This document shows positions 1 to 56,956 of a DNA stretch of 56,956 bases, one piece after another. The notes below the pieces were generated by a model. The model was not told the DNA's origin. It was given only the letters and a program-made list of their open reading frames with translations, and ran no database searches. How positions within the stretch are numbered: the stretch's first letter is position 1; every line of letters begins with the position of its first letter. The stretch spans positions 1 to 56,956 of the forward strand of contig JAFTSM010000033.1 in NCBI GenBank assembly GCA_017467305.1, given 5' to 3'. A program made the position numbers and the translations under genes. The stretch is from Candidatus Gastranaerophilales bacterium. Its GTDB lineage: Bacteria > Cyanobacteriota > Vampirovibrionia > Gastranaerophilales > Gastranaerophilaceae.

Positions 1-110
1 AGACCTAATAGAACTTGCTCTGTACCTACAAAATTGTGACCTAGTCTTCTTGCTTCTTCTTGTGCAAGCATTATTACTTTTATAGCCTTCTCGGTAAAAC
101 GTTCGAACAT
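1..110 (-). CDS. clpC: ATP-dependent Clp protease ATPase subunit ClpC, N-terminal fragment
   Basis: Only the first 36 codons lie in the window; the gene runs off the left edge. The translation begins [20 protein letters not shown] and continues [18 protein letters not shown], which is the first Clp-N repeat of ClpC and is nearly invariant among cyanobacterial and Gram-positive ClpC. ClpC is the HSP100 unfoldase that feeds substrates to ClpP in the cytoplasm. The start is supported by an AGGAGA Shine-Dalgarno at 122-127, about 11 nt upstream. The AAA+ domains cannot be checked here. Confidence 0.93.
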
Positions 111-145
111 TTGCTTTACTTCTCCTAATAAGACTCTATATATTT

Positions 146-173
146 ATTTTACACCATAATATAAATTATACAA
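146..173 (-). promoter_or_regulatory. Putative sigma-70 promoter of clpC
   Basis: On the minus strand, TTGTAT (168-173), a 16-nt spacer and TAAAAT (146-151) are placed to start transcription near 139, giving a leader of about 29 nt that contains the clpC Shine-Dalgarno. Judged by eye only. Confidence 0.45.
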
Positions 174-851
174 TCAGTTGAGTAAATCTTTAAGTTTATT
201 TTGTGCTGGTTTGTATTCTGTGTTTACAGCGTTTGATGTTTTGAAGGATTTTATTGCTTCTTCTATTCTATTTTGTTTTAGATATAGCTCTCCAAGTATA
301 TAATGAGTCTCAGGGTCATTATAAAATATATCAAGGCTCTTTTTTAAAAACACTTCTGCTTGATTATCTATTCTATTATTAAAAAGAACTCTACCAGTAT
401 ACTTATAAATTTCTCTATTAAAATATTCAAAATATATTTGATTACTAATTATGCGTTCTATATAGTTCTGTTTTTTGAATTTGAATAATAATTCTAAATC
501 TTGTTCATAAAAATTTCTAATTTGAAAATAAGTAGGATATTCGCCAATAGTATTTTCTAAAACATTGATTATAACTAACAGCCATTTTATAATTGAAGAA
601 GAATTACTTACCGTGCTTGCTAATATTCTTGCTTCTGTCAAATTTTCATTTAAAATATGGCAATATGTACATCCAATGATGTTTTGTGCTTTGTTAAAAT
701 AAAATGCAGCTTCTTCTAAATTTTCTTCTTGAATATTTAATTTTCCAAGCATATTAAAACTCCGAGAGTCATTAACAAGTTTTAATTGTCTTTTGGCTTC
801 GGAGTAATTTTTTTTTATATAAACTAAATCTAAAATTTCTCTATAGTTCAT
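174..851 (-). CDS. TPR-repeat protein, function unknown
   Basis: A 225-residue helical protein with no signal peptide. Tetratricopeptide-like repeats are visible near the N-terminus (about residues 30-60, FNMLGKLNIQEENLEEAAFY) and clearly near the C-terminus (about 165-215, ETHYILGELYLKQNRIEEAI). The central part is divergent. TPRs usually form a protein-binding scaffold, but no partner can be named. The start codon lies 1 nt after the stop codon of the upstream secreted TPR gene, so the two are almost certainly co-transcribed and may act together. No catalytic motif seen. Confidence 0.7.
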   Translation of the reverse strand: MNYREILDLVYIKKNYSEAKRQLKLVNDSRSFNMLGKLNIQEENLEEAAFYFNKAQNIIGCTYCHILNENLTEARILASTVSNSSSIIKWLLVIINVLENTIGEYPTYFQIRNFYEQDLELLFKFKKQNYIERIISNQIYFEYFNREIYKYTGRVLFNNRIDNQAEVFLKKSLDIFYNDPETHYILGELYLKQNRIEEAIKSFKTSNAVNTEYKPAQNKLKDLLN

Positions 852-852
852 T

Positions 853-1611
853 TTAGAAGTTTGACATTTGATTTTGCATAATCATCATTTGTACCATTTC
901 TGGTGAAATTTGATTTTGTGCACCTTGTGTTGTTGGTGGTAAATCTAACATCATTGCAAAATTAGAATTATTTGTTTGATTATTTAGCATTTTAACAGCT
1001 TCTGCAATCTTTTGGTTTTGTGGTAAATATGCTTGACCAGCAGAATTTGTTTCATTTTGTCTCATTTTGGTTCTTTCTTGCATTATGAAAGTTTTAACTT
1101 CTGGGTGCATATTATTTGAATATTCGCCATTGATTAATTTTTCAATTTCTACAGCGTTAGTATCTGAATTTTGACTTTGGATATTGGCAAAATATTGAGA
1201 AATAAATTCAGAAGGATTTTTTCTTAATTCTTTAATTTGATCACGTGTGAAATTTTGGTATTCACATTTTGTAGGATCTTGCATACACATTTGAGCTTGA
1301 ATTGAGTATGAAGTTAATATTGGAACAGTATTTATTGATACAACTCTGTTATAAGCATCATTTGCTTCTGGAATCATTGAAATATTCATATATGAATTGC
1401 CTAAATAATACCAAGCAATTGCACTTGAAGGATCTTTTTCTGTGTACATTCTTAAATCGGAAATACAACCAATAAAGTTTCTTTGTTTATATTTTGCAAT
1501 AGCATCTCTTATTGCTGCTGGATCCATTTCTTGCATATCTTCAGCAAATACAGCTTTGAACATTCCACTTGCTAAAGTTAAAATCATTCCGATTATAAAT
1601 AGTTTTTTCAT
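853..1611 (-). CDS. Secreted TPR-repeat protein
   Basis: A 252-residue protein with a classical signal peptide: MKK, a hydrophobic stretch over about residues 4-21, and a likely signal peptidase I site after VFA (residue 23). The mature N-terminal half has a TPR pair (about 35-100, with AIAWYYLGNSYMNISMIPEA). The C-terminal half is rich in Gln, Asn and Met and looks low-complexity. It is probably exported to the periplasm or surface and is the first gene of a two-gene unit with the cytoplasmic TPR gene. Function not recognised. Confidence 0.7.
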   Translation of the reverse strand: MKKLFIIGMILTLASGMFKAVFAEDMQEMDPAAIRDAIAKYKQRNFIGCISDLRMYTEKDPSSAIAWYYLGNSYMNISMIPEANDAYNRVVSINTVPILTSYSIQAQMCMQDPTKCEYQNFTRDQIKELRKNPSEFISQYFANIQSQNSDTNAVEIEKLINGEYSNNMHPEVKTFIMQERTKMRQNETNSAGQAYLPQNQKIAEAVKMLNNQTNNSNFAMMLDLPPTTQGAQNQISPEMVQMMIMQNQMSNF

Positions 1612-1842
1612 ACATCATCCTCTTGTTTTGTTGTCATTTATATACAACTTCGCTCTTTATAAATTATATACCCATTTTAGCATAATTTCCTAGTGTATTT
1701 ACATGAAAAATGTTATAACAATTCGGAATTTATAACTTTGTGAATATTTCTTTTCTTAAATTACTTATTACTACTAATTTTAAACGAATTTTAAATTTTT
1801 CTTTCATTTAAATGGATGAAATATCTTTAAAACTAGTATATT

Positions 1843-1881
1843 AACAAATGTAACATATGTATAATGTTATATATATTTGTT
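1843..1881. promoter_or_regulatory. Interrupted inverted repeat around the promoter of the Xre-type regulator gene
   Basis: AACAAAtgTAACAT (1843-1856) is mirrored by ATGTTA (1864-1869) and TTTGTT (1876-1881). A TATAAT hexamer (1860-1865) sits in the middle. Because the next gene encodes a small HTH protein, this could be its own operator; that is inference. The rest of the 1612-1909 gap shows only AT-rich DNA. Confidence 0.4.
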
Positions 1882-1909
1882 GAATAAACAATTTGTTTAT
1901 GGAGGAAAA

Positions 1910-2140
1910 ATGAAGATTAAGATAAAAGAGACTGTTAAAGTTAAAAAAGGTTGGAGTTTATACAAACTTGCAAAAGTTTTAAATCTTCCACAACAAACAG
2001 TTTATTCTTGGGCTAGTGGTAGAACTCAGCCATCTTATGAAAATATGGATAAATTATGTGAAACAATAGGTTGTACCGTTGGAGATTTATTTGAAGCTGA
2101 ACCTGTTCAACAAAAATTAAACCTTGCAGTAAATCAGTAA
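1910..2140 (+). CDS. Small Xre/Cro-type helix-turn-helix regulator
   Basis: A 76-residue protein that is almost entirely one HTH_3/Xre DNA-binding domain: GWSLYKLAKVLNLPQQTVYSW is the helix-turn-helix, followed by the usual PSYENMDKLCETIGCTVGDLF. The start at 1910 is chosen because a perfect GGAGG (1901-1905) precedes it at good spacing; a TTG 33 nt further upstream has no such site. There is no effector domain, so it probably binds DNA as a dimer, perhaps autoregulating through the inverted repeat over its promoter. Its 3' end lies 9 nt from the convergent tlyA. Confidence 0.85.
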   Translation: MKIKIKETVKVKKGWSLYKLAKVLNLPQQTVYSWASGRTQPSYENMDKLCETIGCTVGDLFEAEPVQQKLNLAVNQ

Positions 2141-2149
2141 TTTCAAATA

Positions 2150-2956
2150 TTATGTTTCAGCGTGTGCTTTTAGAACAACATCTTCTATGGAGATGTTGTT
2201 TTCTATTTGTTTATTCGTTAAATAAACCAAGTATTCAATATTACCGGCTGGGCCTTTAATTGGAGAAAAAGTTAAGTCTTTTACGTATAAATTTAATGAT
2301 TTGCAGTATTCAATAACTTTTTCTATAACTTCTATATGTATTTCTTTCTCTCTAACTACTCCATTTTTACCAACTTGCTCTTTTCCTGCTTCAAATTGTG
2401 GTTTGATTAAAGAAACTATTTCAAAATAATCTTGATTTGCAAGTTTTATAACATTTTCTATAACCTTTGTTATGGAAATAAATGACAAATCCATCGTTAA
2501 AAAAGTAGCTTCTTCTTCATCTTCGGAGTAGATATCTTCTTTTGAACAGTTTTTTATATTTGTTTTTTCGATGACTTTTACTCTATCATCTGTTCTTAAT
2601 TTCCAAGCAATTTGTCCATAACCAACATCAACGCTATATACTTTTTTAGCTCCGTTTTGAAGCATACAATCTGTAAAACCACCGGTTGATGCACCAGCGT
2701 CAAGGCAAACTTTATCTGTTAAATCAATATTGAAAAATTTAATGGCTTTATCTAACTTAAATCCACCACGAGAAACAAATGGCATAGATTTTATTTCAAA
2801 AATAGTATTTTCTTTTACTTCAAGTTGAAAACCAGCTTTTGTAACTACAACGCCGTCTACTTTAACATCACCTGCCATAATAGCAGCTTGAGCTCTACTT
2901 TTTGTTTCAAAGAAACCTTTATCTGTAAGTATTTTGTCTAATCTTTCTTTTGCCAT
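2150..2956 (-). CDS. tlyA: TlyA-family rRNA 2'-O-methyltransferase (hemolysin A family)
   Basis: A 268-residue protein with an N-terminal S4 RNA-binding domain (about 1-60, RLDKILTDKGFFETKSRAQA) and an FtsJ-like SAM-dependent methyltransferase domain. The SAM motif VCLDAGASTGGFTDCML and the following SVDVGYGQIAWKLR are typical of TlyA. Characterised TlyA enzymes methylate cytidines of 16S and/or 23S rRNA. I place the start at the ATG at 2956, 1 nt past the tatD stop, rather than at an upstream TTG inside tatD. It forms a two-gene unit with tatD. Confidence 0.9.
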   Translation of the reverse strand: MAKERLDKILTDKGFFETKSRAQAAIMAGDVKVDGVVVTKAGFQLEVKENTIFEIKSMPFVSRGGFKLDKAIKFFNIDLTDKVCLDAGASTGGFTDCMLQNGAKKVYSVDVGYGQIAWKLRTDDRVKVIEKTNIKNCSKEDIYSEDEEEATFLTMDLSFISITKVIENVIKLANQDYFEIVSLIKPQFEAGKEQVGKNGVVREKEIHIEVIEKVIEYCKSLNLYVKDLTFSPIKGPAGNIEYLVYLTNKQIENNISIEDVVLKAHAET

Positions 2957-2957
2957 T

Positions 2958-3713
2958 TTAAATACCAAAAATTCTTTTTGCGTTTTGAGTTGTGTGTTCT
3001 TTTACTAACTCTACATCAATTTCTTTTAAATTAGCAATCTCTTGAGCAATATATTTTAAATATGCTGGAGTATTTAACTTACCTCTAAAAGGTACTGGCG
3101 CTAAATATGGAGCATCTGTTTCCAATAAAAGTTTATCTAAAGGAACAATTTTTGCTACTTCTTTTAGGTCTTTTGCGTTTTTGAAAGTTACAATCCCACC
3201 AATCGCAATGTAGTATCCTTTTTCAATACATTTCTTTGCATATTCTACATTTCCAGAAAAACAATGAAAAACAACATCTTTTAAATTAAATTCTTGGACA
3301 ATTTCAAAGGTATCTTCGTGAGCTTCTCTATCGTGAATTAATACAGGGAGATTAAGTTCTTCTGCAATTTTTAATTGTTTTCTAAAAACTTCTTTTTGGA
3401 GTTCTTTTGTTTCTTGTTCCCAATAATAATCAAGTCCAATTTCACCAATCGCAACGATTTTGTTATTTTTGCGAAGGTTGTATATTCTCTCTTCTACCTC
3501 TTTTGTATAGGTTTTTGCCTCAGAAGGATGAATACCTATTGCACCATATAACATTGCGTGTTTTTCACAATAAGAAATAATTTCATCAAAAGTAGATGGT
3601 TCAACACCTGGAATTATTACTGCTTCGACTTCATTGTTTTTAATGTCTTCTAAAAAAGAAGCAAAATTTTCTTTATAATCATCAAAATTAATATGTGAGT
3701 GAGTATCAATCAT
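2958..3713 (-). CDS. tatD: TatD family metal-dependent hydrolase / DNase
   Basis: A 251-residue TIM-barrel hydrolase. The metal-binding set is in place: DTHSHINF at the N-terminus (His-x-His), GEIGLDYYW, the His of LIHDREAHEDT, the HCFSGN motif and the late LLETDAPYLAP. Members are Mg-dependent 3'-5' exonucleases or related hydrolases; the exact substrate cannot be told from sequence. Length matches the family (about 250-260). It lies just upstream of tlyA and is transcribed with it. Confidence 0.92.
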   Translation of the reverse strand: MIDTHSHINFDDYKENFASFLEDIKNNEVEAVIIPGVEPSTFDEIISYCEKHAMLYGAIGIHPSEAKTYTKEVEERIYNLRKNNKIVAIGEIGLDYYWEQETKELQKEVFRKQLKIAEELNLPVLIHDREAHEDTFEIVQEFNLKDVVFHCFSGNVEYAKKCIEKGYYIAIGGIVTFKNAKDLKEVAKIVPLDKLLLETDAPYLAPVPFRGKLNTPAYLKYIAQEIANLKEIDVELVKEHTTQNAKRIFGI

Positions 3714-3819
3714 TGTTAAGTTCTTTCTTTAATCTCAATTCTATTATGTAAAAAAGATTTAACAATATGACAAATTAAAACTTTTACGTGTTTTAACTCA
3801 GTGTAGCCGATAAGGAATA

Positions 3820-4521
3820 ATGATGAAATCCTCTCTTCATACACAAGAACCGAAACAAATAAGTAATCGCAGAAAAGTTGCAGCAGCTTCTATTGCTGGT
3901 AGTGCAATTGGTATTGCGACAAGTGTTGCAGGCGTTTATGCAATGGCAAAAAAGGGAAACCCAACATTAGCATTAAAGAACTTGGTATATCAAGAAAAAG
4001 ATGTTCTTTTAATTGGTGCTAGTTCTATACTTGGCGGTTTGGCTGGTGGTTTAATTGCTGATAGTGATAAGGAAAATATTGCACCAAAGTTAAGAGAGGC
4101 TTCTCAGCAGTTTGTTGGTAATACTTTGTTCCCTGTTTCTTTTATAGCAATGGGTAACAAGCTTTTAGAAAAAACGAATTTCCAATTACCAAAGTTTAAA
4201 TCTGCATCAAAAATAGCCAATATGGCAAATGTTGTATTAGGCGCTTTACCAAGAATTATAACAACTGGTGTTGCTTTAGCTAGTGGTTCATTGGTTGGCA
4301 ATAAATTTATGAATGTTATAAATAACAAAATATATAATGAAAAAACAAAACACACTGTTGAAGCAGAAGATATGTTAATGCATTCTGATGATATTTGTAT
4401 GGCAACAAGTTTTCTATTTAAAAATGCACCTAAAATGGCTTCTGTTACAAATGCAATATTACCTGCTACTTTCTTGGTTGCTGGCGCTAAATCTGGCATG
4501 CAACAAAAAGAACAGTGTTAA
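3820..4521 (+). CDS. Hypothetical glycine/alanine-rich membrane protein
   Basis: A 233-residue protein of unrecognised family. It has several hydrophobic, small-residue-rich segments (about 19-45 with AGSAIGIATSVAGVYAM, 63-85 with ASSILGGLAGGLIA, 145-165, 215-228), resembling glycine-zipper membrane helices. The N-terminus is polar with a basic NRRK before the first segment and no cleavable signal peptide. An AAGGA site lies just before tandem ATGs at 3820 and 3823. Its TAA overlaps the stop codon of convergent hemW in a shared TTAA (4518-4521). Confidence 0.55.
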   Translation: MMKSSLHTQEPKQISNRRKVAAASIAGSAIGIATSVAGVYAMAKKGNPTLALKNLVYQEKDVLLIGASSILGGLAGGLIADSDKENIAPKLREASQQFVGNTLFPVSFIAMGNKLLEKTNFQLPKFKSASKIANMANVVLGALPRIITTGVALASGSLVGNKFMNVINNKIYNEKTKHTVEAEDMLMHSDDICMATSFLFKNAPKMASVTNAILPATFLVAGAKSGMQQKEQC

Positions 4522-5606
4522 TCTATAAATTCACTCATTATATCATTGCTTAATAGAAAACCATTTTCTGTTAGTCTACAGTGAGAATTTTCCACTTTTA
4601 ATAAACCTAAGGAAGAATATTTTTCTATAATTTTTTGATATTTTTGTTCAAAATTCATTTTAAATTTCTCATTGAAATCTGTTATATTAAGTCCTTCTTT
4701 TAATCTGAGGGCTAGAAAAATTTCTTCTTCCATTATTTCTTGAATAGAAAGTTTATTTTCTTCTTCCTTTTTTAATGGATTGTTGATGTAGTCTTTTATC
4801 TTTAATGTATTTTTGTATCTAATATTGTTCTCATATCCACTTGCATTAAGCCCAAAACCGTAATAGTTTTTGTTTTTCCAGTATGCAGTGTTGTGTTGTG
4901 AAGTGTAGCCTACTTTTGAAAAATTACTGATTTCATAATGTTCAAAATGATTTTGTTTTAATTTTGAACACAAATGCAAAAACATTTCTGCTTGTTTTTC
5001 ATCATCTGGAAGATTTTGTAGCTGATTATTATAGAAAAAAGACCCCTCTTCTATTTTTAAACCATAGGATGATATGTGTTGAATATCAAGTGATAATGCT
5101 TTTTCAATATCTTGATTAAAAATCTCAATTGTCTGAGTTGGTAACCCATATATTAAATCAATGCTAATATTATTAATTCCAGTATTTTTAATGTCTTCGA
5201 TTGCATTAAATACATCTTTTTCAGAATGTTTTCTTCCAATGATTTTGAGGATATTATCATTGAATGTTTGTACACCAAGAGAAGCTCTATTTACACCAGC
5301 CACTCTGAACCCATTTACTTTTTCTTTTGTTATCGTTTCTGGGTTTATTTCAATTGTTATTTCTGGTTTTTCTTCAAAATTAAATAAAGAAATTATGTTT
5401 TCTATCTCATTTGGTTCTAAAAGAGATGGTGTTCCACCTCCAATATAAAGTGTTTTTAATTTTTCTTTTTTATATTTTGATTTTATTTCTTGAAAAAGTG
5501 CGTTTAAATATTGTTCTTTATCTTGAATGTTCTTACCAGAAACAAAAGAACAATAATTGCATTTTCTTAAACAAAATGGGATATGGATATAAGCGTGTTT
5601 TGTCAT
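4518..5606 (-). CDS. hemW: Radical SAM heme chaperone HemW (coproporphyrinogen oxidase-like)
   Basis: A 362-residue radical SAM protein. The cluster motif C12-x3-C16-x2-C19 lies in HIPFCLRKCNYCSF, followed by YIGGGTPSLL, EINPETIT and RASLGVQTFND. The residue two after the last Cys is Phe rather than a fourth Cys; this pattern separates HemW from true oxygen-independent coproporphyrinogen oxidase HemN. HemW carries heme for insertion into proteins. There is no Shine-Dalgarno, and a TGATATAAT element sits just upstream of the ATG, suggesting a leaderless mRNA. No heme synthesis genes are nearby. Confidence 0.88.
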   Translation of the reverse strand: MTKHAYIHIPFCLRKCNYCSFVSGKNIQDKEQYLNALFQEIKSKYKKEKLKTLYIGGGTPSLLEPNEIENIISLFNFEEKPEITIEINPETITKEKVNGFRVAGVNRASLGVQTFNDNILKIIGRKHSEKDVFNAIEDIKNTGINNISIDLIYGLPTQTIEIFNQDIEKALSLDIQHISSYGLKIEEGSFFYNNQLQNLPDDEKQAEMFLHLCSKLKQNHFEHYEISNFSKVGYTSQHNTAYWKNKNYYGFGLNASGYENNIRYKNTLKIKDYINNPLKKEEENKLSIQEIMEEEIFLALRLKEGLNITDFNEKFKMNFEQKYQKIIEKYSSLGLLKVENSHCRLTENGFLLSNDIMSEFID

Positions 5607-5612
5607 AAAAAA

Positions 5613-5621
5613 ATTATATCA
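5613..5621 (-). promoter_or_regulatory. Extended -10 promoter for a leaderless hemW transcript
   Basis: Minus-strand TGATATAAT: the TATAAT occupies 5613-5618 and ends 7 nt before the A of the hemW ATG (5606), so transcription would start at or next to the start codon. No convincing -35 box is seen. Confidence 0.5.
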
Positions 5622-5661
5622 CTCTTAGTAGAATGATATAATTTTAAAAATTTATTTTTAA

Positions 5662-6087
5662 TTACATATAGTATACGTTATTTGAAAGAATTTGCATTGC
5701 TCCTTCTTTTGTTGTTTCTTCTATATGATCTTTTCCATCTCTATCAGAATAGCAAAGCATATATCTATCTTCGTCCATTTCTTTTATGCTTCCTCTTGCT
5801 ATCCATTTGGTTTCGAGAAGTTCTTCTTCTGTCATTGTTAATGTATTTTCAGTTGCAGAACTACTGATTTTGTATTTGCCGTTATCCATTCTTTTAACAT
5901 CAACTTTTCCTAAGCTTAAAATAACTGGTTTTATTAATGTTGAACCATTAGAAAGTTTTGTTCCAGTAGCCATTTCATAGTCAAATCTTTGATCTGGAGT
6001 AGTGACTATTAACCTAGGATAAAATCCAGTTGTAGGGTTTCCTATATATTTTTTAACTTGTGATAAATTAGCTTTTGTTTCTGCCAT
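5662..6087 (-). CDS. Hypothetical protein, possibly with a longer N-terminus starting at ATT
   Basis: From the first ATG this encodes 141 residues of a soluble, probably beta-rich protein I do not recognise (GFYPRLIVTTPDQRFDYEMA, then DRYMLCYSDRDGKDHIEETT). No Shine-Dalgarno precedes this ATG. The frame stays open back to 6192 and the extra translation reads INRVSFAGQNISTTARPKQ, which looks coding. Within it an ATT at 6148-6150 has GGAG 8 nt upstream, so the true start may be an ATT giving a 162-residue protein. The (I/V)SFxG motif in this extension recurs in the DHH protein at 45.5-47.9 kb. Function unknown. Confidence 0.6.
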   Translation of the reverse strand: MAETKANLSQVKKYIGNPTTGFYPRLIVTTPDQRFDYEMATGTKLSNGSTLIKPVILSLGKVDVKRMDNGKYKISSSATENTLTMTEEELLETKWIARGSIKEMDEDRYMLCYSDRDGKDHIEETTKEGAMQILSNNVYYM

Positions 6088-6183
6088 TTGTTTTGGTCTT
6101 GCTGTTGTTGATATATTTTGACCAGCGAAAGATACTCTGTTAATTTGAATATTTTTAACTCCATTTAAAACACTTATTCTACT

Positions 6184-6198
6184 GTTTGAAGTTCAAAC
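6184..6198. promoter_or_regulatory. 15-bp palindrome between divergent genes
   Basis: GTTTGAAGTTCAAAC is a perfect 7-1-7 palindrome just upstream of the rimI promoter and upstream of the divergent gene ending at 5662. Its size and place suit a repressor or activator site. The binding protein is unknown. Confidence 0.35.
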
Positions 6199-6208
6199 AA
6201 ATATAAAA

Positions 6209-6237
6209 TTGCTATTTATATGTCTATTTGTTACAAT
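6209..6237 (+). promoter_or_regulatory. Sigma-70 promoter of rimI-bioY
   Basis: TTGCTA (6209-6214), a 17-nt spacer and TACAAT (6232-6237), with an extended -10 TGt directly before it. Predicted transcription start is near 6244, leaving a very short leader that holds the AAGGGA ribosome site of rimI. Confidence 0.6.
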
Positions 6238-6257
6238 TTTGCAAGGGATATTTTTAT

Positions 6258-6785
6258 ATGAAAAAAGTTTTTGTTGTAAAAATGCAAAATGAAGATGTTG
6301 ATGAGGTTTATGACATAGAGTCATTAATTCATCCTAATCATCATTGGTCAAAGGATTCTTTCTACAATGAACTTTCTAATAATTTATCATCATACTATTG
6401 TCTTAAAGATGAAAACGGAAAGATACTTTCATATATTGGATTATGGCGAATTTTTGAGGAAGCACATATCACAACTCTTGGAGTTCATCCGGATTTTAGA
6501 GGGCTTCAACTCGCACAAATTCTGCTTATACAAATAGTTGAATTGTGTTATCAAGAGATGATTAAATACATTACTCTAGAGGTTAGGGAAAGTAATGTTC
6601 CAGCTATATCTTTGTATGAAAAATTTTTATTTGAAACAATTGGTATGAGAAAAAATTATTACCAAGATAATGGTGAGAATGCTATTATAATGTTTACCCA
6701 AAATATTTGGTATGATAAGTTTAAAAATAACTTTGCACAGTTAAAGAATGGAATCAATAAAGTTTTAGTTTCTTATGATGAATAA
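6258..6785 (+). CDS. rimI: GNAT N-acetyltransferase, RimI-like
   Basis: A 175-residue GNAT protein. The run SYIGLWRIFEEAHITTLGVHPDFRG and the later LEVRESNVPAISLYEKFLFE, followed by GMRKNYYQDNGENAIIMFT, match RimI, which acetylates the N-terminal alanine of ribosomal protein S18. The usual acetyl-CoA loop RGxGxG/A is altered to RGLQLAQ. The start at 6258 follows AAGGGA at 6243-6248; a TTG 30 nt upstream lacks a site. The gene overlaps bioY by 11 nt, so the two are co-transcribed. Confidence 0.82.
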   Translation: MKKVFVVKMQNEDVDEVYDIESLIHPNHHWSKDSFYNELSNNLSSYYCLKDENGKILSYIGLWRIFEEAHITTLGVHPDFRGLQLAQILLIQIVELCYQEMIKYITLEVRESNVPAISLYEKFLFETIGMRKNYYQDNGENAIIMFTQNIWYDKFKNNFAQLKNGINKVLVSYDE

Positions 6786-7410
6786 AAGAGTAAAAGAAGG
6801 GATAAAAAAATTTCATACAAAAAATCCAAGAATTAAATTCTGTCTTGGGACTTTAGCCTTAGTTGGCTTATGTGTGATGTTTTTAATTATCGCTACATTT
6901 ACACAAATAAAATTCAATATGTCAGATGTTGGGTTAGATTCATATTTGAAATTTGAATATATTCCTCAAATTCCGGTAGTGTTATTTATTGCAGCATTAT
7001 TGGGTGAATGTTGGGGACTTTTGACAATTCTTTTATATATTGGATTTGGACTGACCGGAATTTATCCTGTTTTCGCATTGGGTGGTGGTTTATCATATGT
7101 GTTTCAATACAACTTTGGGTATATTCTTGCATTTATTTTTGCTGTAATTTTGGTTTCAAAAGAATTTAAAAAAGGTACCTCATTTTTGAACTTGATTTTA
7201 GCAACGCTTAGTGGAGTTTTTATAATACATATTATTGGTATTTTGTATTTAACAATAATAGCGATGTTAAATAATGATTCATTTGAAATGATTATTAACT
7301 TGATATATTATCAGTCAATTTCAAAAATGTTGTATGACATAGTTTTAGGCTTCCTTGCTATTTTGATAGCAAAAGGAAGCCGCAGACTTTTATGGATAAT
7401 AATGGGCTAA
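6775..7410 (+). CDS. bioY: BioY family biotin transporter (S component)
   Basis: A 211-residue integral membrane protein with about six hydrophobic segments (near 27-49, 65-80, 83-100, 110-130, 138-165, 188-209). The middle LLYIGFGLTGIYPVFALGGGLSYVFQYNFGYILAF resembles the BioY core, where a GLTGxPVF-like stretch precedes a Gly-rich loop. BioY binds and imports biotin, alone or with an ECF energising module; no such module is in the window. It overlaps rimI and ends 1 nt from convergent yggT. A bioD gene at 32 kb also points to biotin metabolism. The family call is by recall, not search. Confidence 0.68.
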   Translation: MMNKRVKEGIKKFHTKNPRIKFCLGTLALVGLCVMFLIIATFTQIKFNMSDVGLDSYLKFEYIPQIPVVLFIAALLGECWGLLTILLYIGFGLTGIYPVFALGGGLSYVFQYNFGYILAFIFAVILVSKEFKKGTSFLNLILATLSGVFIIHIIGILYLTIIAMLNNDSFEMIINLIYYQSISKMLYDIVLGFLAILIAKGSRRLLWIIMG

Positions 7411-7420
7411 TTAAAGCCCA
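7403..7420. terminator. Small hairpin at the bioY/yggT convergent ends
   Basis: TGGGCT (7403-7408) and AGCCCA (7415-7420) pair around a 6-nt loop AATTAA that contains both stop codons. There is no U run on either strand, so it is at best a weak transcription end or mRNA 3' stabiliser. Confidence 0.35.
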
Positions 7421-7674
7421 ATGCCTATCAATATTTTTAATAATAATCGTTCTACAATTTGTATTACGATAATTGCCACTACTGGAGAAATATCAATCAT
7501 TCCAATAGGTGGTATTATGGCTTTGAATGGTGCCATTATATAATCGTATATTTTTATTAGAGTTAGTATTGGTTCTTTTTTTGTGTCAAAAATTGGTATC
7601 CAACTTAAAAGAACAACAACGATTATTACCAAATAAATAATTTTAAAAAGAATTGCAAATAAATATGAAATCAT
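7411..7674 (-). CDS. YggT family membrane protein
   Basis: An 87-residue protein with two transmembrane segments (about 3-24 and 63-83) separated by a loop with LLSWIPIFDTKKEPILTLI and YDYIMAPFKAIIPPIGMIDISPV. This is the YggT/YlmG layout, with the conserved P-x-R/K-x-IPP-x-G-x-IDxSP element. In cyanobacteria and plastids YlmG proteins affect division and nucleoid or thylakoid organisation; in other bacteria the role is unclear. AAGGAT precedes the start. It is likely co-transcribed with upstream mtnP (10 nt gap). Confidence 0.85.
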   Translation of the reverse strand: MISYLFAILFKIIYLVIIVVVLLSWIPIFDTKKEPILTLIKIYDYIMAPFKAIIPPIGMIDISPVVAIIVIQIVERLLLKILIGIGL

Positions 7675-7684
7675 AAATTATCCT

Positions 7685-8494
7685 TTAAGATGTATGTGAG
7701 ATGTTATAACATTCACAATTATCACGTTCAACTGGAATATTTTCTATAATTGCGACTAATAACTTTTTAAGGTTCGCAATGTTTGACTTGAATACTTGCA
7801 TAACTTCTTGGTGTGTTACAGGTGGAACATCACCAACTAAACCGGCGTCGTAGTCTGTGATTAACGCAATAGTGATTGGGCACATATCAAGTTCATGTAC
7901 TAAATGTACTTCTGGATATTGACTCATGTTAATAACTTCCCAGCCTTGATTTGTGAAGAATTTAGATTCTGCTTTTGTTGAAAATCTTGGTCCGTTAATA
8001 ATTACTACAGTACCTGTTTCATGAACTGTAATACCTAATTTTTTAGCTTTGTCAATTGCAATTTGTCTCAATTCTGGACAATATGGATCAGCAGCACTTG
8101 GGTGGACACAATTTGGACCTTCAAAGAAAGTGTTTTTTCTTCCGTCTGTCCAATCTACAAATTGGTCACAAACAACAAAGTCACCTGGCTTTACGTGGGT
8201 TTGTAAACTACCAGCAGCACAAGGAGATATAACTCTTGTACATCCTAATGATTTTAATGCCCATACGTTAGCTCTGTAGTTAACTGTGTGAGGTAAAAAT
8301 CTATGGTCACGACCGTGACGTGGAATAAATGCAACTTTTTTTCCAAATATTTCACCAATGGTTATAGGGTCAGAAGGTTTGCCATATGGTGTATCAACTG
8401 TTACTTCTTGAACATTTGTTCCCGCTTCTTCAAAAAAACTGTAAAAACCGCTACCACCGATAATACCAATTTGTGCAGTTATTTTTTCTTCCAT
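7685..8494 (-). CDS. mtnP: S-methyl-5'-thioadenosine phosphorylase
   Basis: A 269-residue purine nucleoside phosphorylase of the MTAP group. It begins IGIIGGSGFYSF, then has PRHGRDHRFLPHTVNYRANV (phosphate and nucleoside binding), CAAGSLQTHVKPGDFVVCDQFVDWT, INGPRFSTKAESKFF and INMSQYPEVHLVHEL. It cleaves 5'-methylthioadenosine, a by-product of polyamine synthesis and SAM reactions, to adenine and methylthioribose-1-phosphate. The Met-Ser at the substrate pocket (NMSQYPE, where others have NMTxxPE) is a mild variation; a preference for methylthioinosine cannot be excluded. AGGAGA precedes the ATG. Confidence 0.92.
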   Translation of the reverse strand: MEEKITAQIGIIGGSGFYSFFEEAGTNVQEVTVDTPYGKPSDPITIGEIFGKKVAFIPRHGRDHRFLPHTVNYRANVWALKSLGCTRVISPCAAGSLQTHVKPGDFVVCDQFVDWTDGRKNTFFEGPNCVHPSAADPYCPELRQIAIDKAKKLGITVHETGTVVIINGPRFSTKAESKFFTNQGWEVINMSQYPEVHLVHELDMCPITIALITDYDAGLVGDVPPVTHQEVMQVFKSNIANLKKLLVAIIENIPVERDNCECYNISHTS

Positions 8495-8555
8495 ATAATT
8501 TCTCCTTGTACTTTTATATTTAAATTTTTATCATAGACCGAGCTAATAAGCAAAC

Positions 8556-8590
8556 AAAAAAGAACCGATTATTTAATCGGTTCTTTTTTT
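8556..8590 (-). terminator. Bidirectional intrinsic terminator between the prepilin-like gene and mtnP
   Basis: A perfect 10-bp stem AGAACCGATT (8561-8570) / AATCGGTTCT (8575-8584) with loop ATTT. It has an A run before it and a T run after it, so it should end transcription from the minus-strand prepilin-like gene and could work the other way. Confidence 0.88.
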
Positions 8591-8602
8591 GTTCTTTTTT
8601 AA

Positions 8603-9244
8603 TTAACTTTGTTTACCAGCTGTTACTTGAAGTGAATTTTCAATTAATTCATTTTCAAAGTTGAAATCTGCACCATCTGGAACGTCAACCTTAGCGTCTC
8701 CACGAACTCTTATTTTTAAACCTTTAGGTTCGCCACCAGTACCTCTAAGTCTCTTTTTAGCAAGAGTTCTAAGTTCATTTGAGCTTAAATTACGGTCAAC
8801 GAAAATGATTTTTTCACCACCATCTGGTATTGTACCCTCTAGATTCCAGTATCTAATACCGTCAGTTGTAATAAAGTTTGGTGATTCATAACAGCTACTG
8901 GATGAATCCGTACATTTATCGTATCCCGAATTACCACAGTTAACACGACCAGCTGTGTTTAACGCTTCAGCAACTGCTCTACAAAAAGCGTCATTTGTTA
9001 AGCCTGATAATGGGAATGCATCTGGGTCAGCACCCCATTGGTTTGAAAGCTCACCACCAGATGTCAACAATGTTGAATCTAATGCACTAGCAATAGCACC
9101 TTGTACGCTATAAAGAGCTTTTTTGTAAGTAATTCTATCTTTGTCAGGTCTTACGTTATTGATTACCGGAATTAATATTGCAGCCAAAACACCTAGTATC
9201 GCTAATGTAATCAATGCCTCTGAAAGAGTAAATGCTTTTTTCAT
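8603..9244 (-). CDS. Prepilin-like type IV pilin / type II secretion pseudopilin
   Basis: A 213-residue protein starting MKKAFTLSEALITLAILG, a class III prepilin signal with Glu at +5 and a hydrophobic helix to about residue 27. The residue before the cleavage point is Ala rather than the usual Gly. The globular part has cysteine pairs (CRAVAEALNTAGRVNC; KCTDSSSSC) suited to disulfides and a C-terminal beta region. Such proteins are processed by prepilin peptidase PilD and form pili or pseudopili. No pilus assembly genes are adjacent. AAGGA lies about 12 nt before the ATG, and a strong terminator follows. Confidence 0.78.
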   Translation of the reverse strand: MKKAFTLSEALITLAILGVLAAILIPVINNVRPDKDRITYKKALYSVQGAIASALDSTLLTSGGELSNQWGADPDAFPLSGLTNDAFCRAVAEALNTAGRVNCGNSGYDKCTDSSSSCYESPNFITTDGIRYWNLEGTIPDGGEKIIFVDRNLSSNELRTLAKKRLRGTGGEPKGLKIRVRGDAKVDVPDGADFNFENELIENSLQVTAGKQS

Positions 9245-9383
9245 CTAGATCTTTTCCTTATACTCACATATAGTGACTTTTATTTACAGTATATACTATT
9301 AATATAATACCACATTTTATATATTTCAACTCATGCAAATTTATTATTTTTTAACATTTGTGAATACAATATTTAAACATCAC

Positions 9384-9412
9384 TTGATATAAATTTTTTA
9401 GCTGTATATAAT
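9384..9412 (+). promoter_or_regulatory. Sigma-70 promoter of rpmE
   Basis: TTGATA (9384-9389), a 17-nt spacer and TATAAT (9407-9412). The -10 region lies inside an imperfect inverted repeat AGCTGTAT...CTATAGCT (9400-9421), which may be an operator; that part is weak inference. Confidence 0.7.
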
Positions 9413-9449
9413 TCTATAGCTGATAATAAATTTATAGAGGTATATAGAA

Positions 9450-9650
9450 ATGAAAAAAGAAATACATCCAGATTACAAAAAGACAGTTATAAAATGTGTA
9501 TGTGGTAATGAAATTGAAACAGGTTCAGTTGTTGAAAACTTAACAGTTGAAATTTGTAACAACTGTCACCCATTCTATACTGGCAACCAAAAAATCGTTG
9601 ATACAGAAGGTAGAATTGAAAAATTCAAAAAAAGATATCAACAAAAATAG
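9450..9650 (+). CDS. rpmE: 50S ribosomal protein L31
   Basis: A 66-residue L31 of the zinc-binding C+ type: Cys16, Cys18, Cys36 and Cys39 form the zinc site, in KCVCGNE and [11 protein letters not shown]. The N-terminus MKKEIHPDY and the C-terminal [11 protein letters not shown] are diagnostic. It sits at the central protuberance of the large subunit and bridges to the small subunit. AGAGG precedes the start, and a clear promoter and terminator flank the gene, so it can be a single-gene unit ahead of thyX. Confidence 0.96.
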
Positions 9651-9657
9651 CTTATTT

Positions 9658-9690
9658 GCAGTGCTTTTCAAAAGAAAGCACTGCTTTTTT
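9658..9690 (+). terminator. Intrinsic terminator after rpmE
   Basis: A perfect 10-bp stem GCAGTGCTTT (9658-9667) / AAAGCACTGC (9675-9684), a 7-nt loop and a T run. Confidence 0.9.
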
Positions 9691-9692
9691 AT

Positions 9693-9716
9693 ACCCGCTT
9701 ACTAAAGTGGGTTTTT
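9693..9716 (+). terminator. Second terminator-like hairpin, just before thyX
   Basis: ACCCGCTT (9693-9700) / AAGTGGGT (9705-9712) with loop ACTA and one G-T pair, followed by four more T. It lies about 20 nt before the thyX start and is either a backup terminator of rpmE or a control point for thyX read-through. Confidence 0.55.
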
Positions 9717-9737
9717 GTGTTTAATGGAGGGATTAAA

Positions 9738-10436
9738 ATGAACAAAGATAGATTTGCGCAAGTAAGACTAATTTCTAGACCAGAAAATATGCTTAAAACT
9801 ATTTATACTGCTTGTAGAACTTGTTATAGTGCAGATTCTCCCTTAAACATTTATGATTGTGATTCTGCTCAAGATGAAGAGAAAATGTTAAAACTTATAT
9901 CAAGAGTGGTTTCGTCTGGTCACTATTCTACGATTGAGCATATCCAAGTTAGCTTCGCTATCTCTAATATTTCAAGAGCGTGTTCTCATCAACTTGTTAG
10001 ACACAGACACATGTCCTTTTCTCAAAAATCTCAAAGATATGTTAAAGAAAAAGGTCAATTTGATTATTTAACACCGGATACAATCGAAAATAATCCCGAA
10101 TTAAAAGAAAAATTTGATGAGTTTATGGGTAAAATTTCTGAGTTTTATCTTGAACTTACAGAAGCTGGTATTCCAGCAGAAGATGCTCGTGCAGTATTAC
10201 CAAACGCTGCTTCAACTTCAATGGTTGCAAGCTTGAATTTAAGAGAACTTATCCACCTTGCAAACCTTAGACTTTGTACTAGAGCACAAAAGGAAATCAG
10301 AATTCTTGTTAAGAGAATGTGTGATGAATTAATTAAGGAAGAACCTTGGCTAAAAGATTATCTTGTTCCAAAATGTGAAAGATTTGGTTTTTGTGATGAA
10401 GATAAATCTTGCGGAAGAGTTCCAACTAGAGGATAA
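9738..10436 (+). CDS. thyX: Flavin-dependent thymidylate synthase
   Basis: A 232-residue ThyX. The signature RHRx7S is present as [11 protein letters not shown], followed by QRY, and the substrate region ends with [22 protein letters not shown]. ThyX makes dTMP from dUMP using FAD, NADPH and methylene-tetrahydrofolate, replacing ThyA. I chose the ATG at 9738 because GGAGGG lies just upstream; a GTG 21 nt earlier sits right behind the hairpin and lacks a site. Only 5 nt separate it from prfA. Confidence 0.95.
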
Positions 10437-10441
10437 ATACA

Positions 10442-11524
10442 ATGAAAGATATGATAGATAAAATCTTGCAAATTGAAAGCAAGTATATGGAATTAGGTCA
10501 AATATTATCTGACCCAGAAGTTATTCAAGACTACAACAAGTTTAAAACTCTTTCAAAACAAAGAAAAGCGATGGAAGAAACAGTTGAAACTTATCAAGCT
10601 TGGAAAGAATCTGACGCAGCTGTAAAAGATGCAGAAGAACTTTTAAAGGGAGAAACTGATGAAACAATGCGTGAATTTTTAAGAAATGAAATTTCTGAAA
10701 ATGAAGCCAAAATGGAAGAATTAAAAGAGAAAATGAAAGTTCTTTTACTTCCTCGTGACCCAATGGATGATAAAGATATCATGCTTGAAATTAGAGGTTC
10801 TGCTGGTGGTGATGAGGCTAACATTTTTGCCGGCGATTTGATGAGAATGTACTTAAAATTTGCTGATAAACAAGGTTGGCAAACGCAAGTTCTATCTAAA
10901 ACAGATTGTGAAGCTGGTGGTGTATCAGAAGTTATTATTTCAATTAAAGGTGATAGCATTTATTCAAAGCTAAAATATGAATCTGGTGTTCACCGTGTAC
11001 AAAGAGTTCCTGCCACAGAATCACAAGGTAGAGTTCATACATCAACTGCTACAGTTGCTGTTATGCCAGAAGTTGATGATGTTGAAGTTGAATTAAATAT
11101 GAATGATATTGAAATCACAACTGCACGTTCTGGTGGTGCTGGTGGTCAAAACGTAAACAAAGTAGAAACAGCTGCTCGTGTTTTCCACAAACCGACTGGT
11201 ATTATGATTTTCTGTACAGAAGAACGTTCTCAACTTCAAAATAAAGAAAGAGCATTGCAAATTTTAAAAGCAAAACTTTATGATATTGAAGTTCAAAAAC
11301 AAATGAAAGAAGTTACAGATTTAAGACGTTCTCAAGTTGGTACTGGAGACCGTTCAGAGCGTATTAGAACATATAACTTCCCTCAAGGTCGTTTAACAGA
11401 CCATAGAATAGGACAAAACCTAAATGTTTGGACTGTAATCGACGGTGATTTAGATGAATTATTAAATCTGTTAATGACCCACGATCAAAAATTAAAATTA
11501 GAAAAATTAGCTGAGATTAATTAA
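10442..11524 (+). CDS. prfA: Peptide chain release factor 1
   Basis: A 360-residue class I release factor. The stop-codon reading tripeptide is P190-A-T (PxT type, reads UAA/UAG), which marks RF1 and not RF2. The catalytic GGQ is at 234-236, in [18 protein letters not shown]. Length is exactly typical. The AGAGGA in the 3' end of thyX serves as ribosome site, so the two are translationally linked. The methylase PrmC that usually follows prfA is not here. Confidence 0.97.
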
Positions 11525-11537
11525 TCTCAGCTTTTTT
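11509..11537 (+). terminator. Terminator overlapping the end of prfA
   Basis: A perfect 24-bp palindrome (11509-11532; half AGCTGAGATTAA) followed by a T run. The prfA stop codon (11522-11524) lies inside the 3' arm, so a terminating ribosome would hinder the hairpin from forming. Confidence 0.85.
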
Positions 11538-11594
11538 ATTTGAATATGGTCGTCCATAAATTATGTTATAGGTATATATCATTATTTATTGATA

Positions 11595-11843
11595 TTAACC
11601 CAAAAAGTTGATTATTGAAGCACCGTTTCTTACATCTCGTCTATAACGATTTTCCATTAATTGTGTAGATGTTTCTTTAATTGTATATGTTTTTCCGTTC
11701 AACATAACAATATCAGACATTTTTTCATCTTGTTCATTTGGTTCAACTGATAAAATAAAATTACTGTTTAAAAAACGTTCCTTTTCACCAACTGTTTTAA
11801 CTTTTATAAAAGATGGAGAAGTAATAATTCCCTCAATAGTCAT
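11595..11843 (-). CDS. Small hypothetical protein, faintly FlbD-like
   Basis: An 82-residue protein with good AAGGG ribosome site. The pattern SFIKVKTVGEKERFLNSNFI...VEPNE...DIVMLNGKTYTIKET has the layout of small FlbD-type proteins (a short beta unit with lN-x(3)-I, nGk-x-y-x-V/I-x-E-S/T), but identity is too low to assign that. No signal or membrane segment. Single gene in a short gap between prfA and tspO. Confidence 0.5.
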   Translation of the reverse strand: MTIEGIITSPSFIKVKTVGEKERFLNSNFILSVEPNEQDEKMSDIVMLNGKTYTIKETSTQLMENRYRRDVRNGASIINFLG

Positions 11844-11882
11844 AATAATATCCCTTTTGTTTCTAATGCTAATGTAATAAAA

Positions 11883-12272
11883 CTAATTTAGCACCAAATA
11901 ACCAAAATTTAAATAGGCAGCAAAACTTATCCAAAACAAATATGGCAAAAGCAATATTGAAGCAAGTTTCGAATATTTAAAAAATGTAATAATTGTAAGC
12001 CACAAAAAGATATACATAATGACAATAATAATAAATCCACCTAAAATATTTTCCATTCCAAAGAATATTGGCACCCACGTCCAATTTAAAACGAGTTGAA
12101 TTATAAAAAAAATCAATGGTAATCGTTTTTCTTTTGTCATTCCATTACCCCAAAATAAAATAAACGAGGTAAAAATCATTATATAAAGTACTAGCCACAC
12201 AGGAGTAAACAGCCAATCTGGTGGACTTAAAAAGGGCTTATTTAAACTATCAAACCATTCCATATTTTTCAT
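11883..12272 (-). CDS. tspO: TspO/MBR family protein
   Basis: A 129-residue, five-helix membrane protein. Family marks are visible in order: W-x(2)-L-x-KP-x-LSPPDWLFTPVW-x(2)-LY near the N-terminus, QLVLNWTWVPIFF in the middle, and PYLFWISFAAYLNF at the end. TspO proteins bind porphyrins and cholesterol-like ligands and are linked to tetrapyrrole and stress responses. The PYLFWISFAAYLN helix holds the ligand-pocket tryptophan. There is no clear ribosome site; a second ATG three codons in is an alternative start. Confidence 0.88.
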   Translation of the reverse strand: MKNMEWFDSLNKPFLSPPDWLFTPVWLVLYIMIFTSFILFWGNGMTKEKRLPLIFFIIQLVLNWTWVPIFFGMENILGGFIIIVIMYIFLWLTIITFFKYSKLASILLLPYLFWISFAAYLNFGYLVLN

Positions 12273-12390
12273 ATTTTTAGTTTAAATACATTTTTAGTAA
12301 AAAATATTCCCCACTTGTTTAAAAAATTTATATTCATTAAAATAAAAAAGAGAGAATTTATAATAAAAAGATAGTTGGGGAATTTTTAAA

Positions 12391-12795
12391 ATGAATAAAC
12401 AAGCATCTCTTTGGGTTTCTATTCTTTTTTTGATTTTTAATCTTATGCTTTTTGCTTTTTTCATATATAATTCAGAACCATATAAATCAAAAATTATTTG
12501 CAATAAAGAAAAAGATATCTGTGTTATAAGTCAAACAACCTTAACCGATAGCGAATTTGTTGCCTTTAAATTCTCTATTAGTGATATGTTGAACAAACAA
12601 AAATGCAAAGATAGTGTAAGAATAGTAAGAAGAAATACGATTAACCCCAAAGATAAACGTTATATAATAAACAATCAGCTGATATGCAATTATCAATTTC
12701 TTTCATTATGTAAGCGAGATATAAAAACAATAAACAAAAGAATACAGCAACTTCCAGAAAGTGGAGATGCTGTTGTTTTTACAAAATGGCTATAA
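12391..12795 (+). CDS. Hypothetical membrane-anchored protein
   Basis: A 134-residue protein with one N-terminal transmembrane segment (about 8-27, LWVSILFLIFNLMLFAFFIY) and a basic, outward-facing domain with five cysteines (IICNKEKDICV, KQKCKD, LICNYQFLSLCKR) that may form disulfides. No known family recognised. GGGGA precedes the start, and a TATAAT lies about 30 nt upstream of the ATG. A strong bidirectional terminator follows. Confidence 0.55.
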   Translation: MNKQASLWVSILFLIFNLMLFAFFIYNSEPYKSKIICNKEKDICVISQTTLTDSEFVAFKFSISDMLNKQKCKDSVRIVRRNTINPKDKRYIINNQLICNYQFLSLCKRDIKTINKRIQQLPESGDAVVFTKWL

Positions 12796-12826
12796 AAAAG
12801 ACCTCCTATTAAGGAGGTCTTTTTTT
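12794..12826. terminator. Bidirectional terminator at the end of the pyr operon
   Basis: AGACCTCCT (12799-12807) / AGGAGGTCT (12812-12820), loop ATTA, with six A before and T run after. It ends the plus-strand gene at 12795 and, on the other strand, the pyr operon just past the 44-residue ORF. Confidence 0.9.
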
Positions 12827-12959
12827 ACCTTGTAAATATTTCTGGGTGGTTTGAATTAGATAGAACTATTTCTCTATATTCATTTTTATCAATATTTACA
12901 CCCATATTTTTTATGTCTATTTTGAACTTTGGTTTTTTCTTTTTCTTCTTTTCTTCCAT
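12825..12959 (-). CDS. 44-residue lysine-rich small protein at the end of the pyr operon
   Basis: A short ORF starting 8 nt after the carB stop codon. The translation begins MEEKKKKKKPKFKIDIKNMG and ends with SNSNHPEIFTR. Its TAA lies at the edge of the operon terminator, so it fills exactly the space left at the operon end. The AAGTAGG upstream is a modest ribosome site; translational coupling to carB is likely. The basic head suggests nucleic-acid or ribosome binding, which is only a guess. No family recognised. Confidence 0.5.
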   Translation of the reverse strand: MEEKKKKKKPKFKIDIKNMGVNIDKNEYREIVLSNSNHPEIFTR

Positions 12960-12966
12960 AATAGAC

Positions 12967-15900
12967 CTACTTTGATAGAACTTCTGCTTTTCTATATTTA
13001 TCAATACTATTATATGTCAAAGCTGGGTCATTCATATAACATTTCAAAGCCTCTAAATAAGCTTTAGCTGTATCTAATACAGTAAAGCAAGGTGTTGAAT
13101 ACATTTCTGCAATTGTTCTGATTAAGAAGCCTCTATCTTCTGAACCATATCTTACTTTACTATTATTAGTCGTTGGTGTATTGATGATAAAACATAATTC
13201 TTTATTTTTCATATTGCGTTGCATTTTTTGAATATCAAATTTTTCAATTTCTTTTGATTCAATATTATGCAACTTTAAGAATTTGTGTGTACCAGTTGTT
13301 GCAACTAGATTATATCCAAGTTCAACTAAATCCTTAGCTATTTCCACACAATCTTTCTTATAGTGGTCATTAATTGAAATCAATACATTACCACGTTCAG
13401 TAGATAGATTATAACCAGCAGCCAAGAATCCTTTTGCTAATGCTCTTGGGTAGCTTGTATCAATACCAAGTACCTCACCAGTTGACTTCATTTCAGGTGC
13501 TAAGGCTGGGTCTATTCTATTCAATTTTTGGAATGAAAAGATAGGCACTTTAGCACAAACCAAACCAGTTTTTTCAACCAAACCTGGTTTATAACCTTGT
13601 TCAATAATTGATTGACCTAATACTGCGGCAATTGCAATCTTAACCATAGGTATTCCAGTAACTTTACTTAAAATTGGTACTGTTCTTGAAGCACGTGGGT
13701 TAACCTCGATAATATATGCAACGTTATCTTTCATAACAAACTGAATATTCATTAGCCCTTTAATTTTTAATGCTTTAGCAATTTTTTCTGTATAAGTTAC
13801 TAAGTTTTTGATTACTTCTTCTGGAATTGTTCTTGTTGGATATAATGCAATAGAGTCACCAGAGTGAATACCAGCACGTTCAACGTGTTCTGTAATCGCA
13901 GGAATTAATACATTCTCACCATCAGAAATCGCATCTAACTCTAACTCTTTACCTTCAATATATTGGTCGATTAGAATTGGATGTTCATCAGAGAATTTTA
14001 ATGCTCCTTCAATGTATGAAATCAATTCATCCTTATTGTAAACAACTTGCATACCACGACCACCAATTACAAATGAAGGTCTTACAAGTAATGGATAACC
14101 TAAAGTTTTTGCTACTTCTAAAGCTTCTGATTGTTTTCTAATTGCAAAACCTTTTGGTTGAGGAATTTTTAAATCTCTTAATAACTGTTCAAATAGTTTT
14201 CTATCTTCTGCTGCATTGATTGAATCTAATGAAGTACCTAGAATTTTCACTCCTCTTTCGTGTAATTTTGGTGCTAAGTTGATAGCTGTTTGACCACCAA
14301 ATTGAACCATTACACCTTCTGGATTTTCTTTTTCGATAATATTCATTATGTTTTCAATGTGCATAGGCTCAAAATACAATTTGTCAGCAACGTCAAAGTC
14401 TGTTGATAAAGTTTCTGGGTTAGAGTTTACAATTAATGATTTATAATTGTGATTTCTTACTTCCCAAGCTGCATGAACAGAACAATAATCAAATTCAATA
14501 CCTTGACCAATTCTGATTGGACCAGAACCAAGAATTAAAATCTTTTTATCATTATCATTTGCATCACTTTCATCAACTTCGTTATAAGTTGAATAGTAGT
14601 ATGGTGTATAAGCTTTAAATTCAGCCGCACAAGTATCTACAATTTTAAATGAAGCACTGATTGAATTTTCTTTTTTCATTCGTTCAATCTCTGCAATTGA
14701 TTTTTGTGTGTATCTTGCAATTTCTTCATCTAAGAAACCTTTTTCTTTCGCTTCAAGATAAAGTGCTGGAGTTAAAGTATCATTTTTTAATTTATTTTCA
14801 AAATCTACTAAACCTTTTATCTTGCAGATAAACCACTTATCAATCTTTGTAATTTTACAAATTTCATTTACACTAACACCACGATTGATAGCTTCAGCAA
14901 CTCTGAAAATTCTTCTATCATCTTGTACGTGTAATAATGCTTTTAATTCTTCTTCGCTAGATTCTAAATAACGACCACGTAATAGACCAGTATATTTAGA
15001 CTCAATTGAAGCAATTGCTTTTTTGAAAGAACTTTCAAAAGTTCTACCGATAGCCATAACCTCACCAGTAGCCTTCATTTTTGTACCAAGAATTCTATCG
15101 CCGTGTTTAAATTTATCAAATGGCCATTTTGGAATTTTAGTTACTACGTAGTCAATTGTAGGCTCAACTGCAGCAACTGTTTTCTTTGTAATAGAGTTTG
15201 GAATTTCGTGTAAGTGATAACCTATTGCAATTTTTGTTGTAATTTTGGCGATTGGATAACCAGTTGCTTTAGAAGCTAAAGCTGATGAACGGCTAACACG
15301 AGGGTTAACTTCGATTACATAGTATTGGTTGCTTACCGTATCTAAGGCGAATTGTACGTTACAACCACCTTCGATTTTTAAAGCTTTAATGATTTTTAAA
15401 GCAGCACCTCTCATCATTTGACATTCTTTACTTGTCAAGGTTTGAGTTGGTGCAACTACAAAGCTATCACCAGTATGGATACCAATTGGGTCAATGTTTT
15501 CCATATTACAGATTGCAATACTTGTATTATTTGCGTCACGAATAACTTCGTATTCAATCTCTTTATAGCCAGCAATACTTTTTTCAACTAATACTTGTGA
15601 AATTGGGCTTAAAGATAAACCAGTATGAACAATATCTTCATATTCACTATAGTTATTAGCAATACCGCCACCAGTACCACCTAACGTATAAGCTGGTCTT
15701 ACAATAATTGGGAAACCTATTTTTTGTGCGAATTTTTTAGCATCTTCTAAATTTGAAACAATATCACTTTCTGGAATTGGTTCACCAATTTCAAGCATTA
15801 AATTTTTAAATAATTCTCTATCTTCTGCTTTTTTAATTGATTCAATTCTTGTACCTAAAAGTTCTACATTGTATTTTTCTAAAATACCTTCTTCATATAA

Positions 15901-16203
15901 ATTAACTGCTAAGTTTAAACCAGTTTGACCACCTAATGTCGCAATTAAACCATTTGGTCTTTCTTTTTCAATAATATAAGCTAAAGATTCAACTGTTAAT
16001 GGTTCAATATAAACTTTATCTGCAATATTTTCATCAGTCATAATTGTTGCAGGGTTTGAGTTTACAAGAACTACTTCTATATTTTCTTCTTTTAAAGTTC
16101 TACAAGCTTGTACTCCAGCGTAGTCAAACTCAGCTGCTTGACCGATTACGATAGGGCCTGAACCTATAACAAGAACTTTCTTTATATTTTTATTTAATGG
16201 CAT
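12967..16203 (-). CDS. carB: Carbamoyl-phosphate synthase large subunit
   Basis: A 1078-residue full-length CarB. Two homologous ATP-grasp halves are visible: the first (about 1-400) with IGSGPIVIGQAAEFDYAG and RPAYTLGGTGGGIA, the second (about 555-930) with LGSGPIRIGQGIEFDYCSVH and RPSFVIGGRGMQVV. The C-terminal MGS-like allosteric domain follows (about 940-1078). It makes carbamoyl phosphate from bicarbonate, two ATP and ammonia. Normally CarA supplies the ammonia from glutamine, but here the CarA partner lacks the glutaminase residues. AGGAAAG precedes the ATG, 19 nt after the fusion gene. Confidence 0.97.
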   Translation of the reverse strand: MPLNKNIKKVLVIGSGPIVIGQAAEFDYAGVQACRTLKEENIEVVLVNSNPATIMTDENIADKVYIEPLTVESLAYIIEKERPNGLIATLGGQTGLNLAVNLYEEGILEKYNVELLGTRIESIKKAEDRELFKNLMLEIGEPIPESDIVSNLEDAKKFAQKIGFPIIVRPAYTLGGTGGGIANNYSEYEDIVHTGLSLSPISQVLVEKSIAGYKEIEYEVIRDANNTSIAICNMENIDPIGIHTGDSFVVAPTQTLTSKECQMMRGAALKIIKALKIEGGCNVQFALDTVSNQYYVIEVNPRVSRSSALASKATGYPIAKITTKIAIGYHLHEIPNSITKKTVAAVEPTIDYVVTKIPKWPFDKFKHGDRILGTKMKATGEVMAIGRTFESSFKKAIASIESKYTGLLRGRYLESSEEELKALLHVQDDRRIFRVAEAINRGVSVNEICKITKIDKWFICKIKGLVDFENKLKNDTLTPALYLEAKEKGFLDEEIARYTQKSIAEIERMKKENSISASFKIVDTCAAEFKAYTPYYYSTYNEVDESDANDNDKKILILGSGPIRIGQGIEFDYCSVHAAWEVRNHNYKSLIVNSNPETLSTDFDVADKLYFEPMHIENIMNIIEKENPEGVMVQFGGQTAINLAPKLHERGVKILGTSLDSINAAEDRKLFEQLLRDLKIPQPKGFAIRKQSEALEVAKTLGYPLLVRPSFVIGGRGMQVVYNKDELISYIEGALKFSDEHPILIDQYIEGKELELDAISDGENVLIPAITEHVERAGIHSGDSIALYPTRTIPEEVIKNLVTYTEKIAKALKIKGLMNIQFVMKDNVAYIIEVNPRASRTVPILSKVTGIPMVKIAIAAVLGQSIIEQGYKPGLVEKTGLVCAKVPIFSFQKLNRIDPALAPEMKSTGEVLGIDTSYPRALAKGFLAAGYNLSTERGNVLISINDHYKKDCVEIAKDLVELGYNLVATTGTHKFLKLHNIESKEIEKFDIQKMQRNMKNKELCFIINTPTTNNSKVRYGSEDRGFLIRTIAEMYSTPCFTVLDTAKAYLEALKCYMNDPALTYNSIDKYRKAEVLSK

Positions 16204-16222
16204 AATCTATCTCTTTCCTTAC

Positions 16223-17995
16223 TTATACAGTCATAAAACTCATATCTGAATCAAATTGAACTGCTTTTACTTTAAACTCATCACAACTAATACCTTCAAT
16301 GGTTTCATCATTTATGTTTTTGTAAGTAACTTTTACATTCTTTGGTAGAGTTGTACCATCTACTGCATAGCTATGATTTTGTGCTGAAACAATAATTTCA
16401 TCTGTTTCAAGGTTCATAATTGGATGGTTTGAACCTCTGTGTCCATATTTTAATTTTGTTGTTTTTGCACCTAATGCTAAACTTACAATTTGCATACCCA
16501 GTGAAACACCATAGATTGGCATTTTGCCTAATAATGATTTTACTGTTGAAATTGCTTTTGTAGCGTCTTCTGGATTTCCTGGTCCATTTGATACTAAAAG
16601 TGCTTCAACTTTTTCATTTAAAATATCTTCAGCAGTTGTATCAGATGGGAAAATTGTAATGTCATAGTTTAATGATTTTACTTCATCTATTAAACTTTTT
16701 CTTATACCCATATCCAAGATACCAAGTTTTTTACCACTTCCTACAATTTTTTCTATTTTGTAAGAAGAAACCTCGTTTGCGATATCTTTACTGATTTTAT
16801 ACTCTCTCATTTTTTGTTTGATTTCAGAAGTTATATCACCAGTTGTAATAGCACAATTCATTGAACCATTGTTTCTAATGATTTGAGTCAAATATCTTGT
16901 ATCAATACCTTTTAGACCAACAATGTTATTTTGTTTTAAATATTCATTTAAAGGTAATGCACTTTTATAGTGTGACTCATTCTCGCACATATTTTTTACA
17001 ATTAAACCTTTTGCGTGTATTTTCCCAGATTCAAAATCGTCTTTATTTATACCGTAGTTACCAATTTCTGGATATGTTAATACTATTGTTTGACCAGCAT
17101 ATGATGGGTCTGTAAGTGCTTCTTGATAACCCACCATTGATGTATTGAAAACAATCTCACCATATGAAGTACCATCAGCACCGATTGATTCACCTTCAAA
17201 AATCATACCGTTTTCTAAAATTAATTTGCCCTTTGAAGTTGCATAAGATTTATTTTGAGTTAATAGTGCATTTTCAATTTCTTCATAAATCATTTGAATA
17301 GCTTTAAGTCTATCTTCTGCACTTGTAACTGCTCTACCAATTACTAGGTAGTCAGCACCTTCTTTTATAGCAACACTTGGAGTAGCAATACGTTTTTGTT
17401 CATTTTTATTTGACCAATCTGGTCTAATACCAGGACAAAGAACTTTGAAATCTTTACCACAAGCTTGTTTGATTTTTTTTGCTTCCCAAACACTCGCAAC
17501 AACACCGTCTAGACCAGCCTTTTTAGCCATTAATGCTAAGTGAATTGCATATTCATTTGGCTTATATGGAACTTTTAATTCTTGTTGAAGTGCTTCTTCT
17601 GAAATACTTGTTAAAACAGTAACACCAAGAATAATTGGGTTTTCTCTGCCAAGCTCTTTTGCAGTTCTTCTTGCTGCTTCTTGTGCTTGTCGCATCATTT
17701 CTTCGCCACCTGTTGTGTGAACGTTATAGAAGGAAGCTCCATTTCTAATTACGTTTTCAGAAGCTTTTGCTACTGTATTTGGAATATCGTGAAGTTTAAC
17801 GTCGAAGAAGAACTTAATATTTTGCTCTTTCATAAAGTTAAAAATTTCATAACCATTCCCTGTATACATTTGTAGGCCAACTTTAAAAACACCTACATAG
17901 TCTTTTAATTCAGTAATTAGTTCTTTTGCTTGTTCTGGAGTATCTACATCCAGTGCGAGAACTATTTTCTCTTTAATCTCTGGTCTAATTTGCAT
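16223..17995 (-). CDS. pyrF-carA: Orotidine-5'-phosphate decarboxylase fused to a degenerate carbamoyl-phosphate synthase small subunit
   Basis: One 590-residue frame. Residues 1-245 are PyrF, with the catalytic D65-x-K67-x2-D70 in FDVKLHDIPNT and phosphate-binding LCPGIRP and VIGRAVT. From about 255 it is CarA: the N-terminal domain (NTSMVGYQEALTDPSY, GLKGIDTRYLTQIIR) and the glutaminase fold (LLVSNGPGNPEDA, KYGHRGSNHPI, SAQNHSYAVD). The nucleophile position GxCLGxQ reads GVSLGMQ, so Ser498 replaces Cys. The family's VQxHPExSPGP reads VQFDSDMSFMTV and then stops, losing the His and Glu and about 30 residues. PyrF should be active; CarA should have no glutaminase activity and may only support CarB. 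Only 19 nt follow before carB, so no missing piece is hidden downstream. Confidence 0.93.
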   Translation of the reverse strand: MQIRPEIKEKIVLALDVDTPEQAKELITELKDYVGVFKVGLQMYTGNGYEIFNFMKEQNIKFFFDVKLHDIPNTVAKASENVIRNGASFYNVHTTGGEEMMRQAQEAARRTAKELGRENPIILGVTVLTSISEEALQQELKVPYKPNEYAIHLALMAKKAGLDGVVASVWEAKKIKQACGKDFKVLCPGIRPDWSNKNEQKRIATPSVAIKEGADYLVIGRAVTSAEDRLKAIQMIYEEIENALLTQNKSYATSKGKLILENGMIFEGESIGADGTSYGEIVFNTSMVGYQEALTDPSYAGQTIVLTYPEIGNYGINKDDFESGKIHAKGLIVKNMCENESHYKSALPLNEYLKQNNIVGLKGIDTRYLTQIIRNNGSMNCAITTGDITSEIKQKMREYKISKDIANEVSSYKIEKIVGSGKKLGILDMGIRKSLIDEVKSLNYDITIFPSDTTAEDILNEKVEALLVSNGPGNPEDATKAISTVKSLLGKMPIYGVSLGMQIVSLALGAKTTKLKYGHRGSNHPIMNLETDEIIVSAQNHSYAVDGTTLPKNVKVTYKNINDETIEGISCDEFKVKAVQFDSDMSFMTV

Positions 17996-18000
17996 TGTTC

Positions 18001-19275
18001 TTATCCTATATTAATTATTTTACCTTTTATAATTGTCATTTTTTGTTTGCCTTTTAATTTGTATCCATCAAAAGGTGAAATTCTGCATTTTGATTTGAAT
18101 TGAGATGCATCAACAGTCCATTCTTCATTCAAATCAAATACAGTCATATTAGCTTCTTTGCCAACTTCAATTGAACCTTGATTTGGAATATTCAAAATTG
18201 AAGCTGGTGCATAAGTTAATTTTTTGATTGCTTCCATTAAGCTTAATTTACCACTATGAACAAGGTATGTAAGAGTGATACCTAAAGCAGTCTCAAAACC
18301 AACCATACCCATTGGTGCATTTTGGATTGGAAGTTGTTTTTCGTGGACAGTATGAGGTGCGTGGTCTGTTGCAATAGCATCTAACGTACCGTCTTGAAGA
18401 CCTTCGATTACTGCTTCTAAATCTTCTTTTGTTCTTAATGGAGGATTGACCTTGTATTTTGCATCATAATCAACCATATCATCTTCTGTTAAGCTGAAAT
18501 AATGTGGTGCAGTTTCTGCAGTTATATTTAAACCATCTTTCTTTGCTTGGCGAATTAATTCAATTGAGCGCTTTGTTGATATATGTGCAAAGTGATATTT
18601 GCCATTTACCGCTCTTACAACTTCTAGTTCTCTTGCTACTGCTAAAGATTCTGTTATGTTTGGAATTCCTTTTAATCCAAGTCTTGTTGCGACTTTTCCC
18701 TCATTTATGCAACCACCATTTGCAAGTGATGAATCTTCTGAGTGTGAAATTATTGTTGCATTATTAGAATTAACATATTTCAACGCTTCTTTTAGCAAAT
18801 ACATATTTTCTACTGGTTTACCGTCATCAGAAAATGCAATAGCACCATTATCAAGAAGTTCTGAAACATTAACCATTTTTTCATTGCCCAACCCTTTTGT
18901 CACTGCACAAATTGGATGAAAACCAATGTCAGAAACTTCTTTAGCTTTAATAATTGTATAAGTTAAGGTAGTAGCGTTATCAACTTGAGGATTTGTATTT
19001 GCCATTGGACAAATTGCAGTATAACCACCATTTATCGCTGAAGCGATACCTGTTTTAATTGTTTCCTTTGCATTAAATCCTGGTTCACGCAAGTGGCAGT
19101 GAATATCAACCAAGCCAGGTGTGATAATTTTACTGGTTAAATCAATAACTTCTTCGTTATCTTTTGGTTGAAGATTAACTGCTATTTCTTTAACAATACC
19201 ATCTTCTATTCTTATATCTGAAATACCCTCGAAATTTGTTTTAGGATTTACGATTTTTGCATTTTTAAGAAGCAT
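18001..19275 (-). CDS. pyrC: Dihydroorotase
   Basis: A 424-residue amidohydrolase of the long (class I, Bacillus-like) dihydroorotase type. Metal ligands appear in DIHCHLREPGFNAKETI, the HSED and FAHIST regions (ISHSEDSSLANGG; YHFAHISTKRS) and ATDHAPHTVHEK. It cyclises carbamoyl aspartate to dihydroorotate. Its start codon shares one base with the pyrB stop (TAATG), and only 5 nt separate it from pyrF-carA, so it is tightly coupled in the operon. Confidence 0.95.
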   Translation of the reverse strand: MLLKNAKIVNPKTNFEGISDIRIEDGIVKEIAVNLQPKDNEEVIDLTSKIITPGLVDIHCHLREPGFNAKETIKTGIASAINGGYTAICPMANTNPQVDNATTLTYTIIKAKEVSDIGFHPICAVTKGLGNEKMVNVSELLDNGAIAFSDDGKPVENMYLLKEALKYVNSNNATIISHSEDSSLANGGCINEGKVATRLGLKGIPNITESLAVARELEVVRAVNGKYHFAHISTKRSIELIRQAKKDGLNITAETAPHYFSLTEDDMVDYDAKYKVNPPLRTKEDLEAVIEGLQDGTLDAIATDHAPHTVHEKQLPIQNAPMGMVGFETALGITLTYLVHSGKLSLMEAIKKLTYAPASILNIPNQGSIEVGKEANMTVFDLNEEWTVDASQFKSKCRISPFDGYKLKGKQKMTIIKGKIINIG

Positions 19276-20183
19276 TATTTATCTCCTTTTAATAGTGTGT
19301 TTAAGATAGCCATTCTTACATAAACACCATTCTGTGCTTGTTCTAAGATTGTTTTACCAACACGGTTATCAAGAAGTTCTGACGAAACTTCTATGTTTCT
19401 ATTAGCTGGGCCTGGGTGCATTAATATTACATCATCAGCTGCATATTGTTTTAACAGATTAGTATCTATTTCAAACATTCTTTTATATTCAGTAGAATCT
19501 GGATAACCAGCTTTTTCGTGGCGTTCGTTTTGAACTCTTAGAACCATTACAACGTTAGCACCATCAATAGCTTCTTTTACATTGTTATGGTATTTTACGT
19601 TGAACGCTTGTTCATTTTCAAACTGTAAATATGTTGGTGCACATAAGTTAATATCAGCACCAAATTTTGATAATAAACTAATATTTGATTTTGCTACACG
19701 TGAGTGAGAAACATCACCAACAATAGTAATTTTCTTTCCTTCTACACTTCCAATTTTTTCAAGCATTGTATAGAAATCTAAAAGAGCTTGTGAAGGATGT
19801 GCGTGAGTTCCATCACCACCATTAACAAAATGGATTGGGTATTTCACCAATCGCATTACGTTGTTTATTATTCCAGATAAAGAGTGTCTAATAACTACAG
19901 CATCAACACCTAAGAAGTATAAGTTTTCCATTGTATCTTTTAAGCTTTCACCCTTAGATAAAGAAGAATGACTTGCATCAAAATTGATGATATTCATTCC
20001 TAGCTTTTGAGCCGCAATTTCAAAACTACATCTTGTTCTTGTTGAGTTTTCATAAAACATCAAAGATAGAGTTTTCTTTTCAACATCAGACTTTTTAGTT
20101 CCTTTTTTAAACTCTTTTGCAAGATTTATGATATTTAAAATTTCTTCTTTTGAAATACTTTTAATATCAATTAAATGTTCCAT
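19275..20183 (-). CDS. pyrB: Aspartate carbamoyltransferase catalytic subunit
   Basis: A 302-residue ATCase. The carbamoyl-phosphate loop FYENSTRTRCSFEIA, the SLSKGESLKDT loop, the HAHPSQALLD motif and MHPGPANRNIE are all present. It condenses carbamoyl phosphate with aspartate. No regulatory subunit PyrI is in the operon, so allosteric control as in E. coli is unlikely. Start and stop share bases with the neighbours (TAATG at both ends). Confidence 0.97.
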   Translation of the reverse strand: MEHLIDIKSISKEEILNIINLAKEFKKGTKKSDVEKKTLSLMFYENSTRTRCSFEIAAQKLGMNIINFDASHSSLSKGESLKDTMENLYFLGVDAVVIRHSLSGIINNVMRLVKYPIHFVNGGDGTHAHPSQALLDFYTMLEKIGSVEGKKITIVGDVSHSRVAKSNISLLSKFGADINLCAPTYLQFENEQAFNVKYHNNVKEAIDGANVVMVLRVQNERHEKAGYPDSTEYKRMFEIDTNLLKQYAADDVILMHPGPANRNIEVSSELLDNRVGKTILEQAQNGVYVRMAILNTLLKGDK

Positions 20184-20761
20184 TATGCTTTTGCCTTTTC
20201 TTCTGCTCTGCTACCTGGTTTTACAAGTTCAATACCTTCTTTACAAAGTGGGCAATCACTTGGGTCATAAACAACTGGGTCAATTTGTAATAAAGATTTG
20301 ATATTATAATCTGTTTTACCTTGTGTTCTATCAACGATACAACCAACTGCTACAACTTCTGGTTCGAATTCTTTAATTGCTTCCATTGTTTCTTTGATTG
20401 TTCTTGCAGTTGTAATAACGTCTTCAATGATTACTACTCTTTCACCTTTTTTAAGAGTATAACCACGTCTTAACTGCATTTCGCCATCTTTTCTTTCAAC
20501 AAACAAATTACGTTTTTTCGCATTTTTTGCAGTTTCATAACCAATTATTACTGCGCCTATTGCTGGAGCTACAATTGTATCAAATTCAACATCAGCAAGT
20601 TTTTCTGCTAATAATTTACCAAGTTCTGATGTTATTTCTGGATATTGATATAGTTTTGCACATTGAAAATAAATATCAGAGTGAAGTCCTGATGTTAAAC
20701 AAAAATGTCCGTGAAGTACTCCTTCTGCTTGTTCTAATAAATTTAAAACTTTGTTTGTCAT
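20183..20761 (-). CDS. pyrE: Orotate phosphoribosyltransferase
   Basis: A 192-residue type I phosphoribosyltransferase. The PRPP loop is VVIIEDVITTARTIKE, slightly changed from the common DVxTTGxS. FVERKDGEMQLRRGY is the flexible loop that carries catalytic Lys/Arg. The tail DCPLCKEGIELVKPGSR with two Cys is typical of a long PyrE subfamily. It joins orotate to PRPP to give OMP, the substrate of the PyrF domain two genes further on. Confidence 0.94.
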   Translation of the reverse strand: MTNKVLNLLEQAEGVLHGHFCLTSGLHSDIYFQCAKLYQYPEITSELGKLLAEKLADVEFDTIVAPAIGAVIIGYETAKNAKKRNLFVERKDGEMQLRRGYTLKKGERVVIIEDVITTARTIKETMEAIKEFEPEVVAVGCIVDRTQGKTDYNIKSLLQIDPVVYDPSDCPLCKEGIELVKPGSRAEEKAKA

Positions 20762-21675
20762 TATGCCCTCAATTCTTTCTTTAATTCATCTAAACTTTCA
20801 AAACCATTTTTTGTAATGTATTCTTCTAATTCTTTCACCAATTTTTCAGCTGTTTCTGGATGAGTAAAGTTAGCAGTGCCTACTTGAACAGCTTCAGCCC
20901 CAGCTGCAAAGAATTCCAGTACATCATCTAAGGTTTCAATACCACCAATACCAATGATTGGAATATTTATAACTTTTGATAATCTACTAACAGCACCTAT
21001 TGCTACTGGTTTAATACCAATACCAGAATATCCACCTTGTACAATAGTTTTTATAAATTTACCGCTAACTCGTTCAATTTTAATAGACATTCCTTTTAAA
21101 GTATTTATTGCACTAACAGCATTTGCACCTGCTTTTTCTGCTGCTATACCTAACTTTTCAATAGAAGTTACGTTTGGAGTCAATTTAACAATCAAAAAGC
21201 CGTTGTAAACTGCTCTTACAGCACTAACCAACTCATATAATGAATTTTCATCCGTACCAAACTCTAAACAACCTGATTTTACGTTTGGACAAGATACATT
21301 TAATTCAATTGCTTTTATATTATTTTCATCACATTTTTTAGCTACTTGAACATACTCATCTATCGTAGAACCAGCAACGTTCATAATATAATCAATATTA
21401 TTTTCATTTAGTTCTGGTACTTTAACTTCTAAAAATTTATCTATACCAACATTTTCTAAGCCGATAGAATTTATCATGCCAGCTCTTGTTTCAGTAATAC
21501 GAATATGCTTATTGCCTGCACGTGGGTGTAATGATATTGCTTTTGTAACTACTGCACCAAGATTTGAAACATCAATAAAATCGTTATATTCACTTGCATA
21601 ACCATATGTGCCAGAAGCGGTCATTATGGGATTTTTAAGTTCAAACCCATTTAAGTTTACGCTTAATTTTCCCAT
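20761..21675 (-). CDS. pyrD: Dihydroorotate dehydrogenase (class 1B catalytic subunit)
   Basis: A 304-residue FMN TIM-barrel enzyme. The active-site cysteine is in ELNVSCPNVKSG, and INSIGLENVG and IGIGGIETLDDVLEF are the substrate and FMN regions. Class 1B enzymes are heterotetramers with PyrK and use NAD+; the pyrK gene overlaps its start by 13 nt, which supports the class. It oxidises dihydroorotate to orotate without the respiratory quinone pool, which suits an anaerobic or fermentative life. Confidence 0.96.
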   Translation of the reverse strand: MGKLSVNLNGFELKNPIMTASGTYGYASEYNDFIDVSNLGAVVTKAISLHPRAGNKHIRITETRAGMINSIGLENVGIDKFLEVKVPELNENNIDYIMNVAGSTIDEYVQVAKKCDENNIKAIELNVSCPNVKSGCLEFGTDENSLYELVSAVRAVYNGFLIVKLTPNVTSIEKLGIAAEKAGANAVSAINTLKGMSIKIERVSGKFIKTIVQGGYSGIGIKPVAIGAVSRLSKVINIPIIGIGGIETLDDVLEFFAAGAEAVQVGTANFTHPETAEKLVKELEEYITKNGFESLDELKKELRA

Positions 21676-22412
21676 ACTACCTCACTTCCTTTGAACACAG
21701 GGCCATCCTTGCACACTGTAGCGTTTACTATTTTGCCGTCTTTTTTAATATCTATGACACAACCACGACAAACACCAATTCCACAAGCCATAACTTTTTC
21801 CATTGCAACTTGTGTTTCTATTCCGTATTTTTCACCTTGTTCTGCAACTATTTTTAAAACTATATGTGGACCACACGCATAAATCACTTCTGGTTTATGT
21901 TCATTAATAAGAACACCTAAGTAATTTAGTACACTTCCAGCATCACCGAATGAACCGTCATCAGTACAAATCTTGTCAATTTTCATTCCTGCTGGAACTT
22001 CATCCTTTGTTAAAAAGCCAGCTGCATAATAGTTTTTAATACCTTTTTCATCAAGTTTTTCCTTTAAATAAGCCATTGGTGCTGCACCAATACCAGCACC
22101 AATCAACAAAGCTTTTTTATTTTGAATATCGAAAGTATTGCCAAAAGGCCCAGCAATATCAATAAAATCACCAACTTTAAGTGATTTAATATATTGCGTG
22201 CCTTTTCCTCTTTCTTTAAAGAGGACACCTATTCTACCATTATTGTTTGAGTAAACGCTAAATGGTCTACGTAGAGTCAAACCGTCACAATATATTGATA
22301 TAAATTGACCAGCTTCAACTTTTACCGGTATTTCACATTCAATTTCAATAAAATGTGAACTTGCACTTACTCTTTCAATTCTATTTACTTTTGCTTTGTA
22401 TATTTTTTTCAT
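21663..22412 (-). CDS. pyrK: Dihydroorotate dehydrogenase electron transfer subunit
   Basis: A 249-residue FAD/[2Fe-2S] protein. RRPFSVYS is the FAD motif, LLIGAGIGAAPMAYL binds NAD(P), and the iron-sulfur ligands are C-x4-C-x2-C in MACGIGVCRGCVIDI with a later VCKDGP Cys. It passes electrons from PyrD to NAD+. The start at 22412 is preferred over an ATG at 22433, because the latter lies inside an intergenic palindromic repeat. First structural gene of the operon. Confidence 0.94.
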   Translation of the reverse strand: MKKIYKAKVNRIERVSASSHFIEIECEIPVKVEAGQFISIYCDGLTLRRPFSVYSNNNGRIGVLFKERGKGTQYIKSLKVGDFIDIAGPFGNTFDIQNKKALLIGAGIGAAPMAYLKEKLDEKGIKNYYAAGFLTKDEVPAGMKIDKICTDDGSFGDAGSVLNYLGVLINEHKPEVIYACGPHIVLKIVAEQGEKYGIETQVAMEKVMACGIGVCRGCVIDIKKDGKIVNATVCKDGPVFKGSEVVWEN

Positions 22413-22428
22413 ATCATTCTTTCTTTTT

Positions 22429-22503
22429 GTCATTCTGAACTTGTTTCAGAATCTTATTACTATAAATTTTTCTGGTTAGACTCTGAAATAAATTCAGAGT
22501 GAC
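22429..22503. repeat. GTCAT...GTGAC palindromic repeat in the pyr leader
   Basis: A 75-bp element bounded by GTCATTCTGAA and TTCAGAGTGAC (imperfect inverted ends), made of two hairpins: ATTCTGAA/TTTCAGAAT at the left and ACTCTGAA/TTCAGAGT at the right. A related copy is at 35130-35192. It lies between the attenuator-like hairpin and pyrK, so it is transcribed in the leader. Confidence 0.75.
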
Positions 22504-22512
22504 AGTTTAGAT

Positions 22513-22545
22513 AAAAAAAAAGAAAAACAGACAGTTTTTCTTTTT
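22513..22545 (-). terminator. Attenuator-like hairpin in the pyr operon leader
   Basis: On the minus strand AAAAAGAAAAAC (22545-22534), loop TGTCT, then GTTTTTCTTTTT (22528-22517) and further T to 22513. The 12-bp stem has only two G-C pairs, so it is weak on its own, but the U run is long. It starts at the last base of the leader-peptide stop codon. Confidence 0.6.
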
Positions 22546-22583
22546 CAAATTATATATTCACTTTTAAACAAGTAATGTTTCAT
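22545..22583 (-). CDS. Pyr operon leader peptide (12 residues)
   Basis: ATG-initiated 12-codon ORF, MKHYLFKSEYII, with AAGGTG at 22590-22595 placed 6 nt upstream. It begins about 16 nt after the predicted transcription start and its TGA touches the 5' arm of the following hairpin. A ribosome reaching the stop would cover that arm and block the hairpin. That is the logic of E. coli pyrL-pyrBI attenuation, where low UTP slows RNA polymerase and lets the ribosome catch up. The peptide itself is probably unimportant. Function is inferred from layout. Confidence 0.55.
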   Translation of the reverse strand: MKHYLFKSEYII

Positions 22584-22605
22584 GTCTTTCACCTTATTTC
22601 TCAGT

Positions 22606-22634
22606 ATTATCCGACTAATAAACACTAAAGTCAA
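22606..22634 (-). promoter_or_regulatory. Promoter of the pyrimidine operon
   Basis: Minus-strand TTGACT (22629-22634), 17-nt spacer, GATAAT (22606-22611); start near 22599, giving a leader of about 187 nt before pyrK. The remaining part of the gap up to 22758 shows no other structure. Confidence 0.65.
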
Positions 22635-22758
22635 TTTAAAAAACACTCATATTTACAATAAATAATTAAATAACCCTAAAACTCTACTCAATAGAGGAAT
22701 TTGAGAATTTATCATTTGTAATAAATTAACATTGTAGTAATTGATGAAAGGTTTTAAT

Positions 22759-23178
22759 ATGTTTCAACATAAAGATATTACAGAAGATTTATCACGTGCA
22801 AAAAAGTTTTTTGAAAATATTGTATCTTTTACCATTGGCCCATTCTCTTTAGACGACACTATTTCAAGACGTATTGATACTATAAATATTGTTGACGTTA
22901 GAGAATATGAAGACTATATTGAAGGTCATATTCCGTACGCTGTACATATTCCATATAAAGAAGCAGAAGAACACATAAAAATGCTAAATAAAGATAGAGT
23001 AACTATTGTTTATTCCTACTCTGATTCTTGCCCAAGAGCATATAATACAGCTTTATCCTTAATCGAAAAGCATTTCCCGACAGCAACGTTAAGGGGTGGC
23101 TTTAAAGAATGGAAAAAGTTTGATTTAGATATTATAAAAAATGATACTTCTGACTATAAAGAAGCTGATGAAAATTAG
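22759..23178 (+). CDS. Rhodanese-like domain protein lacking the usual active-site Cys
   Basis: A 139-residue single rhodanese fold: NIVDVREYEDYIEGHIPYAVHIP is the first conserved block, and LRGGFKEWKKFDLDI the last. In active members the loop reads YC followed by a phosphate-cradle-like turn; here it is VYSYSDSC, with Ser86 at the nucleophile site and a Cys at 91. The protein may therefore bind rather than transfer sulfur, or use Cys91. GAAAGG precedes the ATG at 22759; two earlier starts (TTG, ATG) lack a site. It is divergent from the pyr operon and ends in a strong hairpin. Confidence 0.75.
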   Translation: MFQHKDITEDLSRAKKFFENIVSFTIGPFSLDDTISRRIDTINIVDVREYEDYIEGHIPYAVHIPYKEAEEHIKMLNKDRVTIVYSYSDSCPRAYNTALSLIEKHFPTATLRGGFKEWKKFDLDIIKNDTSDYKEADEN

Positions 23179-23204
23179 CCATTACTCTATGTCTTTTGCT
23201 CATA

Positions 23205-23241
23205 AAAATAGCTTCTAAGCAGAAAACTTAGAAGCTATTTT
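23205..23241. terminator. Bidirectional terminator after the rhodanese-like gene
   Basis: A perfect 15-bp stem AAAATAGCTTCTAAG (23205-23219) / CTTAGAAGCTATTTT (23227-23241), 7-nt loop. The stop codon of the convergent gene (23235-23237) lies within its right arm. Confidence 0.85.
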
Positions 23242-23948
23242 GTTTGAAAACTAATTGTAATAATTAAAAATGTGATAAATCCAACTGAAATACAAGATAA
23301 AAATATAATAAATTTCCAAAATAAAGGAATTTGAATTTTTGTTTTTTGTTTGGATTTTTGTTGCTTAACAACTTCTTTCTTTTTAACTTTTTCTTGTTTG
23401 ATCTTTTGTGGTCTTTCTGGTTTTGTAACAAGTTGTTTTTCTTTTTTCTCTATTTTTTCTTGTTTTTTCTTCTCTTCTAAATATTTTTCTTTTAATGATT
23501 TTTTTGATTTTTTATCTGTAACCAAAAGTTCTACATCATAATCTAACTTTAAAATATTTGTTGAAGCACCTTGATTATAAACACTGTAGTTTATTGCAAC
23601 TTCAAAAGAACGTTGAAGACACTCTAGGGCTACTATCGCTTCTTTTTTAACCTTGCCAGAATGAACTGATTGATTTCCATTTTTCTTCAAGAAATACAAA
23701 TCATCAATAAATTCTTTTTCTTGAGGATTGCCTTGCGAATGGTCTTTTAAGGTTGCTAGCATATCATCAAAGGAACCAGTTCGTTTTCCATTTTGAACTA
23801 ACATGTCTTTACAAACATGCTCACCAAACCTACGAGTTTGAACCATGCATTGTTCAAAATACTCATCACGATAAAGCTTTTCAGCTTCTGAAATTATTTC
23901 ATATAAGTCATTATTTACTTTTTTAAGAAATTCAAAATTCGTAGCCAT
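23235..23948 (-). CDS. DUF4145-like domain protein with lysine-rich linker and C-terminal membrane anchor
   Basis: 237 residues from the ATG at 23948. The N-terminal 120 residues form a helical domain with AEKLYRDEYFEQCMVQTRRFGE, TGSFDDMLATLKDH and KKNGNQSVHSG, which resembles the DUF4145/HsdR N-terminal helical domain found beside restriction and signalling proteins. It continues with a strongly basic, coiled-coil-like linker (about 145-200) and a C-terminal transmembrane segment (about 210-230). So the domain is tethered to the inner face of the membrane. Partner and function unknown; no restriction genes nearby. Confidence 0.6.
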   Translation of the reverse strand: MATNFEFLKKVNNDLYEIISEAEKLYRDEYFEQCMVQTRRFGEHVCKDMLVQNGKRTGSFDDMLATLKDHSQGNPQEKEFIDDLYFLKKNGNQSVHSGKVKKEAIVALECLQRSFEVAINYSVYNQGASTNILKLDYDVELLVTDKKSKKSLKEKYLEEKKKQEKIEKKEKQLVTKPERPQKIKQEKVKKKEVVKQQKSKQKTKIQIPLFWKFIIFLSCISVGFITFLIITISFQTK

Positions 23949-24135
23949 ATTCAATATTATATTTGCTAATAAACTCAATTTAAATATTTTTTTAATATCT
24001 CCTCCAAATAGAGTAAGGAGAAAACACCAATTTATGATATAAAACAGATATAGTTAAGAAAGATTTTGATATACATACGTCATAATTGTTTTTTAATTTT
24101 GGAAAGAGATTAGTTGGGAAGAGGACACACTAGTA

Positions 24136-24600
24136 ATGAATGAATTAAAAGAGAACATCAAAAAGTATTTACTTGTTAAATATGCAGAAACAAGAGTAAG
24201 TGAAAGTACTCATCATTTATCTAAATCTATTCCTTGGATACAACGTAAAAGTTTAATTAATACAATTGAAACTCATTGTAGAGTTCTATTAAATACATTA
24301 TTAAACAATTCAGAAAAACAATCTTTACGCCAAAATAAATTTATCATTGATTCAATTTTAAAATATACACTAGGCAAAAGCGAAAATCTTCTAAAAACTA
24401 ATAAAAAAGCTAAAGATATTAAATCATATATGCAATTGAATTCTTATATTGTATATGAAGAAATTAAAAAAGGTATTGAAACAAATAAAAATAGAAAAGC
24501 TATCAGATTTAACATTGAAAAACAACTTTCTGATATTCAAGAAAGAATGGATTCAAAAGTAAGTATAGAAGAGCTTTTACAAGAAAAAATTGGTGCGTAA
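24136..24600 (+). CDS. Hypothetical helical protein
   Basis: A 154-residue, highly charged, mostly helical protein with no signal or membrane segment (for example YAETRVSESTHHLSKSIPWI and FNIEKQLSDIQERMDSKVS). No family recognised. AGAGGA lies about 11 nt before the ATG. It stands alone between the DUF4145-like gene, transcribed divergently, and convergent alaS, and ends in its own terminator. Confidence 0.55.
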   Translation: MNELKENIKKYLLVKYAETRVSESTHHLSKSIPWIQRKSLINTIETHCRVLLNTLLNNSEKQSLRQNKFIIDSILKYTLGKSENLLKTNKKAKDIKSYMQLNSYIVYEEIKKGIETNKNRKAIRFNIEKQLSDIQERMDSKVSIEELLQEKIGA

Positions 24601-24614
24601 GCACATTTGATATA

Positions 24615-24650
24615 ACAAAAAAGCAAGAAGAGTGCCTTCTCGCTTTTTTT
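24615..24650 (+). terminator. Intrinsic terminator after the hypothetical gene
   Basis: GCAAGAAG (24623-24630) / CTTCTCGC (24636-24643) with one A-C mismatch, loop AGTGC, A run before and seven T after. Confidence 0.8.
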
Positions 24651-24662
24651 ATTTAAAGATTT

Positions 24663-24690
24663 AAAAAGGAGGTTTTGAAACCTCCTTCTT
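24663..24690 (-). terminator. Intrinsic terminator after alaS
   Basis: AAGGAGGTTT (24666-24675) / AAACCTCCTT (24678-24687) with a 2-nt loop; on the minus strand it is followed by a T run, right after the alaS stop. Confidence 0.8.
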
Positions 24691-24698
24691 CTTTTTTC

Positions 24699-27314
24699 TT
24701 AAACTGATTGTTTAATTTCTTTTTCAACTTCCGCAAGTACTGTTCTTAGGTTTGTTCTATCTTTACCAGCACCTTGTGCATATTGTGGACGTCCACCACC
24801 TTTACCGCCAGTAGCTGTTGCTAGTTTATTAACAATTTGACCGGCATTGATTCCTTTTTTCACAAACGAATCATCAACTTTAACAGCATAAGTGATTTTA
24901 TCTTCATCAACAGAAGCTAAAACTACAATTGCTTCACCAAGTTTAGCTGATAACATTTCGCTACCCAATTTAACAATATTTGCTGGGAATGCTTCAATTT
25001 CACTGATAAATAATTTACCACCATTAATATCTTGAGCTTTAGATATAAATGATTGGAATTTAGATTTAGCTTGTTCTTCTTTTAATTTATCAAGCTCTAA
25101 TTGAAGATTTTTATTATCAACTGCAAGCTTCATAATTCTTTCGCCAAGTTCAGAAACTGGGCATTTAAAGCCTTGAGTCATTTTATCAACTATGTTTGCT
25201 TTTTCTGTTAATAATTGAAGTGCTGTATTACCACAAACAGCTTCAATTCTTCTTGTACCAGCAGCAACTGCTGCTTCAGAAACAATTTTTACAAGTCTAA
25301 TTTTACCAGTCGAAGTTGCGTGTGTACCACCACAAAGTTCGGATGAGATATTACCAAATTTAACAACTCTTACATCGTCATCATATTTTTCACCGAATAA
25401 AGCCATAGCACCAGACTTTTTAGCCATTTCTATGTTCATCACTTCAGTATTTTGTTCAATATCATCATTAATCCATTTGTTTATAATATCTTCAACTTCT
25501 TGAACTTCTTCTTTTGTCATAGCGCGTGGGAATGTAAAGTCGAAACGAGTTCTATTTTCTTCAACAAATGAACCTGCTTGGTGTACTTCTTCACCTAATA
25601 CTTTTCTCAAAGCTGCTTGAATTAAATGAGCATTTGAGTGGTGAATTGTGATTTCTTTTCTTCTATCTGTATCAATAGAAGCTTTTACAATATCATCAAC
25701 TTTTGCTTCACCATCTACCATTTGAACACGATGTACAAATAATTTGTTTACTTTAAATGTATTTAAAACTTCTGCTTTAAAGTTTTTACCTTCAATAATA
25801 CCTGTATCGCCAACTTGACCACCAGATTCAGCATAGAATGGAGTTTTATCAAGCATAATATCGATAAAGTCACCAGCCTCGATAATTGCAATGATTTTAG
25901 CTTCTGCTTCATTATTGTTATAGCCAACAAATTCAGTTGAACCAAATTTATTTTCAACTTCAACATAAACTAAATCGTCAGTTAAACTAATTTTGTGTGC
26001 TGCTGCTTTAGCTCTTTCTTTTTGTTTTTTCATTTCTTCTTTGTAGCCTTCAGCATCAACAGTTACACCTTTTTCAGCTGCAATTTCGATTGTTAACTCT
26101 AGTGGAAAACCAAATGTATCGTATAATTTGAACGCATTTTCTCCGTCAATTACTTTTGAAGTTTGCATTAATTCTTCTAATAATTTGTAACCTCTATCAA
26201 GAGTTATTTTAAATCTTTCTTCTTCTTGTTTAATTACTGATTTGATTTTATCTGAATTTTTAACAAGGTCTGGATATTGTTCACCGTATTGTTTAACAAC
26301 AACGTCAACAATTTCGCTCAAGAAAGGTAATTCTAAACCTAATAATTTACCGTGTCTTAAAGCACGACGCATAATCATTCTTAAAACGTAGCTTCTTCCT
26401 TCATTACCTGGAGTTACGCCATCATTAATCATAAATGATACACATCTTGCATGGTCAGTAATAATTCTTAGGGAAATATCTGTTTTTTGACTTTGTTTGT
26501 ATGGAACTTTAGACATATCAGAAACTTTGTCTAAGATTGGTTTTAAAAGGTCTGTTTCAAATGTAGAATCTTTTCCTTGAACAACCATTGTAATACGTTC
26601 TAAGCCCATACCAGTATCTACGTTTTTCTTTTCTAATGGAGTGTGATTTCCCTCTTCATCTTGGAAAAGTTCTGTAAATACTAAGTTCCATATTTCAACC
26701 CAACGGTCACATTCACAAGTTGCGATTGAACAATCATCACTACATTTTAAGTGTTCACCTAAGTCGTAGTGGATTTCTGTACAAGGACCACAAGAACCAG
26801 TTGCACCTGGAGGCCCCCAGAAGTTATCTTTTTTACCTTTTCTAATAACTCTTTCTGGTGGAATACCTACATCTTTTGTCCAAATTTCAAAAGCTTCGTC
26901 GTCAGTTTCAAAAATTGTAATCCATAGGCGTTTTGGGTCTAATTTTAAGTAGTTAGTAACAAAATCCCAACTCCAAGGAATAACTTCTTTTTTGTAGTAA
27001 TCACCAAACGCAAAGTTACCTAACATTTCAAAGAAAGTATGATGACGTGGTGTTCTACCAACGTTTTCAATATCAGAGTCTTTACCACCAGCACGAGCAC
27101 ACTTTTGGCAAGATACTGCACGAGCAGGTTCAAATGGTGGTTTTTCCAAACCTAAATAATATGGTAAAAATTGAAGCATACCAGCTGTTGTTAATAATAC
27201 AGTTGGATTATCTGGTACTAAGCTAGAGCTTGGTACTTCAGTTGAATTATGTTTATCTCTGAAAAATTCAATGAATGCTTTTCTTATTTCATTCCCAGTT
27301 AATGGAGTTGTCAT
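24699..27314 (-). CDS. alaS: Alanyl-tRNA synthetase
   Basis: An 871-residue class II synthetase of normal length. N-terminal catalytic motifs: FFRDKHNSTEVPSSSLVP, LTTAGMLQFLPYYLG and GRTPRHHTFFEMLGNFAFGDYYK. The editing domain has zinc ligands in HSNAH (HxxxH) and LCGGTHA (CxxxH). The C-terminal C-Ala domain ends GGKGGGRPQYAQGAG. It charges tRNA-Ala and clears mischarged Ser and Gly. AAGGAA precedes the ATG, and a hairpin terminator follows the stop. Nothing unusual. Confidence 0.98.
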   Translation of the reverse strand: MTTPLTGNEIRKAFIEFFRDKHNSTEVPSSSLVPDNPTVLLTTAGMLQFLPYYLGLEKPPFEPARAVSCQKCARAGGKDSDIENVGRTPRHHTFFEMLGNFAFGDYYKKEVIPWSWDFVTNYLKLDPKRLWITIFETDDEAFEIWTKDVGIPPERVIRKGKKDNFWGPPGATGSCGPCTEIHYDLGEHLKCSDDCSIATCECDRWVEIWNLVFTELFQDEEGNHTPLEKKNVDTGMGLERITMVVQGKDSTFETDLLKPILDKVSDMSKVPYKQSQKTDISLRIITDHARCVSFMINDGVTPGNEGRSYVLRMIMRRALRHGKLLGLELPFLSEIVDVVVKQYGEQYPDLVKNSDKIKSVIKQEEERFKITLDRGYKLLEELMQTSKVIDGENAFKLYDTFGFPLELTIEIAAEKGVTVDAEGYKEEMKKQKERAKAAAHKISLTDDLVYVEVENKFGSTEFVGYNNNEAEAKIIAIIEAGDFIDIMLDKTPFYAESGGQVGDTGIIEGKNFKAEVLNTFKVNKLFVHRVQMVDGEAKVDDIVKASIDTDRRKEITIHHSNAHLIQAALRKVLGEEVHQAGSFVEENRTRFDFTFPRAMTKEEVQEVEDIINKWINDDIEQNTEVMNIEMAKKSGAMALFGEKYDDDVRVVKFGNISSELCGGTHATSTGKIRLVKIVSEAAVAAGTRRIEAVCGNTALQLLTEKANIVDKMTQGFKCPVSELGERIMKLAVDNKNLQLELDKLKEEQAKSKFQSFISKAQDINGGKLFISEIEAFPANIVKLGSEMLSAKLGEAIVVLASVDEDKITYAVKVDDSFVKKGINAGQIVNKLATATGGKGGGRPQYAQGAGKDRTNLRTVLAEVEKEIKQSV

Positions 27315-27401
27315 TTTATATTCCTTTTTCTTAATTCATTTATAGGAATATTTTACAACAAACAAGTTTTTTGTTTTTACATAAAGAATATTATCATTAT
27401 A

Positions 27402-27438
27402 TGTCATTGCGAAAAAATCTTTGATTTTTGTGGCAATC
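27402..27438. repeat. Degenerate GTCATTGCGA...GGCAATCC hairpin repeat
   Basis: A short hairpin with ATTGC/GCAAT ends and AAAAATC/GATTTTT inner arms, starting with GTCATTGCGA. It looks like one half of a GTCAT-type intergenic repeat. It opens the 530-nt gene-free region between alaS and exbD. Confidence 0.5.
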
Positions 27439-27458
27439 CAGAGTATATACAAAAAAGT

Positions 27459-27616
27459 AATAAAAAATGAAATATGATAGCATATATTTTTTTCTGTAAG
27501 AATACTTAGTAAGGCAACATCAAGGCGAAGCGGTTACGTAGTAACTTTAGCGTAGCTTTTAGCCGAACTTAGTATTGTAAGAAAAAAATATCTAGCAGAA
27601 TATTTTATTTTTTATT
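27459..27616. repeat. Long imperfect inverted repeat (about 158 bp)
   Basis: The left arm (27459-27514) and right arm (27562-27616) are about 55 nt each and largely complementary, for example left ATACTTAGT with right ACTTAGTAT, and AT-rich ends AATAAAAAATG / TATTTTATTTTTTATT. They enclose a GC-richer core of about 47 nt with GCGAAGCGGTTAC and a small GTTAC/GTAAC hairpin. No open frame of note. It has the shape of a non-autonomous mobile repeat or a large RNA hairpin. Confidence 0.7.
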
Positions 27617-27657
27617 GTTTTTAAATTTATAAAATAAATGCAATTTTCAATCCGTTC

Positions 27658-27766
27658 AATAATAATTATTTTCTTAAGTTCAGCATAAAAGCAATTCAAA
27701 CTCGCTTACGCTCAAACAATGAATTGCCGTGATGTTTGCTTTACTAAAGAAAATTAAATTATTATT
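27658..27766. repeat. Second long imperfect inverted repeat (about 109 bp)
   Basis: The left arm (27658-27698) and right arm (27720-27766) match through TAATTATTTTCTTA / TAAAGAAAATTAAATTA and GCAATTCA / TGAATTGC, around a 21-nt loop with CTCGCTTACGCTC. It differs in sequence from the neighbour repeat but has the same plan. The rest of the 27315-27844 gap is AT-rich with no gene that I can support. Confidence 0.65.
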
Positions 27767-27844
27767 TCAAGTCATTCAAATTACATTTATTTTATTCTTT
27801 TTGTTCTTTAACTATCTATAATATTCTTTATGTATTCACCAATA

Positions 27845-28237
27845 CTAATACTCAGTAATAGAAATATTAGTCACACCATTATTTCTGGCTTCATCCATTA
27901 ATTTTACAACAGCACCATGAGTCGCATTATCTTGAGTCATAATTAATAAGCCATCTGTATTTTCTTTTGCTTGTTCAATAATCATTTCAGAAAGGTTCGA
28001 AACTGGAATTTCAACATCATTAACCATATATTTATCTTCATCAGTAACTAAAACTTTTATAAGTTTTGAATCTTTAATCTCGTCTTGAACTTCAATCATA
28101 TTTGGAACTGCAAGATTTAACCCTTGTTGGTCAAGTAATGGAGCTATAACCATCATAATAATCAACAACACAAGGAAAATATCAGTCAATGGAGTGATAT
28201 TAATTTCATTAAATGTTTTTCTATTTCGTCCCGCCAT
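27845..28237 (-). CDS. exbD: ExbD/TolR family protein (second copy)
   Basis: A 130-residue ExbD: short cytoplasmic start, one transmembrane helix with the essential Asp (FNEINITPLTDIFLVLLIIMMV), and a periplasmic domain ending GVTNISITEY. It couples proton flow through ExbB to movement of TonB. The transmembrane region is nearly identical in protein to the upstream exbD, but the third codon positions differ widely, so the duplication is old. AAGGAAAA precedes the ATG. Last gene of the tonB operon. Confidence 0.9.
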   Translation of the reverse strand: MAGRNRKTFNEINITPLTDIFLVLLIIMMVIAPLLDQQGLNLAVPNMIEVQDEIKDSKLIKVLVTDEDKYMVNDVEIPVSNLSEMIIEQAKENTDGLLIMTQDNATHGAVVKLMDEARNNGVTNISITEY

Positions 28238-28248
28238 TTTATTTTCCT

Positions 28249-28758
28249 TTACTCATTCCAATCATAATCTTGAGTATTAACTGGTTTAGATTGTTGTTTT
28301 ACAACCGGCTTTTGAGAAGCCTTTTCTTCAAGATTTCTTTGTTCCTTCTTTGTTAATGGTTCACCAGCTAGAACAAGTTTTGAATATTCAGCCTCTTGTG
28401 CAGCCTTCATAATTTTTTGAATTTCACTACTTTTTGTTTCAGTATCAGCCTTAACAACTACTTCAGCTTTTTCTAAAGATGGTTTTAAATCGGTTAATTC
28501 TTTCACCAAATTTTCAGCAACAATTGGACGTCCATTAATGTAATACTTGCCTTGTTTAGTAACAGAAATTTCCGCATTTTTCTGTTCTACAGTAACACCA
28601 CTATTTATTTCTGGAATATTAATATCCGTATCAATCGATTGAAAAGAGGGGGCTATTACCATCATAATGATAAGTAATACCAAGAAAATATCGGTCAACG
28701 GAGTGATATTAATTTCATTAAATATTCCTTTATTACCAGAATTTGATGAGAATGACAT
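28249..28758 (-). CDS. exbD: ExbD/TolR family protein (first copy, with C-terminal tail)
   Basis: A 169-residue ExbD with the same FNEINITPLTDIFLVLLIIMMV helix. The periplasmic domain (about 40-130) is followed by a polar tail of about 35 residues (KKEQRNLEEKASQKPVVKQQ onward) that the other copy lacks. The transmembrane Asp is present. Two unequal ExbD proteins in one operon may form a mixed dimer inside the ExbB pentamer or serve two TonB-like partners; neither can be decided from sequence. Ten nt downstream of exbB's end. Confidence 0.9.
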   Translation of the reverse strand: MSFSSNSGNKGIFNEINITPLTDIFLVLLIIMMVIAPSFQSIDTDINIPEINSGVTVEQKNAEISVTKQGKYYINGRPIVAENLVKELTDLKPSLEKAEVVVKADTETKSSEIQKIMKAAQEAEYSKLVLAGEPLTKKEQRNLEEKASQKPVVKQQSKPVNTQDYDWNE

Positions 28759-28767
28759 TTTATCTTC

Positions 28768-29403
28768 CTATACTAATGCTTTAGTTTGTGTTTTTTCTTC
28801 TGAATCTGTGAAGCTTAAGAATAACAACTTAATAAGTTGGAAATCATCTTCATATCTTTTAACTGTTGATTGAAACATGTTGTATAGAACAACAGCAACA
28901 ATCGCAACACCAAGACCGAACGCTGTAGCAATCAACGCAGAACCAATACCCATTGCAACAGCAGCTGATTGGTTACCTTGAGAAGCCAAATCTTGGAAAG
29001 TGTACAAAATTCTAACAACAGTACCGAATAAACCTAAGAAAGGACAAACACCGCCAACTGTACCTAAAATTGTAAGATATTTTTCTAATTTTCTTGTAGC
29101 TAAATTTGCTGAAATATCAAATGAACGAGAAAAACCTTGTTTTTGTTCAGAGAAAATTCTAACAGCTTCTTCAGATACTTCACCAATTACACCACCCAAT
29201 TGAATACTTAAATTTTTAGCAGCATCTAATCTATTGTTAACTAATTCTGTTTTTAGACCTCTAATAAATTTTACAACGTCACGTTTATTTTTGTTGTAAA
29301 AAGAAAATCTGTTTATCGCAACAGCAACTGTCAATATTGAACATAATAGAATAGGTAACAATACGGGCCAGTCAAGCTTAATTGAATGTAATAGTAGTTC
29401 CAT
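28768..29403 (-). CDS. exbB: ExbB/TolQ/MotA family proton channel
   Basis: A 211-residue protein with three transmembrane segments (about 13-30, 110-135, 155-180). The family core is clear: LATRKLEKYLTILGTVGGVCPFLGLFGTVVRILYTFQ and IGSALIATAFGLGVAIVAVVLYN. It forms the inner-membrane proton channel that drives TonB or TolA. It lies between tonB and two exbD genes, so the TonB role is favoured over TolQ or MotA. Confidence 0.92.
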   Translation of the reverse strand: MELLLHSIKLDWPVLLPILLCSILTVAVAINRFSFYNKNKRDVVKFIRGLKTELVNNRLDAAKNLSIQLGGVIGEVSEEAVRIFSEQKQGFSRSFDISANLATRKLEKYLTILGTVGGVCPFLGLFGTVVRILYTFQDLASQGNQSAAVAMGIGSALIATAFGLGVAIVAVVLYNMFQSTVKRYEDDFQLIKLLFLSFTDSEEKTQTKALV

Positions 29404-29433
29404 AATTTATTTTCCTCTTTTCTTATTAATTTC

Positions 29434-30594
29434 TTAGTATGATACACCGAATACGTTGTAATCGAATGTGAATTGAATATCTACACTTTGACCTTTAAAC
29501 TCTGGTGGTAATGGTCTAAATGGTGCTGTTAATTTTACAGCTTCTATTGCTGCATTATCAGCAGCTTGTAAGCCAGAAGAACGATGCACTTTAACGTTTA
29601 ACAGTCTACCGTCACGAGCAATTGAGAATAATAAAACAACACGTTTACTTTCATTACCCTTTGGTGGATCCCAATTCATTTTAATACGTCTTTGTAATTC
29701 TTTCATATATGGGCCAAAATCTGGTTCTTTTATTGCATCAATACCTGGTGCACCATTTGGATTACCTGGCCCCGGATTACCAAGATTTGCTCTTCCGCCG
29801 CCATAAGAATTACTAAATCTACCGCCACCGCCAGCTGATGTACCAGAACCAGCTGAACCAGCACTAGAAGTTGGAGAAAAACTTGGTGCAGCAGAACCCC
29901 CAGCAGAGCCAGATGCATTACCACCCACCTTAGGTGCTGTTGTTACTGGTGCAGTTGTTGGTTGAGCTATTTGCGGAATAGCTGATTTGGGAATAGGTAT
30001 ATTAAAATCTGATAATGGTTTTGCTGTAGGTTTTGCCACAGTTGGAGTAACCGTTGGCTTCGGCGCTTGAAGTTTTGGCGCTGGAGCCGGCTTTTGCACA
30101 ACTGGTTGCTGTGGTTTTGGAGTAGGTTTCTGAACCGGTTGTGGTTTAGACTGCGGTTTTACAGCTGGTTTTTGAACAGCTGGTTTCTGTGCTTTAGGCG
30201 GAGTTGGTTTCTTCGCTGGGGCCTTTGGAGCCTCTTGCTGTGGAAGTGAAACCTTCCGTTTAGGGTCGTGTTTACCACCCGCTTGAGAATTTTTATCAGA
30301 CCTATTTTTTGTATTTTTATCTATTGGTGGTGCTTCTTTTTCTACAAGAACAAATTCAATATCTTTAGGCTTCATTTCTGGCTTTTTAAATAAATCAAAA
30401 CCAAAATATGTCATAATTAAACAAGATAAGAAAAATATTACAACAACCAACGGATGAAGAATAAAAGCAATAATCAACGCCTTTTCAAAAGAAATTTCTT
30501 CTTTATCTTTACGTGCAACAGCAGGCAATTCATATATGCTTTTTTTCTTCGTTTTTTGCGATTTTATATTATCATCGTTTTTTATGATAGACAT
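29434..30594 (-). CDS. tonB: TonB-like energy transducer with TonB/TolA C-terminal domain
   Basis: 386 residues. A cytoplasmic start of about 37 residues is followed by one transmembrane helix (38-66) with the conserved in-membrane His in AFILHPLVVV. A long Pro/Lys/Ala stretch (about 100-205) and a Gly/Ser/Ala-rich stretch (about 225-285) span the periplasm. The C-terminal domain (about 295-386) has PYMKELQRRIKMNW, SIARDGRLLNVKVHRSSGLQAADNAAI and FRPLPPEF, the TonB/TolA fold that meets outer-membrane partners. Unusually large N-terminal cytoplasmic part. A good promoter lies just upstream; it heads tonB-exbB-exbD-exbD. No TonB-dependent receptor is in the window. Confidence 0.88.
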   Translation of the reverse strand: MSIIKNDDNIKSQKTKKKSIYELPAVARKDKEEISFEKALIIAFILHPLVVVIFFLSCLIMTYFGFDLFKKPEMKPKDIEFVLVEKEAPPIDKNTKNRSDKNSQAGGKHDPKRKVSLPQQEAPKAPAKKPTPPKAQKPAVQKPAVKPQSKPQPVQKPTPKPQQPVVQKPAPAPKLQAPKPTVTPTVAKPTAKPLSDFNIPIPKSAIPQIAQPTTAPVTTAPKVGGNASGSAGGSAAPSFSPTSSAGSAGSGTSAGGGGRFSNSYGGGRANLGNPGPGNPNGAPGIDAIKEPDFGPYMKELQRRIKMNWDPPKGNESKRVVLLFSIARDGRLLNVKVHRSSGLQAADNAAIEAVKLTAPFRPLPPEFKGQSVDIQFTFDYNVFGVSY

Positions 30595-30618
30595 TCCCTA
30601 ATTTCCCATTTGCTAGTT

Positions 30619-30647
30619 ATTTTACCAAAAATTTTATGATAAAACAA
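30619..30647 (-). promoter_or_regulatory. Promoter of the tonB-exbB-exbD-exbD operon
   Basis: Minus-strand TTGTTT (30642-30647), 17-nt spacer, TAAAAT (30619-30624) with an extended -10 TGG. Start near 30612, leader about 18 nt. Confidence 0.62.
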
Positions 30648-30663
30648 ATAGCCTATTTACTAT

Positions 30664-31455
30664 CTAATAAGGAGTATTAGAGGAAACTGTCACTGGTTGG
30701 TTTAAAACAATGTTCATTTGTGCATTTTGCGGAATATCAACATTTCCACCTTTTTCAAAAGCATTTTGTATTAATCCCATACCACCACCAACAGCAGTAC
30801 CATATATAGCACCACGTCCTACACTACCACCAGATAAAGCACCCATAGCTGTACCTAATACAGCGCCAGCAGCAGCACCTACAGTAGCATCTTTAGCATA
30901 TTCTTTTGTAACATCTTTTGCTGTTCCAGCTTTTAAGATACCAGAACCATCAGAAGTTTGTAGACTAGCACTAATTGGTATCATTTGACCAGTTGGAGTT
31001 ACTATATTTGTAAATCTTATTTGAATTTGACCATTTCTATTACCCCAGCTACCTTTTTTCGCTTTAATAATAGTACCATTTACTCTGCTACCAGCTGAAG
31101 CTATTAAATTTTTTCCATAGTAAAAATCAGAGCCAAGATAAAAAGATACACTATCTCCAACACTTGCAGTCTCAGAAGAAATTGAACTCATAGAAACAGC
31201 CTCAAAAGAAGTATTTACTGGTACCATAACAACATTACCTTGTAAATTATTATAATTTGGAGCTTGATACTCAAAACCTTGAGTTTGATATGAATTATTT
31301 ACTGGTAATGGATATTGTGTTTGATACTGTTGATTAATAGCTGGAACCTCTTGATAAACTGGTTCTATCATAGTGTAATTTTCATTTGCAAAGCTTAAAC
31401 AAGGAGTTGCAATCATCATAGCAACTATTGATATAGATAATATTTCTTTCCTCAT
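30664..31455 (-). CDS. Secreted glycine-zipper protein (paralogue of the next gene)
   Basis: 263 residues with a signal peptide cleaved after SFA (about residue 23), a Gln/Tyr/Asn/Pro-rich stretch (about 25-75), then a beta domain (GDSVSFYLGSDF, AGSRVNGTIIKAKKG, IQIRFTNIVTPTGQMIPISA), a glycine-zipper (about 190-235, GAAAGAVLGTAMGALSGG) and a final PQNAQMNIVLNQPVTV strand. Probably a periplasmic or outer-membrane lipoprotein-free envelope protein. AAGGAGAG precedes the start. The beta domain and last strand match the neighbour gene. Exact role unknown. Confidence 0.65.
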   Translation of the reverse strand: MRKEILSISIVAMMIATPCLSFANENYTMIEPVYQEVPAINQQYQTQYPLPVNNSYQTQGFEYQAPNYNNLQGNVVMVPVNTSFEAVSMSSISSETASVGDSVSFYLGSDFYYGKNLIASAGSRVNGTIIKAKKGSWGNRNGQIQIRFTNIVTPTGQMIPISASLQTSDGSGILKAGTAKDVTKEYAKDATVGAAAGAVLGTAMGALSGGSVGRGAIYGTAVGGGMGLIQNAFEKGGNVDIPQNAQMNIVLNQPVTVSSNTPY

Positions 31456-31516
31456 TGGTCTCTCCTTTATACTACTTTAGCCTTCCCTACATAAAACGAG
31501 GAAATCAAAAATTAGT

Positions 31517-32062
31517 TCATTTTAAAATAACATCATCATTAAAAACAACAAAAAGTTCAGCTCCTGGCATTATAATAGTGTGTTTTCCCATTTCATAAAT
31601 ATTCAATGGAACAGCTTGGAGCATTGGTCTTAAACCTTTCACATAATGTGGTGTTTTATGATAATAAGCTGGTGCTGTATTTCTGCCACCTAAATAGTTT
31701 TGCGCATCACCATATATATACGCATTCAATTTATAAACTTTTTTATCTGGTGTAATCATTTTATAAATACGTACCTTTATTGCACCGTCTTTGCCTTCAA
31801 CCGGTTCACGCACATCTTCTATTTCGCCATAAAACATTGTATTTTCTGGAATAGCATTAGTCTCATAGACATACATATCTTGAGTATTGATGAAAGTTAC
31901 TTCATCACCAATATCTGCTGTTAAGGTTGAAAATTCTGTTTGATTCATTACCTTTGCAAAAGTTCCAGCTCTAAGTTTTTGAACTTGCTCTTCTGCTTGT
32001 ACACTATCAAACAAAAATCCAAAACAAAGTATTAATAAAATATAGTTAAATATTTTTTTCAT
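31517..32062 (-). CDS. Secreted envelope protein, shorter paralogue
   Basis: 181 residues with a signal peptide cleaved after VQA (about residue 23). ADIGDEVTFINTQDMYV, IPENTMFYGEIEDVREP, IKVRIYKMITPDKKVYKLNA and MPGAELFVVFNDDVIL align in order with the beta domain and last strand of the 263-residue neighbour, but the glycine zipper and the Gln-rich head are missing. Likely the product of an old tandem duplication. Same strand, 61 nt apart, probably one transcript. Function unknown. Confidence 0.62.
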   Translation of the reverse strand: MKKIFNYILLILCFGFLFDSVQAEEQVQKLRAGTFAKVMNQTEFSTLTADIGDEVTFINTQDMYVYETNAIPENTMFYGEIEDVREPVEGKDGAIKVRIYKMITPDKKVYKLNAYIYGDAQNYLGGRNTAPAYYHKTPHYVKGLRPMLQAVPLNIYEMGKHTIIMPGAELFVVFNDDVILK

Positions 32063-32163
32063 ATTAATAATATTAATGCTTTCCTAAAATAAGTCTATAT
32101 ATATTTTACCCTTATTTCAGATTTTTTTCTACTCTTTTTGTAGGTATGAAGAGAATAAAGCTT

Positions 32164-32172
32164 TGTTATAAT
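32164..32172 (+). promoter_or_regulatory. Extended -10 promoter for a leaderless bioD transcript
   Basis: TGTTATAAT, with TATAAT at 32167-32172 ending 7 nt before the A of the bioD ATG (32179). No Shine-Dalgarno is present before the ATG and no good -35 box is seen. Confidence 0.55.
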
Positions 32173-32178
32173 TGAATT

Positions 32179-32895
32179 ATGAATATATTCGTAACTGGAA
32201 TAGGTAATAATAGCGGAAAAACGATTATTTCTGCGGGGATTTCTGCCGTTTTGCAATCTGTAGGGTACAAAGTTGGCGTCTATAAACCTGTGCAACTAGG
32301 CGCTATAAAGAAAGAAGAATACTTACTTTCTCCAGATCTAACAATTGTCAAAATGCTAGATCAAAACATAACAACTCATTCTACGTTTATGATGCAATCA
32401 AAGTTTGTTCCAACTGTTAGTGCACAAGTTGAAAATACTGATATTAATTTAGAAGCAATAGTTAATGACTACAAAATACTGTTGGATAAAACAAATATTT
32501 TAATAACAGAAGCAACTGGTGGTCTTATGACACCATTAAAAGACGGTTTGTTTTCTTACCATATTCCACTAAAATTAAAACTACCTGTGATTTTTGTTGT
32601 AACTCCAACAACTGATTCTCTAAATATATTATTGAACGAGATAAACACAGCAAGAACAGCTGGGCTTGATATTGGCGGGATTATTATAAATAAATTCCCA
32701 GCAACATCCAAAAGCGAAGAAGTTCAAGCTTTCCCGATGTTAGTTGAAAAATATAGTAATACAAAAGTTCTTGGTATAATCCGTAATTTTTGTGGAAAAA
32801 GTGTTCATACAAATATTTTAATAAATGAAGTCCTAAACGGAATTGACTTAGAAAACGTATTTAGAATTAAATTGAAAAAACTAAATTCTTACTAA
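32179..32895 (+). CDS. bioD: Dethiobiotin synthetase
   Basis: A 238-residue P-loop enzyme. MNIFVTGIGNNSGKTIISAG is the ATP loop (Lys14), YKPVQLG the conserved Lys-containing motif, and TEATGGLMTPL matches the EGAGGLxxPL motif with Glu kept and a Gly-to-Thr change. It closes the ureido ring of dethiobiotin from DAPA, CO2 and ATP. The other biotin genes (bioA, bioB, bioF) are not here. No ribosome site; predicted leaderless mRNA. Its stop codon abuts that of the convergent PBP gene. Confidence 0.88.
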   Translation: MNIFVTGIGNNSGKTIISAGISAVLQSVGYKVGVYKPVQLGAIKKEEYLLSPDLTIVKMLDQNITTHSTFMMQSKFVPTVSAQVENTDINLEAIVNDYKILLDKTNILITEATGGLMTPLKDGLFSYHIPLKLKLPVIFVVTPTTDSLNILLNEINTARTAGLDIGGIIINKFPATSKSEEVQAFPMLVEKYSNTKVLGIIRNFCGKSVHTNILINEVLNGIDLENVFRIKLKKLNSY

Positions 32896-35058
32896 TTATT
32901 CAGATGCTTTTTCTTCAGTTTTTTCAGCTACCACATTTTGCTTAGCTTCTTTTATAACATCATTAATTTGTATTTTTTCTTGAACCTTAGTTTCTACTTG
33001 TTTTTCTACTTGAGTTTCTGATTGAGTATTTTCAAGCATCTCCGCTTGCTCTTCTGCAGCTTTTTTGTCTTCAATCTCTTTCGTTTTTCTTCTAAAGATA
33101 TCTAAAGGTGAAGTAATTTGAGCTGGAATTGCTTTGATTGTATCAATAAATTTGTTTTCTTTATTAAGAGCTTTCAAATCTTCACTTAAATCAATTACTG
33201 TTTCTTCGTAAACTACTTCCATATCAACTGGTGGGTAATTAAATTCTGGGCTACCATATTTTTTTGTGGCAACAGCCATCATGTCTTTCCAAATACGAGC
33301 TGGAAGTGTACCTCCAGTCAATCCAGTACTTGTATTATCATCATTACCAACAAAAACACCAGTAACTAAATCTGGAGTATAACCAATAAACCAAGCATCC
33401 TTATTTTCATTTATAGTACCAGTCTTACCACCCATTGGTTTTCCAATGTTGGCACCACGACCAGTTCCTTCTGTAATAACTCTACGTAACATTGCTGTCA
33501 TTATTGCAGCTGTATCTGTATCTAAAACTTTTGTTATTTTAGTTCTTTCTGCTTGATATATTACTTTCCCACGTTCAGTTTCTATTTTTTCAATGGCATA
33601 TGGCTTTACTTTATAACCACCATTTGCAAAGTTTCCATATACAACAACCATATCGTATAATTTGGCACCATTTGAACCAAGAGCAATTGTATAATCATGA
33701 GTCAATGGAGTTGTGATGCCTAAAGCTCTTGCCATATCAATAACTGGAGCAATACCAGTGTTTTCAATAAGTTTTACAGCTATAACATTTGAAGAAATTG
33801 CCAAAGCTCTATATAGTGGCAACATACCACGATATTTATCACCATAATTTCTTGGTGTCCAATCACCAATTGTAACTGGCGAATCTTCAATCATATCAAT
33901 TGGCATCCAACCTTTGTGAACAGCAGTTGTATATACAATAGGCTTAAATGCAGAACCTGGTGGTCTAACTGCTTGAGTAATTCTATCATATTGGCTTGTA
34001 GCATAATCTTTACCACCACAATATGCAATAATAGCACCGTTCATAGGTGAAAACGTAAACAATGCAGCATTTTGTTTTGATTTTGTTAGCTTCCAAGCTG
34101 CAAGATTTTTTGCAATAGACTCATTTGCAGCAACTTGAGCATCATAATCAAGTGTTGTTGTAATTTTATAACCACCTTGAGTTATTTCATTTTCATCATA
34201 ACCAAGTTCTTCTAGTTCTTTTAATACATAATCAATAAAATAAGGAGCAATATTAGATTGAACTGTAGATGGTTTTCTATTTAAAGTAATTGGTTCTTTT
34301 AATGCAGAATCATATTGTTTTTTATCTATAGTCTTCATTATGTACATTCTTTTTAGAACTTTGTTTCTTCTTTTTTCTGCAAGCTTTTTATTTCTGTATG
34401 GCGAATATACAGAAGGAGCTTGAGGAAGACCAGCAATCAATGCACATTCCGCAAGAGTTAGATTAGCTAATGGTTTATTAAAATAAGTTGATGCTGCTGC
34501 ACCTACACCATAAGCACCAGAGCCAAGATAAACATTGTTCAAATACATTTCTAAAATTTTGTCTTTAGAAATTGATTTTTCAATCCTTGCTGCAATTTGA
34601 ATTTCTTTTAATTTTCTTGTTATTGTTTTTTCATTTGATAAAAATAAAACTCTTGCTAACTGTTGCGTAATAGTACTAGCACCTTGACTAGCTTTTTTAT
34701 TAACTATATTAACAATAACAGAACGGCAAATACCTAAAATATCATAACCTTCGTGAGTATAAAAATTCTTATCTTCTGTTGAGATTAATGCATCTTTAAG
34801 ATATTTGGGAACTTCGTCGATTGAAACGTGCTCATAATTATATGCTTGAAAAGTTTTAATAATACGTTCATCAGAAGAAAGTACTTGAGTAACAATATTA
34901 CGAGTATAGTTTTCTAAATTAGGAATTGGCTCTAAATCGTTCAAATACATTTTAACAGCAGTATAACCAGCCAAAGTACAAGCGAGACCGGTTATTATAC
35001 CAACTTTTATCAAAGTAAATATTACAGTTAAAAATACATTTTTCTTTTTCTTTGACAT
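32896..35058 (-). CDS. Class A penicillin-binding protein (PBP1A-like)
   Basis: 720 residues. N-terminal transmembrane anchor (about 10-32), then a GT51 glycosyltransferase domain with the catalytic Glu in LISTEDKNFYTHEGYD and GASTITQQLARVLFLS, KILEMYLNNVYLGSGAYGV. The transpeptidase domain has SxxK (PPGSAFKPIVYTT), SxN (ISSNVIAVKLI) and KTG (GGKTGTINENKDAWFIGYTPD). A charged, Glu/Lys/Gln-rich tail of about 90 residues follows the catalytic part. It polymerises and cross-links peptidoglycan in the periplasm. AGAGGAAAT precedes the ATG. Confidence 0.94.
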   Translation of the reverse strand: MSKKKKNVFLTVIFTLIKVGIITGLACTLAGYTAVKMYLNDLEPIPNLENYTRNIVTQVLSSDERIIKTFQAYNYEHVSIDEVPKYLKDALISTEDKNFYTHEGYDILGICRSVIVNIVNKKASQGASTITQQLARVLFLSNEKTITRKLKEIQIAARIEKSISKDKILEMYLNNVYLGSGAYGVGAAASTYFNKPLANLTLAECALIAGLPQAPSVYSPYRNKKLAEKRRNKVLKRMYIMKTIDKKQYDSALKEPITLNRKPSTVQSNIAPYFIDYVLKELEELGYDENEITQGGYKITTTLDYDAQVAANESIAKNLAAWKLTKSKQNAALFTFSPMNGAIIAYCGGKDYATSQYDRITQAVRPPGSAFKPIVYTTAVHKGWMPIDMIEDSPVTIGDWTPRNYGDKYRGMLPLYRALAISSNVIAVKLIENTGIAPVIDMARALGITTPLTHDYTIALGSNGAKLYDMVVVYGNFANGGYKVKPYAIEKIETERGKVIYQAERTKITKVLDTDTAAIMTAMLRRVITEGTGRGANIGKPMGGKTGTINENKDAWFIGYTPDLVTGVFVGNDDNTSTGLTGGTLPARIWKDMMAVATKKYGSPEFNYPPVDMEVVYEETVIDLSEDLKALNKENKFIDTIKAIPAQITSPLDIFRRKTKEIEDKKAAEEQAEMLENTQSETQVEKQVETKVQEKIQINDVIKEAKQNVVAEKTEEKASE

Positions 35059-35129
35059 TTATTTCCTCTGATTTTTTCTTATAATTATTAATAACTATAT
35101 ACATTGTCACATAAATTGTTATTTAATGT

Positions 35130-35192
35130 GTCATGCTGAATTAGTTTCAGCATCTCACAAACCCTTAGATTCCAAAACAAGTTCGGAATGAC
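35130..35192. repeat. GTCAT...ATGAC palindromic repeat
   Basis: A 63-bp element bounded by GTCATGCTGAA and TTCGGAATGAC (imperfect inverted ends), built as two hairpins (ATGCTGAA/TTTCAGCAT and ATTCC/GGAAT). It has the same design as the copy at 22429-22503. It lies in the divergent gap between the PBP gene and the YkgJ-like gene. Confidence 0.75.
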
Positions 35193-35289
35193 ATTATTAC
35201 TAAATCTTTATTAAATTTTGTGTAAAATAATATATAATTACCTAATTATTTTACCAAATAAATACTACAACTAACGAAATTGTTAACAA

Positions 35290-35679
35290 ATGTCTATAGA
35301 TTTTATAAAGTCTTTATATTATGAATTCATATCATATTTCATCCCACAAAAGATTAAATACAAAGTAGAGGGTGAATGTTTGAAATGTGGAAAATGTTGC
35401 AAAGAAATCCGCTCTTATGGAATGAAAAATGAAAAAGATTTGAAAATAATGCAATTCTTTCTACCACACTATAAAAGATTTTTTATATCTAGAATAGAAG
35501 AAAACGGTGAAGTTGTTTTAAGCTGTAAATATTTAAATCAAAATGGTCTATGTAATGTTTATAACAAAAGACCAAGCGTATGCAAAAACTATCCAGCAAA
35601 AACTATCAATTTTAATGGAAAAATGATAGAAGGTTGTGGATTTAAAACTACAAAAAAAGAATTTAAGGACTATTTATAA
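35290..35679 (+). CDS. YkgJ family cysteine cluster protein
   Basis: A 129-residue protein with the CxxCxxCC pattern (CLKCGKCCKEI) near residue 31, a middle LSCKYLNQNGLCNVYNKRPSVCKNYP and a final GCGF. This is the putative zinc- or iron-binding UPF0153/YkgJ family of unknown function. A TATAAT lies at 35233-35238, about 50 nt upstream. No clear ribosome site. The 3' end overlaps the convergent glycosyltransferase gene by 17 nt. Confidence 0.85.
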   Translation: MSIDFIKSLYYEFISYFIPQKIKYKVEGECLKCGKCCKEIRSYGMKNEKDLKIMQFFLPHYKRFFISRIEENGEVVLSCKYLNQNGLCNVYNKRPSVCKNYPAKTINFNGKMIEGCGFKTTKKEFKDYL

Positions 35680-37249
35680 AATCATTCCAAGCTTTTTTGT
35701 ACTGAGTCTCTATATCTTTAGTAAAGTCAGCAGCGCTACATCTTAAATCAGAGTTTCTAACTTTATCTCTTAGTGTTGTTCTTAACTCTTGTAACAAAGA
35801 TTTATTTGAAGCTAATTTAGCAGCTATTTCAACATACTCATCACCATAAGTAGCATTAAATTCATCATAACCTATAACATGATTTATTCTACCAGCTCCT
35901 CTTGATTGCATACCCTCACCGAGCAATGTTACTGTCGGAATACCCATTAATGCTGTTTCTATTGCGATTGACATACCACTAAATGGATATGGGTCTAAAG
36001 AAATATCCGCTAAAGAATATGCCTTAAAATGTGGAGAATATACTTTTGAACTAAACTCTAACCTATTAGGTGATATTCCTCTTTTTTCTAATTTACTCTT
36101 TATATGTTTTATAACACTTTTAGTAAGTTTTGTTCTGTATACTAGTAGTTTAGAATCTGGAACTGATTCCAAAATTTTTGCCCACATGTAGAAAGTTGTA
36201 TCGTTAAATTTAGAAGTACAATTAAAACTACCAAATGTAATATATCCATTTTTTTCAAACGGAGATTTTTCTATATCTGGTAATTTTTTCTCTCTAAATA
36301 CTTGATACCCTTTTGTTAAATAAAGAGGTTTTTCTGTATATAAATATGCTTTATCTTTAGGAATTGTAAAATCATCAACCATTATATAGTCAACTTCTTT
36401 CATCCCTAATGTGTTTAAATATCCAAGATATGAAACAATTATAGGAGCCGGTTTATACAAATTTACATATGTTTTCATATGAGTATAACCACCCAAATCA
36501 ACAAGAATATCTATATCGTTTTCATATATAGTTTTAGCCAACTGAGGTGGTTCTTGTTTTGAACAGTTATAAAAAGTAATGCCTGTCTTTTTAATTTCTT
36601 CTGTTGTCATATCTGATTTTTCCGCACAACTAAAAATGAAAAAATTAAATTCCTCTTTGTTATGATTTTCCCATATCGGTAGAATATAATTCATCATTGT
36701 ATGAGAATGACAATCAGACGATAAATAACCAATATTTAATTTTTTATTAGGATTTTTCTTTTTAGCATCGTGACTGTACTGTTTTATATTTTTATATAAA
36801 ACAGATTTTACTTGTTCAACTTCATACTCAGCTTCATCTTTGATATCTTGTTGAGTATAGAAAGAAGATTTAGTCATAGCAAAAATTTTACAACCAGAAT
36901 CATATCTATTTACTTCAACATTTAAACCTTTGTTATGATAATCAATACTTGTGTCTGGGTCTAAATAGTAATAAGAATGAGCAAGACGAGAAAAAACACT
37001 AACTTGACCTTGTGGAAATAATTTTAAATATTCCTCATAATAATATGTATATTTATCTCTGTCTTCTAGTTTATAATAAGCATTTGCAATACGTATGTAA
37101 AGACTTCCAAGAGTAGAAGAATCAATTTTTTTAGCCATTACAATTGCTGTTTTGTACAATTGAATAGCTTCCTTATGTTGACCTTTATCAGAAAGCTCTT
37201 GACCTTCTGCCAATAAATCTTTTAATGATGTCTTTTTTACGTCTGCCAC
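35663..37249 (-). CDS. TPR-containing OGT/SPINDLY-like glycosyltransferase (GT41 type)
   Basis: 528 residues. TPR-like repeats occupy about 10-130 (AEGQELSDKGQHKEAIQLYKTA; LYIRIANAYYKLEDRDKY), followed by the catalytic region: IGYLSSDCHSHTMMNYILP, VDLGGYTHMKTYVNLYKPAPI, SYLGYLNTLGMKEVDYIMVDD, FGSFNCTSKFNDTTFYMWAKIL and ISLDPYPFSGMSIAIETALMG. This matches the O-GlcNAc transferase family, which moves a sugar onto Ser/Thr of proteins. The usual NGHTT-type stretch is changed to SGMSI, so donor or acceptor may differ. No signal peptide; cytosolic. Five nt downstream of gpsA. Confidence 0.85.
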   Translation of the reverse strand: MADVKKTSLKDLLAEGQELSDKGQHKEAIQLYKTAIVMAKKIDSSTLGSLYIRIANAYYKLEDRDKYTYYYEEYLKLFPQGQVSVFSRLAHSYYYLDPDTSIDYHNKGLNVEVNRYDSGCKIFAMTKSSFYTQQDIKDEAEYEVEQVKSVLYKNIKQYSHDAKKKNPNKKLNIGYLSSDCHSHTMMNYILPIWENHNKEEFNFFIFSCAEKSDMTTEEIKKTGITFYNCSKQEPPQLAKTIYENDIDILVDLGGYTHMKTYVNLYKPAPIIVSYLGYLNTLGMKEVDYIMVDDFTIPKDKAYLYTEKPLYLTKGYQVFREKKLPDIEKSPFEKNGYITFGSFNCTSKFNDTTFYMWAKILESVPDSKLLVYRTKLTKSVIKHIKSKLEKRGISPNRLEFSSKVYSPHFKAYSLADISLDPYPFSGMSIAIETALMGIPTVTLLGEGMQSRGAGRINHVIGYDEFNATYGDEYVEIAAKLASNKSLLQELRTTLRDKVRNSDLRCSAADFTKDIETQYKKAWNDFINSP

Positions 37250-37253
37250 ATTA

Positions 37254-38264
37254 TTAACCTTTTAATTTATATTCTTCCTCTTGTCTTAATTTTCTATTCA
37301 TTAATCTATCAAGAACTTCTTTTGGAGTAATATCAGTATAAACTGCATCATAAATTGCTGATGAAACAGGAACTTCTAATCCCAACTTTTCTGCTAATTC
37401 ACATAATGCTTTTGATGTTTTTACACCTTCTGCAACAGAACCAAGTTCATTTAAAATATCATCAATTTTTTTACCTTGACCAAGCATAGAACCAACAGTA
37501 AAGTTTCTACTAAATGGGCTTGAACAAGTAGCAATTAAATCGCCCATGCCAGATAAACCATACAAGGTTGAAGGGCTAGCACCTAATGCAACACTAACAC
37601 GAACAATCTCTGCCATACCACGTGTTAATAATGAACCACGACAATTATCACCCAATTTCATAGCATCTGCAAAACCAGAAGCAATAGCAATAACGTTTTT
37701 TAAACTACCACCCAACTCTACACCAACAACATCTGAATTTGTGTATAGTCTAAATTTAGAAGGAACATTACAATGTTTTTGGACAAATGCAGCTGCTTCC
37801 ATATCTTCACTTGCAACAGATGCTGCAGTAGGACAACCATTTAAAATTTCTTTTGCTAAAGTTGGGCCAGATAAAATAACCAATTTAGAAGTTGGAAGTT
37901 CATCTTTAATAACTTCAGACATTCTTTTTAATGAAGGTAATTCTAATCCTTTTGAAAGGTTAACCAAAATTTGATTATCTTTCAAACCAGCTTCTTTTAA
38001 TTGCTTGCAAACTGGTCGAATACCGGAAGTTGCAACAACTAAAAGAATAATTTCCGCTCCATCAATAGCTTTTTTCAAATCATCAGTGATTTCAACTCTA
38101 CTATCTAATTGAACTGGTAATGGTTTAGTTGTTCTTTTATACTGTTTTAATTCATCAGATAAATCTTGAGTTCTACCCCAAACACAAACTTCATCAAAAT
38201 TATCATTAAGAAGCCATGCAAGAGTCAATCCCCAACATCCAGGTCCTAAAACAGTTAACTTCAT
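37254..38264 (-). CDS. gpsA: Glycerol-3-phosphate dehydrogenase [NAD(P)+]
   Basis: A 336-residue GpsA. The Rossmann motif is VLGPGCWGLTLAWLL (GxGxxG with Pro/Cys inserted), SGPTLAKEIL follows, and the catalytic Lys lies in GGSLKNVIAIASGFADAM, followed by the LGDNCRGSLLTRGMAEI substrate region. It makes sn-glycerol-3-phosphate for phospholipids. GGAGGTAAT gives a strong ribosome site. It is transcribed with murE upstream and the OGT-like gene downstream. Confidence 0.94.
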   Translation of the reverse strand: MKLTVLGPGCWGLTLAWLLNDNFDEVCVWGRTQDLSDELKQYKRTTKPLPVQLDSRVEITDDLKKAIDGAEIILLVVATSGIRPVCKQLKEAGLKDNQILVNLSKGLELPSLKRMSEVIKDELPTSKLVILSGPTLAKEILNGCPTAASVASEDMEAAAFVQKHCNVPSKFRLYTNSDVVGVELGGSLKNVIAIASGFADAMKLGDNCRGSLLTRGMAEIVRVSVALGASPSTLYGLSGMGDLIATCSSPFSRNFTVGSMLGQGKKIDDILNELGSVAEGVKTSKALCELAEKLGLEVPVSSAIYDAVYTDITPKEVLDRLMNRKLRQEEEYKLKG

Positions 38265-38302
38265 ATATTACCTCCAATAATTAATTATTCATCATTTTTA
38301 TA

Positions 38303-39766
38303 TTATACACCGATAAAGACTTTTCTAGCTTCTTCTCTATCGTCAAAATGAATTGTTTCATTTTTCAAAATCTGATAATCTTCGTGTCCCTTACCAGCAA
38401 TAACAACAACATCCTCATCATTACAGATTGATTTTAAGAATTTGATTGCTTCACCTCTATCTGGTTCAACAAAAATTCGTTGAATATCAACTGTCTTAAT
38501 GCCAGTCATAATGTCTGAAATTATAAGCTGTGGGTCTTCGCTTCTTGGATTATCAGAAGATATAACAACCTTATCAGATAATTCATCAGCAATCTTACCC
38601 ATTTTAGGACGTTTTGTTGTATCTCTATCTCCACCACAACCAAATAAACAAATTAATTTAGATGTTGATGGAGTTATTTCTCTTGCCGCTTTTAAAACAT
38701 TTTCCAATCCGTCTGGAGTGTGTGCATAGTCAATAATAACCAATGGTTTTTTAGTTACTATTTCAAAACGACCAGCAACACTTTTTGTATTCTCTAAAGC
38801 TTTAATTATTACCTTATAATCAACTCCCATTGCTAAAGCTGTTGCAAATGCAGCCAATACGTTGTAAACACTAAACATCCCATTCAAATGTAAGTTCAAT
38901 TTTTCTAATTTGTCATTAAATTTAACAGTTAATTTTGCACCGTCGATAGAAAAATTAATATCACTAGCTTTAACATCAGCTTCTTTTTTAACGCCGTAAG
39001 TTAAAACCTTTACGCCATTTGGAACAACCCCAACAAAATCTTTTGCATATTCATCATCAGCATTTATTACAGCAAAAGAACCTTCTTTTAAACCTTCAAA
39101 CAATAATGCTTTAGCCTTAAAATAATTTCTCATCGTAATGTGGTAATCTAAATGGTCTTGAGTCAAATTAGTAAAAACAGCACCATTAAAATTACAACAT
39201 CCAACACGCTTTTGTTCTAGTGAATGAGAACTTACTTCCATAACAACATTACTTATGTTTTTATCAGCCATCAACCTTAAATCTCTTTGTAATTCTGGTG
39301 GTTGTGGAGTTGTATGTTTAGCTTCCTTATACTCATCATTACTTGATAATTTATAGCCCAATGTACCAATTAATGCACATTTTTCATTATTTTCTTCTAA
39401 TATTTTTTGCACTAAATGAGTAACTGTTGTTTTTCCATTAGTACCTGTTACACCTATTAAGTTTATATCTTTTGATGGTTCATTATAAAAGGCAGAAGCA
39501 ATATTTGCCATTGTTCTTTTTGTATCTTCTACAATTATTTGAGGAACATCTATTGGTAATTCTTCTTCACAAAATAGAGCAACAGCTCCTCTTTCTATTG
39601 CTGATTTGGCATACTTATGCCCGTCAACTGCTTCACCTCTAATACAAATAAAAATATCACCTTGTTTTGTTGTAAGAGAGTTGTATGATAATCCACTTAT
39701 TTCAACATCTTTAAAATTTTTAGTTTTATATTCACCTAAAAGACCAACTAATTTACTTAACAACAT
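38303..39766 (-). CDS. murE: UDP-N-acetylmuramoyl-tripeptide synthetase (meso-DAP adding)
   Basis: About 487 residues with the Mur ligase order: N-terminal UDP-MurNAc domain, ATP loop GVTGTNGKTTVTHLV, VMEVSSHSLEQKRV, and the C-terminal DNPRSEDPQLI. DNPR is the motif of meso-diaminopimelate-specific MurE; Lys-adding enzymes differ there. It implies a Gram-negative-type peptidoglycan. AGAGG is well spaced for the ATG at 39766; another ATG six nt upstream is less well placed. Part of a dcw cluster with ftsI, ftsL and rsmH. Confidence 0.95.
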   Translation of the reverse strand: MLLSKLVGLLGEYKTKNFKDVEISGLSYNSLTTKQGDIFICIRGEAVDGHKYAKSAIERGAVALFCEEELPIDVPQIIVEDTKRTMANIASAFYNEPSKDINLIGVTGTNGKTTVTHLVQKILEENNEKCALIGTLGYKLSSNDEYKEAKHTTPQPPELQRDLRLMADKNISNVVMEVSSHSLEQKRVGCCNFNGAVFTNLTQDHLDYHITMRNYFKAKALLFEGLKEGSFAVINADDEYAKDFVGVVPNGVKVLTYGVKKEADVKASDINFSIDGAKLTVKFNDKLEKLNLHLNGMFSVYNVLAAFATALAMGVDYKVIIKALENTKSVAGRFEIVTKKPLVIIDYAHTPDGLENVLKAAREITPSTSKLICLFGCGGDRDTTKRPKMGKIADELSDKVVISSDNPRSEDPQLIISDIMTGIKTVDIQRIFVEPDRGEAIKFLKSICNDEDVVVIAGKGHEDYQILKNETIHFDDREEARKVFIGV

Positions 39767-39788
39767 ATCCATATACCTCTTTTAAGTT

Positions 39789-41507
39789 CTATTCTACTAC
39801 ATTTTTGTCTGGTGGAATATTTAAAATTCTAGCACATTGATTTGCAACTTCTTTAAATACCGGAGCAGCAACTGTGTTACCCCAAACTGGACCGCCAGTT
39901 GAAGCAGAGTCAATTACAACATAAATTAATAATTGAGGATTATTTGCAGGAAGATATCCAACAACTGAGGCATATAATTCTTCAGAAAAACCTTTTTTTC
40001 CTTCTTTTGGTTTTCTTGATGTTCCAGTTTTTCCAGCAACAGTATATTTTTCTAAATTAATATGCGATTTTGAGTTAGAAACACTCTTTGCCAATAATTG
40101 AGTCACAGCTCTAGCTGTTTCGGGACTAATAGCTTGAACTTTTTCAATTTTTTCTTCTGCTTCTTCTGGAGAATATTTAATTACATGTGGAGTTATTCTA
40201 ACTCCGTCATTAGCTAATGCACCAACAGCTGCAACCATTTGCATTGCGGTAACTGATGCACCATAACCATAACCCATTGTAGCTTGTCTTGATTTATCCC
40301 AAGTAAATGCTTTTGGGAAAATACCCGAAGATTCGCCATTTAAATCGACACCGCTCTTTTTACCTATACCAAGATTTGATAGAACAGTATAAAACTCTTG
40401 AGGTGTCATCATCATAGCAACATTTGCACTACCCACGTTGCTTGAATGTTCTAATAAATATACTAAATTTATCATGCCTGGATTTGGATGCTTATGGTAA
40501 TCATAGTTTTGAATAGTCCAGTTTCCAAGTTTCATCTTACCGGTATCTAAAACTCTTGAAGTGGGTTTTATTTTCCCAGTTTCAAGCCCAGCTGCAACAG
40601 TTAAAGCTTTAAAAGTAGAACCTGGAGGATAAACATCTGATAAAGTCCAATTTTTTAAATTTATAGCAGAGGTCTTTTTATAATTGTTAGGGTTATATCT
40701 AGGATAAACAGCATAGCCTAATATCTCGCCATTTCTTGGATTTGTAACTATTACTGCACCACGAGAAGCTTTTTTCTCATTAATCATATTCATCAATTCA
40801 CGTTCACAAACGTGTTGAACAGCAGAATCAATTGTCAATGTAACAGTTTCACCAATTTGTGGAGTTGTTGCTAATAAAGGATCTGTTTGTGCATCGTAAA
40901 TAATATCTCCACGTGGTGTTTTTTGAACAACAACCTTATTTTCAACCTTTTCCAGTTTGTTTTTTGCTGTTAATTCAACACCAGAAGCTGTTTCTGCATC
41001 TGGATTATAATAACCAATAATATGTGCAGCAAGTTCATCTTGAGGATATACACGTTCTGTCTTTTTATCAAGACAAACTTCTCTTAGACCAAGTTTTTTT
41101 ATTTCAGCAACCGTGTTCCTATCAACATCTTTTTTTAAAAGAATTACGATTGAACCTTTATTTATCGTATTAATAATGTCAGATTCTTTCATTTGAAGAA
41201 GGGGAGCAAGCTTTTCCGCCAACTCTTCTGGTGTATGGTCAAAATATCCCCTATGAACCGAAACATTGTAAGAAGTTTGGTCTGTAGCAAGTCTTATACC
41301 ATTTCTATCAACAATTTGTCCTCTCATTATAAAGCTTTTTGTTAGTCTTTGATTTTGTGCTTTGGCTCTGTAGTGCCTAAAATCAAAAATTTGAAGCATT
41401 ACCAGATAAAAAGTTATGATAATAAACACAGCAAACAAAAAAATCTGTGCTATTTTTATTCTTTTTTCTATATCTTTTAATCTATCTTTTGAATTAATTT
41501 CTTTCAT
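39789..41507 (-). CDS. ftsI: Cell division transpeptidase FtsI / PBP3 (class B PBP)
   Basis: 572 residues from the ATG at 41507 (AGGGA upstream). It has a cytoplasmic start, one transmembrane helix (about 19-40) and a PBP-dimer domain with RGQIVDRNG. The transpeptidase has SxxK in PPGSTFKALTVAAG, SxN in LLEHSSNVGSANVAM and KTG in VAGKTGTSRKP. It cross-links septal peptidoglycan and works with FtsW and FtsL. It lies between murE and the ftsL-like gene, as in most dcw clusters. Confidence 0.93.
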   Translation of the reverse strand: MKEINSKDRLKDIEKRIKIAQIFLFAVFIIITFYLVMLQIFDFRHYRAKAQNQRLTKSFIMRGQIVDRNGIRLATDQTSYNVSVHRGYFDHTPEELAEKLAPLLQMKESDIINTINKGSIVILLKKDVDRNTVAEIKKLGLREVCLDKKTERVYPQDELAAHIIGYYNPDAETASGVELTAKNKLEKVENKVVVQKTPRGDIIYDAQTDPLLATTPQIGETVTLTIDSAVQHVCERELMNMINEKKASRGAVIVTNPRNGEILGYAVYPRYNPNNYKKTSAINLKNWTLSDVYPPGSTFKALTVAAGLETGKIKPTSRVLDTGKMKLGNWTIQNYDYHKHPNPGMINLVYLLEHSSNVGSANVAMMMTPQEFYTVLSNLGIGKKSGVDLNGESSGIFPKAFTWDKSRQATMGYGYGASVTAMQMVAAVGALANDGVRITPHVIKYSPEEAEEKIEKVQAISPETARAVTQLLAKSVSNSKSHINLEKYTVAGKTGTSRKPKEGKKGFSEELYASVVGYLPANNPQLLIYVVIDSASTGGPVWGNTVAAPVFKEVANQCARILNIPPDKNVVE

Positions 41508-41570
41508 CAACAAAATCCCTTAATTATAGGGTAACATAAGACTCAAAGATAGAAAAAACTTTTACTAAAA

Positions 41571-42017
41571 TTAATAACCAATAGACCAACTATAATTCAC
41601 TGGAACAACTTGTGATTTTGTAGTCTCTACGCGATTTACAGCCGGAATTTCAATGACTTGTTTTGCAGTATCCAAAGAAGTTATACCGTGAACCATTGCA
41701 TCAACGTTATTAAAAGAATTTAAATTATCTAATCTATTTTGAAGTTCAATATTTTCATTGCTCAAAGCAACTATTTCTCTACCAAGAGAATTCATTGTTT
41801 TTTGACCGTCAAATACAAAATAATAACTAACCAAAGATAGAGCAACAAGACAAAGTAATAGACCTTTTAACACTTTGTTGATTTTTTCAATTGGAGATTT
41901 TACGTGAGCATATTTGGGAAAACGACCATAAACTACTGGATTAGACACAGGATTAGATACGACCGGTTGGCCGTACATGTATGTTGTATCTATATATCTT
42001 ATTGAACTTCTGCTCAA
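41571..42017 (-). CDS. ftsL: FtsL-like division protein
   Basis: 148 residues with one transmembrane segment (about 49-67, LKGLLLCLVALSLVSYYFVF) followed by a short coiled coil (about 74-100, LGREIVALSNENIELQNRLDNL). This topology plus its place between rsmH and ftsI is the classic mark of FtsL, whose sequence is otherwise poorly conserved. The N-terminal cytoplasmic tail is long and Pro/Val/Tyr-rich. The start is a TTG, supported by GGGGAG 7 nt upstream; the first ATG is 14 codons in. Assignment rests on context. Confidence 0.68.
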   Translation of the reverse strand: MSRSSIRYIDTTYMYGQPVVSNPVSNPVVYGRFPKYAHVKSPIEKINKVLKGLLLCLVALSLVSYYFVFDGQKTMNSLGREIVALSNENIELQNRLDNLNSFNNVDAMVHGITSLDTAKQVIEIPAVNRVETTKSQVVPVNYSWSIGY

Positions 42018-42040
42018 TTAACGTCTCCCCTAAATGATTA

Positions 42041-42970
42041 TTATTTGTTTATTCTTCTTGCGATTCTTAGTTTTGCCGACCTAGACGGCGGGTTGATTTT
42101 AATTTCTTCTTCACTTGCTGTAATTGGCTTCTTATTTATCAATTCAAGCAAAGGTGGATTATAATCAAATACCCCTTCTGACTCTGTCCATTCTCTAGAA
42201 TAGTGTTTGAAAATTTGTTTAACTATTCTATCCTCCAAAGAATGGAATGTTACTACTGATAGTATAGCATTATTAGCTAATAAAGTAAGCACATCATTTA
42301 ATGTATTTTTGATATTGTCAAGCTCGTGATTAACCTCAATTCTTACCGCTTGGAAAACCCTTGTTGCAGGATGAATTTTTGATTTTATTCTAGGAGTTGC
42401 CTCTAATATAATATCTACTAGGTCTTTAGTTGTTTCTATAGTTTTTACTCTTCTTGTTTCTACAATCTTCTTTGCAATTCTCTTAGAAAAGCGTTCTTCC
42501 CCGTATTCACTGAATATACGGACTAATTCATCCTCTTTATAATCATTAATAACATCATAAGCAGAGAAATCAGCTTCTTGGTTAAAACGCATGTCTAATT
42601 TCGCATCACTCATAAAGCTGAAACCACGTTCTTTAGAAGTTAATTGAGGTGTTGAAGCACCAAAATCGAATACCACACCACCAGTAATTTCTTTTATGTT
42701 ATTTTCTTCTAAATATTTCTTAATGTTTGTATAAGAAGAGTTAACAATTGTTAAATTTTCGTAATCTTTTAATCTCTCTATTGATGATTGAATAGCATCT
42801 CTATCAACATCAAAAGATATTAATCTACCAGTTGGGGAAATTCTCTTCAAAATAAGTTCACTATATCCACCACCACCTAAAGTGCCGTCAATATAGAGTT
42901 TGCCCTCTTTACACTCAAGAGCATCAACCGCTTCATTTAACATTACAGGATAGTGCTTAAATTCCTGCAT
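42041..42970 (-). CDS. rsmH: 16S rRNA (cytosine(1402)-N(4))-methyltransferase
   Basis: 309 residues (MraW). The opening HYPVMLNEAVDAL and LYIDGTLGGGGYSELIL give the SAM site, with SFDVDRDAIQ, VFDFGASTPQLTSKERGFSF and MRFNQEADFSAYDVIN. The end has SVVTFHSLEDRIVKQIF and NPPSRSAKLRIARR. It methylates C1402 in the ribosomal P site. The ATG at 42970 follows GGGGAGAAGG. First gene of the dcw segment; mraZ is missing upstream. Confidence 0.96.
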   Translation of the reverse strand: MQEFKHYPVMLNEAVDALECKEGKLYIDGTLGGGGYSELILKRISPTGRLISFDVDRDAIQSSIERLKDYENLTIVNSSYTNIKKYLEENNIKEITGGVVFDFGASTPQLTSKERGFSFMSDAKLDMRFNQEADFSAYDVINDYKEDELVRIFSEYGEERFSKRIAKKIVETRRVKTIETTKDLVDIILEATPRIKSKIHPATRVFQAVRIEVNHELDNIKNTLNDVLTLLANNAILSVVTFHSLEDRIVKQIFKHYSREWTESEGVFDYNPPLLELINKKPITASEEEIKINPPSRSAKLRIARRINK

Positions 42971-43151
42971 CCTTCTCCCCAATCAAAATCTCCGTAAAAT
43001 TATTTTGGCATATAACATCCATGATTTAAACCAATTATTACAAAATTTATGTAACAAAATATTTCAATTTGAAATAAGTTTTTCAATATTTTATCAATCA
43101 AGTTTTATTAGATGTTTTGTAGTAAAGGCGAAAAGAAGAAAAGGGAAAAGT

Positions 43152-43862
43152 ATGAGCTTATCAAAACCAGGAATAGATACTCGTCACGTTATTGAAAAAT
43201 TCAGAAACGCAAGACAATTGGCAAGTATAGCAAATGAAGGTGATGATGCGCCAAAAGTTGATACAGCAAAAACAATTGAAGAAATAAGACAAGATAAAGA
43301 AAAGCCACCAGTTGTAATCTGTACAAAGGATGATTTAATTAATTTTAAACAAAAATGTGAAGGAAAAACTCAAGACGAAATTCTTTCTTATTTAGGAATA
43401 GAAGCTACATACAACGAAAATGGAAGCAAAACATTAAGTCATTATAAATGGCCTTTTAAAGGGTATTCTTTTGCTGCAGCTGGAATTGATGAAACAAAAT
43501 TATTAGACGGTGTAACAGAAATTAAAGGTGACTGTAACTTAACTGGTTCAAGCTTGAAAGATTTAGGAAGCGTTTCAAAAATTGGTGGAACTCTTGTTGT
43601 TCCATTATTTACTAACGCAAAAGATTTAAGTAGCATACAATCAATTGGCAGAGATATTTATTGTGATGTAAACAACCACGAAGATGCAGTGGAATTATTA
43701 AAGAAATTAAAATTAGATAATTGTAAAATAGGTGGATATATTAGAACAGGCGACTTTTCAACTTCATATTGTTATCCAATACAAGACTTTTTCACACCAA
43801 AGAAAAATTTAGAAGGCAAACTGCAAGACCTTGCAGCACTGCAAGCAAAACATTCTTATTAA
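43152..43862 (+). CDS. Hypothetical protein
   Basis: 236 residues from the ATG at 43152, chosen because AAGGG lies 6 nt upstream; a longer frame of 49 extra codons runs through the divergent promoter gap and looks non-coding. A polar, helical N-terminal third is followed by short repeated strands (VTEIKGDCNLTGSSLKDLGS, VSKIGGTLVVPLFTNAKDLS, IQSIGRDIYCDV) that suggest a small leucine-rich-like solenoid. No family recognised, no signal peptide. Ends 10 nt from a convergent kinase gene. Confidence 0.58.
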   Translation: MSLSKPGIDTRHVIEKFRNARQLASIANEGDDAPKVDTAKTIEEIRQDKEKPPVVICTKDDLINFKQKCEGKTQDEILSYLGIEATYNENGSKTLSHYKWPFKGYSFAAAGIDETKLLDGVTEIKGDCNLTGSSLKDLGSVSKIGGTLVVPLFTNAKDLSSIQSIGRDIYCDVNNHEDAVELLKKLKLDNCKIGGYIRTGDFSTSYCYPIQDFFTPKKNLEGKLQDLAALQAKHSY

Positions 43863-43872
43863 TATATGGATT

Positions 43873-44418
43873 TTACAATTCACATCCCCAAAGTTCTTTT
43901 AACTTCTGGATTAATTTTTCAGTATTTTCAACAAGTTCCTCATAAGTGCCTTCGTTAGAAATTACATAATCCCAATCTTTTACGTTATCTAAACCCGTTT
44001 CAGTTGCATCATTTTTTGAAGCTAAAGTTCCACGCTTACTTCTTGCTTCTTCAGAAGCTTCAACCCTAATTGCAAAAGCACTGTGAGAACGAAACAAATT
44101 CAACTCGTGTTCAACACGGATATCTGTAACTATTGTGTTTCCTTGATATGCAACGATAGAATTTAACCAATAATCTGGACTTTGTGCTCTACCCCAATCA
44201 CCCAAATCAATCAAATCTTGGCGATATATTGGTTTATTTTTTTCAATTTCTTCTAATGTTAAACCTTTTTGCTTACCATATTGCATTTTTATTGCATCAG
44301 CAATACCAATCCTTTTAAACGTGTTAAATCTTTCCAAAAGAATTTTAGCAACAGTATCTTTTCCGGAAAATTGTTTTCCGGAAAAGACAATGATTTTTTT
44401 GTTAACAGAATTAGTCAT
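43873..44418 (-). CDS. P-loop kinase, similar to phosphomevalonate/dNMP kinases
   Basis: 181 residues. IIVFSGKQFSGKDTVAKILL is the Walker A loop (GKQFSGKD). Further on come YRQDLIDLGDWGRAQSPDYWLN and TIVTDIRVEHELNLFRSHSAFAIRV. The SGKxxSGKD loop plus TDIR/SDxR and the following base-like residues recall animal-type phosphomevalonate kinase and phage-type deoxynucleoside monophosphate kinase. A CoaE role is less likely. Substrate cannot be set from sequence. The start overlaps the end of rpsA by 8 nt, so it is expressed with the ribosomal protein. Confidence 0.6.
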   Translation of the reverse strand: MTNSVNKKIIVFSGKQFSGKDTVAKILLERFNTFKRIGIADAIKMQYGKQKGLTLEEIEKNKPIYRQDLIDLGDWGRAQSPDYWLNSIVAYQGNTIVTDIRVEHELNLFRSHSAFAIRVEASEEARSKRGTLASKNDATETGLDNVKDWDYVISNEGTYEELVENTEKLIQKLKELWGCEL

Positions 44419-45466
44419 TTTTAATACTTAAACTAATTCTTCTATCATCTGGATTGAATTTTAAAATAGTTGTTTGAATTTTATCGCCAACTTTTAAGAT
44501 AACATTCTTTTGGTTTTGGTATTCAATCAATTCATTGTTTGGCAATAAAGCTTCAACACCAGCAAATACTTCAACGAATGCGCCAAAGTGTTTAATTCTA
44601 GTGATTGTACCTTCAATTTTATCGCCGTCTTTGATTTTATCTTTAGCTTCAACCCAAGGGTCTTTTTCTAAATTCTTTAAGCTTAAGCTGATACGTTGTT
44701 TATCGTGGTCAACAACAATAACTTCAACGTTAACAACATCACCAACTTTTAAAATGTCTGACGGATGATCTACCCATCTCCAAGAAATTTGAGATAGTGG
44801 TAATAAAGCATCTACGCCACCGATATCAATGAACGCACCGAAGTCTGTAATTCTAACAACTTCACCTTTAACAATTTGACCAATTTCGATTGATTCAAAT
44901 AAATCTTTTTTAGTTTCTTCCTTATCTTCAGAATAAACTTTTCTGTTAGAAAGAATAAAGTTACCTTGTTGAATATCCATAGTAAGAATTTTTAATTCTA
45001 ACTTTTCACCAACAACATTTTCTGTTGATTTTAATTTTAAGTGGCTAGAAGGAACAAAACCTCTAACACCTTTAACTTCAACAAGTACACCACCTTTAAC
45101 GGTTGAAACAATAATACCTTCAACAACCGCATCATCTGCTTTAAGTTGTTCAAGTTCTCTCCAGCTATAAGCCATAGCAACTTTTTTGTAAGATAGCATA
45201 AATCTGCCGTCTTCATCTTCTTCACGGATAATTAAAAATTCATATTCTTGATTTTTCTTTAATGTATCTTCAATAGATACCATTTTGTCAACAATTGCTT
45301 CTTTAACTGGAACATAAGCTGCAGTTTTAGCACCGATATCTACAATAACGCCCGATGAGTCGTAAGAACAAACTATCCCTTTAACTAAATCTCCTTTTTG
45401 AAAACTATAATCATAGTTGTTCAATAATGCTTCAAACTCAGCATCTGAATACATTTGCTCTGTCAT
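44411..45466 (-). CDS. rpsA: 30S ribosomal protein S1
   Basis: 351 residues with four S1 (OB-fold) repeats at about 22-93, 108-175, 195-264 and 281-349. The last two are the best conserved (VKGEVVRITDFGAFIDIGG; IEGTITRIKHFGAFVEVFAG). Length is near the short cyanobacterial S1, not the six-repeat E. coli form. It helps the 30S subunit load mRNA, which matters for messages without Shine-Dalgarno sites. GAGGTG lies before the ATG. Downstream of the DHH protein gene on the same strand. Confidence 0.9.
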   Translation of the reverse strand: MTEQMYSDAEFEALLNNYDYSFQKGDLVKGIVCSYDSSGVIVDIGAKTAAYVPVKEAIVDKMVSIEDTLKKNQEYEFLIIREEDEDGRFMLSYKKVAMAYSWRELEQLKADDAVVEGIIVSTVKGGVLVEVKGVRGFVPSSHLKLKSTENVVGEKLELKILTMDIQQGNFILSNRKVYSEDKEETKKDLFESIEIGQIVKGEVVRITDFGAFIDIGGVDALLPLSQISWRWVDHPSDILKVGDVVNVEVIVVDHDKQRISLSLKNLEKDPWVEAKDKIKDGDKIEGTITRIKHFGAFVEVFAGVEALLPNNELIEYQNQKNVILKVGDKIQTTILKFNPDDRRISLSIKND

Positions 45467-45548
45467 CTTTTACACCTCATTAAACTGCAGACAATATTAA
45501 TATGCCCATTATACTGTTTTTTCGATACATTGTAAATATTTTGCTCTA

Positions 45549-47915
45549 CTACTTCTTCTTAACGTTACTTAGCTTTGCTTGTTTCTCGTTATCTCTTATT
45601 TCCGCAACTATATTATTTACAAACTCATTAATAGGTTTACCTTTTTCATCAATAACAGTTTCAAATTTGTGTAATTGTGCGACCACATCAGAATGTTCAA
45701 GTTCTGTATTATTTTTAATTGCATAATTTTCTGTCATTGCTTTATATATTTTAGCTGGGTCATATTCAACTTCACCATCAATTTTTATTGCTATCGGAGA
45801 TGATAATTCAACACCCTTTAAAGTAATTCTTCCACCAGCGGCACTACCGTGACCACCGCCGCCAAACAAGGTTGCTAACTGTTCAGCGTAAACAGTACCA
45901 TCTTGTGAGCGGAATGACATTCTTATTGAATTTTCAGTTGCAATTTCACCAGTAGCATCTGGTCTACCTTCTTTTTTATCTTGTAATAAAAGAAGTGAAA
46001 TTTTATCATCTTGATATGGTGATTTATATGGTTCAATTTCAGAATTTTCAGTTTTCTTACTTGGTGCTTCTCTGAGTGCACTCATAACCTCTGAATATTT
46101 TGCAGCGTTTTGAACATCACCAAAAGTTACTTTTCTATCTGTTAATCTAGCAAGTTCCCAGACATCATACATTTCGTCATAACTCATCGAAATTACACCA
46201 AATCCATTTAATGGATATATAGCTTGAGTCGATAAACAATAATCAATCATTTTTTCACGTGATGTTTGAGATACACCAGAAATTTTCTTATCTGGTAAAT
46301 CGTATACTATATTTTCACGAAGCCATTTTTTATCAACAACGTTAGAAATCTGGTCTATTAACCATTTTGCAAGTCCTTCTGGATAATAATTTGGACGTTC
46401 TTGAACTGGCTTAAACATATCTGTTGGTTTATAGTTCGCAGTTCTTGAAAATCCACCAGTATCACTTGAAGTACCAGATACAATACCAGCAACAAACTGT
46501 TTTGACCAATTAGGGTCTTTTATAGTTTGATTTAATAAACCAGCATTTTCTGCAAGTACAGTAACAAGCTCTGTAGTTGCAGGGAGTTCTGGAAGAACTA
46601 ACGCAAGATTATCCTTTTGAACTTGTTGCATATCAATACCAGTTCTAGCTCTTTGCGCATCCCATTCTTCAAATCTTGGTCTATGGTGGTCAATATAGAT
46701 AACTTTTCCAGCTTCTTCTATTTCTTTCTTATATGAACCAGTGAATTTAGAAGGAGAAGGCACATCCATTAATACAACTAAATCATATTGAGTCGGCACT
46801 TCACCTTTTTTATCAGATTTACCTAGCATTTTCGCACTTTTTTCTAATGCTTCAAGCTCTTTTTTGATAGTGCGGATTTGATTTCTAGTAACAAATGATT
46901 TTGGTTTAGCTTCCCATTGTGCTAATTCTTTTCTCAAAGTTTCAAGTAAATCTGGGTCACTAGGCTGAGTTATATTATGAATACCAGGCAATTTATCTCT
47001 GTAAATACCAGGTATTTTATCATCTATACTACATACAACGTTTTTGCTTGGATAGTTTGCTTTAATTGCTGCTTGAAGTCCTAAAACACAACCAATAGTA
47101 TCACCGTCTGGAGCAGTGTGACCTAATAACAAAATATTTTTATTTTTAGGGTCAGTAAGTTCTGAAGAAATCGCATCAACAATATCTAAAACCTTAAATG
47201 CTGCATCTCCACCTTTTGTCTCTTCTACATTTGAAAAGATTTTTTGCAAAACTTGTTTTGGAGTTGTTGCTGGCTGATAAAGCATAATAACATCAGTAAT
47301 ATCTTTATTTTTAGAATTTAATAAATCATTAAATACTTTCTCGGTTTCTTCTTTCATTTTAGGGTTATCACCCGTATACAATAAATTTGCTCTTAACCCA
47401 ATTGTTGCAGCACCTTTAGTTGTACCAGCAATAACGTTAGATAATTGGAATGTGAAATCTTTGCTTGGATTTTTTGCCTTATTAAGTAATCTCAAAAATG
47501 CTGGCGCAACATCATCAGGCACACGACCGATTTCTCCAAATTTTGGATCTTTAAGTATAATTCTTCTTTCGTGTTGATTAGTTTCAAATATTTCCCAGTT
47601 TAATTTTTGACCGTCATACCAATCACTATTTGCTAATCTTTCAACATTTCTATCCAAATAATCATCAGATTTACTACCAAATTCTTTTTGGTGCCAAGAC
47701 ACACCTCTTACTTTAAATTGAATGGAAGGAGCATTAGGGTCTACAAAATTACCTCTAAAACTGATTTTAGTAACATTCCCCAAATTTTGTACTGTTATTG
47801 GGGCTATTTTTTTTGTCTCTTCTATATTATTTAAATTCGTGTTATTTGTTTGATTTCTTTTTACCTTGTTATATGCGTAATTTGTTGATATTTGAGGGTT
47901 AAACGAGATTCTCAT
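45549..47915 (-). CDS. DHH/DHHA1 phosphoesterase with a large N-terminal extension
   Basis: 788 residues. From about 258 on it is a DHH phosphoesterase: LLLGHTAPDGDTIGC (266-272 metal residues), VVLMDVPS, YIDHHRP (DHH at 409-411), TSSDTGGF, and a DHHA1 end with FGGGGHGSAAGGRI. Such enzymes split nano-RNA, pAp or cyclic di-AMP. The first 257 residues are not recognised and include VTKISFRGNF (49-57), a motif also seen at 5.7-6.2 kb. Two charged inserts (about 320-375, 600-650) make it far longer than NrnA (about 320). No signal peptide or transmembrane helix. Confidence 0.83.
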   Translation of the reverse strand: MRISFNPQISTNYAYNKVKRNQTNNTNLNNIEETKKIAPITVQNLGNVTKISFRGNFVDPNAPSIQFKVRGVSWHQKEFGSKSDDYLDRNVERLANSDWYDGQKLNWEIFETNQHERRIILKDPKFGEIGRVPDDVAPAFLRLLNKAKNPSKDFTFQLSNVIAGTTKGAATIGLRANLLYTGDNPKMKEETEKVFNDLLNSKNKDITDVIMLYQPATTPKQVLQKIFSNVEETKGGDAAFKVLDIVDAISSELTDPKNKNILLLGHTAPDGDTIGCVLGLQAAIKANYPSKNVVCSIDDKIPGIYRDKLPGIHNITQPSDPDLLETLRKELAQWEAKPKSFVTRNQIRTIKKELEALEKSAKMLGKSDKKGEVPTQYDLVVLMDVPSPSKFTGSYKKEIEEAGKVIYIDHHRPRFEEWDAQRARTGIDMQQVQKDNLALVLPELPATTELVTVLAENAGLLNQTIKDPNWSKQFVAGIVSGTSSDTGGFSRTANYKPTDMFKPVQERPNYYPEGLAKWLIDQISNVVDKKWLRENIVYDLPDKKISGVSQTSREKMIDYCLSTQAIYPLNGFGVISMSYDEMYDVWELARLTDRKVTFGDVQNAAKYSEVMSALREAPSKKTENSEIEPYKSPYQDDKISLLLLQDKKEGRPDATGEIATENSIRMSFRSQDGTVYAEQLATLFGGGGHGSAAGGRITLKGVELSSPIAIKIDGEVEYDPAKIYKAMTENYAIKNNTELEHSDVVAQLHKFETVIDEKGKPINEFVNNIVAEIRDNEKQAKLSNVKKK

Positions 47916-47958
47916 GTTAATTATTTACTCCATTCCTATGGTCGTATTAAAACTCGTC

Positions 47959-47989
47959 AAAAAAAAATTTGCCCCATTTGGGGCAAAAT
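47959..47989 (-). terminator. Intrinsic terminator of the sigma factor gene
   Basis: TTTGCCCC (47968-47975) / GGGGCAAA (47980-47987), loop ATTT; on the minus strand it is followed by nine T. Separates the sigma gene from the DHH gene. Confidence 0.9.
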
Positions 47990-47990
47990 C

Positions 47991-48872
47991 TTAACAAACA
48001 TAATTTTTATATAAATCCAATGAAATCTCACTATTTTTTAATTTAGATAAAGCTCTCACTTCTGTTTGTCTAATACATTCCTTAGTAACACCATAAAGTT
48101 TACCAATCTCTTCTAAAGTTTGGCGTTCTGAACCATCTAAACCAAAACGCATTGTAATTACTTTTTGTTCTCTATCTTTTAAATTGTTCAACATAGAAAC
48201 AATATCTCTTTTTAAAGCTTCATATTCAATTTCTTTTGTTACAGAAGAAGATTTATCTTCAATAATATCAACAAGTTTAACTTCTGAACCATTTTGCATT
48301 TCGTAATCTGCTTCTAATGAAAGAGTTTGTTTATAAGCATTTAAATAATTATTAATTTTATCAGTCTCAATATTCATTTTTTTAGCAACATCTTCAACAT
48401 TAACAGTTTTGTTTGCTTCTTTTTCCATTTCTGATTTTACTTTTGAATACTTTGAAAGAGTTTCTTGAATATAAACAGGAATTTTAACACTGTGAGATTG
48501 CTCTGAAATTGCCTTGAACATAGCTTGTTTTATCCACCAGCTAGCATAAGTTGCAAAACGATACCCAAATTTCCAATTAAATTTATCTACAGCTACCATT
48601 AAACCAATATTACCTTCTTGAATTAAATCAACCATTGGTAACTTACTTGTATGAATAACTTTTCTAGCAATTGTAATAACCAATTTTAAATTTGCTTGAG
48701 TTAATTTTTGTTTTGCTTCTTTTGTTCCTTGTTTAGCAAGTTCTTGCTCTTCTTCTAAAGTTAAATTTGGAAACTTTGAAATTTCACGAATATAATTTGA
48801 TAAGTTAGACTCAGAAAATAAGCTATTAGTTACAGTTTCTGTTTCGAACATAGATACACAATTTAATGCCAT
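47991..48872 (-). CDS. RNA polymerase sigma-70 factor (RpoD/SigA-like, short)
   Basis: 293 residues with region 1.2 (SNLSNYIREISKFPNLTLEEE), region 2 (NLKLVITIARKV, MVDLIQEGNIGLMVAVDKFNWKFGYRFATYASWWIKQAM), region 3 and region 4 (REQKVITMRFGLDGSERQTLEEIGKLYGVTKECIRQTEVRAL). It lacks region 1.1. It could be the primary sigma or a group 2 sigma as multiplied in cyanobacteria; the short size and the weakly conserved region 1.2 favour group 2. AGGAG lies before the ATG. A long leader with a TATAAT at 49006-49011 precedes it. Confidence 0.9.
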   Translation of the reverse strand: MALNCVSMFETETVTNSLFSESNLSNYIREISKFPNLTLEEEQELAKQGTKEAKQKLTQANLKLVITIARKVIHTSKLPMVDLIQEGNIGLMVAVDKFNWKFGYRFATYASWWIKQAMFKAISEQSHSVKIPVYIQETLSKYSKVKSEMEKEANKTVNVEDVAKKMNIETDKINNYLNAYKQTLSLEADYEMQNGSEVKLVDIIEDKSSSVTKEIEYEALKRDIVSMLNNLKDREQKVITMRFGLDGSERQTLEEIGKLYGVTKECIRQTEVRALSKLKNSEISLDLYKNYVC

Positions 48873-49149
48873 AATATAATACTCCTAATATACTTAAGCT
48901 ACACACATTGCAAATATTGCAGACAAATTAAAGCCATACTAAAGGCTTGCTATCCCAAACTAACTAATGCTAAATGGCACAAACGATACACTGCATTAAT
49001 TTTATATTATATATCTTTTGTATATATTTAATATATCACTTTAAAATTCTAATTACAATCCTTTTTTGAAGAATTGTTAAGCAAAATTTCAAAAAATTGA
49101 TTTTTAAGTAATATTTTGTAATATAACCACTTTTGACATACCTTTTGAA
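48873..49149. other. Divergent intergenic region upstream of the sigma factor
   Basis: About 280 nt without a gene. It holds a minus-strand TATAAT (49006-49011), predicting a sigma-gene leader of about 127 nt. That leader has two short inverted repeats, TGCAA/TTGCA near 48908-48920 and AAGCC/GGCTT near 48931-48948. No riboswitch or RNA gene recognised. Confidence 0.35.
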
Positions 49150-49155
49150 TACAAT
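49150..49155 (+). promoter_or_regulatory. -10 box for a leaderless helicase transcript
   Basis: TACAAT ends 7 nt before the A of the start codon at 49162, the same geometry as at hemW and bioD. There is no Shine-Dalgarno. A TTGACA at 49133-49138 is only 11 nt away from this box (17 from the less box-like TAAATT at the ATG), so the -35 is unclear. Confidence 0.4.
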
Positions 49156-49161
49156 TAAATT

Positions 49162-52100
49162 ATGCTACTTCAAGGAACTATAAATACAAATAAAACAGAC
49201 TTATTAGCTCAAAAATATAACGAGTTAATTAGTGGTGGAATAGATGAGAAAAACATCCTTGTAATTTTATTAAACTCATACAAAAAAAATGAGTTTACAA
49301 AACAAATAAAAGAAGTTCAAAACCCACAAATATACACCTTGTACGGTTTATGTTATAACGCATTTAACGACAACTGGGAATACATTTCCAGCTTAATTGG
49401 TTCATCTACAAATGAAACTCATAAACCAAATCTATGTGGACTTGAAGTATCTCAATTTATTTTTAAACAAAGCATAAAAGAAGCTGATTTTTCTGACTAT
49501 ATTTCTAAAGTGAATCTTCTGCACCAGTTATTTAGAAGATACTCTTTAATTGTTCAAAATGGCTTATCTAATGAAGAAGTAAAAAAACGTTCTGAAATTG
49601 CAGGTGAATCATTTTATTTAGAAGCACAAAAAGCAATTGATGATTACAAGCTAAAAACAATTCAATATAAAAGTTTTGACTATTTAAGGCAATTAGCAAT
49701 ATTACCAACAATCTACAAAAATACAGATTATTTCAAGAATATCAAATATTTACTTGTTGATGATGCTGATGAATTTTCTTACGCTTTTTGGCAATTTGTT
49801 GATGCTTTGATGCCACAATTAAATGAATATGTAATTGCATACGATAAAAATGGTTCATCTCGTTGTGGATATTTATGTGCATATAAAAAAGGAATTGAAG
49901 ATTTTATAAAAAACTACAATCCTAAAATCATTGAATTACAAGATAAAAGCACTTTTTTTGAAAAGGCTGAAAAAATTCATTTAGCTATTAAAAACAATAA
50001 TAAATTTGATTTATTTACTTTTAATTATAAAAATTCAACAAAACGACTTGATATGGTAGAAGAAGTAAATAAACAAGTAGAAAAAATACTACAAAAAGGA
50101 ATAAAACCTTGTGATATTTCAATAATTTCTCCAGTTATAGATGATATTGTTCTTCAAAATTTTAATTTTAAATATCAAATCCTTTCTGGAAACGAAAAGC
50201 TAGTTGAAAATAACATCGTAAAAAATATTATTATTATTCTAAAACTAATCAATAATATTCAGCTAAAAGAATATGAATTAAAAAGTCTTTTAATAAATCT
50301 TTTAAAAATCCCTTACCGCAAATGTGCTGAAATAATACGTTTTTATGCCAATGAAAAGGAACTAAAAGACTTTACTTTTAAAGAAGAAGGCTATGAATTT
50401 GCATATAGAAAATTTATATCAACTATTAATTCACTAAAGAAAGCGAAAAATAATCTTTCTAGCCAAATTCAGATTATATTTGCCAATATTATAAAAGAGT
50501 TTGAAGTAGATATTAATAGAGAAAAATATGAGTTTCTTTTAAAAGAAGCTGATAGTTTTGAAAAAGCATTTAGTTTTTCTGATTTAACGAAAGAATTTAT
50601 CTTACAAATAGAAAACAGCGTAATTAGCGAAAATCCAATTGATTCTTTTGATTTAAAAAAGGATTCTATAATAGTAAGTTCCCCACAAAAAATTATAGAT
50701 TTTGGCATAAAAACAAAATATCAATTATGGTTAGATATTTCTCACTCTGACTGGTTAAAAAATGATACTGGAACAATATATAATGCTTGGGTTTTAAATC
50801 GTGATTGGGATAAAAAAGAATATACACTAGAGGATGACCTTGCTCTTACAAGAGACAAAACAGCTAGAATTGTAAGAAAACTGCTTCTGTTAGCACAAGA
50901 GAATATTAGTTTTTATTCGAGCATATACGATAATATTGGCAACGAAAACTTTTGTGGGTTAACTGATTTTATAGAGGTAACAGAGACACAAGATATAAAG
51001 TTTAAAATAACGCCACGAGATGACCAAAAACCAGTCCTAGAATATAAAAAAGGTCGAATGGGGATAATGGCTGTTCCTGGTGCTGGTAAAACTACAATAA
51101 TGCTTGCTCTTATAATCAAATTGATTAATGAGGGAGTAAAACCAGAAAATATCTTTGTTCTTACTTATATGGAATCAGCTGCAAAAAACTTTAAGGAAAG
51201 AATAAAATCTGCAATAAGTGAAAATTCAGAGTTGCCGAATATTTCTACAATTCACGGGTTAGCGCTTCGAATTATAAAAGAAAATGGTAACCATAATAAA
51301 GTTGGATTAGATGAAAACTTTGAAATTTGCGATGACAATACAAAAGAAAAAATATTAAAAGAAATCTTCTACAAACTAAAAATAGATGATGAAAAATATG
51401 ATAATTTCTTAAGATGTATCTCTATAGTAAAACTTTCAAACTATAAAGGCGAACTATTCTCTAAGTTCAAAGAAATACAAGAATTTTATAGATTTTATGA
51501 AGAATATAATGCAGTATTAAAAAGTCATAACTTAATAGATTATGATGATATGCTTTGTTTTGCAGTCAAAATACTAGAAAAAAATCCAGAAATTTTAAGA
51601 TATTATCAAAATATTTGCAAATACGTAATTGAAGATGAAGCGCAAGATTCAACAGACATACAACAAAAACTAATTTCACTTTTAAATGGCAAATACAATA
51701 ATTTTGTACGTTGTGGTGATATAAATCAAGCAATCACTTCTACTTTTACGAATAGTGACCTAGAAAGTTTTAGAAAATTTATCAACCAAAATAATAAAGT
51801 AGAGATGACGTCTTCTCAAAGATGTTCAAAACAAATCTATGAACTAGCAAATGATATTATAAAAAACACCACTTCCCCAAATGCCTTTTATAAAATAGAA
51901 ATGCAAGGAACTGATAAAAATCCAATTTCAGATAAAAAACCAACTTATGAGTTTTTTGAGAATGAAAAAGATGAAAAAACTTTCCTTTTAGATAAAACAA
52001 AAGAAATTTTAAAACAAGACCCCAAAGCTTCAATTGCAATACTTTTGAGATTAAACTCTCAAGTAAATGAATATAATGAAATATTTTTAAATGAGGGTAT

Positions 52101-52935
52101 TAAAACAGCGGTTAGGACAGATTGTTTATTGCAAAAAAACATTTATAAAATAACTGTAGCTGTATTAAATGTCATCCAAAACCCGATGAGCAACAAGCTT
52201 ATATTAGCTCTAGCAGAAGAATATAAACACAACAATATTTGCAATATAACAACTAGTGATATTGAAGAATTAAAACGTATTAATATACCATTTATAAAAC
52301 AAAATATTGATGAAATAACTTCTGAAGGACTACTCCAATTGTTTTGGGATATTGATTACTGGATAAACAATTCTTCAATAGAAACGGATATTCTAGCTTT
52401 AAATATTGGTTTATATTATGCAAAAACCACTACTGATAAATCTAATTCATATATGATTTCAACATTATTAAAACGCTTGATTTCAAAAAAACAAAGCTTA
52501 GAAGATACTATCAAACAACTAGAATATGCTGCACAAAAGCCATTAAGTGCATATAAATTTTTTGAAGATGAAAATGTACTAATAAATGAAAATCCAATAA
52601 GTATCATGACAATGCACAAATCAAAAGGTGATGAGTTTGATTATGTTTTTATGCCAGAATTCAATCAAGAAAATTATCCAACAGAACAACAATACGTAAA
52701 ATTGAAAAGCGGTGGTCACTTTGTTCAGACAATAAAAAACACAGTAGAAAATTGTGGTATAAAATCAGTTGAAGAACAAAAAACAGAACAAATAAATGAA
52801 ACTCTACGCTTAATATATGTTGGTGTTACAAGAGCGAAAAGAAAACTTTATATTACAAATGCAACAAATTATAAACGAAGAAAAAATACCAATAAAATTA
52901 GCCTATTTGAAGAAATTCTAGTTGAAAAAAATTGA
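49162..52935 (+). CDS. UvrD/Rep-like SF1 helicase with a degenerate second helicase module
   Basis: 1257 residues. The C-terminal half is a complete UvrD/PcrA-type helicase: Walker A AVPGAGKTT (637-645), Walker B DEAQD (825-829), CGDINQAIT, SIMTMHKSKGDEFDYVFMPEF and IYVGVTRAKRKL (around 1220). The N-terminal 600 residues have the same layout in eroded form: GTINTNKT in place of a P-loop, LLVDDADEFSYAFWQF in place of DExQD, and IAYDKNGSSRCGY in place of GDxxQSIY. So it resembles an AddB-like dead helicase joined to a live AddA/UvrD-like one, without a nuclease domain. Likely in DNA repair or recombination. Predicted leaderless. Confidence 0.85.
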   Translation: MLLQGTINTNKTDLLAQKYNELISGGIDEKNILVILLNSYKKNEFTKQIKEVQNPQIYTLYGLCYNAFNDNWEYISSLIGSSTNETHKPNLCGLEVSQFIFKQSIKEADFSDYISKVNLLHQLFRRYSLIVQNGLSNEEVKKRSEIAGESFYLEAQKAIDDYKLKTIQYKSFDYLRQLAILPTIYKNTDYFKNIKYLLVDDADEFSYAFWQFVDALMPQLNEYVIAYDKNGSSRCGYLCAYKKGIEDFIKNYNPKIIELQDKSTFFEKAEKIHLAIKNNNKFDLFTFNYKNSTKRLDMVEEVNKQVEKILQKGIKPCDISIISPVIDDIVLQNFNFKYQILSGNEKLVENNIVKNIIIILKLINNIQLKEYELKSLLINLLKIPYRKCAEIIRFYANEKELKDFTFKEEGYEFAYRKFISTINSLKKAKNNLSSQIQIIFANIIKEFEVDINREKYEFLLKEADSFEKAFSFSDLTKEFILQIENSVISENPIDSFDLKKDSIIVSSPQKIIDFGIKTKYQLWLDISHSDWLKNDTGTIYNAWVLNRDWDKKEYTLEDDLALTRDKTARIVRKLLLLAQENISFYSSIYDNIGNENFCGLTDFIEVTETQDIKFKITPRDDQKPVLEYKKGRMGIMAVPGAGKTTIMLALIIKLINEGVKPENIFVLTYMESAAKNFKERIKSAISENSELPNISTIHGLALRIIKENGNHNKVGLDENFEICDDNTKEKILKEIFYKLKIDDEKYDNFLRCISIVKLSNYKGELFSKFKEIQEFYRFYEEYNAVLKSHNLIDYDDMLCFAVKILEKNPEILRYYQNICKYVIEDEAQDSTDIQQKLISLLNGKYNNFVRCGDINQAITSTFTNSDLESFRKFINQNNKVEMTSSQRCSKQIYELANDIIKNTTSPNAFYKIEMQGTDKNPISDKKPTYEFFENEKDEKTFLLDKTKEILKQDPKASIAILLRLNSQVNEYNEIFLNEGIKTAVRTDCLLQKNIYKITVAVLNVIQNPMSNKLILALAEEYKHNNICNITTSDIEELKRINIPFIKQNIDEITSEGLLQLFWDIDYWINNSSIETDILALNIGLYYAKTTTDKSNSYMISTLLKRLISKKQSLEDTIKQLEYAAQKPLSAYKFFEDENVLINENPISIMTMHKSKGDEFDYVFMPEFNQENYPTEQQYVKLKSGGHFVQTIKNTVENCGIKSVEEQKTEQINETLRLIYVGVTRAKRKLYITNATNYKRRKNTNKISLFEEILVEKN

Positions 52936-52983
52936 AATTTGTATTAATAATATTTAATACATATAGTTTTTTGCCGAAACAAA

Positions 52984-52992
52984 TGCTATAAT
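52984..52992 (+). promoter_or_regulatory. Extended -10 promoter of the blaI-like gene
   Basis: TGCTATAAT with TATAAT at 52987-52992; predicted start near 52999 with an 84-nt leader. No firm -35 box. Confidence 0.5.
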
Positions 52993-53082
52993 AGTAGTAA
53001 TTAACATTTTTAAAATTAGTGGTTGTAATTAATATAGTTTTTTATAAATTAAAATAAATATAAATTTAAAAAGGATGGATTA

Positions 53083-53433
53083 ATGGCGTTTACACACGGA
53101 ACCTTGGAAAATGAAATTCTAAATGCTGTTTGGTCAATGGAAGAAAACGGCGTAAATACTAAAAATATATCTGTTAGCGAAGTATTATCTGAAATAAATA
53201 ATAATGGTAATATTCGTGCATATACAACTGTAAAAACAGTAATGGATAGATTAGTTGATAAAAATCTTTTAATAAGACAAAAAACAGGTAAAAAATTCTG
53301 CTACAAATCTGTTCAATCAAGGGAAACAATGGCACAAAGTGCAATCAATAAATTGGCTGGTCAATACTTTAATAACGACATTCGTTCACTAATAAGAGCA
53401 TTAGAAAAACAATGCACAACAATGATGGTATAG
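53083..53433 (+). CDS. BlaI/MecI/CopY family transcriptional repressor
   Basis: 116 residues: a winged helix-turn-helix of the penicillinase repressor family (THGTLENEILNAVWSM, YTTVKTVMDRLVDKNLLIRQKTGKKFCYK) and a short C-terminal dimer helix. Relatives control beta-lactamase, copper pumps or other stress genes and are freed by proteolysis through BlaR1 or by metal. No BlaR1, beta-lactamase or copper pump is nearby. AAGGA precedes the ATG. The next gene starts inside its 3' end. Confidence 0.88.
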   Translation: MAFTHGTLENEILNAVWSMEENGVNTKNISVSEVLSEINNNGNIRAYTTVKTVMDRLVDKNLLIRQKTGKKFCYKSVQSRETMAQSAINKLAGQYFNNDIRSLIRALEKQCTTMMV

Positions 53434-53795
53434 ACTACACAGAAATAAGAAAAAAAGTTTCTAAATTGTTTATTGCGGTCCTAACAAAAAGACTTCCAGT
53501 TAGAGAAGCATTAATTAGGTTTCCAAAAAATTGCCAAGATAAAACAATAATTGCAAGTTGGCACGCACTTTGCCATTTGGAAGCAGATGAAGAACTACGT
53601 ATGAAGGATAACTTATACCGTCAAGAACAAGATGATTATATAGAATTCATCTCTTTTACTCTAAGTAAAGGGGAAGAACTGCCAGCCAATATTATTAATG
53701 CATATAGTCCATATTATACCGAAGCACTAACGCCTTTAACAAATAAAAATTCTAAAGGTATTTGGCAACAATTAAAAAGATTTTTATGTTGTTAG
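53412..53795 (+). CDS. Hypothetical protein overlapping the blaI-like gene
   Basis: 127 residues, mostly helical (REALIRFPKNCQDKTIIASW, WHALCHLEADEELRMKDN) with a dicysteine end (RFLCC). No family recognised. It starts 22 nt inside the repressor gene, which suggests translational coupling, so the two products may act together. No signal or membrane segment. No start nearer the end of the repressor gene is in frame with a ribosome site. Confidence 0.6.
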   Translation: MHNNDGIDYTEIRKKVSKLFIAVLTKRLPVREALIRFPKNCQDKTIIASWHALCHLEADEELRMKDNLYRQEQDDYIEFISFTLSKGEELPANIINAYSPYYTEALTPLTNKNSKGIWQQLKRFLCC

Positions 53796-53873
53796 TGTAG
53801 AATTTCAGTACTTTTGATGTATTCATTTCACTTATCAAATTTGATACAATTTCTGTATAAAGTGGAGGGTGAT

Positions 53874-54551
53874 ATGAGAAAATTAACATATTTAGGACAC
53901 AGTGCTTTTTTTATTGAGAAAGATTGGGAAGGTATCTTAATAGACCCATTTATCACTGGAAATCCACTTGCTGATTTTGATTATACAAAGAAGCGAATTT
54001 CTCATATTTTTGTGACTCACGCACACCTTGACCACTTAGGGGATGCTATTGCAATTTCAAAACACTCTGGTGCAACTATTGTTGCTGTATTTGAACTTGC
54101 TAATTATTGCATAGAAAAAGGAGCAAAAGCAATCGGCGTAAATATTGGTGGAAAAATCAAGTTTAATTGGGGAACAGTTAAGTTTTTACCAGCAGTACAC
54201 TCAAGTTCAAACCCAGATTTACCATATGGTGGTGTTGCTGCAAGTTTATTATTTGATATAGATGGAACAACAATCTATCACGCTGGTGATACTTCATTAA
54301 TGCCAGATTTTTCACTAATTGGAGAATTATACAATCCATATTACGCACTACTCCCAGTTGGTGGATGCTATACAATGGATATGGAAGATGCTGCAGTTGC
54401 AGCTAAAATGTTATATTCAATGGAAATTATTCCAATGCACTATAATACATTCCCTCCAATAAAAGTGAATATACAAAAATTTGTTGATTTAATTGAAGCA
54501 CAAGGTCAAAAATGCTTGCCATTAAAGGTTAATGAGTATGTTGAACTATGA
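53874..54551 (+). CDS. UPF0173 metal-dependent hydrolase (metallo-beta-lactamase fold)
   Basis: 225 residues. YLGHSAFFIE opens the fold; the metal site is THAHLDHLGDA (HxHxDH), with later HSSS, HAGDTSLMPD and IPMHYNTFPPI. This is the UPF0173/YtkL group: zinc hydrolases of unknown substrate. The ATG at 53874 is chosen because GGAGGGTG precedes it; 20 extra codons upstream lie in the promoter zone (TACAAT 53845-53850). The DUF3326 gene begins within its last codons. Confidence 0.9.
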   Translation: MRKLTYLGHSAFFIEKDWEGILIDPFITGNPLADFDYTKKRISHIFVTHAHLDHLGDAIAISKHSGATIVAVFELANYCIEKGAKAIGVNIGGKIKFNWGTVKFLPAVHSSSNPDLPYGGVAASLLFDIDGTTIYHAGDTSLMPDFSLIGELYNPYYALLPVGGCYTMDMEDAAVAAKMLYSMEIIPMHYNTFPPIKVNIQKFVDLIEAQGQKCLPLKVNEYVEL

Positions 54552-55530
54552 TGGCACAAAACCTTTAATAACAATGGTTGTTCCAACTGGAATCGGGGCT
54601 TCAATAGGTGGTTTTGCTGGTGATGCTTCACAAGTAGCAAGAAGTTTTGCTAAAGATTTTAATGTTATTGTTAACCCAAATGTTGTAAATGCAGCTTGTT
54701 TCTCTGGAATAACAGAAAATATGTTGTATACAGAAGGTTGGACACTTTCAGAATTTTTCAAAGGAAATTTAAGTTTAATTCCTTCAAGTGATAATAAGAT
54801 AGGTGTTATTTTTGATAAAGGGATTTCTCAAGGTATTTTAAATGTTCATATTAACACTATCAATGCCGTTAAAACTGTTTATGGCGTTGATGTTGTAGGT
54901 TATGAAGTAACTGATGAACCTTGTAAAGTTGAATTTTTTAATACTGATACAGGTATTTCTTCTGGAAGTGTTATAAACCACAAAACAATGGTAGAAGCAG
55001 GAAAAAAATTATTAAAAAAAGGATCAAATGTTCTTGCTATAGTTTGTAAATTTGAAGAACCGCCTGAAGATGACTACAAAAATGGAGATGATGTTGATAT
55101 AGTAGGTGGGGTAGAAGCCGTAATTTCTCACTATCTAACAAGAGAATTAAAAGTACCAGTTGTTCATTCTCCTGCCTTTGAAGATATAACAATAAAAACT
55201 GATTTGGTGAGTCCAAAAGCAGCTGCAGAATATATAACACCAACTTTTCTTCCTTGTATTTTGCTTGGATTAGATAAAGCACCGTTAATTTCTTATGAAA
55301 AAGTGGAACATAGTATATATATAGATAAAGTAAAAGCTTTAATAATGCCATATAATTCACTTGGTTCTTCTATTGTAATGGATGCATTAGAAAGAGGAAT
55401 CAAGGTTTTTGCGATTAAAGAAAACTCTTCTATATTAAAAATTACAAAAGAAATAATTAAGAAAAATGGTATAATCGAAATTGAAACATATAATGATTGC
55501 AAAAATAAACTAAAGGAATTATATAAATGA
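54538..55530 (+). CDS. DUF3326 family protein
   Basis: 330 residues. The opening PLITMVVPTGIGASIGGFAGDAS, followed by VNPNVVNAACFSGITENMLYTEGWTLSEFF and IGVIFDKGISQG, fits the DUF3326 family that I know from cyanobacteria and plastids, of unknown function. The VxPTGIGAxIGGxxGD start suggests nucleotide or phosphate binding. AAAGG is 9 nt upstream of the ATG at 54538, a better distance than for the ATG at 54532. It overlaps UPF0173 by 14 nt and the prepilin-like gene by 4 nt. By recall, without search. Confidence 0.78.
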   Translation: MLNYDGTKPLITMVVPTGIGASIGGFAGDASQVARSFAKDFNVIVNPNVVNAACFSGITENMLYTEGWTLSEFFKGNLSLIPSSDNKIGVIFDKGISQGILNVHINTINAVKTVYGVDVVGYEVTDEPCKVEFFNTDTGISSGSVINHKTMVEAGKKLLKKGSNVLAIVCKFEEPPEDDYKNGDDVDIVGGVEAVISHYLTRELKVPVVHSPAFEDITIKTDLVSPKAAAEYITPTFLPCILLGLDKAPLISYEKVEHSIYIDKVKALIMPYNSLGSSIVMDALERGIKVFAIKENSSILKITKEIIKKNGIIEIETYNDCKNKLKELYK

Positions 55531-56693
55531 AAAAGCACAAATTTGGTTTTACGTTAGGAGAAGTTCTTGTTTCAATGGCTGTAGTTGGTATCATTATGGC
55601 ACTTGCAGCACATACATTAAAAATTGCGAAATCTTCTTATACATCTATGACATATCACGCATTTAATAATGTAAATATGCTGGTTAGTGAATTAATTTCA
55701 GGTCAAAGAGCAGCTGTTCAAGAAACTGATGACGGTAATGGTGGTACAGTCAGAACAAGATTACGCTCCCCAATTGTAACTTGTAAAAAAGGGGAAAATG
55801 GTATGTTAACTACCATTCTAGCACCTGATATCATAAGAAATGTTTCAGATGAACTTTGTATTAATGTAGGATATGGCGAAACTCCAACAGCACCAGAGAA
55901 CTTATTCTGTAATTACCTTGTATATTATGCAAATACATCTGGTAAAACTAGATGTGATTTGAGAGACGATGGCTCTAGTGCTTTATTCACAGTTGGTTTT
56001 AACGATGCAAGATATGAACCAACTATTGAAGGCGTTCTTGAACATTGGAACGAGCCAAATTTTGTAGCTGTAAATGGTCACAGATACTATATATCTGAAT
56101 GGACAACTGATAATAGAGTTTCAACAGTTTATGGTTTTAGAATTGTAGCTGTTGATTTGAACGGAACAGGTGGACCAAACGTATTAGAAAATGATGGTTC
56201 ATCACAATTAATACCAGATATTGTTCAATTTTTAGTATTAGATAATGGTGAAGTATATCCTCTAGGCGTTGCAGGTAATAACCTTAGAGTGACCGATTAT
56301 AGAGGAAGACAAAAAACTGTTATGTACCTAAATACAAGAGTAAAGGGATATAATTTCAGAGATGATGACTCTAGAACAGAAAATATTCCTTCTAGCTGTA
56401 TAATCAAAAAACAAGACGGTAGCCAAGAACAAATTTGTAACTTTGGTGTGGTTTATTTACAAATAAGAGAAGGAGAATCCTTCTTCTCATATAAAGAAGC
56501 ATTATGTGGTGCTTTTGCAGGAACACCAAATCTTCAATATCCAGAGTATTGCTACAGAGATTTAAATAGAGGTGGTGGAGAAGATAGTTATATAACAAGA
56601 AATTATTTATGCCCACCTTCTAGCTCTGATAAAAGATTTGACCAATGTGATATTAAAATTGTAAAACCAGTATTCAGATACAATCTTAAATAA
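55527..56693 (+). CDS. Prepilin-like protein (large pseudopilin)
   Basis: 388 residues. MKKHKFG-FTLGEVLVSMAVVG is a class III prepilin signal with Gly before the cut, Glu at +5 and a hydrophobic helix to about residue 28. The large head has many cysteines (VTCKKG, ELCINVG, LFCNYLV, TRCDLRD, SSCIIKK, QICNFG, ALCGAF, EYCYRD, YLCPP, QCDIK), probably disulfide-linked. AAAGGA precedes the ATGA overlap with the DUF3326 gene. Size and cysteine content are unusual for a major pilin; a minor pilin or adhesin tip is more likely. Confidence 0.75.
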   Translation: MKKHKFGFTLGEVLVSMAVVGIIMALAAHTLKIAKSSYTSMTYHAFNNVNMLVSELISGQRAAVQETDDGNGGTVRTRLRSPIVTCKKGENGMLTTILAPDIIRNVSDELCINVGYGETPTAPENLFCNYLVYYANTSGKTRCDLRDDGSSALFTVGFNDARYEPTIEGVLEHWNEPNFVAVNGHRYYISEWTTDNRVSTVYGFRIVAVDLNGTGGPNVLENDGSSQLIPDIVQFLVLDNGEVYPLGVAGNNLRVTDYRGRQKTVMYLNTRVKGYNFRDDDSRTENIPSSCIIKKQDGSQEQICNFGVVYLQIREGESFFSYKEALCGAFAGTPNLQYPEYCYRDLNRGGGEDSYITRNYLCPPSSSDKRFDQCDIKIVKPVFRYNLK

Positions 56694-56710
56694 TTAAATT
56701 ACAAGTAAAT

Positions 56711-56742
56711 AAAAACCGCCACTTGAGTATGTGGCGGTTTTT
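56711..56742 (+). terminator. Intrinsic terminator after the prepilin-like gene
   Basis: A perfect 12-bp stem AAAAACCGCCAC (56711-56722) / GTGGCGGTTTTT (56731-56742), 8-nt loop, T run. Confidence 0.92.
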
Positions 56743-56756
56743 ATTATTATAATGAC

Positions 56757-56773
56757 CACCTGCTATGCAGGTG
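56757..56773. repeat. Short CACCTGC hairpin in the tail
   Basis: CACCTGC (56757-56763) / GCAGGTG (56767-56773) around TAT. It follows the terminator and precedes another repeat; no gene is seen from 56694 to the end of the window. Confidence 0.45.
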
Positions 56774-56808
56774 AGTTCCCAGAAGCTTTAGCAGAGTATA
56801 ATATAAAA

Positions 56809-56937
56809 TGTCATACTGAGGAGCAAAGCGAGCTCAGTATCTAACCAACTTTAAGATTAAATATAATATTGGTAAGATCTTGAACAGATTGAAAAACTAC
56901 GATTTATATCTTGTTTTTCTAATCTTTCAAGATGACA
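56809..56937. repeat. Third GTCAT...ATGAC-type repeat
   Basis: It opens with TGTCATACTGAG and a hairpin ACTGAG/CTCAGT around GAGCAAAGCGAG, and closes with CAAGATGACA about 129 bp further on. The edges fit the elements at 22429 and 35130, but the middle is longer and not clearly shared. Confidence 0.5.
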
Positions 56938-56956
56938 GAGAAAGGTTGTTCTTTAG

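Follow-up and report, generated by a model that had tools for sequence, protein, structure and literature searches.

The pyrimidine operon of a Candidatus Gastranaerophilales bacterium raises a crucial question about nitrogen supply: what feeds a carbamoyl phosphate synthetase (CPS) whose small subunit no longer carries the Cys-His-Glu triad of a glutaminase? The window, by which we mean the whole stretch of 56,956 nucleotides analyzed here, had been given a sequence-only reading in which this enzyme depends on ammonia through a loss parallel to that of mitochondrial CPS1, and both the anatomy of the locus and the pattern of selection on it support that proposal. We conclude that the glutaminase of the window CPS is very probably catalytically dead, and that CarB would therefore work from bicarbonate, ATP, and free NH3. 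The argument has three parts: the triad is lost, our searches turned up no substitute, and the remainder of the enzyme is conserved, which together point to an ammonia-fed CPS.

A PyrF-CarA fusion with a damaged glutaminase site

The window genome (1.85 Mb in 75 contigs, 89% complete) has many relatives from gut samples, e.g., goat caecum, rumen, roe deer omasum, and probably rabbit ("Lapin"). Its pyrimidine genes form a compact operon in the order pyrK-pyrD-pyrE-pyrB-pyrC-pyrF/carA-carB (Table 1). A single open reading frame encodes OMP decarboxylase, CPSase_sm_chain, and class I GATase domains, in that order. The PyrF part belongs to the OMPdecase/PRK00230 family; the CarA part scores above cut-off with PF00988, PF00117, and TIGR01368 and has the domain order of that family. 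The separate CarB scores above cut-off with TIGR01369 and contains the two ATP-grasp halves, the oligomerization domain, and the MGS-like domain of a CarB, and its residues aligned to E. coli positions 232, 251, and 314 are C, A, and A, the same as in E. coli. We take these three positions to be the E. coli gate. The assignment agrees with the residues that PMC4655335 gives for the CPS1 gate. The PyrF-CarA fusion is present across the window's genus (g1) and in three more genera of the family (g13, g33, and g21; genomes G053, G073, and G061); other genomes have pyrF and carA as adjacent, unfused genes.

Table 1. Coordinates of the window operon and of two unusual CarB relatives in other genomes of the family
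Feature	Position	Strand	Basis
pyrF-carA fusion gene, 590 aa	16223..17995	-	ORF and domain profile matches
PyrF (OMP decarboxylase) domain, residues 1-242, strongly constrained	17270..17995	-	domain match, selection analysis
CPSase_sm_chain (CarA N-terminal) domain, residues 258-383, strongly constrained	16847..17224	-	
GATase-like domain, residues 426-581, diverged; Cys replaced, then broken HPE motif	16253..16720	-	
Ser498 (TCA) at the nucleophile Cys position (E. coli Cys269)	16502..16504	-	
Asp-Ser-Asp, residues 582-584, at the His-Pro-Glu position	16244..16252	-	
Unrelated 6-residue tail and stop, where most congeners have 27 further residues	16223..16243	-	
carB, 1078 aa	12967..16203	-	ORF and domain matches
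pyrC (dihydroorotase)	18001..19275	-	family domain
pyrB (aspartate carbamoyltransferase family)	19275..20183	-	family domain
pyrE-like phosphoribosyltransferase	20183..20761	-	family domain
pyrD (dihydroorotate dehydrogenase)	20761..21675	-	family domain
pyrK-like electron transfer subunit	21663..22433	-	family domain
G154 single-chain PyrF-CPS_sm-CarB, 1481 aa, without glutaminase domain	L159:4768-9213	-	
G197 CarB-like enzyme, 895 aa	L234:2857-5544	+	
G197 NodU/Carbam_trans-type O-carbamoyltransferase	L234:5897-7741		

Aligned to the E. coli chain, the triad C269/H353/E355 falls on S498, D582, and D584 of the window protein, which thus lacks the Cys-His-Glu triad of a CarA. The Ser codon stands in the motif GVSLGMQ exactly as the sequence-only reading had it. 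Each of the three residues is invariant among the 135 CarAs of our intact set (C/H/E in 135/135), so the window state is not ordinary variation. The motif VQF-H-P-E of most congeners reads VQF-D-S-D here, and the protein stops 6 residues later, while most congeners are 611 aa long and continue for 27 residues after the Glu. The earlier description of this end was right that His and Glu are gone and that the protein ends close by, but the shortening is about 21 residues net, not 30, and the end is not a simple stop. In a DNA alignment of the window with four congeners, a length difference of one base falls at the third codon of the motif, whose Asp may come from that difference, and the gap between the motif and carB is 40 bases in the window versus 67 to 143 (median, 100) in 41 other genomes; taken together, these two differences describe a 3' end produced by a frame change plus a deletion. 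The protein retains the equivalents of E. coli S47 (Ser298 of the CPSase_sm_chain domain, by alignment), Q273, and N311, and its glutamine pocket therefore looks less eroded than its catalytic residues.

Recurrence of the loss across the family

We compiled 120 CarAs from the family, 40 from the window's genus and 80 from 288 family genomes sampled out of a larger set. Excluding that of G339, which is cut by a contig end, and counting that of G011 by its second piece, 119 could be assessed: 108 have C/H/E, 10 have a damaged triad, and 1 (G154) has had the whole glutaminase domain deleted. Within the genus, 36 CarAs have C/H/E and 4 do not, namely the window (G000; S/D/D), G032 (G/H/D), G002 (G/H/E), and G039 (C/Y/E), which retains its Cys; G032 and G002 are sister species that share Gly at the Cys position. 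The damaged triads outside the genus are those of G083 (G/T/D), whose congener G043 is intact, G080 and G167 (both S/L/E), G291 (S/N/E), G337 (G/Y/E), and G365 (G/E/Y). A fetched subset of 27 matches from outside the family has C/H/E throughout (15/15 from other families of the order and 12/12 from the rest of the class), and 11/119 against 0/27 is no strong contrast, so we do not claim an excess of losses relative to other families. The CarA of G011 (Candidatus Avigastranaerophilus faecigallinarum; L112:8001-9757) has a frame break near residue 362 with its triad intact, which is compatible with either an assembly error or a true pseudogene.

In a tree built from 114 CarB rows, which omits 11 genomes with short or absent CarB, has outgroup rows that do not form one clade, and carries SH-aLRT support only, the 11 losers require 8 changes, 7 of them forced by well-supported branches. 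The window clusters with G032 and G002 (support, 89/92 in our careful tree and 93 in the 114-row CarB tree), and these three may share a single loss. Up to seven other lineages are damaged at the same site. The window is therefore not a case of intact relatives around a frameshift confined to one assembly, and the alignment of CarA across relatives adds a point that was absent from the sequence-only reading, which is that the loss recurs. The fusion of CarA to PyrF had likewise gone unnoticed in that reading.

The changes extend beyond the triad. Among 19 tabulated CarA positions, 13 are invariant in the 135 intact rows, apart from one gap at S47: S47, G241, G243, C269, L270, Q273, G292, N311, H312, H353, P354, E355, and G359 (E. 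coli numbering). S47 is changed in 7 of the 11 losers; in the 10 whose GATase domain survives, substitutions affect Q273 five times and L270 three times, and G359 is substituted or absent in six. We take S47, L270, Q273, N311, and G359 to be glutamine binding or tunnel residues. A blocked tunnel at E. coli Gly293, where human CPS1 has Gln, was considered as a marker and set aside, because 42 of the 135 intact rows have A or S there; the genus losers have S/A/S/T at this position versus G in 35 of 36 intact congeners. The partner subunit is largely preserved: of 413 CarB columns, each at least 98% conserved in intact rows, the losers keep 394 to 413 per lineage. The number changed reaches 15 in G083 and 19 in G365, compared with an intact maximum of 14, and CarB itself may be loosening in these two. 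CarB position 346, Phe in 100% of intact rows, is changed in four of the eight loser lineages (Val in the window); as a candidate convergent change, we treat it as a lead only.

Two genomes mark the limits of what can be discarded. In G154, a single open reading frame runs from OMPdecase through CPSase_sm_chain into all of the CarB domains, the GATase having been removed in frame, and the letters of this chain in GATase alignment columns are misaligned CarB residues that we did not count as changes; in its congener G061, carB is a separate gene and the PyrF-CarA fusion retains the triad. G154 thus shows which portion of CarA is dispensable. The CarB-specific domain PF02787 is found in the same 100 of 288 genomes as PF00988, and in G197 and G275 besides. 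We rejected G275 as a case of CarB without CarA, since its match is below cut-off and, among the open reading frames of at least 250 aa listed for the region, none reads as CarB. G197, 99% complete and with no CarA match, encodes a CarB-like enzyme that is 49% identical to window CarB and above the TIGR01369 and PRK05294 cut-offs, with both ATP-grasp halves, a partial oligomerization domain, and no MGS match. Its gene has an acyl-ACP thioesterase-like gene on one side and an O-carbamoyltransferase gene on the other, and the enzyme probably supplies the neighboring carbamoyltransferase from free ammonia. G197 rules out the generalization that CarB always occurs together with CarA; a relative of CarB can survive on its own, and the CarA N-terminal domain is not indispensable to every such relative. 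In the pyrimidine CPSs, judging by their domain content, the N-terminal domain is retained even when the glutaminase is dead or deleted. Across the 288 sampled genomes, a CarA match is missing from 188 and a CarB-domain match from 186, which suggests that carbamoyl-phosphate synthesis has been widely lost in the family.

Glutamine sources, selection, and competing explanations

A replacement for the lost glutaminase was sought at several levels. The PF00988 search found one CarA in the 89% complete window genome and no second copy, the finding that would most directly have undercut an ammonia-dependent reading. CarA occurs in 40 of the 42 genus genomes, always at one place, and is absent from 2; among the 288 sampled family genomes, no second CarA was found, PF00988 giving one match in each of the 100 genomes that have it, and the two matches in G011 are pieces of one gene. 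PF00117 identifies three GATases in the window genome: CarA, a CTP synthase with intact GLCLGMQ and QFHPE motifs, and a HisH with intact GICIGLQ and QFHPE motifs. Among these GATases, the loss in the window genome is therefore specific to CarA. The same search of the 42 genus genomes gave two or three matches in each other genus loser. GuaA (GMP synthase) was not recognized among the PF00117 matches of these genomes, and the long stand-alone PF00117 frames of the genus have the length of CTP synthase, that of the window genome having been read in detail. A stand-alone glutaminase partner, suggested earlier as a check, did not appear either: PF04960 matched 0 of 30 genomes, all 11 losers included, and 4 of 14 control genomes. 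Carbamate kinase was rejected as a bypass, TIGR00746 giving weak matches to the C-terminal part only in 41 of the 42 genus genomes and none over cut-off in any. The window genome has a second aspartate/ornithine carbamoyltransferase match (G000:C44:73643-74065), missing from nine other genus genomes examined, with an amino-acid kinase match ~6 kb away; this is perhaps an arginine cluster.

Divergence and selection place the extra change in one part of the enzyme. Between the window and 13 congeners, identity is 56 to 66% in the GATase domain, compared with 84 to 93% in PyrF, 80 to 94% in CPS_sm, and 87 to 91% in CarB. Because synonymous sites are saturated, we discarded the free-fit dN/dS per domain and computed omega with CarB supplying the synonymous branch lengths. 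GATase omega on this basis is 0.192 on the window branch versus a background of 0.077 (LRT, 25.4) and 0.168 for G032 plus G002 (LRT, 33.6), with no rise in G039 (0.084 versus 0.083) and values of 0.036 to 0.077 on five control branches. On the window branch, PyrF is at 0.023 and CPS_sm at 0.016, the latter somewhat raised for G032 plus G002 (0.065 versus 0.035; LRT, 6.4). CarB omega on the genus loser branches is 0.030 (free fit). The discarded GATase free fits gave 0.024 on the window branch, where the fit hit its bound of 20, 0.098 for G032 plus G002, 0.079 for the whole three-member clade, 0.196 for G039 (2dlnL, 6.34), 0.029 to 0.054 for controls, and, for the four genus losers pooled, a nonsignificant 0.112 versus 0.073 (2dlnL, 2.83). 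The ratio of GATase to CarB nearest-relative distance is 5.5 in the window, against a median of 2.2 and a 95% quantile of 3.7 in 102 intact rows; 6 of 10 losers exceed that quantile, G080, G167, G337, and G365 lie within it, and for the CPS_sm/CarB ratio none of the 10 goes beyond the intact 95% quantile. By these measures, the extra change is centered on the GATase domain and linker, with PyrF, the CarA N-terminal domain, and CarB constrained in the genus. GATase omega in the genus losers is nevertheless far below 1, and rejects 1 in each, which counts against a wholly functionless domain, although part of each loser branch may predate the loss.

Could the damage instead be an early step in losing pyrimidine synthesis, with salvage making the operon unneeded and the 3' CarA end of the fusion the first to decay? 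The frequency with which the family has lost the enzyme, the window's GATase/CarB ratio, which is the highest of the ten losers, and the CarB loosening in G083 and G365 all lean that way. We nonetheless consider it unlikely, given the strong purifying selection on genus loser branches (omega of 0.016 to 0.065 for PyrF and CPS_sm and 0.030 for CarB), the remaining window pyr genes, which are uninterrupted and carry the domains expected of their families, the in-frame junctions on both sides of the G154 deletion, and the many changes at catalytic and presumed glutamine-site residues.

That CarB still receives glutamine nitrogen, from another glutaminase or from a second CarA encoded in the unassembled remainder, is less probable again: incomplete assembly in 75 contigs would leave room for such a gene, whereas the genus and family searches found no second CarA, the GATases detected offer no candidate, PF04960 has no match in the 30 genomes searched, and a free glutaminase would in any case deliver free rather than channeled ammonia. 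Least credible is an assembly or sequencing error in this metagenome-assembled genome. A one-base frame difference at the 3' end and the separate break in G011 are what such errors look like, but the Ser498 codon is two bases away from any Cys codon, and the Cys-to-Ser, His-to-Asp, and Pro-to-Ser changes (Ser498, Asp582, and Ser583) all lie upstream of the frame change, so no single sequencing error accounts for the damage; the Gly of G032 and G002 and the other damaged lineages would also have to be explained.

An ammonia-fed CPS remains the favored explanation. In such an enzyme, CarB would use free NH3, with bicarbonate and ATP, for carbamoyl phosphate synthesis in vivo, and the retained CarA N-terminal domain would act as a structural partner of CarB, holding it active or perhaps forming the wall of an ammonia path where CarA meets CarB, like the one proposed for CPS1. 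Ammonia in the gut, if sufficient, would be the reason that the glutaminase can be dispensed with. Passages of a review (PMC6245113) state that CarB makes carbamoyl phosphate from ammonia and cite Rubino et al., whose title describes carbamoyl phosphate synthesis in vivo by the large subunit of the E. coli enzyme with NH3 as substrate; they also state that E. coli CPS can use ammonia only at very high, likely nonphysiological concentrations, which counts against ammonia as the donor. So do the presence of an Amt match in only 1 of 42 genus genomes, glutamine synthetase in 30 of the 30 genomes examined, and the 89% completeness of the window genome; neither a dedicated transporter nor a glutamine shortage explains the shift. 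The Cys kept by G039, together with its unraised GATase omega, the ordinary distance ratios of G080, G167, G337, and G365, and the altered CarB columns of G083 and G365 weigh on the same side.

Relation to known carbamoyl phosphate synthetases

The best reading of the window CPS would make it like vertebrate CPS I in nitrogen source and a bacterial CarAB by descent. It shares that descent with E. coli CarAB (CPS II), along with its domain order and matches to TIGR01368 and TIGR01369, and differs in lacking the catalytic Cys, His, and Glu; the model name "glutamine-hydrolyzing" probably misdescribes it, a warning for automatic annotation, which labels these proteins in this way. The best PDB sequence match to the window, the E. 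coli CarA of 1c30, also has Ser at position 269, which we take to be a deliberate C269S mutation; there a single residue differs and the rest of the site is intact, whereas the window loss is natural and wider.

Residues 254 to 584 of the window protein align with human CPS1. CPS1 keeps the His and Glu, while the window has lost all three triad residues and the C-terminal end; the window enzyme is moreover the product of two genes in a pyrimidine operon, with CarA fused to PyrF, rather than the single ~1500-residue chain of CPS I, an arrangement approached only by G154, without a GATase. What is shared is Ser in place of the catalytic Cys and an inactive glutaminase-like domain, a feature of CPS I, the ammonia-specific type that also depends on N-acetylglutamate for its activation. 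Passages of PMC4655335 confirm the earlier remark that mitochondrial CPS1 lacks the Cys, reporting Ser there, an ancestral, inactive glutaminase-like domain, and ammonia as donor; they suggest an ammonia path that bypasses the dead site along the interface of the two moieties, and state that every CPS type but CPS1 uses glutamine.

Glutamine use appears to have been lost naturally and repeatedly among these bacterial CPSs, most likely leaving ammonia-dependent enzymes. About eight independent bacterial candidate exceptions, in one family of uncultured bacteria and with intact close relatives at hand, would open the transition from glutamine to ammonia to replicated comparison, and, if the reading is true, the pyrimidine synthesis of a gut group is tied to ambient ammonia. 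More tentatively, at somewhat short of an even chance, the glutamine-using arm may have been repeatedly and adaptively dismantled in this family, through the catalytic residues, the glutamine site and tunnel, and finally the whole domain (G154), with the CarB-only enzyme of G197 recruited separately, as a prokaryotic counterpart of the passage from CPS II/III to CPS I. Its boldest part, that the CarA N-terminal domain would be kept because ammonia entry needs it, is weakened by G197.

In the titles and abstract openings listed by our capped searches of the open-access literature, we found neither a bacterial CPS with a lost glutaminase nor a PyrF-CarA fusion, which is weak evidence of absence. 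Further parallels lie elsewhere. According to passages of PMC7657897, Alcolapia CPS III has moved convergently toward ammonia through a change in the glutamine site, although the fish enzyme keeps its triad and serves urea synthesis. The small CPS of Methanobrevibacter smithii (PMC6022934) comes, like the window enzyme, from a gut prokaryote and needs synthetase domains alone; being a 41-kDa single-type synthetase dimer, it differs from a CarAB whose glutaminase is dead or has been deleted.
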